This document shows positions 1-64,000 of a stretch of 64,000 bases of DNA, one piece after another. Every line of letters starts with the position of its first letter. Position 1 is the stretch's first letter. Below the pieces are notes generated by a model. The model did no database searches. It was not told the DNA's origin and was given only the letters and a program-made list of their open reading frames with translations. The translations under genes were made by a program, and so were the position numbers. Source of the stretch: Vicinamibacterales bacterium (GTDB lineage: Bacteria; Acidobacteriota; Vicinamibacteria; Vicinamibacterales; Fen-181); NCBI GenBank assembly GCA_036504215.1, contig DASXVO010000040.1, positions 1 through 64,000 on the forward strand, read 5' to 3'.

Positions 1-28
1 GGCCAGCCGGAGGCCGGTGCCGCGAGGT

Positions 29-1510
29 TCACGAGACGGGCTGCATTGGATGCAGCAGCATGAGGTACGGGATCCCAATTCCCAGGAGCGCCGCGAGGAA
101 GATCGCCCCGAAGATCAGCCCCAGCGTCCAGAACTCCTTGCGTGACACGAACCCGCTCGCGTAGAAGACCGGCGCAGGACCGGTCGCGTACGGCGTGAGG
201 ATGCCCATGACGCCCAGCGAGTAGCACAGCAGCAACGCGAAGGCGTTCACCGGCATACCGGGCACCGCCACGCCCGCCGCGAGGAACATCGGGAGCATCG
301 CGGTCACGTGCGCGGTGATGCTCGCGAACATGTAGTGCGTGACGAAGAACACGGCGACGAGTGCCGCCATCACCAGTGTGGGCGGCAGACCGCCGAGCAA
401 CGCGGCCGATCCGCGGGCCAGCCACCCGACGAATCCGACCTTGTTCAGTCCGTCCGCCAGCCCCACGAGCGTCGCCAGGAGCACCAGCACGTTCCACGCG
501 TCCTTGTGACCGACGATCTCCTGCCAGGTAACGATCCGGAAGGCGAGCATGAGAGAGATGACGAGGAGTGCGGCCGTCGCAGCTTCCATCAGCTCGCCGC
601 CGAGGACCCACAGCGAGATCGCGACCAGCGCGAGCCCGCCCATCGTCCATTCGCCCCGCGAGACCCTGCCCATTCGTGCGAGTTCCGCGCCCGCCCACTC
701 CGGCACTTCGTGGCCGCCGGTCACGGTCGGCGGGTAGATCTTGTAGACCAGCCACGGCAGCACCGCAATGAACAGCAGTCCGATCGGCAGGAAGCCGATG
801 ACCCACGTACCCATCGAGATGTCGTGTCCGATGGTCTTCTCGACGAGGCTGACCGCCAGCAGGTTCGGCGCCAGGCCGGTGAGGAACATCGAGCTGGTGA
901 CGGCCGTCGCGGCGAACTCGGTCCAGATGATGTACGCACCGATCCGGCGCGCCGTGGGTCCAGGATGCGAATCGTACAGCGGGGGAATGTTGCGGATGAC
1001 CGGAAACACCGTGCCGGCGCTGCGCGCGGTATTGGAGGGGGTGAAGGGCGCGAGCACGACGTCGGCAAGCATCACCGCGTACCCCAGGCCGAGCGTGCGG
1101 CCACCGAGGCGGCGCACGAGCAGCAGGGCGATCCGCTTGCCCAGACCGGTCTTCTGGTAGCCGAGCGCGAACGTGAATGCGGCGAACACGAGCCAGACGG
1201 TGCCGTTGGCGAAGCCCGAGAGCGCCAGCTTCAGCGAGGCCTCGGTATCGGGCGCCGCGAGGCGCGACGCCGCCATGAGCGCCATGCCCACGAAGCCGAC
1301 GCCGGCCGCGGGAATCGGCTCGAGCACCAGCCCCGTCACGACACCGGCGAACAGCGAGAAGTAGAGCCAGGCGTTTCTGGTGAGGCCGGCGGGCACGGGC
1401 AGGAGCGCGAGCGCGATCGCCACGCCCATCGGCACGACGGCCCGCCAATTCACGCGCGCGTGCCACGGAGCGGGACGATTGGAAGGATCACCTTCGGTCA
1501 GTGTCGCCAT
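29..1510 (-). CDS. SLC13/DASS-family sodium:dicarboxylate (anion) transporter
   Basis: Predicted inner-membrane carrier for di- or tricarboxylates (2-oxoglutarate/malate/citrate type), 493 aa, the usual length. It is hydrophobic throughout, with about a dozen membrane segments. The paired DASS substrate motifs are visible: TPSNTARSAG (SNT at residues 159-161) in the first half and TPYATGPAPV in the second, the form found in the CitT/SODiT1 branch rather than the SNT/SNT form of NaDC. The ATG at 1510 is the only sensible start. It lies 71 nt downstream of the TonB receptor on the same strand, so the two may be co-transcribed, an outer-membrane receptor with an inner-membrane transporter. The substrate cannot be assigned. 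Only 28 nt remain between its stop and the window edge. Confidence 0.85.
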   Translation of the reverse strand: MATLTEGDPSNRPAPWHARVNWRAVVPMGVAIALALLPVPAGLTRNAWLYFSLFAGVVTGLVLEPIPAAGVGFVGMALMAASRLAAPDTEASLKLALSGFANGTVWLVFAAFTFALGYQKTGLGKRIALLLVRRLGGRTLGLGYAVMLADVVLAPFTPSNTARSAGTVFPVIRNIPPLYDSHPGPTARRIGAYIIWTEFAATAVTSSMFLTGLAPNLLAVSLVEKTIGHDISMGTWVIGFLPIGLLFIAVLPWLVYKIYPPTVTGGHEVPEWAGAELARMGRVSRGEWTMGGLALVAISLWVLGGELMEAATAALLVISLMLAFRIVTWQEIVGHKDAWNVLVLLATLVGLADGLNKVGFVGWLARGSAALLGGLPPTLVMAALVAVFFVTHYMFASITAHVTAMLPMFLAAGVAVPGMPVNAFALLLCYSLGVMGILTPYATGPAPVFYASGFVSRKEFWTLGLIFGAIFLAALLGIGIPYLMLLHPMQPVS

Positions 1511-1581
1511 AGGCCGGGAAAGCGTAACAGATTTCCCAGCCTATGGCTCGACAGTGGGACGCCGCGCCGTGCACTCGGCAC

Positions 1582-3771
1582 CTATCTACCGAGGACCAGC
1601 CTGACCCCGAAGAACAACTCCCTCGTCGGTCCGGGCTGGTAGGAGTTGCCGTCCGGGTCGGGCTCGCTGAAGGCGATGTACTCGGTCGCCAGCAGATTGC
1701 GGACCGACAGCATCACCTCACCGCGCATACCGTCCCGCTTGCCGAAGCGGTACGCCACGCGCGGATTCACCAGAACGAAGCCGTCAGTCGACGCCACGTT
1801 GGTCTGATCGACGTACGACAGGCTCTGCGCGAAGAGGTTCAGCCCGAACACCCAGTTGTCGGCGTAGACGTACTCGGCGTCGAACGCGAACTGGTGCCGC
1901 GGAGCGTTCGGCATGACCTTGTCGGTGAACTCGCCGAACAGGCTCTTGATGCTCGTGTACTTGAAGTCGTTCCACGTGTAGGCGAGCCGCAGGTTGATGT
2001 CGGGACGCGGCACGTAGCCGAGCGCGGTCTCCAAACCGTAGCGCCGGCTCGACCCGGCGTTCTGGTAGAAGGTCTCGAGCGGCCGGTTCTTCACGCGATA
2101 CCGACCGAAGTCGTTGTCCGTGTTCACGTGAAAGAACGCGACGTCGTACGCGAACCCGTTCGCGCCGCCGCGAACGCCGAACTCCTCGCCCCGCGACGTC
2201 GCCGGCACGAGGCTCAGGTTGAACCCGCCCTGATGGTCGGGGTTGTTCGCGAGCTCCTCGGTGGCGGGCGGCAGGAACCCCTGTCCCCACGACGCGTAGA
2301 CGCCGATGTCCGCGCGCGGATTGTAGGCAACGCCCAGGCGGCCCGTCGTCTTCCCGAACGACGCCTCGCCCGAGAGATCCACACCTCCGGCCTCGAGCTT
2401 GTCGGTCAATTCGTTGCGGATCCGGTCCAGGCGCAGGCCGACGGTTGCGCTCCACTCGGGGTTGAACTCGACGCGGTCGAGCAGATAGAGGCCGATCCCG
2501 CGCTGGGTGATGTCCTGGTTCGACAGCAGTTCCGGCCCTTCCTTCGCGCCGCCGAGGTTCGGATGGCGATACTCGCCGATTCCCTGCCAGTCGATGTCGG
2601 CCCCGATCGAGAGGTGGTTCTTCACCGGCGCGATGTCCGAGTGCATCGTGTACTGCACGTTGCCGCCCGGCGAGTCGTAGCTGCGATGCTGGACGGACGA
2701 GGGCACCGATTCCCACCACCCGGTGCGGCGGTAGTAGACCGCATACGACACCTCATGGCCATCGGCAATCTTCGTCTGGCCCGACAGGCCGGTGGTGAAG
2801 CGGTTCGTCCGCTGCCCCTCGTTGTAGGTCAGCGCGTCCGGGTTGGCCATCCGCCGATCCTGCGCCAGCCAATCGAGGTTCAGTCCCTCGGCGTTGTCGT
2901 TGTAGAAGTGCGTCCCGGCAACGATGAAGGTCAGGCGGGTCGAATCGTTTGGCCTGTAGCCCAGCTTCCCATAGGCGTTGAACGCGTTGAACTGCGTGTG
3001 AACACGGTACCCGTCACCCGAATTGCCCGACACGGACATGCGGTAGTTCATCCGGCCGCTGGTGCCGCCCACTTCGGCGACCGGCTTGTAGAACGAATAG
3101 GCACCGGCATCCAGGCCCAGCCTCACGTTCGGTCCTCCCTGGCCGCCGTCGCGCGTCGTGATGTTGACGACGCCGCCCGACGAACCGCCGCCGTATAGCG
3201 CCGACGCCGATCCGCGCAGCACCTCGATTCGCTGCACCGTCGCCCAATCGACGTCGAACAGATCCGGCGCGAAGCCCGTCGGATCGTTGAGCGGCAGGCC
3301 GTCGAGCAGCACCTTGACGCCGCGAATCCCGCGCTCGGTGAGCAGCCCCTGGCCCCGGATCGACAGGTGCACGCGCTCGCCATCGGCCTGGTTGTCGACC
3401 TTCACCCCGGGCACGAACTGCAGCGCCTCTTCGGCGCCGATGCCACGCGGCATCGACTCGAGTGTCTCTCCGGTGATGACGGTCGTGGCGGCCGGATTCT
3501 CCTTCAGCGGAATTTCCATGCGTGGAGCCGTGACCACCACCTCGACATCCACGCGCGGCAGTTGGTCGGGCTGCTGCGGGCTGGCGATCGCGGCAGGCGT
3601 TGTGCCTGGCGCCGTCTGAGTGGCGGTTGCCGGCTTCGTTCGATTCTGCTCGGTTCCGGTGGGTGGCGCCTGAGCGAACGCGGTCGAAGCGGTCACGACG
3701 ATCACCGCCGCGGCAAGCGAGGCCGAGCGCCCTGCGCTCGCGAATCGGTGAAGAAGACAGAGATCCGACAT
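1582..3771 (-). CDS. TonB-dependent outer-membrane receptor
   Basis: Ligand-gated outer-membrane receptor powered by TonB/ExbBD. I start it at the ATG at 3771, because GGGAGGA lies 8 nt upstream and the sequence begins with a signal peptide (cleavage after AFA, residue 33); a longer open frame runs to 3945 but has no such signal. The product is 729 aa. A putative TonB box (VEVVVTA) sits near residue 77, the plug domain spans about 88-207 (GLPLNDP, VLRGSASALYGG, GGVVNITT), and a 22-strand barrel follows. It ends in LVLGR, without the usual terminal Phe. The short plug without a carboxypeptidase-like domain resembles metal, cobalamin or siderophore receptors. The DASS transporter follows and the M56/BlaI pair precedes. 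The substrate is unknown. Confidence 0.9.
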   Translation of the reverse strand: MSDLCLLHRFASAGRSASLAAAVIVVTASTAFAQAPPTGTEQNRTKPATATQTAPGTTPAAIASPQQPDQLPRVDVEVVVTAPRMEIPLKENPAATTVITGETLESMPRGIGAEEALQFVPGVKVDNQADGERVHLSIRGQGLLTERGIRGVKVLLDGLPLNDPTGFAPDLFDVDWATVQRIEVLRGSASALYGGGSSGGVVNITTRDGGQGGPNVRLGLDAGAYSFYKPVAEVGGTSGRMNYRMSVSGNSGDGYRVHTQFNAFNAYGKLGYRPNDSTRLTFIVAGTHFYNDNAEGLNLDWLAQDRRMANPDALTYNEGQRTNRFTTGLSGQTKIADGHEVSYAVYYRRTGWWESVPSSVQHRSYDSPGGNVQYTMHSDIAPVKNHLSIGADIDWQGIGEYRHPNLGGAKEGPELLSNQDITQRGIGLYLLDRVEFNPEWSATVGLRLDRIRNELTDKLEAGGVDLSGEASFGKTTGRLGVAYNPRADIGVYASWGQGFLPPATEELANNPDHQGGFNLSLVPATSRGEEFGVRGGANGFAYDVAFFHVNTDNDFGRYRVKNRPLETFYQNAGSSRRYGLETALGYVPRPDINLRLAYTWNDFKYTSIKSLFGEFTDKVMPNAPRHQFAFDAEYVYADNWVFGLNLFAQSLSYVDQTNVASTDGFVLVNPRVAYRFGKRDGMRGEVMLSVRNLLATEYIAFSEPDPDGNSYQPGPTRELFFGVRLVLGR

Positions 3772-3871
3772 GGTGAAATCCTCCCGGGGAGCGGACCGTT
3801 GATTATGATTCCCGGGCGGTGTGCTACTACCAGCACTCGTAGACAACGGCTCTGGGCCTCGGGTTTCAGCC

Positions 3872-4852
3872 TCAGGGAAGCAGCCGGACCAGCCCTTCGG
3901 TCGCAAGGTGGGTCGTGAACCAGACGGCCTCGGCGGCGAGACCACTGAGGACGACGACGACGATCACGATCGGAATCGACCATGCGCGCGGAAGGCGGGA
4001 GTCGTCGCGCAGAATCGGGCCGCTGAGCAAGCGCTCGACACGCGCCGACAGCAGCGTTCCGTCGTAGAACCGGCTGCCGGCGGTTGCAACACCCGGCGGC
4101 GTGAGGCGCGCCACCTTCAGCAACGCGGAGGCCAGCGACAGGGCGCGTCGCGGGTCGCCGGCTGCGGCGCGGGCGTCTGCTGCAAACTCCATCGCCGCGC
4201 GCCACCGCTGCTCGATGTGGCGGCCGCCAGTCGTCCATCTCAACAGGTCCGGGCAGCAGGACACCAGCGCGCGTTTCACGTTGTCCCGGCTCTCCCGGTG
4301 CGCCAACTCGTGGGAGAGCCCGACGGCGAGTTCGTCGGGTGTCAGCGCGTCCACCAGACTCCTCGAGAGGAACAGGCGCGGACGTCGAATTCCCACGAGC
4401 GCGAGGACGGGAGCCGGATCGGTCAACCAGTGGAAGGAACCAGGGAACCTGTCAACGGGCGGCTGACGTGTCTCGTCGCAGCCGGCCGCACGCCATGAGT
4501 GTTCCATCTGCCGCGTCGCGCGCAGGTCGCGAAGTGCGCGTCCCGCGGTCGTCGCGAGGATCGCGGCACCGGCAGCCGCCAGGACCATCAGGCAGACGCC
4601 CGCGGTTTCTTCGACGCCTTCGGGTTCGAACCGCCACTGCGCCGGCAGGAACACGAGGAGGATGAACCACAGCGAGGCCATACCCGGCAACAGCCGGAGG
4701 ACGAGCAGCGCGCGCGGTGTCGAGGCGAGATGCGAGGGGATCGCGCCGCGCTGGCCGCTCCAGCCCAGGAAGGCAATCAGCCCGGACAGGCCGATGTTCA
4801 CCGCCCCGAACCAGGCGAGCACGAGCACCAGCGTGAATAGCGCTTCGTTCAC
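3872..4852 (-). CDS. M56 (BlaR1-like) membrane metallopeptidase
   Basis: Integral-membrane zinc peptidase of the BlaR1/MecR1 type, which in known systems cleaves the partner BlaI repressor after sensing a signal. I start it at the GTG at 4852, whose GTGA overlaps the stop of the blaI-like gene, giving 326 aa; the open frame extends further upstream but is internal to blaI. Membrane segments lie near residues 3-30, 48-70 and 85-105. The zinc motif HELAH is at 181-185 and the third-ligand motif EFAAD at about 222-226. A last membrane segment is near the C-terminus. There is no penicillin-binding sensor domain, so the signal is probably not a beta-lactam captured by this protein. Confidence 0.85.
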   Translation of the reverse strand: MNEALFTLVLVLAWFGAVNIGLSGLIAFLGWSGQRGAIPSHLASTPRALLVLRLLPGMASLWFILLVFLPAQWRFEPEGVEETAGVCLMVLAAAGAAILATTAGRALRDLRATRQMEHSWRAAGCDETRQPPVDRFPGSFHWLTDPAPVLALVGIRRPRLFLSRSLVDALTPDELAVGLSHELAHRESRDNVKRALVSCCPDLLRWTTGGRHIEQRWRAAMEFAADARAAAGDPRRALSLASALLKVARLTPPGVATAGSRFYDGTLLSARVERLLSGPILRDDSRLPRAWSIPIVIVVVVLSGLAAEAVWFTTHLATEGLVRLLP

Positions 4853-5298
4853 GGCTCTTCCCGTTTCCGCATCCGGCGGCGTTTCACCTTGACCAGTCGC
4901 TCGAGTTCGTCGAGCAGCGCCCGATCCCGATCGCCGACCGCCTCGACGAGATTCGACAGGAACGGCAGCGGCGCGGACCACTCCCCGGAGAGCACGCCCG
5001 AGACGAGATCGCTGGCCACCATCTCATCGAGTTCCTCGCGTGTGGCCGATGCCGAGTAGACGAAGGCCCGCGACCGCTTGGTACGGGCCAGGAGCCCTTT
5101 TCGAAAGAGCCGATCGAGCGTCGTCATGACGGTCGTGTACGCGACCGCGGCATCCAGGTGCGCGGACACGTCCCGCACCGTGACCTCGCCGGCCCGCCAC
5201 ACAATCTCGATCACCTGCTGTTCCAGGTTTCCGAGCCCGGCCCGCACGAGATTCCTGGGCGGCTTGAAACCCCAGAAAAGGAAACCGTTCTTACGCAT
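4849..5298 (-). CDS. BlaI/MecI/CopY-family winged-helix repressor
   Basis: DNA-binding repressor of 149 aa. The winged-helix domain covers residues 20-90, with the family pattern LGNLEQQVIEIVWRAGEVTVRDV followed, as separate stretches, by AYTTVMTTLDRLFRKGLL and the wing. The C-terminal half is helical and charged, typical of the dimer and cleavage region. Its stop overlaps the M56 start by 4 nt, so the two are translationally coupled and should form a BlaI-BlaR1-like signalling pair. The regulated gene is not obvious; the TonB receptor and transporter just downstream are candidates. The gene starts 33 nt after the phosphofructokinase stop. Confidence 0.85.
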   Translation of the reverse strand: MRKNGFLFWGFKPPRNLVRAGLGNLEQQVIEIVWRAGEVTVRDVSAHLDAAVAYTTVMTTLDRLFRKGLLARTKRSRAFVYSASATREELDEMVASDLVSGVLSGEWSAPLPFLSNLVEAVGDRDRALLDELERLVKVKRRRMRKREEP

Positions 5299-5331
5299 GT
5301 CCCTCTGAAACGGAAGACGGAGGTTCTCCGG

Positions 5332-6555
5332 CTACCCCTGCGCCGTCGGCCTCGTCACCCTGACGCCCGGCGCGATGAGACGGTCGAACTGCGCCAGCGG
5401 CCCCATCAACGGCCGCGCGTAGCTCTTGTACGATTCGTCGATGTCGTTCCTGCCTTTGAGGAATTCCTTCGGCAGCGGCTTCGTGTTGCCTGCCACTCCC
5501 TCGAGCGGCGTCAGGAAGTAGTCCACCGAGTAGTCGCCGGTCCGCCGGATGGCTACCGATCCGTTCCTCTTGCCGTGCACCGCGAAGTGGACGGCCGTCT
5601 CGCCGACGTCGCGTGCCTCGCTCGCGTCCACATCCGAGATCACGCCCAGGTACGACCGCTGCAGGTAGCCGAACGTGTCGCAGCGAACGCGGGTGATCTT
5701 CAGGTGTGCCTTCACCGCGTCCGACAGCGCGTCGCCGAGCGTGCTGCGCCCCGACAACTGCAGGTTGCCGAACGGGTCGCGCTCCTCCGCCGCGTTCAGC
5801 TTGAGCAGCATCGGCTCGCCGTCGTCCGCGACGATGCCCTCGCAGACCGCGGCGACGCAGCGGCCGTGCTGGGTGTAGACGCGGTCCACGTCCGCCAGGA
5901 AGCGCTCGATGCTGAACGGCGCCTCGGGCACGTAGATCAGATGCGGCCCATCGTCCGGCCACCGGCGCGCGAACACCGACGTCGCCGTCAGGAACCCGGC
6001 GCTTCGTCCCATCACGACGCCGACGAACACGCCAGGGATCGCATAGTTGTCGAGGTCGAGGCCGGCGAAGGCGCTCACCACGAACTTGGCCGCGCTGCCG
6101 AAACCCGGCGTATGGTCCGTTACGAGGATGTCGTTGTCGATCGTCTTCGGGATGTGGATGACGCGAAGGTCGTACCCCTTCTGCTCCGCGAAGTTCGCGA
6201 CGATGCGGCAGGTTTCCGCCGAGTCGTTGCCGCCGATATAGAAGAAATAACGAACATCGTGGCGCTGGAAGACCTCGACCATCCGCTCGCAGTACGCGGC
6301 GTCCGGCTTGTCGCGCGTCGAGCCGAGCGCCGAGGACGGCGTGATGCCGACCATTTCGAGATTGTGGGTGGTGGCCTGCGAGAGGTCGAGGAAGTCCTCG
6401 TTGATGATCCCGCGCACCCCGTAGCGCGCGCCGTAGACCTGGGTGATGAACGGGTACTTGCGCGCCTCCAGCACGACGCCGGCGAGGCTCTGATTGATGA
6501 CCGCCGTCGGGCCGCCGCCCTGTGCCACCGCCGCTTTGCCCTCGAGTCTCAGCAT
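5332..6555 (-). CDS. 6-phosphofructokinase, probably pyrophosphate-dependent
   Basis: Phosphorylates fructose 6-phosphate to the 1,6-bisphosphate; PPi-dependent forms work reversibly in glycolysis and gluconeogenesis. The ATG at 6555 has AGAAGGA about 9 nt upstream and gives 407 aa. The N-terminal loop is AQGGGPTAVINQS (residues 11-23). The donor-specificity positions read GGND at 108-111 (Asp where ATP enzymes have Gly) and PKTIDND at 136-142 (Lys where ATP enzymes have Gly). Both are the established signatures of PPi-type enzymes. Length and these residues fit the longer PPi-PFK clade. BlaI and M56 follow on the same strand, but a functional link is not evident. Confidence 0.88.
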   Translation of the reverse strand: MLRLEGKAAVAQGGGPTAVINQSLAGVVLEARKYPFITQVYGARYGVRGIINEDFLDLSQATTHNLEMVGITPSSALGSTRDKPDAAYCERMVEVFQRHDVRYFFYIGGNDSAETCRIVANFAEQKGYDLRVIHIPKTIDNDILVTDHTPGFGSAAKFVVSAFAGLDLDNYAIPGVFVGVVMGRSAGFLTATSVFARRWPDDGPHLIYVPEAPFSIERFLADVDRVYTQHGRCVAAVCEGIVADDGEPMLLKLNAAEERDPFGNLQLSGRSTLGDALSDAVKAHLKITRVRCDTFGYLQRSYLGVISDVDASEARDVGETAVHFAVHGKRNGSVAIRRTGDYSVDYFLTPLEGVAGNTKPLPKEFLKGRNDIDESYKSYARPLMGPLAQFDRLIAPGVRVTRPTAQG

Positions 6556-6852
6556 GAGTCCATCCTTCTCGTGACTGGGGATTCGGAGTATCACCGAATC
6601 GCGGGTGGACTGCAAGTCGGAGCCGTCTCGGCTACACCTGCGAAAACACCCTGACGCCAAGCTGCAACGTCAAGATGCCAAGCGGCGGAGCTGGCTGGAG
6701 CTTCCCCCGAGGCGTCGGACCGTCAAGGCGCAAGATGCTCCGCAAGCCACCACCTCAAGATCCATCTCAGTACCCGACCCAGAAGGTAGTACCCTGGTCC
6801 GCCTGGCCGCCAATCCGACTCCGGCCCGGCGGGGTCGGCTGGTCAGGTCAGG
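6556..6852. other. Intergenic region upstream of the phosphofructokinase gene
   Basis: About 300 bp without a convincing gene on either strand. It presumably carries the pfk promoter. Near its upper edge GGTCA occurs three times in tandem (6841-6855), running into the stop codon of the neighbouring minus-strand gene. No convincing -35/-10 pair or terminator was found by eye. Confidence 0.5.
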
Positions 6853-7380
6853 TCAGGCCATGCCGGCCGGCACGAGCACGATCGCCTGGTGCGCGGGACC
6901 TGGCTTCGCAGCGCCGGCGATGTTCATGAAGTGCAACGGCCGACGACCGTCGCGCGCCAGCGTCTCGGCGAGACCGTCGGCCGAGAGACGCGCCACGTCG
7001 CGTAGTCGCAGGCGCATCGACACCGGGCCGATCGATCGCAGCAGCTTGCGATCGAGGTCGCTCGCCCACCTGTCGTCCGCGTTGTCGGGCCCGAGCTTCT
7101 GCAGGTAGGTGGCGATGGCCGGCAGCACGTGGCCCGACGCGTCCATCACCGAGCGCATGACGATCGAGCGCCGGGACATCCAGCGCAACACGAACGCGGG
7201 GAGCCGGCTCGTGCGCGCGAAGCCTTCGAGCGTTCGACGTTCGATCTCCGCGAGCTCATCGGCAGACGGATCGAGATCGAAGGCGGGATGCGTCACGTCG
7301 ATGACCGGCAACTCCATGCCATGGTCGGTGATGGCGTAGCTGATTCCGGGTGCCGTTCGCTGTACGGGAATCCGAGCCAT
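6853..7380 (-). CDS. Uncharacterised 175-residue protein, probably C-terminally truncated
   Basis: Well placed start: ATG at 7380 with GGGAGGAG 7 nt upstream. The N-terminus (RIPVQRTAPG, then MELPVIDVTHPAF) and the segment PLHFMNIAG near residue 150 resemble, from memory, the N-terminal part of larger proteins in which a Rossmann-like, methyltransferase-type domain follows a helical region. Here the protein stops about 20 residues after that motif and only 300 bp remain before the next gene, so the catalytic part would be missing. No signal peptide or membrane segment. It directly follows a GNAT gene remnant, so this locus seems to be decaying. The methyltransferase relationship is a weak inference; the protein could also be a genuine short family. 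Confidence 0.5.
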   Translation of the reverse strand: MARIPVQRTAPGISYAITDHGMELPVIDVTHPAFDLDPSADELAEIERRTLEGFARTSRLPAFVLRWMSRRSIVMRSVMDASGHVLPAIATYLQKLGPDNADDRWASDLDRKLLRSIGPVSMRLRLRDVARLSADGLAETLARDGRRPLHFMNIAGAAKPGPAHQAIVLVPAGMA

Positions 7381-7398
7381 ACCCGGCTCCTCCCTGGC

Positions 7399-7563
7399 TC
7401 AGAGCCATTTCTGCATGTAGACCACGTCGAATTCGCGCCCGTGTTCCTCGCCGATGCGTCTGAAGCGCCCGACCTCCTCGAACCCGAGCTTGCGAGAGAA
7501 CGCGAGGCTCTGAGTGTTCAACGAGGAGATGCTGGCCATCAGCGTACGGAGTGAAACAACAGG
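7399..7563 (-). pseudogene. GNAT N-acetyltransferase remnant (C-terminal fragment)
   Basis: This minus-strand frame, open only from a TGA at 7564-7566 to the TGA at 7399-7401, reads as the end of a Gcn5-related acetyltransferase: SSLNTQSLAFSRKLGFEEVG, then RFRRIGEEHGREFDVVYMQK and WL before the stop. The N..S..F..KLGF..VG pattern is the acetyl-CoA-binding alpha4/beta5 region of GNAT proteins. The first two thirds of the domain are absent and no upstream frame supplies them. An ATG at 7537-7539 could start a 46-residue peptide, but it would lack the pyrophosphate-binding loop. Its stop lies 18 nt before the next start, so it was probably the upstream gene of a former operon. Confidence 0.75.
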
Positions 7564-7631
7564 TCATGTGAGGTCCTCGCCGCCCGGGCGGAGTGCCGCC
7601 CTGCCGCATGTCCGCCCTGCCGGCCGCGCGA

Positions 7632-9104
7632 TCATCCCCGGATGGCCCGGGCCAGGCGGCGACATCCTTCGTCGATTTCGTGCACTTTGGCCTTCGCGAT
7701 CGACAGGCGGAAGCCCACGCCGTTCTGCGGCGTGCTGAAGAAGTGGCTGCCCGGCGTGACGGCGACGCCCTCGCGATGCGCCCGCTCAACGATCTTCGCT
7801 TCGTCCGACGCCCGCGCGCCGTTCACGCGAAGCCAGAGCGTGCACCCACCGACCGGCTCGGTCCACGCGACGCGGCCGGCCGGCATCCGCAGTTTCAGGC
7901 ACTTGAGCAGCATCTGCATGCGGCGGCGGTAGACCGTGTGCAGCCGGCGAAGATACTTCTCGTAGTGGCCCGCTTCGCAGAAGCGATGCACGGCCGCCTG
8001 ATCGAGCGTGCTGCCCGACAGGATCGAGCACCGGTTGAGCGCCACCAACCGTCGGATGCATTCGCGATCGGCGGCAATCCAGCCGACACGGAGGCCGGGG
8101 AAGATCACCTTCGAGAACGTGCCGACGTAGATCACGATGCCGTGCCGGTCCATCGACTTGATGGGAAGCACCGCCTTGCCGAAGTACTTCATCTCCTCCT
8201 CGAAACCGTCCTCGAGGATGGGCACGGCGTGCGCCTCGCAGAGCGACAGCAACCGCTCGCGGTGCGCCTGGCTCGTGGTGATGCCGGTTGGATTCTGGAA
8301 GTTCGGCATCGTGTAGAGCAGCGCCGGAGGTTCGCGGGAGAACGCTGCCTCGAGCGCCTGCAGATCGAGGCCGTCGGGAAGGAGCGGGATTTCGACGGCC
8401 CGCAGGTCCAGGACCTGCAGCAGCGGGAGGATGAGGGCGTAGGTCGGAACCTCGATCGCGATGCTGGCGCCCGGTCGCGCGACGAGCGTCAGCACGAGCT
8501 CGAGCGCCTGCTGCGCGCCGTGCGTGATGAGGATCTCGTCCGGAGAGACGGTGACGCCGTGCCCCCGCAGGCGGCGCGCCAACACCTCGCGCAGCGGCGC
8601 GTAGCCGGCTGGTTCGCCATAGTCGAGCAGGGACGCCCCGTGCTGCAGCAGCACGTGCCTGACCGCGCGGCGGAGATCGTCGACCGGACAGAGGCTGGTG
8701 TCGGCCGTGAGATTGGCGAAGTCGATACGGCCAGTGCCAGCGGCGGCGGGGCGTGGTGAGGCCGCCAGGCGCCGGCACGCGTCGCGCACGCCCGGCGCGC
8801 ATGCCCGATCCCAGTCGACGAGGGGCGGGGCCGCCACCCTCGATCCCGACAAGGGCCGCGCGCGACCGCGAACCGTCGAATACGACCCCTGACGACTCTC
8901 GAGGTAGCCGAGCGCCCACAGTTCCTCGTAGGCTCGGCAGACCGTGGAGCGGTTCACACCGAGCGTGCCGGCCAGCGTCCGGCTGGGCGGCAGACGACTC
9001 CCGGCCACCAGCGTGCCGTCATCCACGAGCGTGACGACGCGGTTGGCAATCTGCTTCCAGACGGGGTCGTCCGCCTGGCGATCGACGGTCAGCAGCAGCG
9101 ACAT
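7632..9104 (-). CDS. MocR/PdxR-like regulator (GntR wHTH fused to aminotransferase-like domain)
   Basis: Transcription factor combining a GntR-type winged helix (residues about 12-80: SRLPPSRTLAGTLGVNRSTV, then CRAYEEL) with a PLP-binding fold-type-I domain (110-490). PLP residues are visible: QNPTG at 270-274 and the Schiff-base lysine K332 in GTFSKVIFPGLRVGW. Known relatives sense PLP, GABA or amino-acid derivatives. I use the ATG at 9104 (490 aa), because the homologous part starts there; the frame is open to 9218 and the upstream ribosome site is weak. It is divergent from the PadR gene at 9293, with about 190 bp of shared upstream DNA. No vitamin B6, GABA or amino-acid target gene is adjacent, so the target is unknown. 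Confidence 0.85.
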   Translation of the reverse strand: MSLLLTVDRQADDPVWKQIANRVVTLVDDGTLVAGSRLPPSRTLAGTLGVNRSTVCRAYEELWALGYLESRQGSYSTVRGRARPLSGSRVAAPPLVDWDRACAPGVRDACRRLAASPRPAAAGTGRIDFANLTADTSLCPVDDLRRAVRHVLLQHGASLLDYGEPAGYAPLREVLARRLRGHGVTVSPDEILITHGAQQALELVLTLVARPGASIAIEVPTYALILPLLQVLDLRAVEIPLLPDGLDLQALEAAFSREPPALLYTMPNFQNPTGITTSQAHRERLLSLCEAHAVPILEDGFEEEMKYFGKAVLPIKSMDRHGIVIYVGTFSKVIFPGLRVGWIAADRECIRRLVALNRCSILSGSTLDQAAVHRFCEAGHYEKYLRRLHTVYRRRMQMLLKCLKLRMPAGRVAWTEPVGGCTLWLRVNGARASDEAKIVERAHREGVAVTPGSHFFSTPQNGVGFRLSIAKAKVHEIDEGCRRLARAIRG

Positions 9105-9271
9105 GGTGGCTCGGTCGAACGCCGCATTCGGCGGTCGTCCAATCCAGTCAACGATACGTTGTGGAATGGATGGCTGCAACAGCCAATTCGCGGCCGGCCT
9201 GGAACAGCCAATCATCACGCCCCCCGCTGCTCACGTTGCGGCGGATACGCTTGCACCAAAGGGTCGGCGTG

Positions 9272-9294
9272 CGATATATATTGTGACGATATAT
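9272..9294 (+). promoter_or_regulatory. Candidate PadR operator over the start codon
   Basis: CGATATAT occurs twice (9272-9279 and 9287-9294), 15 bp apart, with the second copy running into the ATG of the PadR gene. ATATAT cores are self-complementary, so the pair also reads as an AT-rich inverted repeat around TTGTGAC. It is the only AT-rich patch for hundreds of bases. No Shine-Dalgarno precedes the ATG, so the transcript may be leaderless and self-repressed. This is an inference. Confidence 0.5.
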
Positions 9295-9637
9295 GTCCAC
9301 ATCACTCCTTTCGCGGGAACTGAAGCGTGGCAGCACCGAGATGCTCATCCTGGCGCTCGTCGAGGAACGCCCGCGCCACGGCTACGAGATCGCCCGGTTG
9401 ATCGGCGAACGGTCGCAGGGCGACATCACCTACAACGTCGCCTCGCTGTACCCCACGCTCTACCGGCTCGAGGATCGCGGGCTCGTCGAGGGGCGCTGGG
9501 TGGAGAAAGCGGGCCAGCGGCGCCGCCGCTACTACCGGATCCTGCGGGCTGGCCGGAAGGTCCTCACGAGCCAGCGCGGCGTGTGGGAGAACTTCTTCGT
9601 CGCGCTGGACCGGGTGGCCAAGCTTCGTGAAGCATGA
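9293..9637 (+). CDS. PadR-family transcriptional repressor
   Basis: 114-residue winged-helix protein with the PadR hallmark order: RGSTEMLILALVEERPRHGY, EIARLI, then SLYPTLYRLEDRGLVEGRW and RRRYYRIL. In Acidobacteria such short PadR proteins precede ADOP-type permeases and are thought to control them; here the permease begins 36 nt downstream. The ATG at 9293 has no Shine-Dalgarno and lies inside an AT-rich repeat, suggesting a leaderless and autoregulated message. The next in-frame ATG (residue 17) would remove the first helix, so I keep this start. Confidence 0.9.
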   Translation: MSTSLLSRELKRGSTEMLILALVEERPRHGYEIARLIGERSQGDITYNVASLYPTLYRLEDRGLVEGRWVEKAGQRRRRYYRILRAGRKVLTSQRGVWENFFVALDRVAKLREA

Positions 9638-9673
9638 GGACAGGCGTCTCGTCCGTCCAGGAGGAGCGCAACG

Positions 9674-12361
9674 ATGGACTGGAACTCACGAGTACGTGCG
9701 GCCTTCGGGTCGTCGGCGCCGTCCGACGACGTCGTCGAGGAACTGGCACAGCATGCCGCCGCGGCCTTCGAGGCGGCGCGGGCGGAGGGCCTTGACGCCG
9801 ACACGGCGGCGCGCGGCGTCGAGAGCCAGATTGACGCCTGGGCCGGAGACGAACGCGTCCGCACGCGCCGGCCCCGTTCGGTCGCCGCCGTCGAGCCGCC
9901 GCCGGCATCCGCACCCTGGCTCGCGGGCGTTGGCCACGATGTGCGCTACGCCTGGCAACTCCTGCGGCGCCAGTGGGGCCACACGCTCGTCGTCGGCCTC
10001 ACGGTGGCGCTCGGCGTCGGTGCGTCCACGGTGCTGTTCAGCGTGGCGTACGGCGTGCTCGTGAAACCCATCCCGTGGCGGGACGCCGGCCGGCTCGTTC
10101 GTGTCTACGAGACGCGCCAGGGCAGCGCGAAGCCGCCCACCTTCTTCACGAACGCGACATACCTGGCCTGGGCCGACCATCCGGCGACGATCGAGGGGAT
10201 CGCCGCCTGGTCAACCGATCTCCTGACGCTGGTGGGTGCCGGGGAGCCGGAACGGATCCGCGTCGTGTCCGCGTCACCGGAGTTGTTCCCGCTGCTCGGT
10301 GCCACGCCGGCGCTCGGCCGCCTGTTCACGACGTCGGCCGACGGCGCGCTCGACGAGAAGCAGATCGTGCTCTCACATGGCTTGTGGCAGGCCCGCTTCA
10401 ACGCGTCGCCGCAGGCGATCGGTCGCGTCGTGCGTCTGGACGGCGAGGACTATCACGTGGCGGCGGTGATGCCCGCCTCCTTCGCGTTCCCAGATCGCGA
10501 GATTCGGGCGTGGGTTCCGTTCCAGGTCCGGCCGGCCGTTGTCCCGGGCAAATCCGGCGGCGGGCTGTCGATGTTCAGCGCGCTGGCGAGGCTGCGCCCT
10601 GGCGCGACCGCCGCACAGGCCGCCGCTGAGGCGTCTGCGCGCGGCAACCACGCGCCGGATCCCGGCCTGGTGGTGATGGCGGTGTTTGGAAGTCGCGGCG
10701 CTGTCCAGGTCAGCGCCGTGCCGTTCCTCGAGTCGATGACGGGCGACGTCCGCCCGGCGCTCATCGTCTTTCTCGTCGCGGTCGGCCTGCTGCTCGTCAC
10801 CGCGACGGCCAATGTCGCCAGCCTGCAACTGGCCCGCACGACGGCGCGCCGGCGGGAGATTGCGATTCGAAGCGCGCTCGGTGCCGGCACCGGACGACTG
10901 GCGCGGCAACTGCTCATCGAAAACGCGATCCTCGGGCAGGTTGGCGGGCTGGCTGGCCTGGTGCTGGCCGCGTGGCTCGTCCACATCCTCCCGTCGGTGC
11001 TCCCCCCCGACTTCCCAAGGCTGGCCGACATCGGAATCGACTGGCGCGTCGCCCTGGTCGCCGTCGCCCTTTCGCTCACGTCCAGTCTCGGCTTCGGTCT
11101 GGCTCCCGTGCTCCATGCGCGCCGTGTGGACCTCGCGGGCGCCCTGAGCGAGGACAGCCTCTCGGCGGTCGGCGCCGGCCACCGCACGACCACGGCTCGC
11201 GCCCGTCTGGCGATCATGGTCGGCCAGGTCGCCGTCGCCTGCGTGCTGCTCGTGGGCGCAGCGCTTCTGGTCCGCAGCATGGTCGCCCTGCTCGATGCCG
11301 ACCGCGGGTACGATCCGACGAACGTGCTCACGGCGAGACTGTCGCTGCGCGACGGCGCCTACCCGGGCGAGCGTCGCGTCGAGGTGCTCGACCGCCTGGT
11401 GTCGCGACTGAGGGCCGTGCCGGGTGTGAAGGCGGCCGCCTACGCGTCGAACCTCCCGCTCGTCAGCGGCAACGTCCTTCTGGCGGCGTTCCCCGTGCCG
11501 GCGCGCAAGGGTGGCGGCATGGTGCCGGCGCACGCCACGGTTCGCCACGTCAGCCCGGGCTACTTCTCCGCACTCGGCCTGCGGGTGGTCGAGGGACGCG
11601 CGTTCATCGACGCCGACACGCACGATTCGAAGGAGGTCACCGTCGTGAATCGTGCATTCGCACGCCAGTACCTCGACACACCGGCAGTGGGCGTTCAACT
11701 GCCGGGGCAGAAGGCGCCGCGCGAGGTCATTGGCGTGATCGAGAACGCGCGCTTCGGCGCGGTATCCGACGTCGCCCAGCCGGAGGCCTACGACACCGTC
11801 CACCAGGTCAAGGGCGGCTTGCTCTTCGACACGCCGGCGATCGTCGTACGGACCGCCGGAGATCCCACCCGTCTCGTGCCGATCCTGCGGTCGTTCGTCC
11901 GCGAGCAGGACGCCACGCTCGCGCTCGACTCCGTCATGACGATGGAGGATCGGGTGTGGAACAGCCTGTCGAAGCCGCGGTTGTATGCGCTGCTGCTCGG
12001 CGTGTTCGCCGCTTTCGCGCTGACCATCGCGGCCGTCGGCCTGTTTGGCGTGCTGTCCTACGGCGTGTCGCTGCGTGCCCGCGAGATCGGCGTCCGGACC
12101 TCGCTCGGCGCCACGCCGTGGGTGATCGCGCGGCTCGTGGTCCGACAGGGGCTGGCCGTGACCGTCACTGGTGCGGTGATCGGCCTGGCGTTGTCGGCGG
12201 CGGGTGCCCGGTATCTGTCGAAGCTGCTCTACGGGGTGACGCCGTACGACGCGGCGACGTTCGTCCTGGCGCCGGTGCTGCTGACGATCGTCGCCCTCAT
12301 CGCGTGCCTCGTGCCCGCCCGGCGCGCCGCCCGCGTGGATCCCGTGAAGGTGCTGCGGTAA
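9674..12361 (+). CDS. ADOP-family FtsX/MacB-like ABC-type permease
   Basis: 895-residue membrane protein with the architecture known in Acidobacteria as duplicated orphan permeases. There is a short cytoplasmic helical prefix (residues about 1-75), then membrane segment WGHTLVVGLTVALGVGAST, a large periplasmic MacB-PCD-like domain, three membrane segments around 360-480 (VFLVAVGLLLVTATANVASL and others), a second MacB-like periplasmic domain, and three final membrane segments ending PVKVLR. No ATP-binding cassette is encoded, so an ATPase must come from elsewhere or the protein works without one. AGGAGG lies 9 nt before the ATG at 9674. It is co-directional with the PadR gene just upstream. 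Substrate unknown; the family is linked to export or lipoprotein-type mechanotransmission. Confidence 0.88.
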   Translation: MDWNSRVRAAFGSSAPSDDVVEELAQHAAAAFEAARAEGLDADTAARGVESQIDAWAGDERVRTRRPRSVAAVEPPPASAPWLAGVGHDVRYAWQLLRRQWGHTLVVGLTVALGVGASTVLFSVAYGVLVKPIPWRDAGRLVRVYETRQGSAKPPTFFTNATYLAWADHPATIEGIAAWSTDLLTLVGAGEPERIRVVSASPELFPLLGATPALGRLFTTSADGALDEKQIVLSHGLWQARFNASPQAIGRVVRLDGEDYHVAAVMPASFAFPDREIRAWVPFQVRPAVVPGKSGGGLSMFSALARLRPGATAAQAAAEASARGNHAPDPGLVVMAVFGSRGAVQVSAVPFLESMTGDVRPALIVFLVAVGLLLVTATANVASLQLARTTARRREIAIRSALGAGTGRLARQLLIENAILGQVGGLAGLVLAAWLVHILPSVLPPDFPRLADIGIDWRVALVAVALSLTSSLGFGLAPVLHARRVDLAGALSEDSLSAVGAGHRTTTARARLAIMVGQVAVACVLLVGAALLVRSMVALLDADRGYDPTNVLTARLSLRDGAYPGERRVEVLDRLVSRLRAVPGVKAAAYASNLPLVSGNVLLAAFPVPARKGGGMVPAHATVRHVSPGYFSALGLRVVEGRAFIDADTHDSKEVTVVNRAFARQYLDTPAVGVQLPGQKAPREVIGVIENARFGAVSDVAQPEAYDTVHQVKGGLLFDTPAIVVRTAGDPTRLVPILRSFVREQDATLALDSVMTMEDRVWNSLSKPRLYALLLGVFAAFALTIAAVGLFGVLSYGVSLRAREIGVRTSLGATPWVIARLVVRQGLAVTVTGAVIGLALSAAGARYLSKLLYGVTPYDAATFVLAPVLLTIVALIACLVPARRAARVDPVKVLR

Positions 12362-12374
12362 CGACGAGGGTCGA

Positions 12375-13955
12375 TTATTCGATCGCCGCCTGGATGAAGC
12401 GCGTCAACTCCTGCTTGGCCTTCACGAGCGCCGAGTTCTTGAGATACATCATGTGCCCGCTCTCGAAGAAGGCGAACTGGAACCGCTGGTTCAGCGCGCC
12501 GCTCGGGTCGAGGTGCGAGATCGTGTAGCGCGCGCTGAAGTAGTCGGTGGCGCCGTCGAAGTAGCCTTCGAGGATCAGCACCTTGAGGAACGGGTTCTGC
12601 GTCATCGCCTTGCGCAGCAGCTCACCGACGCGCGTCTCCGGATCCTGGCGCCACGGCCTGACGTTGCCCCAGATGTAGTACTTGTCGTCGCTCTCCCACT
12701 TCAACTCGTCGCGGAAGTAAGTGTGCAGCGCCCCCGCGAACGGACCATCCCAGTTCCACATGGCCGGGTCGCCTTCCGGCGCCTCGCCAGACGCGTCCCG
12801 ATCGACGCCGGTGTAGCGGCTGTCCAGGCGGCCCACGGTGAGGCCGCGGTCGCGCAGCAGCTCCTTCCAGAATCGCTGCCGCTCGATCCTGATGTTGCTG
12901 TGCAGGATGAACTCCGGCGAGAGGCCGGTCAGCCGCGCCAACTGCCTCGCGATCGGCGCCCGCTCCTCGGTCGTCAGCAGCCCGCCCTTGAAGAGCGCCA
13001 CCTGGTACTCGTTCATGGCGAACCGCTCGGACTCCGCCAGCGCCTCGGCAAGCGGCCTGGCCTGCAGGTCCGCCGGGAGCTTCTTGTGATACCACGCCGT
13101 CGCCGTCATGTAGGGCAGGGCCGTCGCGTAGCCAAGATCCGCGCCCCGCTCGAACCCCAGGTTCGTCATCGACACCAGGATCACGCCGTTGAAGTACATC
13201 TGGTGCTGGCTCTGGAGGTAGCCCACCAGGCCGGACGCCCGCGTCGTGCCGTAGCTCTCGCCAATCAGGAACTTCGGGGACTTCCACCGGGACTGGCGCA
13301 TCGTGAACACGCGGATGAAATCACCCATCGCCGCGATGTCGTCCGCCACGCCGTGGAACCTGTGCGGATCCTCGCCCGCCGCCATCCGGCTGTACCCGGT
13401 GCCGATCGGATCGATGTAGACGATGTCCGCGATGTCGAGGATCGACTGCTCGTTGTCGTTCAGCCGGGACGGCGGGCGGACCTGAAATCCGTCGTCGTCG
13501 TACACGACCCGCCGCGGGCCGGTGAACCCCATGTGCATCCAGACCGACGCCGTTCCGGGCCCGCCGTTGAACGAGTAGACGATCGGCCGCTTCGCGACGT
13601 CCGCGACGCCGTCCTTCGTGTAGTAGACATGGAAGAAGCTCGCCACGGGCCTCGACCGCTCGTCGCGCAGGACGAGCGTGCCCGCCGTGGCGGTGTAGGC
13701 CACGGGCTGGCCACCAATGCGTATCGTGTGGTGCGTGACGGAGGTGCGCTCCGCCAATTCCGGCACCGGCGCCTCATCACGCGGCGATCGTGCCGCGGCG
13801 GATGCCGCATTTGGCGCGGGGGCTGCCGGACCCTGCGCGCCGAGCGCGGCGGGCCGCTGCGGGGGCTGCGCGGACGAGGGCACGGCGATCGTCAGACACC
13901 AGACGACGGCGGACAGCAGGACTCCCGGAACGACGCGATGACCATGACGTACCAC
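12375..13955 (-). CDS. Secreted S10-family serine carboxypeptidase
   Basis: Exported peptidase removing C-terminal residues from peptides. Signal peptide (residues 1-29, SSA-Q), then a Pro/Ala-rich linker to about residue 65, then an alpha/beta-hydrolase domain. The oxyanion motif FNGGPG is at 129-134, the nucleophile S234 in GESYG, the acid in GYFDGATDYF (D467 or D471), and H501 in ESGHMMY. Length 526 aa is normal for bacterial members. It starts at GTG 13955 with GGAGG about 5 nt upstream; no in-frame ATG competes. It is convergent with the ADOP permease, with only 13 nt between the stops. Probably part of this lineage's protein-scavenging repertoire. Confidence 0.9.
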   Translation of the reverse strand: MVRHGHRVVPGVLLSAVVWCLTIAVPSSAQPPQRPAALGAQGPAAPAPNAASAAARSPRDEAPVPELAERTSVTHHTIRIGGQPVAYTATAGTLVLRDERSRPVASFFHVYYTKDGVADVAKRPIVYSFNGGPGTASVWMHMGFTGPRRVVYDDDGFQVRPPSRLNDNEQSILDIADIVYIDPIGTGYSRMAAGEDPHRFHGVADDIAAMGDFIRVFTMRQSRWKSPKFLIGESYGTTRASGLVGYLQSQHQMYFNGVILVSMTNLGFERGADLGYATALPYMTATAWYHKKLPADLQARPLAEALAESERFAMNEYQVALFKGGLLTTEERAPIARQLARLTGLSPEFILHSNIRIERQRFWKELLRDRGLTVGRLDSRYTGVDRDASGEAPEGDPAMWNWDGPFAGALHTYFRDELKWESDDKYYIWGNVRPWRQDPETRVGELLRKAMTQNPFLKVLILEGYFDGATDYFSARYTISHLDPSGALNQRFQFAFFESGHMMYLKNSALVKAKQELTRFIQAAIE

Positions 13956-14051
13956 GACGCCTCCTTCATGACTGTTGGGGCCAGCCGGGCGATTATACGG
14001 CGAGCACGGACCCGCACCACATCCTTTGGGCTGCCGCGTGGCGACACCGTG

Positions 14052-15710
14052 TCACCGTCTTGCGGCGTCAGCCGGCGGAGGAGCAGCCACCGCGTGCGGC
14101 GACTCGAGTCCACCGTCCTTCGCGACGTACATCGTCTGCGAAGGAAAGGCGAGCGCCGTGCCGCTGGCGGCTATCACGTCCATCAGCCTGAGGAGCAGGT
14201 CCTCTTGCACGGCCAGGAACGTCTCGTACTCCGTCGTCATCACGTAGGCGAACGCCTCGACCTCGAAGCCGCTTGGCGCCAGGCGCAGCAGGCGTACGCG
14301 GGCGGTGGACTCCTCCACCTCCGCGTGCCGATCGAGCAGTTGGCGCATCCCGGCTACCACGAGCCGCAGTTGCGCGAGCGTCGTCTCGTAGCGCAGTGTG
14401 AAGGTCTGCTGGAAGAGCAGTTTGTCGCGCGCGGCGAAGTTCTCGAGGCTCATCGTCGCCAGGTCGGCGTTCGGAATGGAGATGATCGTCCGCGCGAGCG
14501 TGCGGATGCGCGTGGAGCGCAGACCGATGTCTTCGATCGTCCCCACCATCGTGCCGACACGGCAGAACTGGCCGATGCGGACCGGGCTGTCGCCAATCAC
14601 CATCATGCCGCCGAAGAGGTTCTCGAGGGTCTTCTGCGATGCCAGGGCCACCGCGATGCCCCCGACGCCGAGGCCCGCCAGCACCGGCGTCATGTTGACG
14701 CCGACCAGCTTCAACAGCCCAAGCCCCCCGATGATGACAACTCCCACCTGCAGCAGCCGGCTGGCCAGCCTGAGCGGCGCGATCTTCTCGGTGGTGCCCT
14801 GGCGCTCGAGCGGCGCGATCCACCGCCCCATCAGATGCCCGACAATGCCCACGGCCAGCCACGTGAGCGCACCCGCGATGAGGAGCGCGCCGAAACGCTC
14901 GCCACCGTAGCGCTGTTGCAGTGTGAGCAGGTGCGGCGCCGCCGCACGGGCGATGATGCCGAACAGCAACCAGCGCCAGGGAGCGACCAGGGCGGGGTGG
15001 CGGGCACCAACGCCCCCGCCGAAGATCCGCGTCGCCGCCGGCTTCAACGCCCAGTTCCCGAGCCGCGCGAGCAGCGTGGCCATGATGAACGCCACGCCGC
15101 AAACGGCAACCACGAAGATCCACGACCACAGGCGATACCATCCGCCCTGTCCCTGGCGAAGCGAAGCCGGCAGGTATTCCTCGACGGCGGACGGCTTGTA
15201 GTCCTCCTGAAATCGGGGCACCGCGTGGAGCGTCTCGGGCGCGAACAGCCAGACCGGCGGCTCGTCCGCACGGCGAACCCGCACCAACAGCACGTTGAGT
15301 GTCCCGCTGTCGCCGTCGATCGTACCGATCAACTCGCGATCCTTGCCGAACCGTGAATCCCGTTCCCCTTCGGGGTTTCGGCTGATCCGGCCGAGGTCCA
15401 CCGACAGGGCGCGATCGAGGAGGATCTTCAGCTCCTGCGCCAATTCCTCGGCCTGGTCCTCCGGGAGCTTCGTGTCGAGGTACTTTGCCGCCCGAGACAG
15501 GTCGCGCCTGCCCACGGCGTCGAGGAACCCCGTGACCGTCCCGGCGGGTGTCTGGCGTCCAAGCGGATCGGCGAACATCGTCGGCTGCGCGGCCGGTGCG
15601 GCTGCCTCGCTCCTGCCGCCAAGACTCGGTATGAGCCCTTGTGCGAGAACCGTGGTCGCGGCAGCGACCACGATGACGAGTGCGACCGGGAGTCGTGTTC
15701 GCGGCTTCAC
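14052..15710 (-). CDS. MscS-family mechanosensitive ion channel
   Basis: 552-residue member of the MscS family, which opens under membrane tension to protect against hypo-osmotic shock. Signal peptide to about residue 23 and a periplasmic domain to about 195, then membrane segments around 197-217, 240-262 and 277-297. The pore-lining helix includes GLGVGGIAVALASQKTLENL, and the MscS beta domain follows (DSPVRIGQFC, TIEDIGLRSTRIRT, IPNADL). The C-terminal tail is Ala/Pro-rich. The start is GTG 15710 with AAGGAG 6 nt upstream. The extra periplasmic domain is typical of larger MscS paralogues (MscK/YbdG-like groups). Divergent from the PPK2 gene with about 100 bp between. Confidence 0.88.
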   Translation of the reverse strand: MKPRTRLPVALVIVVAAATTVLAQGLIPSLGGRSEAAAPAAQPTMFADPLGRQTPAGTVTGFLDAVGRRDLSRAAKYLDTKLPEDQAEELAQELKILLDRALSVDLGRISRNPEGERDSRFGKDRELIGTIDGDSGTLNVLLVRVRRADEPPVWLFAPETLHAVPRFQEDYKPSAVEEYLPASLRQGQGGWYRLWSWIFVVAVCGVAFIMATLLARLGNWALKPAATRIFGGGVGARHPALVAPWRWLLFGIIARAAAPHLLTLQQRYGGERFGALLIAGALTWLAVGIVGHLMGRWIAPLERQGTTEKIAPLRLASRLLQVGVVIIGGLGLLKLVGVNMTPVLAGLGVGGIAVALASQKTLENLFGGMMVIGDSPVRIGQFCRVGTMVGTIEDIGLRSTRIRTLARTIISIPNADLATMSLENFAARDKLLFQQTFTLRYETTLAQLRLVVAGMRQLLDRHAEVEESTARVRLLRLAPSGFEVEAFAYVMTTEYETFLAVQEDLLLRLMDVIAASGTALAFPSQTMYVAKDGGLESPHAVAAPPPADAARR

Positions 15711-15808
15711 AGACTGCTCCTTGGAAGGGCGGGCCAGCGCGGAGACTCGTAGGGTACTACGTCCGGCAGGAGGCGTGGTACCATCGGACCAACGAAAGGA
15801 CCAGAACC

Positions 15809-16714
15809 ATGGCGCTGAAGTTCAGGGACATCCGGGATCTGTTCCAGGTGAGGCCGAACCGCCGGGTGCGTATCAGGGACTGCGCGACGCACTGGAAGGG
15901 CACTGGCGATTTGCGCGACCTGGCCAAGGACGACCTGAAGGCCGAGGCCCAGGCTTTCCTGTCGAAGAACCTCGAAGCGCTGGCCGACGCGCAGGAACGG
16001 CTCTATGCCACCGGCCGCCACTCGCTGCTGATCGTCCTGCAGGCGATGGACGCGGCCGGAAAGGACGGCATCATCAAGCACGTGATGTCGGGTGTGAACC
16101 CGCAAGGTTGCGAGGTCTTCAGCTTCAAGAGACCGTCCGACGAGGAACTGGCGCACAACTACCTGTGGCGCTACACCAAGGCGCTGCCGGAGCGCGGCCG
16201 CATCGGCATCTTTAACCGGTCGTATTACGAGGAGGTGCTCGTCGTCCGGGTGCACCAGGAGATCCTCGAGCGGCAGCGGCTGCCGCCCGGCAAGCGGAAC
16301 GAGAAGTTCTGGCAGGCCCGCTACCAGGACATCAACAACCTCGAGGAACACCTGGCGCGGAACGGCACCGTGGTGCTGAAGTTCTTCCTCCACGTCTCCA
16401 AGGGCGAACAGAAGCGGCGGCTGCTCGACCGACTCGAGGATCCGAGCAAGCACTGGAAGTTCTCGGTCGCGGACCTGGCCGAACGCAAGTGTTGGAAGGA
16501 CTATCAGCAGGCGTTCGAAGAGATGCTGAACCACACCAGCACGAAGCACGCGCCGTGGTGGGTGATCCCGGCCGACAACAAGTGGCTGGCGCGGGTGCTC
16601 GTCGCGTCGATCACGACGAGGACGATCGAGGAACTCGACCTGCAGATGCCCGAGATGAGCGAACAGCAGAAGCGCGCGCTCATGCAGGCCAAGCGTCAGT
16701 TGTTGGCGGAGTAG
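15809..16714 (+). CDS. ppk2: Polyphosphate kinase 2 (PPK2 family)
   Basis: Transfers phosphate between polyphosphate and nucleotides in the cytoplasm. The ATG at 15809 has AAAGGA 9 nt upstream and gives 301 aa; the frame is open 43 codons further up, without support. Walker A is DAAGKDG (81-87), Walker B region IGIFNRSYYEEVLVVRVH (132-149), and the lid contains KRPSDEELAHNYLWR (107-121). The FNRS-Y-EEVLVVRVH form resembles the class III branch, which can phosphorylate both AMP and ADP; this subgroup call is from motif memory only. A strong hairpin directly after the stop probably terminates the transcript. Confidence 0.9.
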   Translation: MALKFRDIRDLFQVRPNRRVRIRDCATHWKGTGDLRDLAKDDLKAEAQAFLSKNLEALADAQERLYATGRHSLLIVLQAMDAAGKDGIIKHVMSGVNPQGCEVFSFKRPSDEELAHNYLWRYTKALPERGRIGIFNRSYYEEVLVVRVHQEILERQRLPPGKRNEKFWQARYQDINNLEEHLARNGTVVLKFFLHVSKGEQKRRLLDRLEDPSKHWKFSVADLAERKCWKDYQQAFEEMLNHTSTKHAPWWVIPADNKWLARVLVASITTRTIEELDLQMPEMSEQQKRALMQAKRQLLAE

Positions 16715-16715
16715 G

Positions 16716-16734
16716 GGCGGGTCTGAGACCCGCC
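16716..16734. terminator. Bidirectional hairpin terminator candidate
   Basis: GGCGGGTC-TGA-GACCCGCC forms a perfect 8-bp, GC-rich stem with a 3-nt loop, beginning 2 nt after the ppk2 stop codon and lying between two convergent genes. It has no clear U-tract on either strand, so Rho-independent termination is likely but not certain. Confidence 0.55.
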
Positions 16735-16741
16735 TCGCGGG

Positions 16742-17098
16742 TCAGCTTTCCAGGGGACGCCGCCGGTTCCTGCCGTGGACGGCTTGGGCAATCGCCAGAA
16801 CCCACGGGATGACGGGATGAGCCGGATCGTAGGTGCGGCGAACCTGATGAATCTGGCGGAACACCTGGTCGACCTGGGTGTCGAGCGGGATACCGGACTC
16901 CGGGAGGCTGGCCAGGTACCGTCGAACGTCGGGAGCGAGGATCGCGTACAGCCGCAAGAACGCGTTCCTATCGCCGGACTGGTACCCCTCCATGTCGTGG
17001 CTCAGCGTGTTGAGAGCGGCCTCGGTGGGCAGGCTGGTGTACGCCCCGAGACCGACCATCGACCGAAACCCGAATCGGAGGTGTTCGACCAGAGTCAT
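16742..17098 (-). CDS. ECF-sigma-like protein containing region 2 only
   Basis: 118-residue protein from the ATG at 17098 (GAGGGG 8 nt upstream; the open frame extends 10 codons further). The part from SGDRNAFLRLYAILAPDVRR through DTQVDQVFRQIHQVRRTYDP to PVIPWVLAIAQAVHGRNRRR matches ECF sigma-factor region 2, which binds core RNA polymerase and the -10 element. The protein ends four residues later. Region 4 (-35 recognition) is absent and the terminator and ppk2 end leave no room for it. It may be a degraded sigma gene, or a region-2-only protein acting as an RNA-polymerase-binding competitor. The Shine-Dalgarno and clean frame favour expression. Confidence 0.6.
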   Translation of the reverse strand: MTLVEHLRFGFRSMVGLGAYTSLPTEAALNTLSHDMEGYQSGDRNAFLRLYAILAPDVRRYLASLPESGIPLDTQVDQVFRQIHQVRRTYDPAHPVIPWVLAIAQAVHGRNRRRPLES

Positions 17099-17225
17099 GA
17101 CGCGCCCCTCGCTTTCGCGTGATCTCACCGATCACAGCATACGGAGGGGCGAGAAGAACGTCCTTACCGCGCGGCTCGATCTTTCCTCGGCAATTGATCG
17201 GTTCGTCAATCACTCCGGGAGTGAT

Positions 17226-19673
17226 CTACCGCCCGCTTTCCTTCCGGGCCTGCAGAAGCGCGGGAATTCCCGCATCCGCGTCTTCCAGAAAGATGAAGAA
17301 CTGGTCGTAGGCCTGGCGGCTGCCGGCCGCGTCGCCGGCCTTGGCGCGGGCGCGGGCCAGCTGCAACCAGGCCATCGGGTAGATGACCTGGCTTGGTACG
17401 ATCCCGCGGTGCGAGGTGAGGCGCTCGAACTCGCGAACGGCCTCCGCTGGACGGCCGGCGCCCAGGAGAATCAGGCCTCGCACGTAGGGCGGAAGGCCAC
17501 GGAACTGCGGGGCGAGGTCGTAGGGCCGGAGCGGCGCCATGAGTTCCAGGGCATCGTCGGTCCGGCCCTGTTGGTGGGCGATGAGCGCGCGAGCGATCGG
17601 CCTCGAGTCGGGATCGACGCCGGCCTCGAGGTCCGGAAGCGCCTGGTACTCGCGGACGAGTCGTTCTGCGGCGTCTGTCTGCCCGGCCAGGCCCAGGGCG
17701 ACCGCGGACCCAATCAGCGCGTGGCCGCTGCGGTTCGATTGAAGGATCGACGAGGTGATCGCGACGACTTCGGTCGTCCACCCGAGAAGTGCGCGACCGC
17801 GGGCTTCCTCGAAGGCAAGGGCGGCGGCGAGCGCCCGGTCGCCCCGGTCGCTGGCGCGCGTGCCACACTGGCGCCATAGGCGCGTCGAGGTTTCCACCTT
17901 CCCGCCGAACATCGCCATCCCACCCTGGTGACGCAGGAACGCCGATTCGGCAGCCGGTGTCGCGGCGGCCCATTCGAGCTGTCGCCTGAGCCCGTCGATG
18001 TCGCCCTGCACGAAGGCGATGTCCGACAGCACCAGGCGGGTCTGCACGTTCTCGCGTTGACGGGCAATCAACTGCTCGCCGGTCTGCTTTGCCTCGTCGA
18101 AGCGGTTGAGTCGCAGGAGAACCTCGGCCACCGTCGCGGTGGCCAGTGCATTGTCGGGATCCAGTCGGAGCGCTTCCCGCCCCTCGGCCAGTGCCTGGTC
18201 GAAGCGGCCAAGCTGCCCGTACAGGGACGCCAGTCCGACGCGCGGAACGGGACTGCGCGGAAACGCGTCGCGGGCCGCTTCGAGCGGACCAGTTGCCCTG
18301 ATGGGGTCGCGGGCCACCCAGTGGTAGTAGTCCGCCGTGATGTAGAGGCGCTCGACGGCACTCGCTCGGTCCCGCAGCGAGTAGGCTTTCTGCAGGGCAT
18401 CGAGCGCCTCACCGTAACGCCAGAGCGCGAGGAGCTGGGAGCCGAGCTTGACGTAGGCCAGCGCGAAGGTCGGGTCGAGTTCGACGGCGCGTTGATAGAG
18501 CCGAACCGCCTCCTCGTCCTGACCGCGCCCCTGCGCGCGCTCGGCGAGCGACAGTTCGTTCAGGGCTTCGATGGACGAGGTCGTCGCCTGCACGATGGGC
18601 ACGTCGTTGCGCCGAATCGAGGCGACCGACTCGCCGAGGTGCCGGCGGATGCCGGAGACCGCCTGGCCGAGGCCGGCCACGACCGCCTCCTTCCCGTCCA
18701 CCTCGAGTTGCTGCCGCGCCAGGACGTCCCCGGAGCGACAATTCAGGCCCTCGACGCCAATCAGATAGTGACGGCCGAGCGGCGTCAACGACACCACGAG
18801 CACCGCCTTGGCGCCGACGCGTTGACAGGCCTCCATGGCTATCGCACGGGTGATGGTGGCGTCCGGCGCCTGATTCATGAACCGCAGTTCGTCACGAATC
18901 CGCTGCTCGGAGACGACTCGCAGGTAGGGAGACTGCTCCAGTTGAACGGCCAGCGCCAGGCGCAACGCCTCGTCGAAGACCCGATCCCCCGTACCGTTCT
19001 CGACCGCGAGAACGACGGTGTCTTGTTCGCCAAGCGTGGTTCGCCAGGCGTACCACCAAACGGCGGTGGCCAGCGCCGCGACGAGAACGAGGGCAGCGCC
19101 AATCCATCCAAACCGTTGTCGTCGGACGAGTGCGGAGGCCCGCGACCGCTTCCCACCGACGAGTGGCACGGGCGTCCCGCCGGTCACAGGTGGCCCGCCG
19201 CCCGGTAGCGGTGGCGTCCCGCCCGCGAGCGGAGGTTCGGCGTTCGGTGGCGGGGGCGTCCCGCCCGCGAGGGGTGGCTCGCCGTTCGGTGGCATTGGCC
19301 ACTCGTCCGCCATCGGCACGAACCGCACCGGCGCGATCAACCGGTACCCCCGCTTCGGAATCGTCTCGATGACCCGCGAGTCTTGCGGGGCATCGCCGAA
19401 CACCTGGCGGAGTTCGGCCACACATCGCGTCAGCCCCGACTCCGCAATGAACTGCCCGGGCCAGACGGTCTCGAGGATCTCGTCCTTGCTGACCGTCTGC
19501 CCGGCACGTGACGCCAGGCAGACGAGCAGGTCGATCAACTGCGGACGCAGCCGCGTGACCGCGTCACCAACGCTCACACGCCCAAGGCTCGGCTGTACAA
19601 GCCAGTCCCCGATTGTGAAGTCATCGGCCGTTGGTGGCCGTTTGGCTGGCCGGTCGGTCAGAGTGGCCTCCAC
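17226..19673 (-). CDS. Membrane-anchored winged-helix/TPR transcriptional regulator (CadC-like)
   Basis: 815-residue regulator. An OmpR/PhoB-type winged helix lies at 20-115 (RLRPQLIDLLVCLASRAGQT, WPGQFIAESGLTRCVAELRQ, IETIPKRGYRL). A Pro/Gly-rich repetitive linker follows at 128-174, then a single membrane segment at 188-209 and an extracytoplasmic part. That part has an N-terminal alpha/beta domain resembling the TolB/adenylate-cyclase-type N domain (LAVENGTGD, ACQRVGAKAVLVVSL) and then about ten TPR-like repeats (YQRAVELDPTFALAYVKLGS; EALRLDPDNALATATVAEVL). It starts at GTG 19673 without a clear Shine-Dalgarno. It probably senses a periplasmic signal and activates transcription from the membrane. 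Targets unknown. Confidence 0.85.
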   Translation of the reverse strand: MEATLTDRPAKRPPTADDFTIGDWLVQPSLGRVSVGDAVTRLRPQLIDLLVCLASRAGQTVSKDEILETVWPGQFIAESGLTRCVAELRQVFGDAPQDSRVIETIPKRGYRLIAPVRFVPMADEWPMPPNGEPPLAGGTPPPPNAEPPLAGGTPPLPGGGPPVTGGTPVPLVGGKRSRASALVRRQRFGWIGAALVLVAALATAVWWYAWRTTLGEQDTVVLAVENGTGDRVFDEALRLALAVQLEQSPYLRVVSEQRIRDELRFMNQAPDATITRAIAMEACQRVGAKAVLVVSLTPLGRHYLIGVEGLNCRSGDVLARQQLEVDGKEAVVAGLGQAVSGIRRHLGESVASIRRNDVPIVQATTSSIEALNELSLAERAQGRGQDEEAVRLYQRAVELDPTFALAYVKLGSQLLALWRYGEALDALQKAYSLRDRASAVERLYITADYYHWVARDPIRATGPLEAARDAFPRSPVPRVGLASLYGQLGRFDQALAEGREALRLDPDNALATATVAEVLLRLNRFDEAKQTGEQLIARQRENVQTRLVLSDIAFVQGDIDGLRRQLEWAAATPAAESAFLRHQGGMAMFGGKVETSTRLWRQCGTRASDRGDRALAAALAFEEARGRALLGWTTEVVAITSSILQSNRSGHALIGSAVALGLAGQTDAAERLVREYQALPDLEAGVDPDSRPIARALIAHQQGRTDDALELMAPLRPYDLAPQFRGLPPYVRGLILLGAGRPAEAVREFERLTSHRGIVPSQVIYPMAWLQLARARAKAGDAAGSRQAYDQFFIFLEDADAGIPALLQARKESGR
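19152..19292 (-). repeat. Pro/Gly-rich degenerate tandem repeat in the regulator's linker
   Basis: The linker between the DNA-binding domain and the membrane helix repeats PPLAGGTPP-like units (NGEPPLAGGTPP, NAEPPLAGGTPP, GGGPPVTGGTPVP). The unit is about 13 residues, degenerate at DNA level. Such coding repeats can expand and contract, changing how far the DNA-binding head stands from the membrane. Confidence 0.7.
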
Positions 19674-19703
19674 CGCGAACGAAACGACGTTCTACCCTCG
19701 TGC

Positions 19704-20720
19704 CTATCGCGCCGGCTGATCGGGAAACCGCGCCCGAAGCCACACCAGCACTTCGGCGGATGCCGTCACCCGGCTGCTCCACCCCGGCGTCATGAACAGG
19801 TTCTCGTAGCGCACGGTCACGAACCTCTCCATCGACTCTGTCGCCCGGTAGAGATACAGGGGGTAGTTGTACACGGGGGGCAGTTGCACGGTCTCTGCTC
19901 TCGGCACGGTCGCGAGGATTGCCCCGGCGAGCGCCACCTGGTGCAGGTACACCTCGGTGCTCAGATCGCGACGGCAGATCTCCTTCACCGTCGGGTCGAT
20001 CGCCAATTGCTGGAAGCTCTCGAGCCAGCGTCGGAACACCTTCCGCTCGGGCCTGACGACGACGAGGCCGGCGCTGAAGTACGCGCGGATCTTCTCGGCG
20101 TCGAACGACGTGACCACCGGAAACACGGCTCGCTCCGAGATCCCGAGCCTCTTGTAGACGACGCTCCACAACTTGTCGGGAGGTTGCCCGTACGGCGAGC
20201 CAATCAACACCTGGTGCACCGGCACGTAGCCGACGCTCACCTCACGCGCCAGGATGCAGTCGGCCGGTTCCTTCAGAACGATCGTGTCCGGATCCATCCG
20301 GATCAGCAGGTCGCACGCCGAGTCGAGATCGATCTCGGCCTGCGCTGCGGCGAACACCTTGCCGGCGTACGGGAGCGACGAACCCTCGCTCCGAACGCGG
20401 ACCTGCCGCAACTCCACCTCGTTCACCTCGAAGCGGTGCAGGAGCACGGGGTCGGGAGCCCGCAATTCAGTCGGCACGTAGACGCGGATGCGGGCCGAGC
20501 GCCACCTGCCGCCGAACGTCCGAACGCTCTCGGCCAGGGCGAGGGCCGCGCGGCGTTCGGAATCGTTCTTGGCAAACGTCACGAACACCACGCGCGACGG
20601 ATCGATTGCGGCACCAACAACGGTGGGAATCGCAGTGCGGGAACCGGCGGCCGCCAGACTGGCGGCCAGCACGACACAGACCAGGACAACAGACGAAATG
20701 CGCACAGACGTCGCCTTCAT
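19704..20720 (-). CDS. Exported glycosyltransferase-like protein of unknown function
   Basis: 338 aa with a signal peptide or N-terminal anchor (residues 1-26). The body resembles a GT-A nucleotide-sugar fold: a starting strand VVFVTFAKND, alternating helices and strands, and DLLIRMDPDTIVL (137-149), where DPD could be a DxD metal motif. A conserved-looking cluster SFDAEKIRAYFSAGLVVVRP is in the second half. An exported GT-A protein is unusual because nucleotide sugars are cytoplasmic, so either the N-terminus is a membrane anchor facing inward or the fold is used differently. It is transcribed alone, followed by the large wHTH-TPR gene 30 nt later on the same strand. Confidence 0.5.
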   Translation of the reverse strand: MKATSVRISSVVLVCVVLAASLAAAGSRTAIPTVVGAAIDPSRVVFVTFAKNDSERRAALALAESVRTFGGRWRSARIRVYVPTELRAPDPVLLHRFEVNEVELRQVRVRSEGSSLPYAGKVFAAAQAEIDLDSACDLLIRMDPDTIVLKEPADCILAREVSVGYVPVHQVLIGSPYGQPPDKLWSVVYKRLGISERAVFPVVTSFDAEKIRAYFSAGLVVVRPERKVFRRWLESFQQLAIDPTVKEICRRDLSTEVYLHQVALAGAILATVPRAETVQLPPVYNYPLYLYRATESMERFVTVRYENLFMTPGWSSRVTASAEVLVWLRARFPDQPAR

Positions 20721-20911
20721 ACCACAGTAGTCTACGAGGCGCCTACGCCCCTCGTCCTTCGGTAGATCCGCAGTTTACGCTACGAAAAGCCTCTGGACCA
20801 CGGATCTACACGAACTTACACGGAGATCGACGACGACGACGACGCGGAGGCACCGAGGCTCCAGCTCTCCCGCCCTTTGCGATCGGTTCGCGACCGCGGC
20901 AGGGACCCGTC

Positions 20912-23900
20912 CTACTGCTTCGAACCCGCGTCCAGTGTCCCCGCCACCCAGTCGAGGTTGACCCGGGCGACGCGGTAGTCGCGCTGAGCGCGGGCCAGAT
21001 TGTAACGCGCGTTGGTCAGGTTCAACTCGGCGTCCTGGACCTCGAGCCGCGTCTTGACGCCCAATTCGAAGCCTTTCTCCGCCAGGAACAGCAACTTCTC
21101 CGCCTGCGTGACAGTACTGCCCATCGCGGTCACGATCTCGGACGCCTCGCGCACGGCGTCGAGCGCGGTGACCGTTTCGAGCGTCATCGAGTCCTTGAGC
21201 TTGAGTTCGTCGAAACTCAGTCTGACGAGGTCGCTTTGTGCCTGCGCGACGCGGCCCTTGGTCCTCCACCCGTCGAAGATCGGCACGGTGGCGAACACAC
21301 CGGCGTTCCACGTGGTGCCCGACGAGGAGACAGACGGCAGGCCCAGACGCTTCTTGCCCCAGCCGGCTGCAGCGTCGATCCGCGGCTTGTTGCCCGCTTT
21401 CGCGATGGTGACGAGTTCCCCGTAGATTCCGCGCTGGCTGTCGATCACTCCCAGTTCCGGCCGGTTGGCCAGGGCGGACTTCAGGACCTCACCGTACGAC
21501 GGCGCGGGTTGCAGAGCCGTGTCGAGCGTGCCCGTGGCATCCACCTCGGTTGTCGTCTCCGCCAGCAGGAACCCCAGCCGGCGCCGCGCCACGCGAATCA
21601 GGTTCTGCGCCCGAATGACGCCGGGTTTCGCGTTCTCGACGGCAACCTGCGCCGCGAGCACATCGTAGTCGGTGGCGGTTCCAACGGTCTGACGCCTGGT
21701 CGTCTCTTCCAGGTGACGTGTCCGCTGTGCCAGGTCCTGCTCGGCGATCGTCGCGAGTTCGCGCGCCGCGAGCACGTCCCAGAAGGCCGTGGTCACGTCC
21801 TTCACCACCGCCTGGCGGAACAGCCGCAGTTGATGGTCGGCGTACTGGAAGCCCAGCTTGGCGGCCCGGATCGCCGCACCCACCTGCCCCCACGTGAACA
21901 GCACCTGGGTGACCTTGAAGTCGGCGACGGCGATGTCCTGCCGTCCGCCGAAGATTTCGGTGAGGTCGGTCGTGGAGCCCGAGCTGCCGCCGGTCGGTCC
22001 CCCGCCCATCGAGAACCCCTTGAAGAGGTCGGCCTGGCTGTTGTCGAAGTTCCTGATGAAGCTCGCGGCGAACGTGCCCTGCGGCAGCGCGCTCGCACGC
22101 TCCTCCATGTACTTCCCCTGGACCCACTTCTGATACTCGATAGCCTTCTGGATGTCGCGGTTCTGGGCGGCCGCGATTGCCAGCGCCTGTTCGAGCGTGA
22201 GCACCTTCGTTCCCGTCATGCCGGAGACCGCCCTGGCCTGGACCTGGGCGGCGATCGACGCCTTCGCGGGGGATTCCTGCGCCGCGACCGGCGTGGCATC
22301 GGCCGACACCAGCAGCGCGAGAATCACGGCCGTCGCGACCGCGACCTTCTGGTGCTTCCGCAGGTGCCTCCCGAACCACTCCGCGATGTCATCGAGGATC
22401 GTGTAGACGACCGGGACCACGATGAGCGTCAGCAGCGTCGAGGTGATCAGCCCGCCGACGACGGCCCGGGCCATCGGCGCGCGGAACTCCGCGCCTTCAC
22501 CCATGGCGAAGAACAACGGCAGCATGCCGAAGATCATCGCCGAGGTCGTCATCATGATCGGCCGGAGTCTCGTGCGACCCGCGGTGATGAGCGCGGTTCG
22601 ACGATCCATCCCGCGCGACCGCAGCACCTTGGTGTAGTCCACCAGCAGGATGGCGTTCTTCGTGACGAGGCCCATGAGCATGATCAAGCCGATGAGCGAC
22701 ATGATGTTGATCGTGTCGCCGGTGATCAGCAGCGTGCCCGCCATGCCCACGATCGACAGTGGCAGCGACAGCATGATGGCGAGCGGATCGACGAACGACT
22801 CGAACTGTGCCGCCAGGATCAGGTAGACGAAGATCACGGCGAGCAGCAGCGCTTCGGCCATGTAGCCGAACGACTCGATCATCATCTCCGTGTCGCCGCC
22901 CTGGACCAGCGTGTAGCCGGGCGCCATGTTGAGCGTCTCGCCGGCCTTGATGGCCAGGTTGCCCGCGGTTCCGAGGGGCAGGCGGTCGAGGTTCGCGTCG
23001 ACGGTCACCTGCCGCATGAGGTCGCGCCGGTTGATCTCGGCCGGCGACACGGTGCGGCTGAAAGTCACCAGATCGGCCAGCGGCACGAGCGCCGTGCCCT
23101 GCGCTCCGGGCACGGTCACCTTCAGATCGTTGATCTGGTTGACGTCGGCGCGCAGCGACTGCGGCAACCGGACGCGCACGTTGACCGCCTCTCCTTCCTC
23201 GTCTTCGTACGTCGAAACCGCCTGCCCGCCAACCAGCAGCGCAACCGTGTTGGCCACGGCCCCGCTCCCCAGCCCCGATGCGGCCGCGCGCTGGCGGTTC
23301 ACCACGAGACGATACTCCGGCAGGTCCTGTTCCATCGTCGCCTCGATGTCCACGATTCCCGGGATCTTGTACATCTCCTGCTTGAGCTGCGCCGCGTACT
23401 TCTTGAGCGTGGCGATGTCGTCGCCCCGGACGGCGACGGCAAGGGGCTTCTGGAACGACGACGGATCCTCCAGGAAGTTGAGCACCACGCCGGGGATCTT
23501 CTCCAGCCGCACCCGCGCGTCGTGCATGAACACTTTCAGCGTCCGATCCCGCTCATTCTTCGGCACCAGCTTGACGAACACCATCGCGTCGCGCACGGTG
23601 TCGGCGTCGCCCGCACCGATCGACGCGTAGGTGTACTGCACTTCCTTGAACTCGGAGAGTCCCTTGAGCACGGCCTCGAGCCGGCCGCGCGTCTCGTCGA
23701 TGGACGACCCGGGGGCGCTCTTGAACTTCACCGCGAACTCACCCTGGTCCATCGGCGTCATGAACTCCGTCTGGAGGATGGCGAACACGCCCAGGCCCGC
23801 GACAAACGTCGCCAGCGCCATCGCCACGACGGTCTTGCGGTGGTCGAGCGCCCACCCGATGACCCCTTTGTACCGTTCCGCCATCCGTTCGAACCAGTTG

Positions 23901-25429
23901 TTGAACCCGTCGAGCAGCCGCTGCAGCCAGTTGCGGTGCCCCGCCCGTTCGATGTCCGGATCGTGCCATCGTGACGACAGCATCGGGTCCAGCGTGAACG
24001 ACACGAACAGCGAGACGAGCACCGCGAAGGCCACCGTCAGGCCGAACTGGTAGAAGAACCGGCCCATGATGCCCTTCATGAACGCCACGGGCAGGAACAC
24101 CGCGATGATCGACATCGAGGTGGACAGTACGGCGAGGCCGATCTCGGCCGTGCCCTCGCGGGCGGCCTCGAAGTGATCCTGTCCCCGCTCCAGGTGCCGG
24201 ACGATGTTCTCCCGGACGACGATCGCATCGTCGATCAGGAGCCCGATGGCGAGCGACAGGGCCATCAGCGTCAGCGTGTTGATCGTCATGTTGAGGAAGT
24301 ACATGACGATGAACGACGAGATGACCGAAATCGGGAGGGTGAGTCCGGTGATGACCGTCGAGCGCCAGGAATTGAGGAAGAAGAAGACGATGACGATCGT
24401 GAGGAAGCCACCCAGTACCAGGGTGTTGTAGACGTCGGAGACCGACTCGCGGATGAATGAGGACGTGTCCCGTACGATCGTGATCTCCGTGCCCGGAGGC
24501 ATCTCCTTCTGCAGCGTGTCCACCGCGGCACGGACCGCATCCACGACCGTGACGGTGTTCGCCTTGGTCTGCTTCGTGATGTCGATCGCAACCGCCGGCT
24601 TGCCGCTGATGAGCGCGAGCGACCGCTGCTCCTCGACGCCGTCATCGATGGTGGCGATGTCACCGAGCGTAATCGGCTGACCCGCGCGGCGGGCGATGAC
24701 CATCTCGCGGTACTGCGCCGCGTCGCGTGGCTTCCCGCTGATACGGAGCGGGATCTCGGTGACGCCCTGCGTCAAGCGGCCGAGCGGCGTGTTGACGTTC
24801 TCGGACGCGAGGCCTCCCACCACTTCGTCCACGCCCATCCCGAGCGCCGCGAGCCGGGCGGGATCGAGGTTGACGCCGATCTCGCGTTTCGACGAACCGA
24901 TCAGCTTGGCCTTGGCGACGCCAGGGATGCTCTCGAGGCGCCGCTTGATCCGCCGGTCGGCCAGCGTCGAGAGTTCGCGCGGCGCCAAGGTCTTGGACCG
25001 GACGGCGAGCGAGATGATCGGCATCGCGTTGAAGTCGAACTTCTGGATGACGGGCTCCTTCATCCCGTCGGGCAGCTCACGCCGCACGCCGTTGATCTTC
25101 GCCCGCGCTTCCTGCGAGACGTCGTTGACCTTGACCTCGAGGTTGAACTCGACGATGACGGACGAGAGCCCTTCGCGCGAGATCGAGTCGACGTGCTTGA
25201 CCCCCGCGATCGGGTTCACCGCCTCCTCGATCTTCTTGCTCACCTCGCGCTCGACCGTTTCGGGCGAGGCGCCGGGGTATTCCGTGATGATCGACAGCAC
25301 GGGAATCTCGACGTCCGGCATCATGTCGATGGGCAGCCGCCGGACCGAGAAGATCCCGAGCGTCACCAGCGTGAGGATCATCACGGTGGCGACGACCGGT
25401 CGTTTGATCGACAGGTTGGAGAGGAACAT
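20912..25429 (-). CDS. RND efflux pump fused to TolC-type outer-membrane channel
   Basis: One 1505-residue frame encodes an HAE-1/AcrB-like inner-membrane proton antiporter (1-1020) and a complete TolC-type outer-membrane factor (1051-1505). RND signatures: [13 protein letters not shown] with D400/D401 in TM4, [12 protein letters not shown] with K924 in TM10, twelve membrane segments and two porter domains. After TM12 there is a short basic stretch (GRHLRKHQK), a hydrophobic segment 1028-1044 and ATPVAA-QE, which looks like an internal signal peptide with a signal-peptidase I site near 1050. The OMF part has the usual two repeats ([46 protein letters not shown]). The stop of the upstream adaptor gene is 3 nt away, so the tripartite pump is made from two ORFs. 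Drug-type substrates are likely, but unproven. Confidence 0.92.
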
Positions 25430-25432
25430 GAC

Positions 25433-26557
25433 CTAGACCCCCTCGCCCTTGACCACCGCCACGCGATCGCCGGGCTTCAACGAGAATCCGCCGCGGGTGA
25501 CGACCTGCTCACCCGACTGCAGCCCGGACACGATTTCGACGAACGGGCCACTGGTCATCCCGAGTTTCACCGCCCGCTTGTCCGCCTGGTCGCCGCGAAC
25601 GACGAAGAGTTCGGCGGCCTGCTGCTCGACGTTCCAGTTCACGAGGGCCTCGCGCGGAACCTGGAGCACACCCGCACGGTTGCCGACGACGATGTGGCCC
25701 TTGACGAAGGCGCCGCCCTTCAGCGATCCGTCGCTGTTGGTCACTTCGGCGATCACCTTGGCCGAGCGCGTCGCTTCGTCGATCGCCGGGTTGATGAACA
25801 TCACCCTGCCGGTGAAGGTCCGTCCGGGCAGCGAGTCGGTCGCGAACTCGAGCGGCTGTCCGACCTTCACCATCGCGAGCCGCGAGGAGGGCACGGACAC
25901 GGTGAGGTCGAGCACGCGATTGTCGACGATGCGGAACATCGGACTGTTTCCACCCATGTTCTCGACGCGGTCGCCGACGCTCACGCCGCGCAGCGCCACC
26001 ACGCCGTTCATCGGTGCCGCGAGGAGGGACTTGGCCAGACGCGTCTGGGCGGTGCGCACCTGCGCCCGTGCGGCCGACACACCGGCTTCGGCGGCTTCGA
26101 CGGCCGACTTCGCCTCGTCGAAACTCTGCGGCGTGATGAGGCCGTACTGCTTGAGCTGCTGGGCCCGGTCGAACTCGCGACGGGCGCGCGCCTCGGCCAC
26201 TCTGGCCTGCCCCTCCTGGGCCTTCAGCGCCTCGATGCCGGCTTCGGTTTCGGTCGTGTCGAGCCGGGCGAGCTTGTCGCCTTTCTTCACGGGAACCCAC
26301 TCGGTGACGTAGACGGCGGTGACGATCCCAGTGACCTCCGACTTGACGTCGGCGGCGAACTTCGGTGCCAGTGTCCCGACGACCTCCACATCGTCGCGCA
26401 GGTCCGCCGGCGCGGCGGTGGCCACGGTCACGGCGACGGGCGGCCGGCCAGTCTGGAGTTGCGGCTGCGGTTGGCCGCCTGCCTTGGAACACGAAGCTCC
26501 CGCGACGACCGTCGCGCCGAGCAAGAGCAAATGAATAGTGCGAGTCTTCCGTGTCAT
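25433..26557 (-). CDS. RND efflux periplasmic adaptor (membrane fusion protein), probable lipoprotein
   Basis: 374-residue AcrA/MexA-like adaptor linking the RND pump to its outer-membrane channel. N-terminal signal with cysteine in VVAGASCSK, a somewhat atypical lipobox. The barrel-sandwich start is VEVVGTLAPKFAADVKSEVT, then a helical hairpin (EAGIEALKAQEGQARVAEAR through about 140 residues), the returning half AAPMNGVVALRGVSVGDRVE, a beta-barrel domain and the membrane-proximal domain. I prefer the ATG at 26557 (AAGGAG 7 nt upstream), which overlaps the TetR stop as TGATG; a GTG one codon earlier is also possible. Order is tetR-adaptor-pump/OMF, all coupled. Confidence 0.9.
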   Translation of the reverse strand: MTRKTRTIHLLLLGATVVAGASCSKAGGQPQPQLQTGRPPVAVTVATAAPADLRDDVEVVGTLAPKFAADVKSEVTGIVTAVYVTEWVPVKKGDKLARLDTTETEAGIEALKAQEGQARVAEARARREFDRAQQLKQYGLITPQSFDEAKSAVEAAEAGVSAARAQVRTAQTRLAKSLLAAPMNGVVALRGVSVGDRVENMGGNSPMFRIVDNRVLDLTVSVPSSRLAMVKVGQPLEFATDSLPGRTFTGRVMFINPAIDEATRSAKVIAEVTNSDGSLKGGAFVKGHIVVGNRAGVLQVPREALVNWNVEQQAAELFVVRGDQADKRAVKLGMTSGPFVEIVSGLQSGEQVVTRGGFSLKPGDRVAVVKGEGV

Positions 26558-27216
26558 CACCGTTCTCCTTGTTCCCGTCGCTCTACCAAGAGACCGTCAC
26601 AGACGATATCGAGCACGCGGTGCAGGCGGCTTCCGTCGAGGGGTGGAAACTCCGGGTGCATCTGGTGGGCCGCGCACGCCCCGACGATTCCCATCAAGGC
26701 GAGGGCCGCATCGGCAGGATCGACGGAGCGGACCTCCCCGGCGCGCAGTCCGTCCTCGTAGATCCGGCATAGCGCGTCGAGCAGACCGCGGTCGAACACC
26801 GAGAAGTTGAAGTTGGGCACCCCTTCGGCCGGCCCGTGGAACAAGGAGTGCGCCACGCGAACGACCGGAATGTGCTCCACGAAGAGCGCGTTCAGTTCGT
26901 CGTAGAGCCCGGTCAATCGGTCGCGAGTCGTTCCCTGGCGCGCGGTCGCCCGCTCCATCGCCGCCATGAATTCGCGCGCTGCGTCTTCGAGGATCGCGGT
27001 GATCAGCCCTTCCTTGTTCCCGAAGTGGTAGTACAAGGCGGGTTTCGTCACATTTGCGAGCTCGACAATTTCGCGAACGGATGCCGCGGCGTAGCCCTTG
27101 CGGTCGAACACGCGGACGGCTGCCCGTAGAAGCCGGGTTCTGGTGTGTTCGTCCTGTTCAGAGGGTGCCACGACTGAAATGTCCGGCTGGCGTTCTTCTG
27201 GATCTGGTGTATTCAT
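26557..27216 (-). CDS. TetR/AcrR-family repressor of the RND operon
   Basis: Repressor with an N-terminal helix-turn-helix (LLRAAVRVFDRKGYAAASVR, EIVELANVTKPALYYHFGNK, EGLITAILEDAA) and a helical ligand-binding C-terminus including a TetR_C-like segment. I start it at the ATG at 27216 (219 aa); the open frame reaches 27273, but that extension would run through the operator. It is the first gene of the efflux operon and overlaps the adaptor gene, so it should autoregulate. Two palindromes of one consensus lie 18 and 136 bp upstream. The effector is unknown; for such operons it is usually a pump substrate. Confidence 0.9.
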   Translation of the reverse strand: MNTPDPEERQPDISVVAPSEQDEHTRTRLLRAAVRVFDRKGYAAASVREIVELANVTKPALYYHFGNKEGLITAILEDAAREFMAAMERATARQGTTRDRLTGLYDELNALFVEHIPVVRVAHSLFHGPAEGVPNFNFSVFDRGLLDALCRIYEDGLRAGEVRSVDPADAALALMGIVGACAAHQMHPEFPPLDGSRLHRVLDIVCDGLLVERREQGER

Positions 27217-27233
27217 CGCTCTTGCATTGGACG

Positions 27234-27249
27234 TAGCTACCGGTAGGTA
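27234..27249 (-). promoter_or_regulatory. TetR operator candidate, proximal site
   Basis: TAGCTACCGGTAGGTA differs by one base from the perfect 16-bp palindrome TACCTACCGGTAGGTA and contains the exact 10-bp palindrome CTACCGGTAG. It lies 18 bp upstream of the tetR ATG. A second copy with a different single mismatch occurs 118 bp further up. Binding by the adjacent TetR protein is inferred. Confidence 0.7.
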
Positions 27250-27351
27250 AGTTCCAAAACGGCTGACAATCAATGGTCGGGGGTCGAAGGCAGGCAGCAG
27301 ACCGCTGGCGGATTGAGTCGTGCGCTTGTGTTCACTACCCGGGCAATGTAA

Positions 27352-27367
27352 TACCGACCGGTAGGTA
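27352..27367 (-). promoter_or_regulatory. TetR operator candidate, distal site
   Basis: TACCGACCGGTAGGTA, again one base away from the palindrome TACCTACCGGTAGGTA. Starts are spaced 118 bp from the proximal site. Its position between the tetR gene and the end of the next upstream gene suggests that it covers or borders the operon promoter. The two sites together make chance occurrence unlikely. Confidence 0.68.
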
Positions 27368-27432
27368 GCTTACCATAACCGGCCACGGACCCGGGAAGCC
27401 CATTGGGAACCTGGGGCCAGTTGACGGTTGTC

Positions 27433-27987
27433 TCACAGTCCAGACACGCGCAGCCGGCGCCGGATTCGCCCGTGCCAGAACCACATGACTGCCGCCGTCG
27501 CCCACCAGGCGATCCCGATGACCGGCGCATCCCGGACCAGCAGGAATGTGAGCGTCGTTCCGTGGACCACGAAGGCGAACGGCAGCACCGTGAAGATCAT
27601 CGCCACGACCAGCGTCGCGGTCCGGTTCTTGAGCACCTGCCGTGTGTCCTCGAGCGCCTCCTTCTCCGCAGAAGGCGTTGCCGTGGCTGGCAGGCCCAGG
27701 CTTGCGCCACGTGCTGCTTCCACGTCCCGCGCCAGTGCCGGATCGGTCTTCAGGTACTCTTCGACCAGTGCCTGAGTATCCGTGCTCGCTTCGCCAGCCA
27801 GGTAGATGGTCAGCAGGTAGGCCTTCACCGTTCCCAGGTCCACGCGCGAGCGGGCGTGCCACAGGCGGATGAACGTCTCCGAAACGACGTCGTCCGCCAG
27901 TGCCCGGTCGCCCGAGAGGAACAGGACGAACCGGTGCACCTCATGGGCGTGTGCCTTGTAGAGTTCAGAGAAGTCGATCACATCCAA
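27433..27987 (-). CDS. Chimera of ECF sigma region 2 and a two-TM membrane protein
   Basis: 184-residue frame. Residues 1-67 are an ECF sigma region 2 (FSELYKAHAHEVHRFVLFLS, DDVVSETFIRLWHARSRVDL, GTVKAYLLTI). At the point where a sigma factor would continue into the linker and region 4, the sequence switches to YLAGEASTDTQALVEEYLKT, a helical segment resembling the N-terminus of small membrane proteins often encoded just after ECF sigma genes. Two membrane segments follow (TLVVAMIFTVLPFAFVVHG and the stretch around IGIAWWATAAVMWFW), then a basic tail. Region 4 is missing. Starts with TTG 27987, or GTG 27981 which has GGAG at better spacing. It probably arose by an in-frame deletion fusing two neighbouring genes. 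Confidence 0.75.
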   Translation of the reverse strand: MDVIDFSELYKAHAHEVHRFVLFLSGDRALADDVVSETFIRLWHARSRVDLGTVKAYLLTIYLAGEASTDTQALVEEYLKTDPALARDVEAARGASLGLPATATPSAEKEALEDTRQVLKNRTATLVVAMIFTVLPFAFVVHGTTLTFLLVRDAPVIGIAWWATAAVMWFWHGRIRRRLRVSGL

Positions 27988-28137
27988 CTGCTCCGCGGGG
28001 CCGTCATCCGTTCCTGCTCACTTCAATGGACGGAGACGCCCGGGAATTGTTACATGTGCCGACTCGCGGTGGGCGACGCCGAATCACGATGGCCGGAGGC
28101 GGAACACGCGCGGCACCGGCGGAATGTGCGGCAGTGG

Positions 28138-29013
28138 CTAGAGTCCGATCAGAATCGCAGCGCCTGCGATAATCCGATAGATCGCGAACGGCACGAACCC
28201 GCGCCGGCGGACGTAGGACATCAGCCATGCGACCGAGGCGTAGGCGACGACGAACGATACGGCCATCCCGATGGCGAGCACGATCCACCCGTGAGCGTCG
28301 ATCTGGCCGACGCCGATCGGATTCTCCCCCTTCCCCATCACCGATTTCAGCAGGTCGTACCCGGTCGCCGCCACCATCGTTGGGATCGACACGAAGAAGG
28401 AGAATTCCAGCGCCGCCGCGCGCGACATCCCGACCAGTTGTCCGCCGGCAATGGTCGACATCGAGCGGGACGTGCCGGGAAACACGGCCGAGAGGATCTG
28501 GCAGGCTCCCACCCACACGGCCTGCCAGAGTGACATGTCTTCGAGCCTCCAGGTCTTGACGCGGCTTTCGCTCGCTGGCCCCGCCGTCTCCGCGGACGCG
28601 TTGAGCGCATCGACGACCCACATCACCACGCCGCCGGCGACGAGGGACCATCCCATGATCCACAGGCTCTCGAGGTGCTTCCCGATGATCCTGGTCAGCA
28701 GAAATGCCGGCACCGCCGTCACGACGAAGGCCACCGCGGCAAGGCTCAGTGGGTGCGTCAGCACCGTGCGGTCACCACGGTCCCCCCGCGGAAAGGTCGA
28801 GAGGAACGTCGCGATCCGCGCGCGGAAGTAGATCGGCAGGCACAGGATGGCGCCCAACTGGATGACGATCGTGTACATCTTCCAGTAGCCGTCGGCCAGG
28901 TTGACGTGCAGGAGCGCCTCGGACACCCGGAGATGCGCCGTGGAGCTGATTGGCAGGAACTCGGTGATCCCCTCGATGATTCCCAGCAGCAGCGACAACA
29001 GGTAGTCGTTCAC
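28138..29013 (-). CDS. uppP: Undecaprenyl-diphosphatase
   Basis: Integral-membrane phosphatase that recycles undecaprenyl pyrophosphate to the monophosphate carrier for peptidoglycan and other envelope polymers; also called BacA for its effect on bacitracin resistance. 291 aa with about eight membrane segments. The two signature motifs are present: EGITEFLPISSTAH at 14-27 and FPGTSRSMSTI in the second half. Starts at GTG 29013 after a G-rich stretch. Not obviously in an operon; the sigma-like chimera follows about 150 bp downstream. Confidence 0.93.
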   Translation of the reverse strand: MNDYLLSLLLGIIEGITEFLPISSTAHLRVSEALLHVNLADGYWKMYTIVIQLGAILCLPIYFRARIATFLSTFPRGDRGDRTVLTHPLSLAAVAFVVTAVPAFLLTRIIGKHLESLWIMGWSLVAGGVVMWVVDALNASAETAGPASESRVKTWRLEDMSLWQAVWVGACQILSAVFPGTSRSMSTIAGGQLVGMSRAAALEFSFFVSIPTMVAATGYDLLKSVMGKGENPIGVGQIDAHGWIVLAIGMAVSFVVAYASVAWLMSYVRRRGFVPFAIYRIIAGAAILIGL

Positions 29014-29307
29014 TCGTCCCCCCGAAATGCTGAGTGGTGCCCGTCAGGCACGATACTGCATTCGGGGCTGGCGCGTCGAGTGAGCCTCGCCGCGTCGCTC
29101 CAGTCGCCCTTCGCAGGCGTGCGGCGACGACGGGTCACGGCCTCTTCGTTGACGCTGGGGCGATCGAAGACGCATGATCCGCTCCGTCTGCCAGCAAGGT
29201 CCGCAGAGAGAGTGAACCGGCCGCAGGAATGAGCCTGGCGTTCTGCGGACGGTCGACGACGAACGCGGTCTCTCGCCACGGCCAGCGGAACACTGAGGAC
29301 TGACAAC
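29014..29307. other. Intergenic region between uppP and the M61 peptidase gene
   Basis: About 290 bp between two divergent genes. It must hold both promoters, but no strong -35/-10 pair or operator stands out by eye. No small gene with a credible ribosome site was found. Confidence 0.4.
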
Positions 29308-31137
29308 ATGCGAACTGCCATCCGTGCCTGCGTCGTCGCCGCCGTCGTGTTCGTGGCTGCCGCCTCGGCCGGCGCCGCCGTGCCGCCCGACACGATGACC
29401 TTCACGGTGTCGGTGCCTGACATAGCCGCGCACCAGTTCCACGTCGTCGTGCGGTGCGATGGCCTGACGGGCGAGACCGCCGAGTTCCGAATGCCCGTGT
29501 GGACGCCGGGCTACTACGGGCTGTTCGACTTCGCGGGAAACGTCCGCAACTTCGCGGCTGCGGACGGAGATGGCAAGCCGCTGACATGGGAGAAGACCGG
29601 GCCGAACGCATGGACCGTGAGGAAGGGCCGGGCCTCGTCGCTGGAGCTTCGGTACGACGTCCTCGCCACGCGCCCGTTTGTCGCGAATGCCTACGTGGAC
29701 GAGACCCGCGGCTACATCCTGCCGGGAGCAGTCTTCGTGTACGTGCCCGGACGGCTTCGACGGCCGGTGACGGTGAAGATCGAACTGCCGGCGGCGTGGA
29801 ACGCCGTCGCGACCGGCCTCGACCGTGCATCGTCCGACGGCGCGCGCACGTTCGCGGCTCCGGACTTCGACGTGTTGTACGACAGCCCGATCCTGATGGG
29901 GAACCTCGAATCGCTGCCGCCATTCGAGATCCGCGGCGTGAGGCACGAGTTCGTCGGCTACAGGCTGGGTGACTTCGATCGCCAGGCATTCGTCGCCGAC
30001 CTGAAGGCCGTGGTCGAGGCTGGCATCGATATCATCGGCGACATCCCTTACACGCACTATACGTTCATGGGCATCGGCCCGGGGCGGGGAGGCATCGAGC
30101 ATCTCAACTCGGCGGCCGTCTCCTTCGCCGGACAACCGAGTGGCGACAGGGCCGCACGGATCCGAGAACTGTCGTTCCTCGCGCACGAGTACTTCCACCA
30201 CTTCAACGTCAAGCGGATCCGCCCGATCGCGCTCGGGCCGTTCGACTACGACCGCGCGAACGTGACCGACATGCTGTGGGTCAGCGAGGGCTTCACGGTG
30301 TACTACGAGTACCTCATGCTCGCGCGCAGCGGCCGGATGACGCTCGACGAACTACTCGAGGTGTTGCGCAAGAACATCACAGCCTACGAGGACAATCCGG
30401 GCCGGCTGTTCCAGTCGGCAACCCAGTCCAGCCACGACACCTGGAGCCAGGGTCCGTTCGGGCGGAAAGAGGGGCGCGTGCGGAAGACGATCTCCTACTA
30501 CGAGAAGGGACCGATCCTCGGCATGCTCCTCGACTTCCGGATTCGGCACGAAACGCAGAACCGGTCTTCACTCGACACGGTCATGCGCGAACTCTACCGG
30601 ACGTACTACAAGGAGCTCGGGCGGGGCTGGACCGACGGGGAGTTCCGCGAGACGTGCGAACGCATCGCGGGCATCACGCTCGACGAGAACTTCGCGTACG
30701 CGTCCACGACTCGGGAGATCGACTACGCGAAGTACCTGGCGTATGCCGGGCTCGAACTGGAGCAGGACACCGAGAGACCGGCAGCCTACGCCGGCGCGAT
30801 TGTGGAAGACCGGGATGGTCGGCTCGTCGCGGCCGCGGTCGAACCGCATTCGCCTGCTGCGGCAGGCGGGTTCAGGGCCGAGGACATCGTCGTGGTGATC
30901 GACGGGGCCGCTGTCACTGCCGACGGCTTCGACGCCGCAGTCGCCGCCAGGAAGCCTGGCGACCTGATGAAGGCGACCGTCGAGCGCCGCGGCGAACGCT
31001 TCGATCTGACGGTCACGCTGGGCCACCAGATCGACAGGAGCTTCAAGATGAAGCCGATGGCGAAACCGGCCCCGCTCCAGGCGGCGATCCTGGCGAGTTG
31101 GACCGCATCCCAAGCCACCGCAGGAACGACACGGTAG
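29308..31137 (+). CDS. Secreted M61-family aminopeptidase with C-terminal PDZ domain
   Basis: 609-residue metallopeptidase of the glycyl-aminopeptidase family. Signal peptide to about residue 23, then an N-terminal beta domain (EFRMPVWTPGYYGLFDFAGN, the M61 hallmark). The gluzincin domain has GRGGIEHLNS (259-268), HEYFHHFN with the zinc site HExxH at 293-297, and the third ligand E327 in WVSEGFTVYYEY. A PDZ domain follows at roughly 495-580 (ERPAAYAGAIVED through AGGFRAEDIVVVIDGAAVT). The ATG at 29308 has GAGGA about 10 nt upstream. Probably acts in the periplasm on peptides with small N-terminal residues. Confidence 0.9.
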   Translation: MRTAIRACVVAAVVFVAAASAGAAVPPDTMTFTVSVPDIAAHQFHVVVRCDGLTGETAEFRMPVWTPGYYGLFDFAGNVRNFAAADGDGKPLTWEKTGPNAWTVRKGRASSLELRYDVLATRPFVANAYVDETRGYILPGAVFVYVPGRLRRPVTVKIELPAAWNAVATGLDRASSDGARTFAAPDFDVLYDSPILMGNLESLPPFEIRGVRHEFVGYRLGDFDRQAFVADLKAVVEAGIDIIGDIPYTHYTFMGIGPGRGGIEHLNSAAVSFAGQPSGDRAARIRELSFLAHEYFHHFNVKRIRPIALGPFDYDRANVTDMLWVSEGFTVYYEYLMLARSGRMTLDELLEVLRKNITAYEDNPGRLFQSATQSSHDTWSQGPFGRKEGRVRKTISYYEKGPILGMLLDFRIRHETQNRSSLDTVMRELYRTYYKELGRGWTDGEFRETCERIAGITLDENFAYASTTREIDYAKYLAYAGLELEQDTERPAAYAGAIVEDRDGRLVAAAVEPHSPAAAGGFRAEDIVVVIDGAAVTADGFDAAVAARKPGDLMKATVERRGERFDLTVTLGHQIDRSFKMKPMAKPAPLQAAILASWTASQATAGTTR

Positions 31138-31270
31138 TTACCGACGCCGGTCATCGAGCAATGGACCTGCACTGCGCCGGACGGTGTGGCGCTCGTCTAC
31201 TCGGCGGCCGGCGGCCAGGAATGGCTGTAATGCGCGACAATTCGCGTCTGTGGGCTGTCATCAATAGGAT

Positions 31271-31283
31271 ATAGACTGTCTAT
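31271..31283 (+). promoter_or_regulatory. Palindromic operator candidate in front of the second PadR gene
   Basis: ATAGAC-T-GTCTAT is a perfect 13-bp palindrome ending 3 nt before the ATG of the PadR gene at 31287. No Shine-Dalgarno precedes that ATG, so transcription may start at or near the palindrome and yield a leaderless message blocked by its own product. Binding is inferred. Confidence 0.55.
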
Positions 31284-31286
31284 GTC

Positions 31287-31658
31287 ATGGCTCTGCATTC
31301 TTCCCGACCAGACGCCCGCACCGACCTCCTGCACGGCACCCTCGACATGCTGATCCTCCACACCCTGCAGTGGGGACCGCAGCACGGCTACGCAATAGGA
31401 CAGACGATCCGCGCGCAGTCGTCCGACGTCTTGCAGGTCGAGGCCGGCTCCCTCTATCCCGCCCTGCAGCGGCTCGCCAAGAAAGAATGGGTGGTCTCGA
31501 AATGGGGCCAGACCGAGGCCAACCAGCGCGCCAGGTTCTATCGACTCACGCCCGAAGGCAGGAAGCAGCTCCTCCGCGAGGAATCGCGGTGGACGGAACT
31601 CGTGGACGCGATCAGCCGCGTGATGAGGCCGGCGAAGGCGTCGGCGACCGAGGAATGA
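31287..31658 (+). CDS. PadR-family transcriptional repressor (orphaned)
   Basis: 123-residue winged-helix protein with the PadR order: DLLHGTLDMLILHTLQWGPQ, HGYAIGQTI, VEAGSLYPALQRLAKKEWVV and RARFYRLTPEGRKQL. It belongs to the subgroup that normally precedes ADOP permeases. Here the expected permease is missing: a truncated SRPBCC gene follows after 22 nt. No Shine-Dalgarno, and a 13-bp palindrome abuts the start, suggesting leaderless, autoregulated expression. Its original target may have been lost by deletion, or it may act elsewhere in the genome. Confidence 0.88.
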   Translation: MALHSSRPDARTDLLHGTLDMLILHTLQWGPQHGYAIGQTIRAQSSDVLQVEAGSLYPALQRLAKKEWVVSKWGQTEANQRARFYRLTPEGRKQLLREESRWTELVDAISRVMRPAKASATEE

Positions 31659-31680
31659 GGCCTGTCGATCCTGTCCTGCC

Positions 31681-32031
31681 ATGAAGTCGACGTTCGAAGG
31701 CGCACCGTCCGGCACGGGCGCCGTCTACGCGTGGGTCGGCAACGACAAGGTCGGCGAGGGCCGCCAGACGATTCTCGAAAGCAAGCCCGGCGAGCTGGTG
31801 CGAATCAAGCTCGAATTCGTCAAGCCGTTCGCATCGGTCGCCGATACCGAGTTTGCGTTCTCGGGTGCCGGCAACGGCACCACGGTCATATGGATCATGA
31901 AAGGGGAGAATGATTTCCTGTCGAAGGGGTTCTGCCTTTTCATAGGGAGGATGGACAAGATGATCGGCCCCGACTTCGAGAAGGGCCTGGCGCAGCTGAA
32001 GGCGCGGGCAGAATCTGCGGTGCGGAAGTAG
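31681..32031 (+). pseudogene. SRPBCC/polyketide-cyclase-like protein, N-terminally truncated
   Basis: 116-residue frame matching only the C-terminal two thirds of a START/SRPBCC domain: TFEGAPSGTGAVYAWVGNDK, VGEGRQTILESKPGELVRIK, LEFVKPFASVADTEFAF and the final helix MDKMIGPDFEKGLAQLKARA. Intact relatives begin with a membrane anchor and about 60 more residues ending in a segment like DPAMK before TFEG; here the frame upstream reads PAMK and then loses similarity. No ribosome site is visible before ATG 31681. It looks like the surviving 3' end of a gene joined to the PadR gene by a deletion. Confidence 0.7.
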
Positions 32032-32132
32032 CAGGGCGGGTCGGCCACGGCGCTCCTGTTGCCGGGGCCTGGGCCGCCGCATCTTCCTCCGGCTTGGTTG
32101 CAGTGGCGGCAGGTGTGCAATCATAGGCCGCC

Positions 32133-33236
32133 ATGCCGACCGAGACTCGTCTGCCATTCCGGGTCCCACCCTACGACCAGCGGTCGCTTGCTGCGGCCGC
32201 GCTGTGCGGCGCGTCGCTGTTCTTCGACACGACGGGATGGCTGATGGCCATCCTCGGGATCGTCCTTCTCCGCCGTGCGGTCTTCCCGGCGAGATTCAAA
32301 TGGATGCTGGCGGTGATCGCGCTGGCGCCGAAGATCCTGTTCCTCGGCGTGACGTCGACGAGCGCGCCGCCGGGCCTGTCGTTCACGATCGAGCCAACGA
32401 CGCTGGCAACCTCGTCATCTCTCTGGACGTGGAGCGTTCTCCTGGCCGGGTTCGGTGTGTTCCTGGTGTTCCCGTCGCGACCCGCGCCGCCAGCGCCGGG
32501 TGCGCCCCCGCCGACCGAGACGCGACAGCCCTTCCCTCTGAAGTTGCTGGGCCTGGCGGCGCTGGCCGCGGCAGCAGCCCTGCTGCTCGGGCTGGCCGAC
32601 GGGTTTCACCGCATCGACGACGCGGGAGATGGCCGATGGGCGCTCCGCCACGCCGCCCGCGGGACGATGGCGACGTTCACGCGCGCTGAGGTGGCGTCGG
32701 TCGAGGCGACCGAGAATCGTCCGTCGCGAGGGGCGTCGAGTTACTCCGTGCGTGTCGGGCTGAGCGATGGACGGACCTTCTCGGTTACCACGAAGGCGGT
32801 GTCGGCGCTCCGGGAACTGCGGGAATTCGCCACGACGGCCGACCTCAGGCCGGGTACCGTGCGCATCGTCCGGCGCCGCGACGGCACCTGGACGAACGGT
32901 GCGCCGGGATTCACGCTGAAGGACTACGTCGGTAGCTACGAGCACTCGGACACGAACACGGGCGAGCGCACGACTATCGAGTTCTGGAGAGAGGGCGATC
33001 GTCTCGCGGGCAAGGAGAGCGTCGCCAACGGGGTGAACCGGTTCGTCCGGACGCTGCGCAACATCAGGGCCAGCGACACCGGCGAACTGACATTCGATCC
33101 GACGACCCGCGCCGAAATCGGCAAGCCGTCAGCCTCGACGACGTCGTTTTCGTGGAGTTGGTCGCCGACGGGCGAGAGCGGGCGGCTGACGAAAGACGGG
33201 CTCGAGGTGGGCGCGAAGAAATTCACCCGCCGATGA
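32133..33236 (+). CDS. Membrane protein of unknown function
   Basis: 367 residues. Hydrophobic segments lie near 21-46, 57-75, 95-112 and 133-152, around a Pro-rich stretch (PAPPAPGAPPP). The C-terminal half is soluble: one part (about 165-245) looks beta-rich (RGTMATFTRAEVASVEATEN, YSVRVGLSDGRTFSVTTKAV), and the last 100 residues hold a lipocalin-like beta pattern (TLKDYVGSYEHSDTNTGERT). No catalytic motif is evident. It starts at ATG 32133 with only a weak AGG ahead. Unrelated to the truncated SRPBCC gene 100 bp upstream. Confidence 0.55.
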   Translation: MPTETRLPFRVPPYDQRSLAAAALCGASLFFDTTGWLMAILGIVLLRRAVFPARFKWMLAVIALAPKILFLGVTSTSAPPGLSFTIEPTTLATSSSLWTWSVLLAGFGVFLVFPSRPAPPAPGAPPPTETRQPFPLKLLGLAALAAAAALLLGLADGFHRIDDAGDGRWALRHAARGTMATFTRAEVASVEATENRPSRGASSYSVRVGLSDGRTFSVTTKAVSALRELREFATTADLRPGTVRIVRRRDGTWTNGAPGFTLKDYVGSYEHSDTNTGERTTIEFWREGDRLAGKESVANGVNRFVRTLRNIRASDTGELTFDPTTRAEIGKPSASTTSFSWSWSPTGESGRLTKDGLEVGAKKFTRR

Positions 33237-33342
33237 GTGTGGCGCGGCGGGCCGCGCGTTTGCTTCCCACGTTGGCGCGGTCTGGCCGCACCCCACCGTA
33301 CGAGTGAGCTATCCTCTGCTTGGACCGCTTCCTGGAGGGTCA

Positions 33343-33717
33343 ATGCGTGCATTCGGCCTCGTTGGCTTGATCATCGCCCTCGGCGTCGGGTTCTACCTCT
33401 ACAACCGGTCCGCGAGCACCGGGCCCGGCGGGACGGCGCCGCAGGCGCGAATCGACGCCACCGCGATCCGACAGCGGCTGTTGACGATCGGACAAGCGGA
33501 GCGACAATACCTCGCGACGCACGGCAGTTACGCGACGCTTGAACAGCTCAGCCAGGACGAGCTCCTGCCGGGCGGCGCCGAGCAGCGCGGCTACACCTTC
33601 ACCGCGGTCGCGACCGGCAACGAGCACTTCACGATCACCGCGACGCCAACCGACGCGAACAAGACCGGCTGGCCGACGCTCGAAATCACCGAGCGGATGG
33701 AGGTCATCGAGCGGTAG
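33343..33717 (+). CDS. Small membrane-anchored protein with pilin-like C-terminal domain
   Basis: 124-residue protein. The ATG at 33343 has GGAGG 6 nt upstream and is preferred over an ATG-less extension to 33304. One N-terminal membrane segment (LVGLIIALGVGFYLY), a short linker, then a soluble part (AIRQRLLTIGQAERQYLATH, GSYATLEQLSQDELLP, GGAEQRGYTFTAVATGNEHF) with the helix-then-strands pattern of type IV pilin/pseudopilin globular domains. The canonical prepilin cleavage site is absent, so it is not a classic pilin. Possibly an envelope accessory protein. Confidence 0.6.
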   Translation: MRAFGLVGLIIALGVGFYLYNRSASTGPGGTAPQARIDATAIRQRLLTIGQAERQYLATHGSYATLEQLSQDELLPGGAEQRGYTFTAVATGNEHFTITATPTDANKTGWPTLEITERMEVIER

Positions 33718-33977
33718 GAAGTCGTGCCGACGCTGGGCGTGCGTACCCAGCCGACGGCAGAACCTGCGGGCCCCTTCAACAACCCACGGGATCTGGTTTC
33801 GCGGGCGCCGTCCGCGTGGAACTGGAGCCGCTCGCCGTGGCCTGGCGTCGCCTGCGGTACGTGGTGAGGAAGGCGAGTCGTCTCACCACTGCAGCGACAG
33901 CAGTTCGCCGGGTATACTCTGCGGAGACCAGGGACATCGGCGGCTACAGGTCCGTCCGGACGAAGAGGAGGCCCGTC

Positions 33978-34658
33978 ATGAAGCACACTGGAAAGATCGG
34001 GTTCAGGATCTTCACCGACCTGCCCCGCCACGAGGCGGCGCTCGTCGATCGGTTCAAGGGCCTCGCGTCGCCGAACCTGGCGGACGCGATGGGCCGCTTC
34101 CACTTCATGGATCCAGGCATCGTGATGCGTACCGCCCTCCCGCTGTGCGGAACCGCGGTGACCGTCATGGCGCGGCCTGCCGACAACCTCATGGTCCACA
34201 AGGCGATGGAGATCGCGGTCCCCGGCGACGTCCTCGTCGTGAACACGAGCGGCAACACCACGAGCGCGGTGTTCGGAGAGTTGATGGGAAACTCGGCCGT
34301 TGCCGCGCGCCTGGGTGGGCTCGTGGTGGACGGCGCCATCCGCGACGTCTCGGGGCTGGCTGCGCTGGGATTCCCGGCATTCAGCCGGACCGTGTCGGCC
34401 GGCGGCTGCGACAAGGACGGCCCGGGCGAGATCAACGTGCCGGTCGCCTGCGGCAACACGGTCGTCATGCCCGGCGACATCATCGTCGGCGACCAGGACG
34501 GTGTCGTCGTCGTTCCGTTCGCCGAAGCCGAGGCCGTCCTGAAACTGGTCCACGCGCTCATGGATCGGGAGGTCAAGCGCGTGGCAGAGATCCACGCGGG
34601 CACCATCTTCAAGGGAGAGATCAACGACACGCTCGAGGCGAAGGGCGTGCTCGGATGA
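33978..34658 (+). CDS. RraA/HMG-aldolase-family protein
   Basis: 226-residue member of the family containing 4-hydroxy-4-methyl-2-oxoglutarate aldolase and 4-carboxy-4-hydroxy-2-oxoadipate aldolase, some of which also decarboxylate oxaloacetate, and the RNase E regulator RraA. The ATG at 33978 has GAGGAGG 7 nt upstream; the open frame starts earlier, at 33816, without support. The active-site features are present: GELMGNSAVAARLGGLVVDG (100-119), with R122-D123 in AIRDV matching the catalytic Arg and metal-site Asp of the aldolases. First gene of a five-gene operon; it overlaps the next by ATGA. Context favours an aldolase over an RNase regulator. Confidence 0.85.
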   Translation: MKHTGKIGFRIFTDLPRHEAALVDRFKGLASPNLADAMGRFHFMDPGIVMRTALPLCGTAVTVMARPADNLMVHKAMEIAVPGDVLVVNTSGNTTSAVFGELMGNSAVAARLGGLVVDGAIRDVSGLAALGFPAFSRTVSAGGCDKDGPGEINVPVACGNTVVMPGDIIVGDQDGVVVVPFAEAEAVLKLVHALMDREVKRVAEIHAGTIFKGEINDTLEAKGVLG

Positions 34659-35746
34659 CGACGCTGCTGATGACGCCTGGCCCGACGCGCGTGCCGGACC
34701 GCGTGCTCGGGGCCGGCGCCACGCCGATGCTCCACCATCGGAGCGACGAATTCTCCGGGCTGCTGGTCTCGACGCTCGACCGGCTGCGGCCGCTGTTCGG
34801 GGCCGCGGGTGACGTGCTTCCCGTCCACGCGACGGGACGCGGTGCGCTCGAGGCTTCGGTCACGAACCTCTTCTCGCCGGGCGACGAAGTCGTCGCGTGC
34901 TGCAACGGGCGATTCGGCGAGATGTGGGCCGAGATCGCTGCGCGGTTCGGCCTCGTCGTTCACCGCGCGTGCACCGATTGGAACCGCTCGGTCGACCCGC
35001 GTGAAGTCGAAGCCACGCTCGACGCGCATCCCGCGGCGCGCGCCGTCATGCTGCCGCACAGTGACACGTCCACTGGCGTATTGAACGATGTGGCTGGCGT
35101 GGCGGCGACCGCCCGGCGGTCCGGTGCGCTCGTCATGGTGGATGCGGTCAGTTCGCTTGGAGGCGTGCCGTTCCGCTTCGACGACTGGGGCATCGACGTG
35201 GCCGTGACCGCGTCGCAGAAGTGCCTGATGTCCAGCCCGGGCCTGTCGTTCGTTGCGTTGAGTCATCGGGCCTGGGAGGCGCAGGCCGCGGCCCGCCTGC
35301 CGCATTCGTATTTCGACTTCCCCGCCATCAGGAAGGCGCTGGCCCGGGCGCGTCCGGAAACACCCGGGACCACGCCCGTTCACATCGTCGCGCAGGTCCA
35401 CGAAGCGCTCACCTGCATCGAGGAGGAAGGCGCAGCGAATGTCTACGCCCGCCATCAGCAGATGGCGCTGATGACCCGCAAGGCCGTCTCGGCCCTTGGG
35501 TTGTCTCTCCAGTGTCCGGCGCTCGAGCAACTCTCTCCCACGTTGACGGCGATTCGCGCCCCGGAGCACGTTGGGCCGGCGGTCATTCGCGATCACATGA
35601 AGGCGCGGGGCATCCTCGTGGCACGGGCACTCGGACGCTTCGAGCCCACGTGCTTCCGCATCGGCCACATGGGTGACATCCGCCCGGCCGACGTCCAACG
35701 CACCCTCGATGCGCTCGCGGAGATCGTCGGCTCCGGGGCGAGGTAG
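34655..35746 (+). CDS. Class V aminotransferase (alanine/serine-glyoxylate type)
   Basis: PLP-dependent aminotransferase, 363 aa, starting at ATG 34655, which overlaps the aldolase stop. N-terminal MTPGPTRVPDRVL and MLHHRSDEF are the family signature; HSDTSTGV at 135-142, D163 in VMVDAVSSLGG (the pyridine-nitrogen ligand) and K189 in VTASQKCLMSSPGLSFVALS (the Schiff-base lysine). Family members use alanine, serine or 2-aminoethylphosphonate as donor and glyoxylate or pyruvate as acceptor. In this operon it would deaminate the imported amino acid or its intermediate to a 2-oxo acid for the aldolase. Specificity cannot be read from sequence. Confidence 0.88.
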   Translation: MTTLLMTPGPTRVPDRVLGAGATPMLHHRSDEFSGLLVSTLDRLRPLFGAAGDVLPVHATGRGALEASVTNLFSPGDEVVACCNGRFGEMWAEIAARFGLVVHRACTDWNRSVDPREVEATLDAHPAARAVMLPHSDTSTGVLNDVAGVAATARRSGALVMVDAVSSLGGVPFRFDDWGIDVAVTASQKCLMSSPGLSFVALSHRAWEAQAAARLPHSYFDFPAIRKALARARPETPGTTPVHIVAQVHEALTCIEEEGAANVYARHQQMALMTRKAVSALGLSLQCPALEQLSPTLTAIRAPEHVGPAVIRDHMKARGILVARALGRFEPTCFRIGHMGDIRPADVQRTLDALAEIVGSGAR

Positions 35747-35752
35747 CCGCCC

Positions 35753-37087
35753 ATGCCGGGCAAGACCATCAGCGAGAAGATCCTCTCGAGGGCGTCGGGG
35801 AAGGACGCGCGTGCCGGCGAGTTGGTGATCTGCAGGGTCGATTACGCGATGGGCACTGACGGCTCGGTGCCGATGGCCATCGACTACTTCGAGCAGATGG
35901 GCGGCCAACGCGTGTTCGACGCTGCCCGGATCGTCTTCGTGATGGACCACTACGCGCCGCGCCCGGGATCGCCGGCGTTCGATCTGCAGGCCCGCATGAG
36001 GGCGTTCGCGGCGACGCACGGAATTCCGGTGCACGATGCGGGCGAGGGCGTGTGCCACCAGTTGATGGTCGAGACGGGGCGGACACGGCCAGGGCGGCTG
36101 CTGGTCGGTGCCGACAGTCACTCCGTCACGGGAGGCGCGCTCAACGCCTTTGCCACGGGCATCGGTTCGTCCGACCTGGCCGCGACCATGATTTGCGGCC
36201 GCATCTGGCTGAAGGTGCCGGAGACCATCAGGGTCGTCCTGACCGGTGAGGCGCGTCCCGGCGTCTTCCCGAAAGACATGGCGCTGGCGCTCGCCGGCGT
36301 GCTCGGCGCCGACGGTGCCGCGTACCAGGCCCTCGAATTCGACGGACCTGGGTCGACGGCCCTCGACGTGGAGGACCGTCTCGTCCTCAGCAACATGAGT
36401 GTCGAGATGGGAGCCAAGGCAGGCGTCTTCCGCGCTGATCGGAAGACCGTCGAGTACCTCGCGCACGCCGACGAGCGCCGCGCAGACGGCACCCCTTCGA
36501 TGCCTGTATCTGCGCACGACGATCCGGTGGAGTCCGACCCCGACGCGGTGTTCAGTCGCCAGGTCACCCTCGACCTGGCGCAACTGACGCCGCGCGTCGC
36601 CCTTCCGCACGCTGTTGATCACGTCGCCAGCCTGGAAGCTGCGGCCGGCACACCCATCCAGATGGTGTTCATCGGCACGTGCACGGGCGGGCGGGCGAGG
36701 GACATCCACCAGGCGCTTGCCGTTCTCCGTGCTGCCGAACGGCGACGGGCAGCGCCCGAACGGTCCCCGCTCGCGCCCGGGGTTCTGCTCGTGATCACCC
36801 CTGCGTCCAGGAAAGTCGAGGCCGAACTCCGCCTCGACGGCAGCCTGGACGCCCTGGCCGCCATGGGCGCGACCATCACGCCGCCCGGCTGCGGACCGTG
36901 CTGCGGCACCGCCGGCCCCATCCCGGGAGACGGCGTCAACGTGATCTCCACGGCGAACAGGAACTTCAAGGCCAGGATGGGCACCGCTACCGCGTCGATC
37001 TACCTCGCGTCGCCGGCCTCGTGCGCTGCGGCCGCCGTCACCGGCTGCATCAGCGATCCTGGCGACATCGCGAAGGAGGTGCGATGA
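35753..37087 (+). CDS. LeuC-like hydro-lyase large subunit (aconitase superfamily)
   Basis: 444-residue [4Fe-4S] subunit of a two-subunit hydro-lyase of the isopropylmalate-isomerase/homoaconitase type. Substrate-site signatures are GADSHSVTGG (119-128) and FATGIGSSDLAATM. The cluster cysteines are C310 in GTCTGGR and C380/C383 in GCGPCCG. Family members add, remove or shift water on 2-hydroxy dicarboxylates (isopropylmalate, homocitrate, citramalate, 2,3-dimethylmalate). The operon contains no leuA or leuB, so a role in leucine synthesis is unlikely. Begins 6 nt after the aminotransferase stop and overlaps the small subunit by ATGA. Confidence 0.88.
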   Translation: MPGKTISEKILSRASGKDARAGELVICRVDYAMGTDGSVPMAIDYFEQMGGQRVFDAARIVFVMDHYAPRPGSPAFDLQARMRAFAATHGIPVHDAGEGVCHQLMVETGRTRPGRLLVGADSHSVTGGALNAFATGIGSSDLAATMICGRIWLKVPETIRVVLTGEARPGVFPKDMALALAGVLGADGAAYQALEFDGPGSTALDVEDRLVLSNMSVEMGAKAGVFRADRKTVEYLAHADERRADGTPSMPVSAHDDPVESDPDAVFSRQVTLDLAQLTPRVALPHAVDHVASLEAAAGTPIQMVFIGTCTGGRARDIHQALAVLRAAERRRAAPERSPLAPGVLLVITPASRKVEAELRLDGSLDALAAMGATITPPGCGPCCGTAGPIPGDGVNVISTANRNFKARMGTATASIYLASPASCAAAAVTGCISDPGDIAKEVR

Positions 37088-37599
37088 GGATCGAACTCGA
37101 CGGCCGGGCGCGGTTGCTCGGCGACGATGTCAATACCGACTACATCATCGCCTCGAGCCGGAAGAAGGAGACGCTCGACCCGCACGCCTTGAAGCGGTAC
37201 ATGTTCGAGTCGATCGATCCTGCCTTTGCGGCGACGGTGCGGCCCGGCGACCTGTTGGTGGCCGGCAGGAACTTCGGGTGTGGATCGGCCATGGAGGTGG
37301 CGGTGACCGTGTTGCTCGCCGCCGGCATCCGTGCCGTGCTGGCGCGCAGCTTCGCGCGGACGTACTATCGCAACGCCATCAACAACGGGCTGACTCCGAT
37401 CGAGTGCGACACGGGCGCGATCCGTGAGGGCGCTCGCGTCCACGCGGTGCTCGACGATGCGGGCGTGCGGGTGTTGGGCGAAGCGGGACGGCGAGAGATC
37501 GCAGGGCGCCCGCTGCCCTCCATCGTCCTCGACATCCTCCGGGAAGGCGGCCTCGTTCCGTATTTCCGGCTGCATCACGATTTCGGCCCCCGGGATTGA
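37084..37599 (+). CDS. LeuD-like hydro-lyase small subunit
   Basis: 171-residue swivelling domain that completes the active site of the LeuC-like partner. Signatures: GDDVNTDYIIASSRKKETLD, AGRNFGCGSAMEVAVTVLLA and the Arg/Asn-rich RSFARTYYRNAINNGL. In aconitase and standard LeuD the loop reads GSSRE, with the Arg holding the substrate carboxylate. Here it reads GSAME: the first Ser remains but Arg is Met, so a different substrate or binding mode is expected. ATG 37084 overlaps the large-subunit stop, giving equal expression. Followed by the symporter gene after 10 nt. Confidence 0.88.
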   Translation: MRIELDGRARLLGDDVNTDYIIASSRKKETLDPHALKRYMFESIDPAFAATVRPGDLLVAGRNFGCGSAMEVAVTVLLAAGIRAVLARSFARTYYRNAINNGLTPIECDTGAIREGARVHAVLDDAGVRVLGEAGRREIAGRPLPSIVLDILREGGLVPYFRLHHDFGPRD

Positions 37600-37609
37600 C
37601 CGCGCCTCA

Positions 37610-38857
37610 ATGAAGCAGCACACAAAAATCCTCATCGGGTTGCTGGCCGGGGCCGTTGTCGGCGTCATCTCGCGCGCGCCCGGTGCCGGATGGCTCGCCC
37701 AGGGCCTGATCGCCATCGAGCCGATTGGCACCGTGTTCGTGAACCTCATCCTGATGGTGGTCGTGCCGCTCGTGGTCGGCAGCCTCTTCGTCGCGATTGC
37801 GTCGCTCGGCGACGGGCACAAGCTGGCGAACCTCGGCGGCCGCACGCTGGCGTTCTTCCTGGTCACGACGATGACCGGGGCCGTGATCGGGCTGTCGATC
37901 GCGCTGATCGTCCGGCCGGGTGCAGGTCTCGACCCGGCGATTCGCGACGCGCTCGCGGCCCAGTTCGAAGGGAACGCCAGCAGGGCGGCGGCGGCGGCCA
38001 GTGCCGCGCCCGGCATCGTCCAGCTCCTGCTGTCGATGATCCCGCAGAACCCGTTCGGCGCCGCGGCGCGCATGGAACTGCTGCCGCTCGTCGTGTGCAC
38101 CGTGATCTTCGGCGCGGCGGCGAGCCAGGTGGCCGAAGAGCGCCGCCAGGTCATCGTCCGGTTCTTCCAGGGCCTGAACGACATCTGCATGGTCATCATC
38201 GCCTGGGTCATGAAGCTGGCGCCCTGCGCGGTCTTCGCCCTGATCGGTGCGACCGTCGCGCGGTTCGGCACCGATTTGCTCGGCCACCTGGTCGTGTATT
38301 GCCTGACGGTCCTGGCCGGCCTGTCGCTCCACGTCGTCGTGCTGTCGCTCGCCGTCAGGTGGCTTGCGCGCATGAACGTCCTCGACTTCTACCGAGGGAT
38401 TGCGAAGGCGCAACTGGTCGCCTTCTCGACCTCCTCGTCGAGCGCGACGCTTCCGGTCAGCATCGAAGTCGCGACGGAGAACCTGCGGGTGCCGGCCGAG
38501 GTTGCGGGCTTCGTGCTGCCGCTCGGCACCACGTTGAACCTGAACGGCGCGGCGGTCTACAAGGGAGTGACCGCCGTGTTCATTGCACACGTCTACGGCC
38601 TGACGCTGGGCCCCGCCGGTTACCTGACCATCATCGTGTCGGCCACGTTGGCGGCCGTCACCGGGGTGGGCGTACCAGGCAGCTCGCTGGTCACCACGCT
38701 CATCGTGCTGAACGCCATTGGCCTCGGCTCCCACGCGGTGTCCGGCATCGCGCTGGTGCTCGGCGTCGATCGGCTGCTGGACATGTTCCGCTCGACCGTC
38801 AACGTCACCAGCAGCCTGACGTGCGCCGCGTACGTGGCGCGGTACCAGCGGTCGTAA
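37610..38857 (+). CDS. Dicarboxylate/amino-acid:cation symporter (DAACS family)
   Basis: 415-residue secondary transporter of the GltP/DctA type that imports C4-C5 dicarboxylates or acidic amino acids with H+ or Na+. Eight membrane segments and two hairpins are expected. The HP1 serine-rich motif AFSTSSSSATLP, the TM7 motif LPLGTTLNLNGAA and the HP2 region VGVPGSSLVTTLIVL are all intact, as is the TM8 cation/substrate segment GVDRLLDMFRSTVNV. Asp in DRLLDMFR is conserved; the arginine at MFRS fits acidic-amino-acid carriers. Last gene of the aldolase/aminotransferase/hydro-lyase operon, so it probably imports the pathway's substrate. Confidence 0.92.
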   Translation: MKQHTKILIGLLAGAVVGVISRAPGAGWLAQGLIAIEPIGTVFVNLILMVVVPLVVGSLFVAIASLGDGHKLANLGGRTLAFFLVTTMTGAVIGLSIALIVRPGAGLDPAIRDALAAQFEGNASRAAAAASAAPGIVQLLLSMIPQNPFGAAARMELLPLVVCTVIFGAAASQVAEERRQVIVRFFQGLNDICMVIIAWVMKLAPCAVFALIGATVARFGTDLLGHLVVYCLTVLAGLSLHVVVLSLAVRWLARMNVLDFYRGIAKAQLVAFSTSSSSATLPVSIEVATENLRVPAEVAGFVLPLGTTLNLNGAAVYKGVTAVFIAHVYGLTLGPAGYLTIIVSATLAAVTGVGVPGSSLVTTLIVLNAIGLGSHAVSGIALVLGVDRLLDMFRSTVNVTSSLTCAAYVARYQRS

Positions 38858-38969
38858 TCCCGACGATTCGCCTCTCGCGCCTGGCTCCGAGCACCCGGCC
38901 TTCTCGTGGCGCCGGAGAGCGCTTGTCAGCGAGGCGCGAGCCCGAGCATACTTGCGCGAAGAGGTGTGC

Positions 38970-40862
38970 ATGTCAGCGGCATCACTCCGGCGCAAGATCT
39001 GGTCAAGCCTGCTCCTCGCCCCCGCGGCCGTCGCGATCCTCCACACGGCCCGTGCGCAGGAGTCGATGAACGCGCCCGACGTCAAGGCGAGCTACACCAA
39101 GCAAGAGACGATGATCCCGATGCGAGACGGGACAAAGCTCTTCACGATCATCTACGCGCCGCGCGACACCTCCCAGCGCTATCCCTTCATGCTCACGCGC
39201 ACCGCCTACAGCATCGCGCCGTACGGGCCGGACAACTATCGCAACGTGGTCGGCCCGAGCGACCTGTTCACGCGCGAGGGCTACATCTTCGTCTACCAGG
39301 ATGCGCGCGGCCGGTTCAAGTCCGAAGGAACGTTCATCCACCACCTGCCCTTCGATCGCTCGGGGACGCCGAACGAGAGCACCGACACCTACGACACGAT
39401 CGAGTGGCTGCTGAAGAACGTGCCGAACAACAACGGGCGCGCCGGCCAGTGGGGCATCTCGTGGGACGGGTGGGAGACGTCGATGGGGATGATCGACGCC
39501 CACCCGGCGCTCAAGGCCTCCTCGCCGCAGGCGCCGCCCCAGGACCAGTTCCTGGGCGACGACTACCATTCGGGCGGGGCGTACCAGCTCATGTACGGCT
39601 TTGCCTGGATGTCGTCGAATGCGCGCGCCCGCACGGCGCCCACCGAGCAGCGCACGGCGCGCTTCGACTACGGCACGCCGGATGGCTACCGCTTCTTCTT
39701 GAACATGGGTGCCGCGGCCGACGCGACCAGGTATTTCGGCGACACGGTGCCGACCTGGAACGACCACATGACGCACGGGACGTACGACGGCTACTGGAAG
39801 GCCCGCAACGTTCCCAAGGATCTCGGCAACGTCCGCCACCCGGTCCTGATCGTCGCGGGCTGGTTCGACGCCGAAGACTTCTACGGCCCCTTTCGGATGT
39901 ACCGTGCGCTGAAGCAGAACAACCCCGATCGCACGACGCTCGTCGTGGGTCCCTGGGCGCATGGCGGGTGGGCCCACGGCGACGGCGACCGGCTCGGTGC
40001 GATCCCGTTCGGGTCGAGGACGAGCCAATACTACCGGGCGGAGGTGGAGTTGCCGTTCTTCAACTTCTACCTGAAGGACAAGGGGCGCATCGATCTTCCG
40101 CGCGCGCTCGCATTCGAGACGGGCCGCAACGCGTGGCGGCGGTCCGACACGTGGCCGCCCGCGGAGACCTCCGAGAAGCGGCTCTACTTGCAGGCTGGCG
40201 GCCGCCTTGCCCTCGAGCCGCCCGCCGCCAGCGAGACCACCGCATTCGACTCGTACTCGAGCGACCCCGCAAAGCCGGTCCCTTACACCGCCGAGCTGCG
40301 CACCACCGAGGGCCAGACCTTCACCGTCGAGGACCAGCGGTTCGCGTGGAGCCGTCCCGACGTCCTGTCGTACGAATCCGAGCCGCTGGTTGAGGACCTG
40401 ACGGTGGCCGGACCAATCACCGCCACGCTCTACGTGTCGACAACCGGTACTGATTCGGACTGGGTGGTGAAGCTCGTCGACGTCTACCCGGACAATGCGC
40501 CCGATCCGCAGCCCAACCCGGCGAATGTGCGGATGGGCGGCTACCAGATGCTGCTGGCTGGCGACCTGCTGCGCTGCAAGTTCAGGGAGAGCCTGTCTGA
40601 ACCCAAGCCGATGGTGCCCGGTGAGGTCACCCGGATCGAGGTCGGCCTCGGCGACCGGTGCCACACCTTCTTGAAGGGCCACCGCGTCCTGGTGCAGATT
40701 CAGAGTTCGTGGTTCCCGATGTTCGATCGCAACCCACAGAGTTTCGTCGACATCTACCACGCGAAGCCCTCCGACTACCGGACGGCGACCCAGCGCGTGT
40801 ATCGCTCGGCAACGCGACCGTCGCACGTGGTACTGACCGTCACGCATGCCGCGCTCAGGTGA
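38970..40862 (+). CDS. Secreted CocE/NonD-family serine hydrolase
   Basis: 630-residue exported hydrolase related to cocaine esterase, alpha-amino-acid ester hydrolases and X-Pro dipeptidyl-peptidases. The ATG at 38970 has GAGGTG about 5 nt upstream; a TTG 18 nt earlier is less likely. Signal peptide to about residue 30. The alpha/beta-hydrolase core carries the probable nucleophile S164 in GISWDG (usually GxSYxG; here Trp replaces the common Tyr), D300 in VAGWFDAEDFYGPF and H331 in GPWAHGGWAHGDG. The C-terminal jelly-roll domain (about 400-630) is complete. Stands alone after the symporter operon. Confidence 0.9.
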   Translation: MSAASLRRKIWSSLLLAPAAVAILHTARAQESMNAPDVKASYTKQETMIPMRDGTKLFTIIYAPRDTSQRYPFMLTRTAYSIAPYGPDNYRNVVGPSDLFTREGYIFVYQDARGRFKSEGTFIHHLPFDRSGTPNESTDTYDTIEWLLKNVPNNNGRAGQWGISWDGWETSMGMIDAHPALKASSPQAPPQDQFLGDDYHSGGAYQLMYGFAWMSSNARARTAPTEQRTARFDYGTPDGYRFFLNMGAAADATRYFGDTVPTWNDHMTHGTYDGYWKARNVPKDLGNVRHPVLIVAGWFDAEDFYGPFRMYRALKQNNPDRTTLVVGPWAHGGWAHGDGDRLGAIPFGSRTSQYYRAEVELPFFNFYLKDKGRIDLPRALAFETGRNAWRRSDTWPPAETSEKRLYLQAGGRLALEPPAASETTAFDSYSSDPAKPVPYTAELRTTEGQTFTVEDQRFAWSRPDVLSYESEPLVEDLTVAGPITATLYVSTTGTDSDWVVKLVDVYPDNAPDPQPNPANVRMGGYQMLLAGDLLRCKFRESLSEPKPMVPGEVTRIEVGLGDRCHTFLKGHRVLVQIQSSWFPMFDRNPQSFVDIYHAKPSDYRTATQRVYRSATRPSHVVLTVTHAALR

Positions 40863-40963
40863 GGAAGTTACGAAGGCGGCGAGCGCTGACATCTCGCAAG
40901 TGAAGCCTGGCGAAGAGCCGAGCCGGTCGTCGCTGGAGCGACCGCTATAATGGTGACAGGACC

Positions 40964-41281
40964 ATGAAGGACCTCGTCTTGCTGACCCGCCACGGCTGCC
41001 GCAAGACGGCTGCGATGCTCACGAACCTCGACGCCGCGCTCGAGGCGCAGGGCTGGCCGCCTGGATGTCAGCGCCTCGACATCGGCACGCTACCGGCCAG
41101 TGACCCGCGAACGGGCTATCCGACGCCGACGCTGCTCTACCAGGGCAACGACGTGTTCGGGATGCCGGTTCCACAGCCGCCATTCGACGTGCCCAGTTGA
41201 CGTCTCTACCCGGGCGGAGTTCCGTCCTCAGCCGAGATCACGAAGCAACTGATCCACGCGACGAACGTCGGAGATGTGTGA
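40964..41281 (+). CDS. Thioredoxin-like protein, candidate selenoprotein with in-frame UGA at codon 79
   Basis: Read to the first stop (41198-41200, TGA) this is a 78-residue thioredoxin-like protein with a CxxT site (RHGCRKT, residues 9-15) and a PTPTLLYQG strand. The same frame continues past TGA for 26 sensible codons to TGA at 41279: RLYPGGVPSSAEITKQLIHA then TNVGDV. From memory, relatives of this small Trx-like type carry a conserved Cys before R-x-Y and continue to a G-x-PS and helix ending, just as here, so UGA stands exactly at a cysteine position. A two-part hairpin begins 1 nt after the UGA and has its loop 17 nt away, within the range known for bacterial SECIS elements. Alternatives are a Cys-to-stop mutation or a sequencing error. 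No sel genes are in the window. The PP-loop gene starts 20 nt later. Confidence 0.6.
41202..41238 (+). promoter_or_regulatory. SECIS-like hairpin downstream of in-frame UGA
   Basis: Lower stem GUCUC (41202-41206) with GAGAU (41234-41238), an internal loop, upper stem GGGCGG (41212-41217) with CCGUCC (41222-41227), and apical loop AGUU (41218-41221). The loop has G at its second base and sits 17 nt after the UGA, which fits the published bacterial SECIS rules (G in the first two loop bases; 16-37 nt spacing). GC-rich DNA forms hairpins easily, so this is supporting, not decisive, evidence. Confidence 0.45.
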
Positions 41282-41301
41282 AGCCTGCCCGCCGGATCGC
41301 A

Positions 41302-42012
41302 ATGAAGACACTCCTCTCCTGGAGCAGCGGCAAGGACAGCGCCTGGGCACTGCACGTACTCAGGGGCGGTGCCGACGTCGAGGTCGTGGGCCTGTTGACG
41401 ACGATCAACGCCGTCGCCGGTCGAGTGGCCATGCACGCGGTGCGCGAGGAGTTGCTCGATCAGCAGGCGGCCGCGCTCGGCCTTCCCGTGGTGAAGCTTC
41501 GGATCCCGAGTCCGTGCTCGAATGATCGGTACGACGCAGTCATGGCCGCCGCGATGGAGCGAGCACGGGCGGACGGCATCGAGGCGATCGCGTTCGGCGA
41601 CCTGTTCCTCGAAGACGTGAGGCGCTACCGCGAGCAAAGACTGGAACCGACCGGTGTCACGGCGGTCTTCCCCTTGTGGGGACGGCCCACGGCCGCAGTG
41701 GCGCGGGAGATGGTCGAGGCGGGTATGAGGGCCGTCATCACCTGCGTCGATCCGCGGCAGCTCGATCCGGGTTTTGCGGGAAGGACCTTCGACGCGGCGT
41801 TCCTCTCGGGCCTGCCCGCCACTGTCGACCCGTGCGGGGAGAACGGCGAGTTCCACACCTTTGCCTTCGCCGGACCCATGTTCTCGTCGCCGCTGCCAGT
41901 GGAACCGGGGATCATCGTCGAGCGCGACGGCTTCGTCTTCGCCGATCTGCAGCTCGCGACGTCCCCGCCCGATCCCATGCCTCCCTGGATTCCGCTCGAC
42001 GTGCGCGATTGA
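41302..42012 (+). CDS. PP-loop ATP pyrophosphatase, diphthine-ammonia-ligase-like (MJ0570 family)
   Basis: 236-residue protein with the PP-loop motif SWSSGKDSAWAL at the N-terminus (from ATG 41302), which binds ATP and activates a carbonyl or acid by adenylation. The C-terminal signature CGENGEFHTFAF and the internal IAFGDLFLEDVRRYREQRLE are characteristic of the diphthine-ammonia ligase/MJ0570 family. Bacteria lack diphthamide, so the bacterial members have another, unknown amidation or thiolation target. Begins 20 nt after the candidate selenoprotein, so the two may be co-transcribed. The frame extends upstream to 41197 without support. Confidence 0.85.
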   Translation: MKTLLSWSSGKDSAWALHVLRGGADVEVVGLLTTINAVAGRVAMHAVREELLDQQAAALGLPVVKLRIPSPCSNDRYDAVMAAAMERARADGIEAIAFGDLFLEDVRRYREQRLEPTGVTAVFPLWGRPTAAVAREMVEAGMRAVITCVDPRQLDPGFAGRTFDAAFLSGLPATVDPCGENGEFHTFAFAGPMFSSPLPVEPGIIVERDGFVFADLQLATSPPDPMPPWIPLDVRD

Positions 42013-42269
42013 CTCGATCGTCTCTTCAGACACCACATTGCCGCCTGCCGGCGGGGCGCCAGGGGACCTCCCTCCTCCGCGTGTCGCTGGCGTTGACTTC
42101 GAGGAACCCGTCCACTACGATCCGGCCATCGACGAGCCTTGGCACCTCGCCCCGCCCCTTCCAGGTGCTCGCTCGTGGAGAGTCGGCAACGGAAGGGCAT
42201 GGCGTCTGCCCACCCCCTGGGCTGCTCGAGGGCCGCGGCCCGGGCGGCTGCACTCTCGGATCCAGATCG

Positions 42270-42767
42270 ATGATCCAGAAGAAGGTCTGCCTGATCGGGG
42301 CGTTCGCCGTCGGCAAGACGTCGCTCGTGGCGCGCTACGTCCGAAGTGTGTTCTCCGACAAGTACCTGACAACGGTCGGCGTGAAGATCGAGCGGAAATC
42401 TGTTTCAGTCGCCGACCTCGAGGTCAGGTTGATTCTCTGGGACCTCCACGGCGAGGACGAATTCCAGAAGGTCCGCACGTCCTACATGCGCGGTTCCTCC
42501 GGCATCATCCTCGTCGCGGACGGCACGCGGCGCGAGACCCTCGACAAGGCGATCCTGCTTCACGGGGAGGTGAGAGCCGCGGTGGGCGAGGTCCCGTGCG
42601 TACTCGCCCTCAACAAGTGCGACCTCGTCCATGAGTGGGAACTCGACGAGGCCGCCGCTGCCAGGGTTCAGGCCCAAGGCTGGACCGTCGTCAACACGAG
42701 CGCGAAGACGGGCACCGGCGTTGAGGAGATGTTCGCGGTCATGGTTCGCAGGATGCTAGGGGCATGA
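42270..42767 (+). CDS. Ras/Rab-like small GTPase
   Basis: 165-residue GTPase of the Ras-like superfamily, without membrane anchor or lipidation signal. All nucleotide motifs are intact: P-loop GAFAVGKTS (10-18), switch I TTVGVKI (34-40), DLHGED in switch II (58-63, in place of the usual DTAGQE), NKCD (115-118) and SAK (144-146). The switch II glutamine of Ras is Glu here, which may alter hydrolysis. Translation starts at ATG 42270; the open frame is longer but not conserved. It overlaps the hybrid kinase by ATGA, so the GTPase and kinase are made together and probably act in one signalling pathway. Confidence 0.88.
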   Translation: MIQKKVCLIGAFAVGKTSLVARYVRSVFSDKYLTTVGVKIERKSVSVADLEVRLILWDLHGEDEFQKVRTSYMRGSSGIILVADGTRRETLDKAILLHGEVRAAVGEVPCVLALNKCDLVHEWELDEAAAARVQAQGWTVVNTSAKTGTGVEEMFAVMVRRMLGA

Positions 42768-45226
42768 TTGAGCTGCCTCGTCCCGTCATCGACTACCTCG
42801 TCGATGCTGTCGCTCTCGATCGCTCGCCGGCGTACCTCGAGGTGTCGCGGGAGGGCACGCTGGTCGATTGGGGCGGTGCCGTCGACACGTACGGCCTCCG
42901 GCATCTCGTGCGGGGCGCGCGGGTCGAGGAGCAGGTCGTCTCCCTCGAGGGGCTGCTGCCGGCCGACGACGACGGCACCTGCCTGCCCTGCGTCGCGCTC
43001 GACTCCAGCTCACCTGCGGACATCTGCGTCTTTCGCCGAGACGGGCGCGACTGGGTCGTCCTCCTGGATGCATCCCCATTCGAGGTTCGGAGTCGGATCC
43101 CACAACAAGTCGCCAACGAGTTGACGCTCGACGCCCCGGTCACCGGTGGCGCCGCCAGCGGCGCGTCGCTGTTGAGTTCGCTGTTCGGGGCGCTGGATCT
43201 CGTCGTGCTCGAGCGTCAAGACGACGGGGCCTTCACGCTCGTGAGCGGCGTCACCTCGTGGTGGCTCGCGCTGTTTCCCGAGGCCCGGCCCGGGGCCACG
43301 GGTCTCAGGCCGCAGGAGTTGCTCCACTTCCTGGCGAATTTCCTCGTCGATGCCGACGCGTTCTGGCGCCTGCGCGTGGAGGGTGCGCCGCTCAGGTCCG
43401 GGCCATGGCAGGAAACGTCGACCCTGTCCGAGACCGACTGGCTCGAGGCGACCGCGCTGTCGTTGCAGGGGAAGTCGCTGTTGATCCTCGCGGGGCCGCT
43501 CGCGATTCCCGCCGACAGGCAGACGTTCCTGCAGTCTGGCCGGATGAAAAGCCTCGAAGTCGCTGCGCACCTTCGCACCGAGGCGGGGCTTCAGCTCGTG
43601 AAGAAGGGACTGGAGGCCGACGCGCTCCGGCGCACGGCCGATCTGGCCGAAGCAAATCGCAGGCTCGAGCGCGAACTCGCGGAGCGCCGGGCGACGGAGG
43701 CACGGGTCCGGATGCTCGCGCACAGCCTCGAGAGCATCGCCGAGATGGTCTCCGTGACCGACTCCGAGGATCGGTTCACGTTCGTGAACAAGTCGTTCCT
43801 CGACTGCTATGGCTACACGGAAGACGAGGTGATCGGGCAGCACGTCAGTGTCGTCTGGTCGAGCAAGAATCCGCCGGCGTTGACGCAGGAGATTCTGCGG
43901 GAGACCAGGAGAGGAGGCTGGAGCGGTGAGCTGGACAACACCAGGAAGGACCGCTCCGAGTTCCCGATCTATCTCAGTACGTCGCAGGTGAAGGACGACT
44001 CCGGTCAGGTGTCCGGCCTCGTTGGTGTCTGTCGGGATATCACCGAGCAGCGGCAAACCCAGGAGGCGATGCGGCAGGTCGAGGATCAGTTCCGCCAGGC
44101 CCAGAAGATGGAGGCCGTCGGCCGGCTCGCCGGCGGAGTGGCGCACGACTTCAACAACCTGCTCACCGTCATGAACGGCTACACCGAAATCGCCTTGGCC
44201 AGCATGAGCCCGTCCGATCCGGTCGCCGCCGACATCCTGCAGGTGAAGCGCGCCGGCGAACGAGCCGCTGCTCTGACCGGGCAGCTCCTGACGTTCAGCC
44301 GCAAGCAGATCATCGCGCCGAGAACCATCGACCTCAACGACGTCACCGCGAGCACCGCCACGCTGCTGCAACGCGTGCTCGGAGAGGACGTGCACCTGAG
44401 AATCGAACTCAACGCAGCCCCGGCGCTGATTCGCGCAGACCGTGCACAGACCGAACAGATCATCATGAACCTGGCCGTCAACGCCAGGGATGCGATGCCT
44501 CACGGAGGCGTCCTGACCGTCGAGGTGTCGAGCGTCGAGTTCGAGGCGGGAGTCCCCAATCGCTTCGACGTTCAGCCAGGGAAGTACGCGACGCTCGGCG
44601 TCGCCGATACTGGAACCGGGATGGCCGAGGAAACGCGGTCTCGGGTCTTCGAGCCGTTCTTCACGACCAAGAGCGAGGGCCTCGGAACAGGCCTCGGTCT
44701 CTCCATGGTCTACGGGATCGTCAGGCAGAGCGGCGGTGGCATCGTGGTCGACAGCAGTCCCGGGCAGGGGTCTCGATTCACCGTCTGCCTTCCCTGGAGC
44801 GTCGACGATCGGCCGGTCGTCGACGCCACCCCCGTCGCGGGAATGGAGTCTCGCCGGCACGAGGTCGTGCTGCTCGTCGAGGACGAAGACGCGGTCCGCA
44901 ATCTCGTGCGGACACTGCTCGAGGCCGACGGACACGTGGTCCTCGAGGCGCGAAGTGGCGAGGACGCGATCAAGTTGTCGCGGAAGCACTCCGGCCCCAT
45001 CCACCTGCTCCTCACCGATACCGTGATGCCCGGGATGAACGGCTGCGACCTGGCCGGGCGTCTGGCTCCGCGGCGGCCCGAGATGAAGGTCCTGTACATG
45101 TCTGGGTATCCCGACGACGTCATGCTGCGCTACCAGGTACAGGACCGTGGCGCGGCATTCCTGCAGAAGCCGTTCGAGCGCCATGTTCTCGCGCGAAAGG
45201 TGCGCGAGGTACTCGACGCGACCTGA
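42764..45226 (+). CDS. Hybrid sensor histidine kinase with C-terminal receiver
   Basis: 820-residue cytoplasmic kinase with no membrane segment. Residues 1-250 appear to hold two divergent PAS-like or partner-binding modules ([40 protein letters not shown]). A coiled-coil linker (about 285-315) and a PAS/PAC domain (315-430) follow. Then a HisKA domain with H461 in [11 protein letters not shown], a HATPase with N-box [16 protein letters not shown] and G-box [13 protein letters not shown], and a receiver domain (about 697-815) with D752 in [13 protein letters not shown] and Lys in FLQKPF. All catalytic residues are present. Start overlaps the small-GTPase stop, so the N-terminal module may read the GTPase state. 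The output is another response regulator or phosphotransfer protein not seen here. Confidence 0.9.
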
Positions 45227-45262
45227 GGTTGCGCGGCACCACTTCGTGTGCGGATGAGAAGG

Positions 45263-46564
45263 CTAAGGACTCTGACCACAATTAGTGTTTCATCTGCGGT
45301 TCATCTGTGATCTAATGACCGCATGCGACGCGACCTCGATGTCGAAGCGGCCATCGTGGCCAAGTACGTCGTGTTGGAGCCGGTGCTCGATGAACGCGCA
45401 CGGCGGCTGTGGGCGGCCGCCGAATCGCGCGCGATTGGATTCGGCGGCGATGCCTTGGTGGCGGCCGCGACCGGGATGGCGCGACAGACCATCCGCCGAG
45501 GTCGTGAGGAACTGGCGGCAGGTCCCGTCGCGACCGGACGGATTCGGCGGCCTGGCGCGGGGCGTCCGATCCTGGAAGCGAAGCAACCGGGCTTGGCGGC
45601 CGCGCTGGAGCGCTTGGTCGAGCCGGTGACTCGGGGCGATCCGACCTCGCCGTTGCGGTGGACCTGTAAGAGCCGCGGCAACCTGACGGACGCCCTGGTG
45701 AAGCAGGGCTGGGCCGTCAGTTCGACGACGGTGGGCCGCCTGCTGCACGCCTTGGGCTATCGCCTCCAGTCCGTGCGCAAGAGTCGGGAGGGCACGGTGC
45801 ACCCGGATCGGAATGCGCAGTTCGACTGGATCAACGGGATCGCCGCCGCGTTCTTGGAGCGCGGGCAACCTGTCATTTCCGTGGACACCAAGAAGAAGGA
45901 ACTGGTCGGGGACTTCAAGAACGCTGGCCGGGAATGGCAGCCGTCGGGGACGCCGGAGGCGGCGCTCGTGCATGACTTCCCCACGGACGCCGTCGGCAAG
46001 GCGATTCCCTACGGCGTGTATGACATGGCTCGCAACGAGGCGTGGGTCAGCGTGGGCCGCGACCATGACACGCCCGCCTTCGCGGTGGCCTCGATCCGCC
46101 AGTGGTGGAAGATGATGGGTCGCCGCGCCTACCCGACGGCCGAGGCCCTCTTCATCACCGCCGACGCCGGCGGAAGCAACGGCTACCGTGCTCGGGCGTG
46201 GAAGACGGAACTGCAGACCCTGGCCGATGCGCTGCGCCTCTGCATCCACGTGTCGCACTTTCCACCGGGGACGAGCAAGTGGAACAAGATCGAGCACCGG
46301 CTCTTCTGCCACATCACGCAGAACTGGCGCGGCAAGCCCCTTCGCACCTTCGAGACCGTCGTCGAACTGATTGGCCACACGCGTACCGCCGCCGGTCTCC
46401 GCGTCAAAGCCCGGTTGGACACGGCGACGTATGCGACCGGGCGTGTCGTGACACGAGCGGAGATGAACGAACTGGCGTTGCACCCCTATGACTTTCACGG
46501 GGAGTGGAACTACGAACTGCGACCCCGGCGAAGTTGATTAGATTATTTCGATCAAACGCCTAAG
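45263..46564 (+). mobile_element. ISAzo13-family insertion sequence, left copy
   Basis: 1302 bp between terminal inverted repeats CTAAGGACTCTGA (45263-45275) and, reverse-complemented, CTTAGGCGTTTGA (46552-46564), matching at 9 of 13 positions. A single full-length transposase gene fills it. The right-hand copy has the same length and related ends (consensus CTWAGG followed by TGA at 11-13), which fixes the boundaries to within a few bases. Confidence 0.8.
45323..46537 (+). CDS. ISAzo13-family transposase (left copy)
   Basis: 404-residue transposase of the ISAzo13 type. An N-terminal helix-turn-helix region (GFGGDALVAAATGMARQTIR) is followed by the family blocks RIRRPGAGR, GDPTSPLRWTCKS, TVGRLLHALGY and then an RNase-H-like catalytic core: ISVDTKKKELVGDFKNAGRE (first acid), FITADAGGSNGYRARAWK (second acid) and HFPPGTSKWNKIEHRLFCHI (third acid). 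Frame intact and probably functional. It differs from the right-hand copy at about 65 of 404 positions by my count. Confidence 0.92.
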   Translation: MRRDLDVEAAIVAKYVVLEPVLDERARRLWAAAESRAIGFGGDALVAAATGMARQTIRRGREELAAGPVATGRIRRPGAGRPILEAKQPGLAAALERLVEPVTRGDPTSPLRWTCKSRGNLTDALVKQGWAVSSTTVGRLLHALGYRLQSVRKSREGTVHPDRNAQFDWINGIAAAFLERGQPVISVDTKKKELVGDFKNAGREWQPSGTPEAALVHDFPTDAVGKAIPYGVYDMARNEAWVSVGRDHDTPAFAVASIRQWWKMMGRRAYPTAEALFITADAGGSNGYRARAWKTELQTLADALRLCIHVSHFPPGTSKWNKIEHRLFCHITQNWRGKPLRTFETVVELIGHTRTAAGLRVKARLDTATYATGRVVTRAEMNELALHPYDFHGEWNYELRPRRS

Positions 46565-46877
46565 TTACAGATTCTACAGCCCACTAAAGGGTTCGCCGGC
46601 ACAACCGCGCGGCTACTCTGGGGGATGAGGCGCCCGACTAGGCAGCAACTGCGTAGCAACCCCAAGACCGCGTGAATTGAGCCACCAGTGTCTCCGCCGA
46701 CGGTCGACGCCGCGGCACTAGCTGAGTCGTGAGCGAAAGAATCCGCCGCGGTCGCGGGCGGTGGGCGTCGGTTTCGCCGGCCAGTCGGTGGATGTTCGTC
46801 AGTCGCGAGAGTGGCGACCGAGCCTAGCTGTGTCCGCGCAGTGGAACGCCAGCGTCAAACCGTGGCATTCTTGCGCT
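46565..46877. other. Non-coding lead region inside the island
   Basis: About 310 bp between the left IS and the GTG I prefer for the HNH gene. The HNH frame is open from 46761, but this part does not look like protein of a nuclease family. No clear promoter, ribosome site or tRNA-like end was found. It presumably holds the promoter of the two-gene module. Confidence 0.4.
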
Positions 46878-47552
46878 GTGGCCGAGCTTCGTGGCGTCTG
46901 CGCGTACTGTGGCATGGAGAACAGCATCACGCGCGACCACATTCCCCCGAAAGTGCTGCTGGCGGAGCCCTTTCCCCCAAACCTGCTTACTGTACCGGCG
47001 TGCTTGGACTGCAACCGTGGGTTTCAGCGGGATGACGACTACACGCGGATCGTTCTGGCGCTCGACCTCAGGGCGCAGACCAACCGGAGCGCGGCAGAGA
47101 AGCTGCCTGCGATCTTCCGGTCCCTCACACGGCCAGAGGCCATGAGATTCACGGATTCGCTCCGATCCAGCGTCAGTCCGAGCTCGGTGGTCGATGCGAA
47201 CGGACGCCCGCTCGGGTCCGTGTTCAAGCCCGATGTCTCGCGAATAGAGGCGACAGGGAAACACATCGCTCGGGGTCTGCACTTCTCATTCTGCGGGCAG
47301 GCGCTGCCTCTCGATTACCGACTATACGTCCACTCGAAGCCAGGCTACGACTCGTTCGACTTCTTCGTCCCGCACTTCGAGCGCTTCTACGCGAAGTGCT
47401 CTGCACACCGCGAGGGGCGGGTGGGTGACGTCTTCAGCTACGTGGCAGCGTCGGCAGGCGACGCCTATGCTTGGCTTCTGCTGCTGTACGAGTACTTCTG
47501 GTGGGCTGTCATCGCGGTCCCGCCCACTTTCGGACTTTCGCAATCGGGCTAG
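46878..47552 (+). CDS. HNH endonuclease-domain protein of a putative defence module
   Basis: 224 residues from the GTG at 46878 (a GTG at 46761 would add 39 residues; neither has a clear ribosome site). The HNH fold is at the N-terminus: zinc-knuckle pair CAYCG and CLDCN enclosing RDHIPPKVLL (the catalytic His in DHIPPK), ending in NRGFQRDDDYTR. The rest is mixed alpha/beta without an obvious family, with aromatic-rich DSFDFFVPHFERFYAKC, and ends in a hydrophobic helix (AWLLLLYEYFWWAVIAV). It lies 14 nt before the nuclease-NTPase gene, an operon. Codon usage is less GC-biased than in neighbours, consistent with transfer. Likely cuts nucleic acid; whether it is effector or nicking partner is unknown. 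Confidence 0.75.
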   Translation: MAELRGVCAYCGMENSITRDHIPPKVLLAEPFPPNLLTVPACLDCNRGFQRDDDYTRIVLALDLRAQTNRSAAEKLPAIFRSLTRPEAMRFTDSLRSSVSPSSVVDANGRPLGSVFKPDVSRIEATGKHIARGLHFSFCGQALPLDYRLYVHSKPGYDSFDFFVPHFERFYAKCSAHREGRVGDVFSYVAASAGDAYAWLLLLYEYFWWAVIAVPPTFGLSQSG

Positions 47553-47566
47553 TTCAGAGACCGTCC

Positions 47567-49831
47567 ATGTACGAATTGCATAGTCTCGGCTGGAGCAACT
47601 TCCAGAAACTCTGCCTGACGATTGTCAGAGAGATCCTGGGCCAGACTGTTGAGTCGTTCCTCGACTCCAACGATGGTGGTCGCGACGGTGCCTTCGCAGG
47701 TAACTGGAAGGCGACCGGGAACGAGGCGCTCAGCGGGCGTTTCGTCATTCAATGCAAGTTCACAGCGAGGTCTAACCGTGCCCTTCGGCTCGCCGACCTG
47801 AAGGACGAGGTCGCCAAGGTCGGACGCCTAGTCGCGCAAGGAGTATGCGACGTATACGTGGTACTGACCAACGCCGGCGTGTCCGGCAAACGCGCTGCTC
47901 AGGTTGAGGACCTTCTGCGGAAGACCGGCGTCCAACAGGTCCTGGTCCTTGGCCTCGACTGGATTTGCGGCCAAATCCGGCAGAACAAGAACTTGCGAAT
48001 GCAGGTTCCTCGGCTGTATGGACTTGGCGACCTCACTCAGATTCTCGACGAGCGCGCCTACAGCCAGGCGACGGCCGTTCTGGCGTCCCTTCGCGAAGAC
48101 CTGGCGAAGATAGTCATCACCGAGGCGTACCGTAAGGCGTCAGAGGCTCTCAGCGAGCATGGCTTTGTGCTTCTGATCGGCGAACCCGCGGCCGGCAAAA
48201 CGACTGTCGCTTCGCTCCTGTCGATGTCCGCAATCGACCAGTGGGGTGTGTCCCTTGTGAAGCCCGACAGGCCCGCCAAGCTGGTTGAGCGGTGGAACCC
48301 CGACGAGCCTTCCCAGTTCTTCTGGCTCGACGATGCCTTTGGCCCCACGCAATACGAGGCGTCGCTCGTTCAGGAGTGGAACCGCAATATTGCCGAGATC
48401 CGCACGATGCTGAAGCGCGGAGCGAAGATCGTCATGACGTCGCGTGACTATATCTATAGCCGCGCCCGCAACGACCTCAAGGAAGGCGCGTTCCCGCTGC
48501 TCGAGGAGGGCAAAGTCGTCATAGACGTTCACAATCTGACGGCCGACGAGCGGCGGCAGATTCTGTACAACCATCTAAAGCTCGGACGGCAACCAAAGAA
48601 GTTCAAGACCGACGCGAAGCCGTTCCTGGAGGCGGTTGCTGCACACCCCCGATTCATCCCGGAGACGGCCAGACGCATGGCAGATCCCGTCTTCACAAAA
48701 GGGCTATACCTCAGCGCATACCACCTTCACGAGTTCGTCGAGAAGCGAGAGCAACTCCTCCGCGAAATCCTGCAGAACCTCGACAACGACAGCAAAGCGG
48801 CGCTCGGCCTCATTTACATGCGCAACGACCGTCTGCACAGCCCCATCGAATTGCAGGCGTCTGAGGAGAAGGCGCTCGACCGGCTCGGGAGCACCGTCGG
48901 CGCCTGTCGGACAGCGCTGGAGGCGTTGAATGGCAGCCTCGTCCAGCGCTTCTACGCCGATGGCGAGTACTTCTGGCGGTTCAAGCATCCGACAATCGGC
49001 GACGCCTATGCATCGATTCTTGTTGAGAGTCCAGAACTGCTCGACATCTATGTCCAGGGGAGCACTCCTGAGAAGCTTGTAGAGCAAGTAGCCTGTGGCG
49101 ACGTTGGGATCGAGAAAGCGGTGGTCCTGCCGAACACGCTCTTTCCACTGATGCTAAGGCGCCTCGACGAGTTCTCGTCGCGAGACTACAAGGACCCTTG
49201 GCTAGCACGATGGGCGGACAGACACGGTATCCAGAGTTTCCTGACCCGCCGCTGTTCGAAGGAATTCGTGGCGCTCTACCTTGAGTGTCACCCGGATCTG
49301 CTGGAAAGGATCGCCAAGCCCGGCCTCTTGCTCAGCGCGGTTCCCGAAGTCACCCTCGCGGCACGCCTTCACGAACTGGGTTTGCTCCCAGAGGAACACC
49401 GAAAGCAGTTCATCGCGACCGTTAGCGAGTACGCACTCGACGGCAGCGATCTCTATGCGCTTGACGATTACACAATCCGGGGTGTCTTTGAGCCGGAGGA
49501 ATTCGGCGAACTGCTCGAGCGCGTCCGTACGGAGTTGGTGCCCAGGCTGAAGTCAGTTCGGCATGAGTGGCAGAGTAACCTCCCTTCGGACGGGTCTCCG
49601 GACGGACACATGGAGCCGCTCCTCGACTCGTTCAAGGCCTTGAAGCGCCATTTTTCAGACGATCAAGATATCGTGCGTATCGTCGACGATGAAATCGAGT
49701 TGGCCAACGAGTGGATGGCCGAGCACATGCCGGATGCGTCCAAGGACAAGCCCTCGAGAAGACTGCCTCCCCTCTCGGGCTCTGCGCAGCCGCCGAGCGA
49801 GCGGAGCATTTTCGACGACGTCGATGCCTGA
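47567..49831 (+). CDS. Mrr-like nuclease-STAND NTPase, putative anti-phage defence protein
   Basis: 754 residues from the ATG at 47567. Residues 1-135 form a restriction-endonuclease-like (PD-(D/E)xK, Mrr type) domain: LHSLGWSNFQKLCLTIVREI, catalytic D40 in NDGGRDGAF and Q62-x-K64 in FVIQCKF, the Gln variant of the motif. A STAND-type P-loop NTPase follows: Walker A GEPAAGKTT (205-213), Walker B FFWLDD (251-256) and the arginine-bearing KIVMTSRDYIYSRAR. It fits the novel-STAND class seen in immunity genes. The remaining 400 residues are helical, probably a sensor solenoid. Coupled to the HNH gene upstream. Inference: invader sensing by the C-terminus triggers NTP-driven assembly and DNA cleavage. 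Confidence 0.8.
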   Translation: MYELHSLGWSNFQKLCLTIVREILGQTVESFLDSNDGGRDGAFAGNWKATGNEALSGRFVIQCKFTARSNRALRLADLKDEVAKVGRLVAQGVCDVYVVLTNAGVSGKRAAQVEDLLRKTGVQQVLVLGLDWICGQIRQNKNLRMQVPRLYGLGDLTQILDERAYSQATAVLASLREDLAKIVITEAYRKASEALSEHGFVLLIGEPAAGKTTVASLLSMSAIDQWGVSLVKPDRPAKLVERWNPDEPSQFFWLDDAFGPTQYEASLVQEWNRNIAEIRTMLKRGAKIVMTSRDYIYSRARNDLKEGAFPLLEEGKVVIDVHNLTADERRQILYNHLKLGRQPKKFKTDAKPFLEAVAAHPRFIPETARRMADPVFTKGLYLSAYHLHEFVEKREQLLREILQNLDNDSKAALGLIYMRNDRLHSPIELQASEEKALDRLGSTVGACRTALEALNGSLVQRFYADGEYFWRFKHPTIGDAYASILVESPELLDIYVQGSTPEKLVEQVACGDVGIEKAVVLPNTLFPLMLRRLDEFSSRDYKDPWLARWADRHGIQSFLTRRCSKEFVALYLECHPDLLERIAKPGLLLSAVPEVTLAARLHELGLLPEEHRKQFIATVSEYALDGSDLYALDDYTIRGVFEPEEFGELLERVRTELVPRLKSVRHEWQSNLPSDGSPDGHMEPLLDSFKALKRHFSDDQDIVRIVDDEIELANEWMAEHMPDASKDKPSRRLPPLSGSAQPPSERSIFDDVDA

Positions 49832-49895
49832 GCTTAGCCAGGTTGATTTCGGCGTACACCGAGAGTCCGCGTGGTTTCGCTCGCCTAAACCTAAC

Positions 49896-51197
49896 CTAAG
49901 GCGCCTGATCGATATTGAATAGTCAACTTCGCCGCGGGCGCAATTCGTAGTTCCACTCACCGTGGAAGTCATGGGGATGCAGCGACAACTCGCTCATCTC
50001 GGCGCGAGTGACCACGACGCCCGTGGGATAGGTCCTCGGGTCCAGCTTGGCCTTGACGCGGAGGCCGCTGGCGGTGCGCGTGTGGCCGATCAATGCGACG
50101 AGGGTCTCGAACGTCCGAAGCGGTTTCCCGCGCCAGTTCTGCGTGATGTGGCAGAAGAGCCGATGCTCGATCTTGTTCCACTTGCTCGTGCCGGGCGGAA
50201 AGTGGGACACGTGAACCCGCAACTGGAGCGCATCGGCCAGCGCCTGTACTTCGGTCTTCCACGCGCGGGCGCGGTAGCCGTTGCTGCCTCCCGAGTCGGC
50301 GGTGATGTAGAGGGCCTCCGCCTTCGGGTACGCCCGTCGCCCCATCATCGTCCACCACTGCCGAATCGACGCGGCGGCGAACGCCGGCGTGTCATGGTCG
50401 CGTCCCACGCTCACCCACGCCTCGTTGCGCGCCATGTCGTACACGCCGTAGGGAATCGCCTTGCCGACGGCGTCCGTGGGGAAGTCATGCACGAGCGCCG
50501 TCTCCGGCTGTCCCGCGGGATGCCATTCCTGGCCGGCATTCTTGAAGTTCCCGACCAGTTCCTTCTTCTTGGTATCCACCGAAATGACCGGTTGCCCGTC
50601 CTGCAGAAACAGCGCCGCGGTCGCGTTGATCAGCTCGAACTGCGCGTTCCGATCGGGATGCGACGTGCCTTCGCGGCTCTTGCGCACCGATTGCAGACTG
50701 TAGCCCAACTCGTGCAGCAACCGGCCCACCGTGGTCGAACCCACGCCCCAGCCCTGCTTCACCAAGGCCGCCGTCAACTGCGCGCGGCTCTTGCAGGTCC
50801 AGCGCAACGGCGACGTCGGGTCGCCGCGCGTCAGCGGGTCGACCAGTTGCTCGAGGGCGGCGGTCAAGCCGCGTTGCCGGGCCTCCAGCACGGGACGCCC
50901 CGCGCCAGGTCGTCGGATGCGTCCCGTGATCGCGACGCCTGCCGCCAATTCCTGGCGGCGCCGTCGGATCGTGTCGCGCGCCAAGCCGGTGACGGCCGAC
51001 ACCAACGCATCGCCTCCGAAGCCGATGGCTCGCGATTCCGTGGCGGCCCAGAGCCGCCGCGCTCGCTCATCGAGGACCGGTTCCAAGACCGCGTATTTCG
51101 CTACGACCGTCGCTTCGATGTCGAGGTTACGTCGCACGCACCTATTAGATCATGACTCAGCAGTATCTGTAGAAGTAATTTACGTCAGACTCCTAAG
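49896..51197 (-). mobile_element. ISAzo13-family insertion sequence, right copy
   Basis: 1302 bp, exactly the length of the left copy, in the opposite orientation. Terminal inverted repeats are CTAAGGCGCCTGA (49896-49908) and, reverse-complemented, CTTAGGAGTCTGA (51185-51197). The transposase frame is intact. Its 51197 end runs into the stop codon of the CDF exporter gene. Confidence 0.8.
49923..51137 (-). CDS. ISAzo13-family transposase (right copy)
   Basis: 404 residues, the same length and motif order as the left copy (ISVDTKKKELVGNFKNAGQE; YITADSGGSNGYRARAWK; HFPPGTSKWNKIEHRLFCHI), about 84% identical by eye. Starts at GTG 51137 where the other copy has ATG. Differences are spread through the protein and mostly conservative, indicating separate evolution under selection rather than decay. 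The catalytic core region between residues 215 and 250 is almost unchanged. Confidence 0.92.
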   Translation of the reverse strand: MRRNLDIEATVVAKYAVLEPVLDERARRLWAATESRAIGFGGDALVSAVTGLARDTIRRRRQELAAGVAITGRIRRPGAGRPVLEARQRGLTAALEQLVDPLTRGDPTSPLRWTCKSRAQLTAALVKQGWGVGSTTVGRLLHELGYSLQSVRKSREGTSHPDRNAQFELINATAALFLQDGQPVISVDTKKKELVGNFKNAGQEWHPAGQPETALVHDFPTDAVGKAIPYGVYDMARNEAWVSVGRDHDTPAFAAASIRQWWTMMGRRAYPKAEALYITADSGGSNGYRARAWKTEVQALADALQLRVHVSHFPPGTSKWNKIEHRLFCHITQNWRGKPLRTFETLVALIGHTRTASGLRVKAKLDPRTYPTGVVVTRAEMSELSLHPHDFHGEWNYELRPRRS

Positions 51198-52164
51198 TCC
51201 TTCCGATCGGCGATTCCTCGGAGGATGGGTCGGCGTCGACCGATGTGGGCGCCGGCGAAGGAGCGGCCCTGTCGAGGTGGAGGTCCTCCCACGACGCGGG
51301 ATCGTCGAGCGATTCAAGGTGCGTGGAGACCGTCACGTCCGGAACGACGGCCCGAATCCGGCTTTCGATTTCCTCGAGCAGCTTGTGTCCCCGGTGGACC
51401 GTCCACGCGCCGGGCACCAGCACGTGGAACTCTACGAACCGCCTGACCCCGGACTGCCGTGTCCGGAGCGCATGGTACCCGATACCGTCCTTCAAGCGGC
51501 TGTCCAGCGCCGCACGCACGGCCGCCATTTCAGCGGCCGGCAGCGAGGTGTCCATCAGCCCGAGGACCGATTTCCGCACGATGCGCGACCCGGTCCACAC
51601 GATGTTCGCCGCCACGAACAAAGCGACGATCGGGTCCAGGCGGAGCCAGCCCGTCGCCACGACGGCACCCACGCCGACGATGACGCCGGCGGAGGTCCAG
51701 ACATCGGTGAGGAGGTGCTGTGCATTCGCCTCGAGCGTGATGGAGCGGTTCTGCTTCCCGGCGCGAAGCAGCACGAGTGCGACCGCGAGATTGACGAGGG
51801 ATGCCCCGACGGACACCGCGAGCCCGACGCCGACCTGCTCGAGCGGCCGAGGCGCCAGCACACGTTGCCCCGCCGCCACGCCGATACCTAGCGTCGCGAC
51901 CAGAATCAGCGTCCCCTCGACCCCGCTCGAGAAATATTCTGCCTTGCTGTGGCCGTACGAGTGATCCTCGTCGGCGGGCCGGGCCGCGATGGTCAGCATG
52001 CTGAGCGCCATGATGGCGCCGACCAGGTTGACGAGCGACTCCATGGCATCGGACAGGAGTCCAACCGATCCGGTCAGAAGGTAGGCAATCGTCTTGAGCA
52101 GAATGGTGGCGACGGCGGCGCCGATCGAGAGCCAGGCGAAGCGCTTGAGATTTGGCGTCCCCAC
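51193..52164 (-). CDS. CDF-family divalent cation exporter, 3' end altered by IS
   Basis: 323-residue cation diffusion facilitator that exports Zn2+, Fe2+, Mn2+ or similar in exchange for protons. Six membrane segments. The transport-site motifs are SDAMESLVN in TM2 and HLLTDVWTS in TM5, each with the expected acidic and His/Asp residues; DEDHSYGHSKAE is the metal-rich loop. A cytoplasmic ACT-like domain with GVRRFVEFHVLVPG and a low-complexity tail follow. The last codons read IGRT and the TAG stop lies in the terminal repeat of the right-hand IS, so the natural C-terminus has been replaced; the conserved domains are intact. Starts at GTG 52164. Confidence 0.87.
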   Translation of the reverse strand: MGTPNLKRFAWLSIGAAVATILLKTIAYLLTGSVGLLSDAMESLVNLVGAIMALSMLTIAARPADEDHSYGHSKAEYFSSGVEGTLILVATLGIGVAAGQRVLAPRPLEQVGVGLAVSVGASLVNLAVALVLLRAGKQNRSITLEANAQHLLTDVWTSAGVIVGVGAVVATGWLRLDPIVALFVAANIVWTGSRIVRKSVLGLMDTSLPAAEMAAVRAALDSRLKDGIGYHALRTRQSGVRRFVEFHVLVPGAWTVHRGHKLLEEIESRIRAVVPDVTVSTHLESLDDPASWEDLHLDRAAPSPAPTSVDADPSSEESPIGRT

Positions 52165-52348
52165 GGCTCTCAGGATACCTGACCGCGGCCGCCAGGCCCA
52201 GCGTCACCACGCGGGCGCCCTGATATAGAATGCCTCGTCCTGACCGTCGATCGAGACGACCGTCCCCCTGGCAGGCCGCCTTCAGCATCCTGCCAGACCC
52301 AGGTCAACGCAGATCAGCGAACCGCACCCGTTCTTCGAGGAGTTGAAC

Positions 52349-54691
52349 ATGAGCGTGAGGTCTGCCGCCGCCGTCCTGTTCGGCGTCATTCTCTTCACCG
52401 TCCCGGGGTTGTCGCAAGGCCGGCAGGCGTCGTTCGACGGGAAGCTGGCCTTCGAGCACGTCAAGGCCCTGTCGGCCGACACGATGCTCGGTCGAAAGAG
52501 CGGCGAGCCCGCCGATCGGGTGGCCGCCGACTACATCGTCGGAAAGCTCCGTGAATGGGGGATCGAGCCGGCCGGGACGAACGGCGGCTACGTTCAGGAC
52601 ATGACGTTCGAGTACTACGAGGTCCAACGCGGGGCCTCCCTCGCCTTCTCAGCGCACAACCGGACGCGTGACTTCGTGTACGGCGAGGACTGGCGGCAGT
52701 ACCGCTATTCCGGCTCCGGGCCGCTCGCCTCCGGGGTCGTGTTCGCCGGCTACGGGATCTCGGCGCCGCAGAAGGGCTACGACGATTACGCGGGCGTGGA
52801 CGTGCGGAACAAACTCGTGCTGTTCGCCGTCGAGACGCCGCGCCGATACGAGGCGAGCCTGAAGGAAGAAGCGCAGCTTCAGAACAGAGTGAGGGCGGCG
52901 CAGGAGCACGGGGCGCGCGGCGTGCTCACCTTCCGCATCGACGCGCAACCGGCCGGCGGGTTCTTCCGGGGCGGCCTGCGCAAGGACATCTACAAGTCCG
53001 ACTTCGTCATCCTCTCGATCGAGAGCAAGGTGGTCGACTTCCTCTTCAAGTGGCAGAAGGCCGACCCCCGCTACTTCTTCCAGCAAATCGAGGCGACGGG
53101 CCGCCCGCAGTCCTACGACCTCGGCACCCAGTCGTTCCTCAACCTGCAGGTCGTGTTCGACGAGAAGCGGCCAACGGCGAACGTGCTGGCAAAGATCACG
53201 GGCAGCGATCCGAAGCTCGCGAACGAGTACGTCGTCGTGGGCGGCCACATGGATCACCTCGGCGTCGACATGGCCGGAGACGTGTTGAACGGCGCCGATG
53301 ACGATGCGTCGGGGACGGCCGTGGTGATGGAGTCGGCGCGGGCGTTGAAGGCCAGTCCGCTCAAGCCGAAGCGCACCATCATCTTCGCCTTGTGGGCAGC
53401 CGAGGAGTCGGGGCTGCTCGGCTCGAAGTGGTACACGGAGCATCCGCCCTATCCCCTCGAGAAGACGGTGGCCAACATCAACCTGGACATGGAGGGCCAC
53501 GGGACCGGCAAGGTGGGCGCGAGCGGCGCCTACTACGCGCCGGAGACGTGGGAGATCCTGAAGGCGGGCCTGCCCAAGGCCGTGCTCGACAACACCGTTC
53601 CCGGCCGCGGCGGGCCCGGCGGATCGGATCACACACACTTCCTGTACAACGGCATCCCGGCGTTCATGGTCAGCACCGCCGGCCCGCACTTCAAGACGAA
53701 TCGCGTGGGCGACGTGATCGACCTGATCAAACCGGAGATTCTCCAGAACTCGGGTGACTTCGTGGTCTCGGCCCTCGAGGTGCTCAGCACCGATTCCCGG
53801 ATCACGGTGCTCCCGTCGAGGAAGGAGACGTTCTACTGGCGCTACGGAACAATCGTCAACCACGCGGCGCAGACGTTCGAGCAGGCGGTCGTCGAGCACA
53901 GGGACGTGCAGGATCCGGACGTCGACCTGCAGCTCGTGACCGTGCCGGGCAAGGCCGGCGCGAGCGGCGACCTCTTACGGCTCGAGGTCATGAGAGCGCT
54001 CCTGTCCGCGAAGGACCGAACCGAGCAGACCCGCGGGCTCTCCATCTACGGGAGCCCGGCGCCGGCAGGCGCGCCCATGATGGGACCGCGAGAGCCTTCG
54101 AAGACGGCGTTGCTCCTCGGCCTGAACGGCCTGTCGGCACTGCGCGGCGAAGCCCGGTGGGCGGACGCGTTCGCCCGCCAGGGGCTGGCTTTTGTCGTGA
54201 TCGACCAGCCCGGCGCGGTGTTCGCCGGCGCCGGCCTGACGCCGGAGGGGAAGAAGGTCGTTGAGGCCATCGGCGACGCGAACCTGCTCCTCATCGCGAA
54301 GGGCCTGAGCGGACCGCAGACCAAGGCGCTCCTGGCCGCGGCCCGGAAGCCCGTGGTGGTCGAGGCCTCCGCGCTGCCGGACGCCGACGTCCTCGATCTG
54401 GTGAAGAAGACGGAATCGACGGTCGGCCTGGTGCTGCGGAGCGGCGAGCCGCCTTCGTCGTACGTCGCCAGGCTCGACGCGGCGCGCAAGGCAGTCGGCG
54501 CGGATGCGGTGGCGATCGTGAACGAGTCGCCCCTCTGGCAGGCCCCCGGCCGCAGCCAGATGCTCGGCGTCATCGGCGAGATGCTGAAGGCCGGCTACTC
54601 TCTGGAGGACATGGCGAACGCCACGTCCGGGGCGTTCACGCGGGCCCTCGCAAGATCGCGCGGCACGGATTCACCTGGCGCACGCCGATGA
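52349..54691 (+). CDS. Secreted M28-family metallopeptidase with PA-like insert
   Basis: 780-residue exported aminopeptidase-like enzyme. The ATG at 52349 has GAGGAG 7 nt upstream; a TTG two codons earlier is also in frame. Signal peptide (LFTVPGLSQ). A protease-associated region (SGPLASGVVFAGYGISAPQK, NKLVLFAVETP) precedes the catalytic domain with the two-zinc ligand set: GGHMDHLG, GADDDASGT, WAAEESGLLGS, NLDMEGHG and GGSDHTHF. After the M28 domain come about 250 residues including an alpha/beta segment (LLLGLNGLSALRGEARWADA) that resembles amidohydrolase or dipeptidase ends but lacks clear catalytic residues. Overlaps the next gene by ATGA. Confidence 0.88.
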   Translation: MSVRSAAAVLFGVILFTVPGLSQGRQASFDGKLAFEHVKALSADTMLGRKSGEPADRVAADYIVGKLREWGIEPAGTNGGYVQDMTFEYYEVQRGASLAFSAHNRTRDFVYGEDWRQYRYSGSGPLASGVVFAGYGISAPQKGYDDYAGVDVRNKLVLFAVETPRRYEASLKEEAQLQNRVRAAQEHGARGVLTFRIDAQPAGGFFRGGLRKDIYKSDFVILSIESKVVDFLFKWQKADPRYFFQQIEATGRPQSYDLGTQSFLNLQVVFDEKRPTANVLAKITGSDPKLANEYVVVGGHMDHLGVDMAGDVLNGADDDASGTAVVMESARALKASPLKPKRTIIFALWAAEESGLLGSKWYTEHPPYPLEKTVANINLDMEGHGTGKVGASGAYYAPETWEILKAGLPKAVLDNTVPGRGGPGGSDHTHFLYNGIPAFMVSTAGPHFKTNRVGDVIDLIKPEILQNSGDFVVSALEVLSTDSRITVLPSRKETFYWRYGTIVNHAAQTFEQAVVEHRDVQDPDVDLQLVTVPGKAGASGDLLRLEVMRALLSAKDRTEQTRGLSIYGSPAPAGAPMMGPREPSKTALLLGLNGLSALRGEARWADAFARQGLAFVVIDQPGAVFAGAGLTPEGKKVVEAIGDANLLLIAKGLSGPQTKALLAAARKPVVVEASALPDADVLDLVKKTESTVGLVLRSGEPPSSYVARLDAARKAVGADAVAIVNESPLWQAPGRSQMLGVIGEMLKAGYSLEDMANATSGAFTRALARSRGTDSPGARR

Positions 54692-55476
54692 ATCATCTGC
54701 GCGAGGCAGCGATGGCTGTCTTCACCGTGCTGGCGCTGGCCCTGGCTGGAAGCCTCTGCGCGCAGGAGGCGTCATCTCTCTCGCCGCCGCCGCCGCCCGC
54801 CACGGGCGCCGGCCAGGACATTCCGGCGGCGCAGACCGACGGCAACGGCCTGCGGCTCTCGTTCGGGGCGAGCGGTACCTTCGCGAGCGCCTTCGTGTGG
54901 CGAGGATTCCTGCTGGGATCGGATCCGGCGTTCCAGCCGAGCGTGTGGGCCAAGGTCGGCCCTCTGACCATCACCTCGTGGTCGAACAGCCACGTGCGCT
55001 CGGCGTCGGGCGTCATCTATACCGAGCACGACCTCATCATCGACTACTCACGCGAGGTGCGTGGGGTGACGCTGTCGGTCGGCTGGATCAACTACATGTT
55101 TCCACGCCAGGCGAGCGGCAGGTATTCGAACGAGTTCTACGTCGCCGCAGCGGCCGGCGGCTACTTCGCCCCGAAGGCGCAGGTGTATCACGACGTCAAT
55201 GAAGGGAGCGGCACCTACGCGACGATTGGCATCAGCCACGAGTACGGCCTGGGATCGACGAAGGTGTCGCTGACCCCCGGCGTCAGCGTCGGCTACAACC
55301 ACCACCAGTGGACCGAACGCACCGGGTTCAGCGACATCACAACGGGCCTGGCACTGGTGGTGCCAACTCCGATACCGCACTGTGCCCTGCAAGCGTTCCT
55401 CAACTATTCGCACGGCCTCGATACGGCGGTGTTCCAGCGACAGGTCTACGGTGGTGTCACGCTGAGCGTGCAGTGA
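54688..55476 (+). CDS. Exported beta-barrel-like outer-membrane protein of unknown function
   Basis: 262 residues. Signal peptide ending LCA-QE near residue 25, a Pro-rich stretch, then alternating hydrophobic strands with aromatic residues (LRLSFGASGTFASAFVWRGF, HDLIIDYSREVRGVTLSVGW, TKVSLTPGVSVGYNHHQW). This resembles the Gcw_chp/TorF-like family of small outer-membrane barrels. The terminal residues VYGGVTLSVQ form a last strand but lack Phe. ATG 54688 overlaps the M28 stop, so the two exported proteins are translationally coupled. Role unknown. Confidence 0.65.
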   Translation: MNHLREAAMAVFTVLALALAGSLCAQEASSLSPPPPPATGAGQDIPAAQTDGNGLRLSFGASGTFASAFVWRGFLLGSDPAFQPSVWAKVGPLTITSWSNSHVRSASGVIYTEHDLIIDYSREVRGVTLSVGWINYMFPRQASGRYSNEFYVAAAAGGYFAPKAQVYHDVNEGSGTYATIGISHEYGLGSTKVSLTPGVSVGYNHHQWTERTGFSDITTGLALVVPTPIPHCALQAFLNYSHGLDTAVFQRQVYGGVTLSVQ

Positions 55477-55502
55477 AAGCAGGCGCGCGGCCTGGCGAGC
55501 GC

Positions 55503-56609
55503 TCAGAAGATGACCTGGAGGCGCGCCGCGAGCACCGTCGCTGGCTCGCCCGGCCGGCGCGAGATGGGCGTCAGCAGATGGACCGCTGCCTTGGCCGAGC
55601 GGGCGAAGTAGTAGTTCACGCCCACTTCCCACTCCCGGTGCGTGGTGCCCGGTGGGCCGAGCCGAGGGTCGGAGGGATCGCGCAGCGCGAAGACGCGCCC
55701 GACCAGTTCGACCATGTAGAAACTCGGCCGCGGTGAGGCGGGCCGGAAGCGGCGGGTCGCCAGGAGGTAGTAGCCTCCGCATTCACCTGCCCCGCACTCG
55801 TCGCGTGTCTCGCGCAGCCACTCGGCTGCGATGTGATAGCTGCCTTCCTCGACAGTGACGTCCGCGCCGACGCGCGTACGCCGGCCGGCTGGCTGCGTGC
55901 CCGATTGCGCATTCGCGCCCACCTTCACGCCGGGTACCCCGGGAACCTGCCAGGTCACCCGCCCGACGTAGTCCTTCGCCGCGTTGTTGTCGCGCGCGTT
56001 CTGCCCCGCCCCGTTGATGATGGCGGCCGCGTACGAGATCCCCTTCCACACCGGCGCCGGTGCGAAGACCATGATGCCGATGTCACGCGAGGGGACGAAT
56101 CGGTCGATCACGCGTTCGTAGGCCTCGTTGCGTGCCTCCGAGGTGAGCCGCTCGAGGCCGAACGGTGCGACGAACTGGCCGACGCGGACGTTCGCCAGGC
56201 GGGAGTGGTGAAACGTGATGTAAGCATCCGTCAGGACCGTGGGGTGCGCCAGGTCGGCCTGCACCGTCCACGCGATCTCCGGCGTGACATCGCCGCCCAC
56301 CGACAGGCGCGCGCGGCGCAAGCGGAAGGAGTCGAGTTCGACATTGAGCGTCGTGTGGTCGTGGTCTCCGACGCCGAGCACGCCGTCACCCTGGAGAAAC
56401 CCGCCGAACCTGAGCGGGCCTATCTTGATGGGCATGGCATCGTCGCCTGGCGCCTGCGGCACGACTGCGGTCGCGGTTGGCGGCGAGGCGGCGGCCTGCC
56501 GTGCAGGCGAGGCCTGCGAGGCCTGCGACGCGGGCAACGTGTTGGAGCCATCAGCCGGCGGAGCACCGACCGTGACGACGAGCAGCAGCCAGGGTACGAC
56601 AGGAATCAT
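55503..56609 (-). CDS. OprO/OprP-family porin
   Basis: 368-residue outer-membrane porin of the phosphate-selective OprO/P group. Signal peptide to about residue 20, an Ala/Pro linker, then the family start IKIGPLRFGGFLQGDG and FRLRRARLSVGGDVTPEIAW (the conserved RRxRL...G strand). Amphipathic strands run to the end, closing with AARLQVIF whose terminal Phe is the usual assembly signal. A double-Cys loop (DECGAGECGG) may form a disulfide. The ATG at 56609 is the only good start. Convergent with the barrel protein gene. The name does not prove phosphate selectivity. Confidence 0.82.
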   Translation of the reverse strand: MIPVVPWLLLVVTVGAPPADGSNTLPASQASQASPARQAAASPPTATAVVPQAPGDDAMPIKIGPLRFGGFLQGDGVLGVGDHDHTTLNVELDSFRLRRARLSVGGDVTPEIAWTVQADLAHPTVLTDAYITFHHSRLANVRVGQFVAPFGLERLTSEARNEAYERVIDRFVPSRDIGIMVFAPAPVWKGISYAAAIINGAGQNARDNNAAKDYVGRVTWQVPGVPGVKVGANAQSGTQPAGRRTRVGADVTVEEGSYHIAAEWLRETRDECGAGECGGYYLLATRRFRPASPRPSFYMVELVGRVFALRDPSDPRLGPPGTTHREWEVGVNYYFARSAKAAVHLLTPISRRPGEPATVLAARLQVIF

Positions 56610-57034
56610 GACGCGCGACGACGGCCGACAAGACGTTGACGGGACCAGTCACCGGGTGGCGGGCTGGCGCGAACGGGCACGGTAGAATACCAGACTCGGC
56701 CTGGCCTGCGGCTGTGATTGCGGGATTGATGCTGCCGGCCACCGCCCTCACCTCGGGTCCTCTGCCCCGCTGCTGCCCGAGCGCCTCTTCGATCCACGCG
56801 AGTAGATCTCCTCACCTCTGGCCAGCTGTGCCACTTGCTGCCTGGGCCGACAGATGACGCGGTTTCTCTTGACAACCATGAACGGTCTGGAGATAGTAAC
56901 GCGGTTCACCTGATCACAACTCACTGAACGATCGTTGGCGTTCGTCGCGGCGGCGGCGTTCTTCCCGCGTTCGGCCACGCCCCCAACCGGCCAACCAGGG
57001 CCCCCGTGTATCTGCTGTGATGAGGAGGCGGGTG
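56610..57034. other. Intergenic region between porin and Oar-type receptor genes
   Basis: About 425 bp between divergent genes. The right half carries a good sigma-70-type promoter for the receptor gene (listed separately). No small gene with a ribosome site, no riboswitch-like structure and no repeat were recognised in the rest. Confidence 0.5.
56869..56897 (+). promoter_or_regulatory. Sigma-70-type promoter of the Oar-like receptor gene
   Basis: TTGACA (56869-56874), a 17-bp spacer and GATAGT (56892-56897, four of six matches to TATAAT). Transcription would begin near 56904 and leave a leader of about 130 nt before ATG 57035. Chosen by consensus and spacing only. Confidence 0.5.
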
Positions 57035-59896
57035 ATGAAGAGGTGGGTAGTCTGCGGAGCATTGGGTCTCGCGCTGACGGTCGTCGCCGCGGGGGCGTCC
57101 GGGCAGACAGGTCAGAACTTCGGCGAGATCGTCGGGAAGGCGGTCGATCAGCAGGGAGCGGTCCTCCCAGGTGTCACGGTTGCGCTCAGCGGCCCCGCGG
57201 TCATGGGTACGCAAGCGGCGGTGACCAATGAGCACGGCATGTACCGCTACCCGGCGGTGCCTCCGGGCTCGTACAAGCTCACGTTCACGCTCGCGGGATT
57301 CGCCACCGTCGTCAGAGACGGCGTGAACGTCCCGGTGCGGGTCACCGTCACCATCGATGCGGAGATGAAGGTGGCCTCGATGGCCGAGACGGTCACGGTG
57401 ACCGGGGAGACACCGGTCGTGGACGTCGAGAACGCCAAGGTCGGCCAGCGTCTCGACAAGGAGATCCTCAACGAGATCCCGACGCAGCGGACCATCTTCG
57501 GGTCGACGACCGTCCTGCCCGGCATGGTGATGGGGCGCCAGGACGTGGGTGGTCTCTACAGCGGCACCTCCACGGGAATGGTCGCCCACGGTTCCACCCA
57601 GTACAACCTGAATTTCTTCGGCGTGAGCACCGACACGCCGCAGGACTACGGATCGATGTACTACGTGGACTATGGCTCGGCGCAGGAGATCTCGGTTGAC
57701 ACCGCCGCGATGGGGGCGGACATCGGCGGCCCGGGCGGCGCGAACATCAACGTCGTGCCCAAGTCGGGCAGCAACCGGTTCGCGGGCTCGCTCTTCTACA
57801 CGACCACCGGCACCGGCCTGGGCATGGGCCTGGTCGGTGACAACGTGGACGACGCGCTGCGCAATCAGGGGATCGCGCAGGGCACCCGGGTCAAGAAACT
57901 GCTCGATGTGAATGCCGACATCGGAGGCCCGATCAAGACCGATGCGATCTGGTTCTACCTCTCGGTGCGCCGGTACGACACGAAGGAACAGATCATCAAT
58001 TACAAGAAGGACTTCGAAACGGGCCTCAGCAACTACCTGCTGAACACGACGTTCAGGTTGTCGACCAACAACAGCCTGTCGGTGTTCTGGACCTTCAACC
58101 GCAAGAGCCAGCCGAACCGCGGCGCGGCGGCGAACGTCCCGCCAGAGTCCACCTGGAAGCAGTTGTCGGACAAGAACCTCGAGAACGTGAACTGGAGGAA
58201 CGTCCTCGGCCAGAACACGTTCACGGAGGTCTCGGCCAGCATGTTCCGGATGTACTGGCCGACGTGGTACTCCGACGAGTGGTACGCGTTGCCGAAACCG
58301 ATCCCCCCGAGCTACGACACCACCACCGGGAACTACTGGGGAGCCCAATTCTCGGGGGAGCGTTTCCGTGACTCGCGCCGCCTGCAGGTGAACGGCGGCG
58401 TCACGCACTACGTCGACCAGTGGCTCGGCGCCAACCACCAGATGCGGGTTGGCTTCGAGAATTGGTACGGCTGGGGCAGCGACGGCCTCGACGTCTACAA
58501 CGACACGGCCTACCGGTACCGCAACGGCGCGCCGTACGAGATCCGCGTCTTCAACACGCCGCTCTCGCAGCGGACGCACATGAAGAACATCTCGATCTTC
58601 GGCCAGGATCGCATGACGTTCGGGCGCTTCACGCTGAGCCTGGGCCTGCGATACGCCAGTTACGACGGCTTCCTGCCCGAGCAGACCGGCGGTGGCGGCG
58701 AATGGCCGGCGCTGTTTCCGCGGACGACGTATCCGAGGATCGACCCGGGGTTCACCTGGAGGACCTGGGCTCCGCGCACCGGGTTCATCTACAAGCTGAC
58801 CGCCGACGGTCGAAACGTCATGAAGGTGAGCTACAACCGCTACTTCAATCACATGTACACGTGGCACTTCTCGGACGTCATCAACCCGAACGTCCTCCGG
58901 ACGTCCGGGATGAACGTCTACACGTGGTCTGGCGATGCCAACGGGAATGGCCGCGTCGACCCGGGCGAGTACAACCCGAAGGCGAAGAGCGTGTTCAAGC
59001 CGAAGAACAACTCGATTGACCCGAGCTTCAACGCCCCGAAGAACGACGAGATCGTGCTCGGCTACCAGCGGGACCTGTCGCACAACATCGGGCTCACGGT
59101 GTCGTGGATCCAGCGGTGGTTCACCGACAGCTGGGCGGATGTGAACCAATTTCCAGACGGCGCCTACGACCCGCGGGCGTTCACAGATCCCGGGCCCGAC
59201 CAGGTCCTCGGCACGGGTGACGACAAGTCGATCACGGTCTACGCCCTGAAGCCCCAGTACGTGGGCACGGAGGCCTATGTCCGGCAGAACGTGCCGGGGA
59301 CGGTGACGTACAAGGGCCTCGAGTTGTCGATCAACAAGCGGATGGCCAACCGGTGGCAACTGCAGATGTCCTACGTCTGGTCCCGGCTGACTGGTCCGGT
59401 GTGGAGCGACAGTGGCGGCCGTGAGGCGTACGACCCGAACAACCCCAATCTCCAGACCAACATCGATGGGCGGGGGGTCTACGATCAGCCCCACGCATTC
59501 AAGGTGATTGGCAGCTACATGGCGCCGTGGGACATCAGCCTGGGCATCAACTACCAGGCGTTGAGCGGCTATCCCTACAATCGGCAGATCAGCGCGTCGC
59601 TGCCGCAGGGCGGCACCACCATTCGTCTGGATCCGCTCGGCACCTATCGCACGGATTTCTTCAACCTGTTGTCGGTGCGGGCCAACAAGAGGTTCACGCT
59701 CCCGGGCCGGGTCCGCGTCAGCGCGTTCGTCGAGTTCCACAACCTGCTGAACAGCAGCGCCGCGCAGTCCAAGTTCGAGACGAATCAGGCGTTCGCGTCG
59801 GCGGGCGCCTTCGACTACACGACGAGCTATTTCGGGAAGACGTCGGAGATCATCGCTCCACGCGTGATCAAGTTGGGAGCCAAGATCGAGTTCTAG
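57035..59896 (+). CDS. Oar-like TonB-dependent receptor with carboxypeptidase-regulatory domain
   Basis: 953-residue outer-membrane receptor from the ATG at 57035, with AGGAGG 6 nt upstream. Signal peptide (ALTVVAAGASG-QT), then a CarboxypepD_reg-like domain at about 28-110 (FGEIVGKAVDQQGAVLPGVT, NEHGMYRYPAVPPGSYKLTF). A TonB-box-like stretch MAETVTVTGETP precedes a plug domain (VGQRLDKEILNEIPTQRT; GGPGGANINVVPKSGSNRF), and a large barrel ends LGAKIEF. This Oar type is abundant in Acidobacteria and is usually linked to uptake of oligosaccharides or peptides. An M14 peptidase follows 72 nt later on the same strand, which favours a peptide-related role here. Confidence 0.9.
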   Translation: MKRWVVCGALGLALTVVAAGASGQTGQNFGEIVGKAVDQQGAVLPGVTVALSGPAVMGTQAAVTNEHGMYRYPAVPPGSYKLTFTLAGFATVVRDGVNVPVRVTVTIDAEMKVASMAETVTVTGETPVVDVENAKVGQRLDKEILNEIPTQRTIFGSTTVLPGMVMGRQDVGGLYSGTSTGMVAHGSTQYNLNFFGVSTDTPQDYGSMYYVDYGSAQEISVDTAAMGADIGGPGGANINVVPKSGSNRFAGSLFYTTTGTGLGMGLVGDNVDDALRNQGIAQGTRVKKLLDVNADIGGPIKTDAIWFYLSVRRYDTKEQIINYKKDFETGLSNYLLNTTFRLSTNNSLSVFWTFNRKSQPNRGAAANVPPESTWKQLSDKNLENVNWRNVLGQNTFTEVSASMFRMYWPTWYSDEWYALPKPIPPSYDTTTGNYWGAQFSGERFRDSRRLQVNGGVTHYVDQWLGANHQMRVGFENWYGWGSDGLDVYNDTAYRYRNGAPYEIRVFNTPLSQRTHMKNISIFGQDRMTFGRFTLSLGLRYASYDGFLPEQTGGGGEWPALFPRTTYPRIDPGFTWRTWAPRTGFIYKLTADGRNVMKVSYNRYFNHMYTWHFSDVINPNVLRTSGMNVYTWSGDANGNGRVDPGEYNPKAKSVFKPKNNSIDPSFNAPKNDEIVLGYQRDLSHNIGLTVSWIQRWFTDSWADVNQFPDGAYDPRAFTDPGPDQVLGTGDDKSITVYALKPQYVGTEAYVRQNVPGTVTYKGLELSINKRMANRWQLQMSYVWSRLTGPVWSDSGGREAYDPNNPNLQTNIDGRGVYDQPHAFKVIGSYMAPWDISLGINYQALSGYPYNRQISASLPQGGTTIRLDPLGTYRTDFFNLLSVRANKRFTLPGRVRVSAFVEFHNLLNSSAAQSKFETNQAFASAGAFDYTTSYFGKTSEIIAPRVIKLGAKIEF

Positions 59897-59968
59897 TCCG
59901 GTACCATGCGCGGGGATCTCCGGCCGCGGAGGTCCCTGCGCCCCTTCTTCTCTCGAGAGGATCCTCCG

Positions 59969-62782
59969 ATGACTACCAGGAGAATCGGGACGTGGCTGTC
60001 CGTGCCGCTGGCCGTCCTGCTGCTCGCCGCATCCGTCCAGACGCAGAGCCCGGCGCAAAGCGCAGCCATCCCCGCGATCGCGCCGCCGACATTCGGCCAG
60101 TACACCGTGGGCGACGACTACTTCCTCGCCAACTACACGCAGTTGCAGGAGTACTTCGCCAGACTCGCCAGCAAGTCCGACCGGATGAAAGTGGTCGAGA
60201 TCGGGCGGACGGCGGAGGGACGCCCGATGATCATGGCGATCATCACCTCGCCGGAAAACCACAAGAACCTGGCGCGCTACAAGGCTATCTCGCAGCAGCT
60301 GGCCCGCGCCGAAGATCTGACCGACGAGCAGGCCCGCGTCCTGGCTGCCGAGGGCCGGGCCGTCGTCTGGATCGACGGTGGGCTCCACGCCACCGAGTGC
60401 ATCAACGCCCAGGGTCTGTTCCTCTTCGCGCACCAGATGGTGACCCGGAACGACGCCGAGACCCGCCGAATCCTCGACAACGTCATCCTGCTGCTGGTGC
60501 CCGCCAATCCTGATGGCATGGAACTCCTCTCGAACTGGTACATGCGCGAGCCGGAACCGACGAAGCGCTCGACCTCGGGACTGCCTCGGCTGTACCAAAA
60601 GTACGTCGGCCACGACAACAACCGCGACTCCTACATCGCCAACCAACTCGAGACCGCCGCGATCAACCGCCAGATGTACGTGGAGTGGATCCCGCAGGTC
60701 ATGTACAACCAGCACCAGTCCGGCCCGGCCGGGCAGGTGCTCTTCGTGCCGCCGTTCAGGGACCCGTTCAACTTCAACATGGATCCCCTCGTGCCGATGG
60801 GCATCGACCTGGTGAGCGCCTCCATCCACAACCGGTTCGTGACCGAGGGCAAGGGCGGCGCGGGGATGCGATCCGAGGCCTCCTATTCCACCTGGTACAA
60901 CGGCGGAGAGCGGACGATGACCGGCTTCCACAACCAGATCGGGATCCTCACCGAGATCAACGGCAATCCCACGCCGATGGAGATCCCGCTCGTGCTGGAC
61001 AAGCAGCTGCCGCACCAGGACCTGCCGTTGCCGATCCCGCCGCAGAAGGTCTGGTGCCAGCGGCAGGCGATCGACTACATCCTGTCCGCCAACCGCGCCA
61101 TCCTCGATATCGCGTCGAGGTTGCGCGAGGACTTCCTGTTCCGGATCTACCGGATGGGGAAGAACTCCATCGAGCGCGGCAGCCGCGACACGTGGACGAT
61201 CCAGCCCGCCTGGATCGACGAGGCGAAAGCGGCGGCGGCGAAGGAGAGGGCCGCGACGCCTGGTCGCGGGCGCCGCGGCTTCGAGGTGGCGACGGTGTCG
61301 TCGAAGTTCTACGACATGATGAGGACACCCGCGCGGCGCGATCCCCGGGCGTATATCATCCCGGCGGACCAGCCGGACGTCCCGACCGCCACCAAGTTCG
61401 TCAACGCGCTCATCAAGGGAGGCATCCAGATCCACAGGGCGACGGCGGACTTCGAGGTCGCCGGCAAGAAGTATGCGTCAGGCTCCTACGTCGTCAAGGC
61501 GGCGCAGGCATTCCGGCCGCACCTCCGCGACATGTTCGAGCCGCAGAATCATCCGAATGACTTCGTCTACCCGGGCGGGCCGCCGCGGGCGCCGTACGAC
61601 GTGACCGGTTACACGCTGGCCACGCAGATGAACGTTCGGTTCGATCGGATCCTGGATGCGTTCGACGGGCCGTTCGCGGCGCTGCCGATGACGCCGATTG
61701 CTCTGGCTCCAGGCAAGGTCGTTCCCGCCAGGAGAACCGCGGGCTACCTGCTCAGCCATCGTCCGAACGACGCGTTCACGGCGACCAACCGGCTGCTGGC
61801 GGCCAACGAGGAGGTCTTCTGGCTGAGCACGCCGTTCACCATCAGCGGGAAGGCCTGGGAGGCCGGTACGATCTACGTCCCCGCCCGGCCGAAGACCAAG
61901 TCGCTCGTCGACAAGCTGGCCGCCGACCTCGGCCTGACGTTCGAAGGGGTGCCGGACGCGCCCACCGGGAATGCGCTCAAGCTGCGGCCGGTGCGCGTCG
62001 GGCTCTGGGATCAGTACGGCGGGTCGATGCCGTCCGGCTGGATCCGGTGGATGTTCGAGCAGGCCTTCCCCACCGCGTTCGAGGTCGTCTACCCACCGGC
62101 GCTCGACGCAGAAGACCTCTCCGCGAAGTACGACGTCATCATCCTCCCCACCGGGGCTGTGTCGGGGCCTGAGGGTGGAGGCGAACGGATGCCGTCCGTC
62201 GTGCCCGTCGAATTCGCGAACAGGGCCGGAAGCATCACGGTCGCCAAGACGCTGCCCCGGCTTAGAACGTTCGTCGAGAACGGCGGCACGCTCGTCCTCA
62301 TCGGCAACTCGACGCGTCTCGCCTACGAACTCGGTCTGCCGGTGACCGACGCGCTCGTCGAGACCGTCAACGGCGTGGAGCGGCCGCTCGGGACCGAGAA
62401 GTTCTACGTGCCAGGATCCCTGTTGACCGCCGCGGTCGCCGTGACGAATCCGCTGGCGTACGGCCTGGACGGCAGCGTGGACGTCCTGTTCCTCGAGAGT
62501 CCCGCGTTCCGCCTGCAGCCGGACGCGGCGCTGAAGGGGATGCAGGCGGTGGCCTGGTTCCCGACGGGCGAACCGCTCGACAGCGGGTGGGCGTGGGGCC
62601 AACAGTATCTGAAGGGGACGGTGGCGATCGCCGAAGGGGCAATGGGAAAAGGGAAGGTGTGCCTGTTCGGCCCCGAGATTACCTTCCGGGGACAGCCGCA
62701 CGGGACATTCAAGTTCCTGTTCAACGCCATCTACTACGGTGCGGCGAAGCCTGTCGTGCTGGGCCGCGGCGCCGCGCGATAG
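59969..62782 (+). CDS. Secreted M14-family zinc carboxypeptidase-like protein
   Basis: 937 residues from the ATG at 59969 (GAGAGGAT about 10 nt upstream). Signal peptide to about 25. The N-terminal M14 domain has YFLANYTQLQEYFARLASKS, zinc ligands H140 and E143 in GGLHATE, VPANPDG (177-183), HDNNRD (215-220) and the third ligand H249 in MYNQHQS; LTEING probably carries the catalytic Glu. A long C-terminal part includes a GATase1-like segment (KYDVIILPTGAVSG; LRTFVENGGTLVLIGNSTRL), as in other long Acidobacterial M14 proteins. Probably degrades peptides or cell-wall fragments in the periplasm. Follows the Oar-like receptor. Confidence 0.88.
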   Translation: MTTRRIGTWLSVPLAVLLLAASVQTQSPAQSAAIPAIAPPTFGQYTVGDDYFLANYTQLQEYFARLASKSDRMKVVEIGRTAEGRPMIMAIITSPENHKNLARYKAISQQLARAEDLTDEQARVLAAEGRAVVWIDGGLHATECINAQGLFLFAHQMVTRNDAETRRILDNVILLLVPANPDGMELLSNWYMREPEPTKRSTSGLPRLYQKYVGHDNNRDSYIANQLETAAINRQMYVEWIPQVMYNQHQSGPAGQVLFVPPFRDPFNFNMDPLVPMGIDLVSASIHNRFVTEGKGGAGMRSEASYSTWYNGGERTMTGFHNQIGILTEINGNPTPMEIPLVLDKQLPHQDLPLPIPPQKVWCQRQAIDYILSANRAILDIASRLREDFLFRIYRMGKNSIERGSRDTWTIQPAWIDEAKAAAAKERAATPGRGRRGFEVATVSSKFYDMMRTPARRDPRAYIIPADQPDVPTATKFVNALIKGGIQIHRATADFEVAGKKYASGSYVVKAAQAFRPHLRDMFEPQNHPNDFVYPGGPPRAPYDVTGYTLATQMNVRFDRILDAFDGPFAALPMTPIALAPGKVVPARRTAGYLLSHRPNDAFTATNRLLAANEEVFWLSTPFTISGKAWEAGTIYVPARPKTKSLVDKLAADLGLTFEGVPDAPTGNALKLRPVRVGLWDQYGGSMPSGWIRWMFEQAFPTAFEVVYPPALDAEDLSAKYDVIILPTGAVSGPEGGGERMPSVVPVEFANRAGSITVAKTLPRLRTFVENGGTLVLIGNSTRLAYELGLPVTDALVETVNGVERPLGTEKFYVPGSLLTAAVAVTNPLAYGLDGSVDVLFLESPAFRLQPDAALKGMQAVAWFPTGEPLDSGWAWGQQYLKGTVAIAEGAMGKGKVCLFGPEITFRGQPHGTFKFLFNAIYYGAAKPVVLGRGAAR

Positions 62783-62847
62783 GGGGCAACGGATCGCGGG
62801 CTCCGTGGGGGTCGGGAACACGTTCGTCGGCGACGTCGGCGACGGGC

Positions 62848-64000
62848 CTATGATCCCGGCTGCACGGCGAAACTCCACGGAGCCGACGCCCCCGCTGGCG
62901 TTGTAACGCGCAGGCTGTAGTTGCCGGACGTCGCGAAACTCACGACGATCTGGAACAGCGTCGCCGTCACGTTCTGCACCTGCGACGGACTGAGTGTCGT
63001 CGTCGAACCGTTCGGCAACGTCAGCGCCACGGTCAGACCAGGCGCGAAGTTGCCGCCCGCGACCATGACGGTCTGGCTCGCGGTGCCCTGGACCGGCGAG
63101 CGGGGTGACAAGCCGATCACGACCGGCACCGCCGAGTCCGCCGCGATGACGGTGAACGACGATGCTTCCGAGGCCGGCCCGGACGGGTTGGACACCCGCA
63201 GGCTGTAACTGCCGACCTCCGACAGGACGGCGTAAATCTGGAACAGCGTGCTCGACGCGGCCTGGATCGCCGACCCAGCGAACGTCGCGGTCGCGCCGCT
63301 CGGGCTCGTCAGGACGGCTGTCAGGGTGCTCTGGAAACCCGTTCCCCTGACCGTGAGCAACTGGGCCACGGAACTCCGGGTCGGCGAACCGCTCGCGATG
63401 GGGCTCACGCTGGAAATCACCGGGCGTGGCACGTCGGGCGCCTTGACGGTGAATGTCCACGGCTCCGATGTCTGCCCGCCCGGGTTGACAACGCGCAGGC
63501 TGTAGCTGCCGGACTGCGCCAGCGTGACCATCGTCTGAAACACGGTAGACGACCCGAACGTGATGGCGGACGGACCGACGGTCGTCGTGGTGCCGTTCGG
63601 CAGCGTCACCGTCACGCTCAGCCCTGACTGCAGATTCGTACCCGCGACGTAGATCGGCTGCGGCGCCGTGCTCATCGTCGGCGAGGAAGGCGACAGCCCT
63701 GTCACGGCGGGCCGCACGGGCGGGTCGAGCGCGTTGACGGTGAACGCCCACGGCTCCGACGTCTGTCCGTCCGGGTTGACGACGCGCAGGCTGTAGCTGC
63801 CGGACTGCGTCAGCGTGACCATCGTCTGAAACACGGTAGACGACCCGAACGTGATGGCGGACGGACCGACGGTCGTCGTGGTGCCGTTCGGCAGCGTCAC
63901 CGTGACGCTCAGCCCCGACTGGAAGTTCGTGCCCGCGACGTAGATCGGCTGCAGGGCCGTGCTCATCGTCAGCGAGGAGGGCGACACGCCCGTCACGGTT
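62848..64000 (-). CDS. TIG/IPT-repeat surface protein, N-terminus beyond the window
   Basis: At least 384 residues, open to the right edge; the true start is outside. It consists of four tandem immunoglobulin-like IPT/TIG repeats of about 97 residues, each with a GLSPSSP-type start, VAGTNFQSGLSVTVTLPNG, a central VFQTMVTL strand and GSYSLRVVNPDGQTSEPWAF. Such repeats occur in secreted, adhesive or extracellular enzyme proteins. The last unit ends FAVQPGS and the stop. No catalytic domain, sortase signal or membrane anchor is seen in the part present. Convergent with the M14 gene. Confidence 0.85.
   Translation of the reverse strand, partial: TVTGVSPSSLTMSTALQPIYVAGTNFQSGLSVTVTLPNGTTTTVGPSAITFGSSTVFQTMVTLTQSGSYSLRVVNPDGQTSEPWAFTVNALDPPVRPAVTGLSPSSPTMSTAPQPIYVAGTNLQSGLSVTVTLPNGTTTTVGPSAITFGSSTVFQTMVTLAQSGSYSLRVVNPGGQTSEPWTFTVKAPDVPRPVISSVSPIASGSPTRSSVAQLLTVRGTGFQSTLTAVLTSPSGATATFAGSAIQAASSTLFQIYAVLSEVGSYSLRVSNPSGPASEASSFTVIAADSAVPVVIGLSPRSPVQGTASQTVMVAGGNFAPGLTVALTLPNGSTTTLSPSQVQNVTATLFQIVVSFATSGNYSLRVTTPAGASAPWSFAVQPGS
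63418..63999 (-). repeat. Near-identical 291-bp tandem coding repeat
   Basis: Two adjacent units (about 63418-63708 and 63709-63999) are almost identical at DNA level, including a run of over 100 bases with only one or two changes around the segment encoding TTTTVGPSAITFGSSTVFQT. Each is 97 codons, so gain or loss of units keeps the frame. The two downstream units encode the same fold but are diverged. Confidence 0.8.

Follow-up and report, generated by a model that had tools for sequence, protein, structure and literature searches.

The locus and its surroundings

The sequence analyzed is a stretch of 64,000 nucleotides (the window) from the genome of a soil-type bacterium of the Acidobacteriota (5.92 Mb in 90 contigs). 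An open reading frame on its forward strand, at positions 40964 to 41281, starts with ATG at 40964, runs for 78 codons to a TGA at 41198 to 41200, and continues for 26 codons, which encode RLYPGGVPSSAEITKQLIHATNVGDV, to a stop TGA at 41279 to 41281. When the internal TGA is read as selenocysteine (Sec), the product has 105 residues with Sec at position 79, and 26 other loci with a UGA show homology to it over its full length, on both sides of this codon. An earlier note, made from the DNA letters alone, had proposed a selenoprotein gene with exactly these coordinates, and all of them hold. It had also expected the gene to be truncated by conventional calling, and the ordinary stop-to-stop reading does end at the UGA.

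Upstream lies a gene for a CocE/NonD-type S15 hydrolase (38952 to 40862), and downstream a Diphthami_syn_2-type ATP pyrophosphatase gene with an ATG at 41302. The sequence TATAAT at 40946 to 40951 on the forward strand, 12 nt before the ATG of the selenoprotein gene, may on inspection be a -10 box, a good -35 box being absent. The mechanically delimited frame of the downstream gene (41197 to 42012) begins at a TTG within the selenoprotein gene; its likely start is the ATG at 41302. Elsewhere in the window, two similar 404-residue reading frames, possibly transposase-like, lie in opposite orientation at 45323 to 46537 (forward strand) and 49923 to 51137 (reverse strand).

Conservation of the UGA and exchange of Sec and Cys

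In 396 genomes of the phylum, 14 matches scored above 100 bits, the window gene included, and each of the 14 had a single in-frame TGA, located in the column of codon 79. Matches below 23 bits (L029 to L041) were judged to be noise, in the case of L029 after its translations had been read in several frames. A single-sequence scan of the genome collection gave no matches, and a later profile scan with one genome per species yielded 41 loci. One seeming Cys homologue (L028) proved to be a DF-type protein (see below). In the combined set, the column of codon 79 holds TGA in 27 distinct loci and TGC or TGT in 16, always before R-x-Y. The earlier note had placed a Cys at this position in relatives and had taken the codons after the UGA for the missing end of the domain; both views are borne out, since the 16 homologues carry Cys at position 79 and similarity continues past it.

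Sec forms were found in the Acidobacteriota, Gemmatimonadota, Krumholzibacteriota, Armatimonadota (Fimbriimonadaceae), and some bins of the Planctomycetota, and Cys forms in the Planctomycetota, Myxococcota, and Bacteroidota. The phylogenetic tree contains one clade of 23 Sec rows and 1 Cys row (support, 95/97). This lone Cys row (L051) retains most of the hairpin sequence described below and has lost the A of the loop, as expected for a recent change from Sec to Cys. The gene is absent from four genomes of the same genus, and the plasmids searched contained no homologue. Two loci (L050 and L056, JAIEMQ records) are titled "Cyanobacteria bacterium" and match a genome assigned to the same order as that of the window (G171); they probably come from a mislabelled bin.

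With UGA read as Cys, 37 proteins share ten invariant positions, namely, C12, A25, P55, T56, L58, Sec/Cys79, R80, Y82, G85, and P87. On the forward strand of the window, the codon of Cys12, which stands in a GC-x-x-T motif at the start of the first helix, is located at 40997 to 40999; the T-P-T codons 54 to 56, presumably at the usual cis-Pro position of the thioredoxin-like fold, at 41123 to 41131; and the R-L-Y codons that follow the UGA at 41201 to 41209. One homologue (L060) has two in-frame UGA codons (4646 to 4648 and 4841 to 4843), one of which replaces the otherwise invariant N-terminal Cys (G-U-x-x-T); a SECIS within the usual criteria was not found after the first UGA.

The SECIS hairpin

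The hairpin GGGCGG-AGUU-CCGUCC occupies positions 41212 to 41227 of the forward strand, where 41212 to 41217 pair with 41222 to 41227. Its apical loop AGUU (41218 to 41221), located 17 nt from the UGA, is invariant across all UGA forms. The codons GGA GTT CCG after the UGA are present in 27 of 27 Sec forms and, all three together, in 0 of 16 Cys forms, which are counts of rows related by descent and not of independent events; taken singly, GGA occurs in 1, GTT in 1, and CCG in 7 of the 16 Cys forms. Over codons 84 to 87 (GGC GGA GTT CCG), synonymous entropy is exactly 0 in the Sec forms, whereas it amounts to 0.67 to 2.27 bits at their other well-conserved codons (those with the same amino acid in 90% or more of the rows) and to 0.73 to 1.72 bits at the same four codons of the Cys forms. 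Since these codons are fixed in the UGA forms and variable in the Cys forms, the constraint acts on the RNA. GGA and GTT are minor codons, with a usage of 12% and 6%, respectively, in three neighboring genes of the window.

The pairing is preserved as well. The 6-bp helix is 98.1% paired in 26 sequences, with compensatory changes at the outer pair (GC/CG/UA) and the third pair (GU/AU/GC). None of 500 shuffles and no slid version scored as high in covariation as the actual helix (0.182), which RNAalifold also recovered unaided. The stability of the hairpin in the window sequence alone is unremarkable, as 35% of synonymous recodings reach the same stability, and the single-sequence energy is therefore not used as proof. 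It is the comparative evidence that makes the case for a SECIS, and the comparison with the Cys forms and with the remaining codons of the same genes weighs more than the counts of related rows. Published criteria for bacterial SECIS elements are a loop of 3 to 9 nt with a G within its first two positions, a distance of 16 to 37 nt from the UGA, and a minimum free energy of -7.5 kcal/mol or lower (PMC13188914). The hairpin predicted in the earlier note falls within these limits with its loop AGUU, its distance of 17 nt, and a consensus energy of -10.1 kcal/mol. An Rfam search of the region returned nothing besides one chance match.

Selenocysteine machinery

The genome that contains the window encodes a tRNA-Sec with the anticodon UCA (66.3 bits) as well as SelA (526 bits), SelB (360 bits), and SelD (349 bits), and its selD itself carries an in-frame TGA within SCSGUASK. 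The earlier note had called for a search for these genes and had named their lack, or homologues ending at residue 78, as grounds against a selenoprotein; neither was found. A tRNA-Sec above 60 bits was detected in 18 of 21 other genomes with UGA forms and in 6 of 16 genomes with Cys forms; we set this line ourselves, and lower matches reach ~53 bits. Those of the window's own genome that were read with ARAGORN are tRNA-Ser. The three UGA-form genomes in which no tRNA-Sec above 60 bits was found (G120, G405, and G409) are drafts, and their incompleteness is probably the reason.

Predicted fold and lipoprotein forms

The AlphaFold2 model of the read-through protein (pLDDT, 89.6; pTM, 0.81) has the order strand-helix-strand-helix-strand-helix. 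Structure comparisons returned lists filled with thioredoxins and thioredoxin-like folds, none standing out (Z of ~7 to 8; Foldseek E value of 0.0065 at best). The protein is thus predicted to have a thioredoxin-like fold, as the earlier note had suggested. The N-terminal site is C12-R-K-T15, the Cys-x-x-Thr noted before, and so contains C-x-x-T instead of the redox motif C-x-x-C. Two chalcogen residues are invariant, Cys12 and Sec79, and they probably work as a pair. The window protein had no match in Pfam, and a sequence search of the PDB revealed no convincing relative. As read by eye, many homologues start with a signal peptide followed by a lipobox-like Cys; the window copy has no signal peptide.

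Relation to known selenoprotein families

A 2026 review lists 119 selenoprotein families and subfamilies (PMC13188914). Among those with an NCBIfam profile, the window protein touches only the "DF family (seleno)protein" (NF049942), with 15.2 bits against a cut-off of 70, and none of the profiles scanned is specific to its own family. All 14 members retrieved from the phylum match NF049942 weakly (best E value, 1.1e-6). For DF ("hypothetical protein DF"), the deep-Sep paper reported Sec in a single organism and found no further homologues with TGA (PMC12013277); the family is also listed in the review (PMC13188914). Both groups share the order of features C...G-S/T-P-T...D...U/C-R-x-Y, their Sec/Cys columns before R-x-Y align, and both have MerR/Mer neighbors. 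However, the C-terminal YPGGVPS of the window protein lacks the DF insertion, and DF proteins mostly contain Cys, whereas Sec is the rule across several phyla in the window's group. Judged by these sequence features, the window gene is best classified as a member of a new, Sec-dominated subfamily that is sister to DF, and not as a member of DF.

Other selenoproteins differ more clearly. The thioredoxin-like ones (Trx UxxC and the PF13192-type Sec.1/Sec.2) share the fold, and PF13192 is matched weakly by 6 of the 14 members; yet the Sec of the window protein lies outside a CxxC-type motif near helix 1, being located 67 residues past that Cys and before R-x-Y. The mercury-linked selenoproteins (the putative mercuric transport protein, the MerT/CopZ fusion NF045683, and the UxxU metal-binding protein NF041115) resemble the window's family in that Sec is tied to genes for Hg(II) handling, but they are of the MerT/MerP/HMA type, whereas the window's family is thioredoxin-like and represents an added, separate component. 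The literature on Sec in mer operons included no paper describing this family.

Mercury resistance genes near the homologues

In one locus (L062), the gene comes after merT, merP, and merA, all above the NCBIfam cut-offs, and a second locus (L065) shows this arrangement too, its merR being encoded on the opposite strand. MerR-type regulators are encoded beside or near the gene in L045, L046, L050, L053, L054, and L064, and the MerR cut-off is exceeded in L045, L054, and L065. Directly upstream of the gene, seven loci carry a mer operator, TTGACTCCGTAC-N4-GTACGGA, matched at 17 to 19 of 19 positions; its distance to the start of the conserved domain is 130 nt in L053 and 126 to 168 nt in L045, L046, L059, L062, L064, and L065. 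In 21 control loci, no site matched at 15 or more of 19 positions. Even within 1.5 kb, DF genes have MerR/Mer neighbors in 15 loci, compared with 0 of 21 control loci; the supposed controls with mer matches in a first tally were DF loci only, and the true controls had none. The majority of the Sec loci have no mer gene in the flanking DNA examined. No mer neighbors of the window's own copy were found, and no operator site matching at 14 or more of 19 positions is present in the window. A complete mer operon (MerR, a perfect mer operator, MerT, MerP, and MerA) is located on another contig of the same genome (L121, contig C59), away from the window.

The mer clusters and upstream operators of the homologues indicate that the family is probably induced by Hg(II) and consists of Sec/Cys proteins that are often lipid anchored. 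Hg(II) handling is thus well suggested for the family by gene context; as the window copy is without mer neighbors, mer operator, and signal peptide, its role is extrapolated from its relatives. The sister DF family, the lipoprotein forms, and the mercury resistance context were all absent from the earlier note.

Interpretation and alternatives

Taken together, the conservation of the UGA, the exchange of Cys and Sec, the constraint on the RNA, and the sel machinery support the selenoprotein interpretation of the earlier note, and we consider it practically certain that the locus is a selenoprotein gene. SelB with Sec-tRNA(UCA) would bind the hairpin just 3' of the UGA at 41198 to 41200, and Sec would be inserted as residue 79; when selenium is lacking, translation would end at 78 residues. 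That the UGA is a true stop, with a product of 78 residues and a mere remnant of similarity downstream, agrees with the usual function of this codon, which also ends the same gene; but R80, Y82, G85, and P87 are invariant beyond it, Cys homologues read straight through, the absence of synonymous variation is the mark of a functional RNA element, and TGA is kept in 27 loci, so that this reading is highly improbable. The probability of a sequencing error or a recent nonsense mutation is smaller still, as the same TGA occurs in independent genomes, although a single assembly of the organism itself was examined. Equally slight is the chance that the open frame past the UGA reflects its decoding as another amino acid (Trp, or readthrough by a near-cognate tRNA), given that the column contains Cys and never Trp in homologues without UGA, that the gene's own stop is UGA, and that the sel machinery is complete.

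The overall explanation in which we have high confidence is a 105-residue thioredoxin-like selenoprotein from a family whose job is most likely the handling of Hg(II) or other soft metals. Because the gene of the relatives lies behind a mer operator, together with merR-merT-merP-merA, and often encodes a lipoprotein, the Sec/Cys pair would trap Hg(II) on the outer side of the inner membrane; alternatively, it may repair metal-damaged thiols. A possible, though less favored, alternative is an ordinary selenium-dependent enzyme of redox repair, either a thiol oxidoreductase or peroxidase-like, for which the linkage to mer would reflect only the oxidative stress caused by metals. The thioredoxin-like fold, the two invariant chalcogen residues, and the many loci without mer genes in the flanking DNA are consistent with such an enzyme, but the mer operators that directly precede the gene in seven loci, the position in a merTPA operon in two, and the MerR/Mer neighborhood shared with DF argue against it. 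On balance, we lean slightly toward a function of the family in mercury defense. The more specific proposal, on which we are evenly divided, is that this undescribed subfamily is a mercury-induced mer component in several phyla, mostly a lipid-anchored thioredoxin-like protein in which Sec79 and Cys12 trap or pass on Hg(II). For the window copy, which might carry out the same chemistry in the cytoplasm, participation in mercury defense is suggested only tentatively.

Selenium binds mercury very tightly, so that a use of Sec by cells for the binding of Hg(II) becomes directly testable. The relatives of the window gene tie Sec to mercury-responsive promoters, and the family is an addition to the selenoprotein subfamilies, one whose SECIS signature is unusually clean.

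Further putative selenoproteins

Four DF-family matches (L099, L101, L106, and L109, each from position 1501 of the locus) have a TGA exactly at the column of C-R-x-Y, with hairpins after the UGA, compared with the single Sec form known to the DF paper (PMC12013277). A second putative selenoprotein gene (L047, 4281 to 4811; UGA at 4485 to 4487) is located between a MerT-like gene and a homologue of the window gene. Its product contains U-P-T-C and a membrane or signal anchor, is thioredoxin-like, and matched no NCBIfam or Pfam family above the cut-off. Relatives were detected in 46 of the 396 genomes of the phylum; most of these matches have exactly one in-frame TGA, and some adjoin DF genes.
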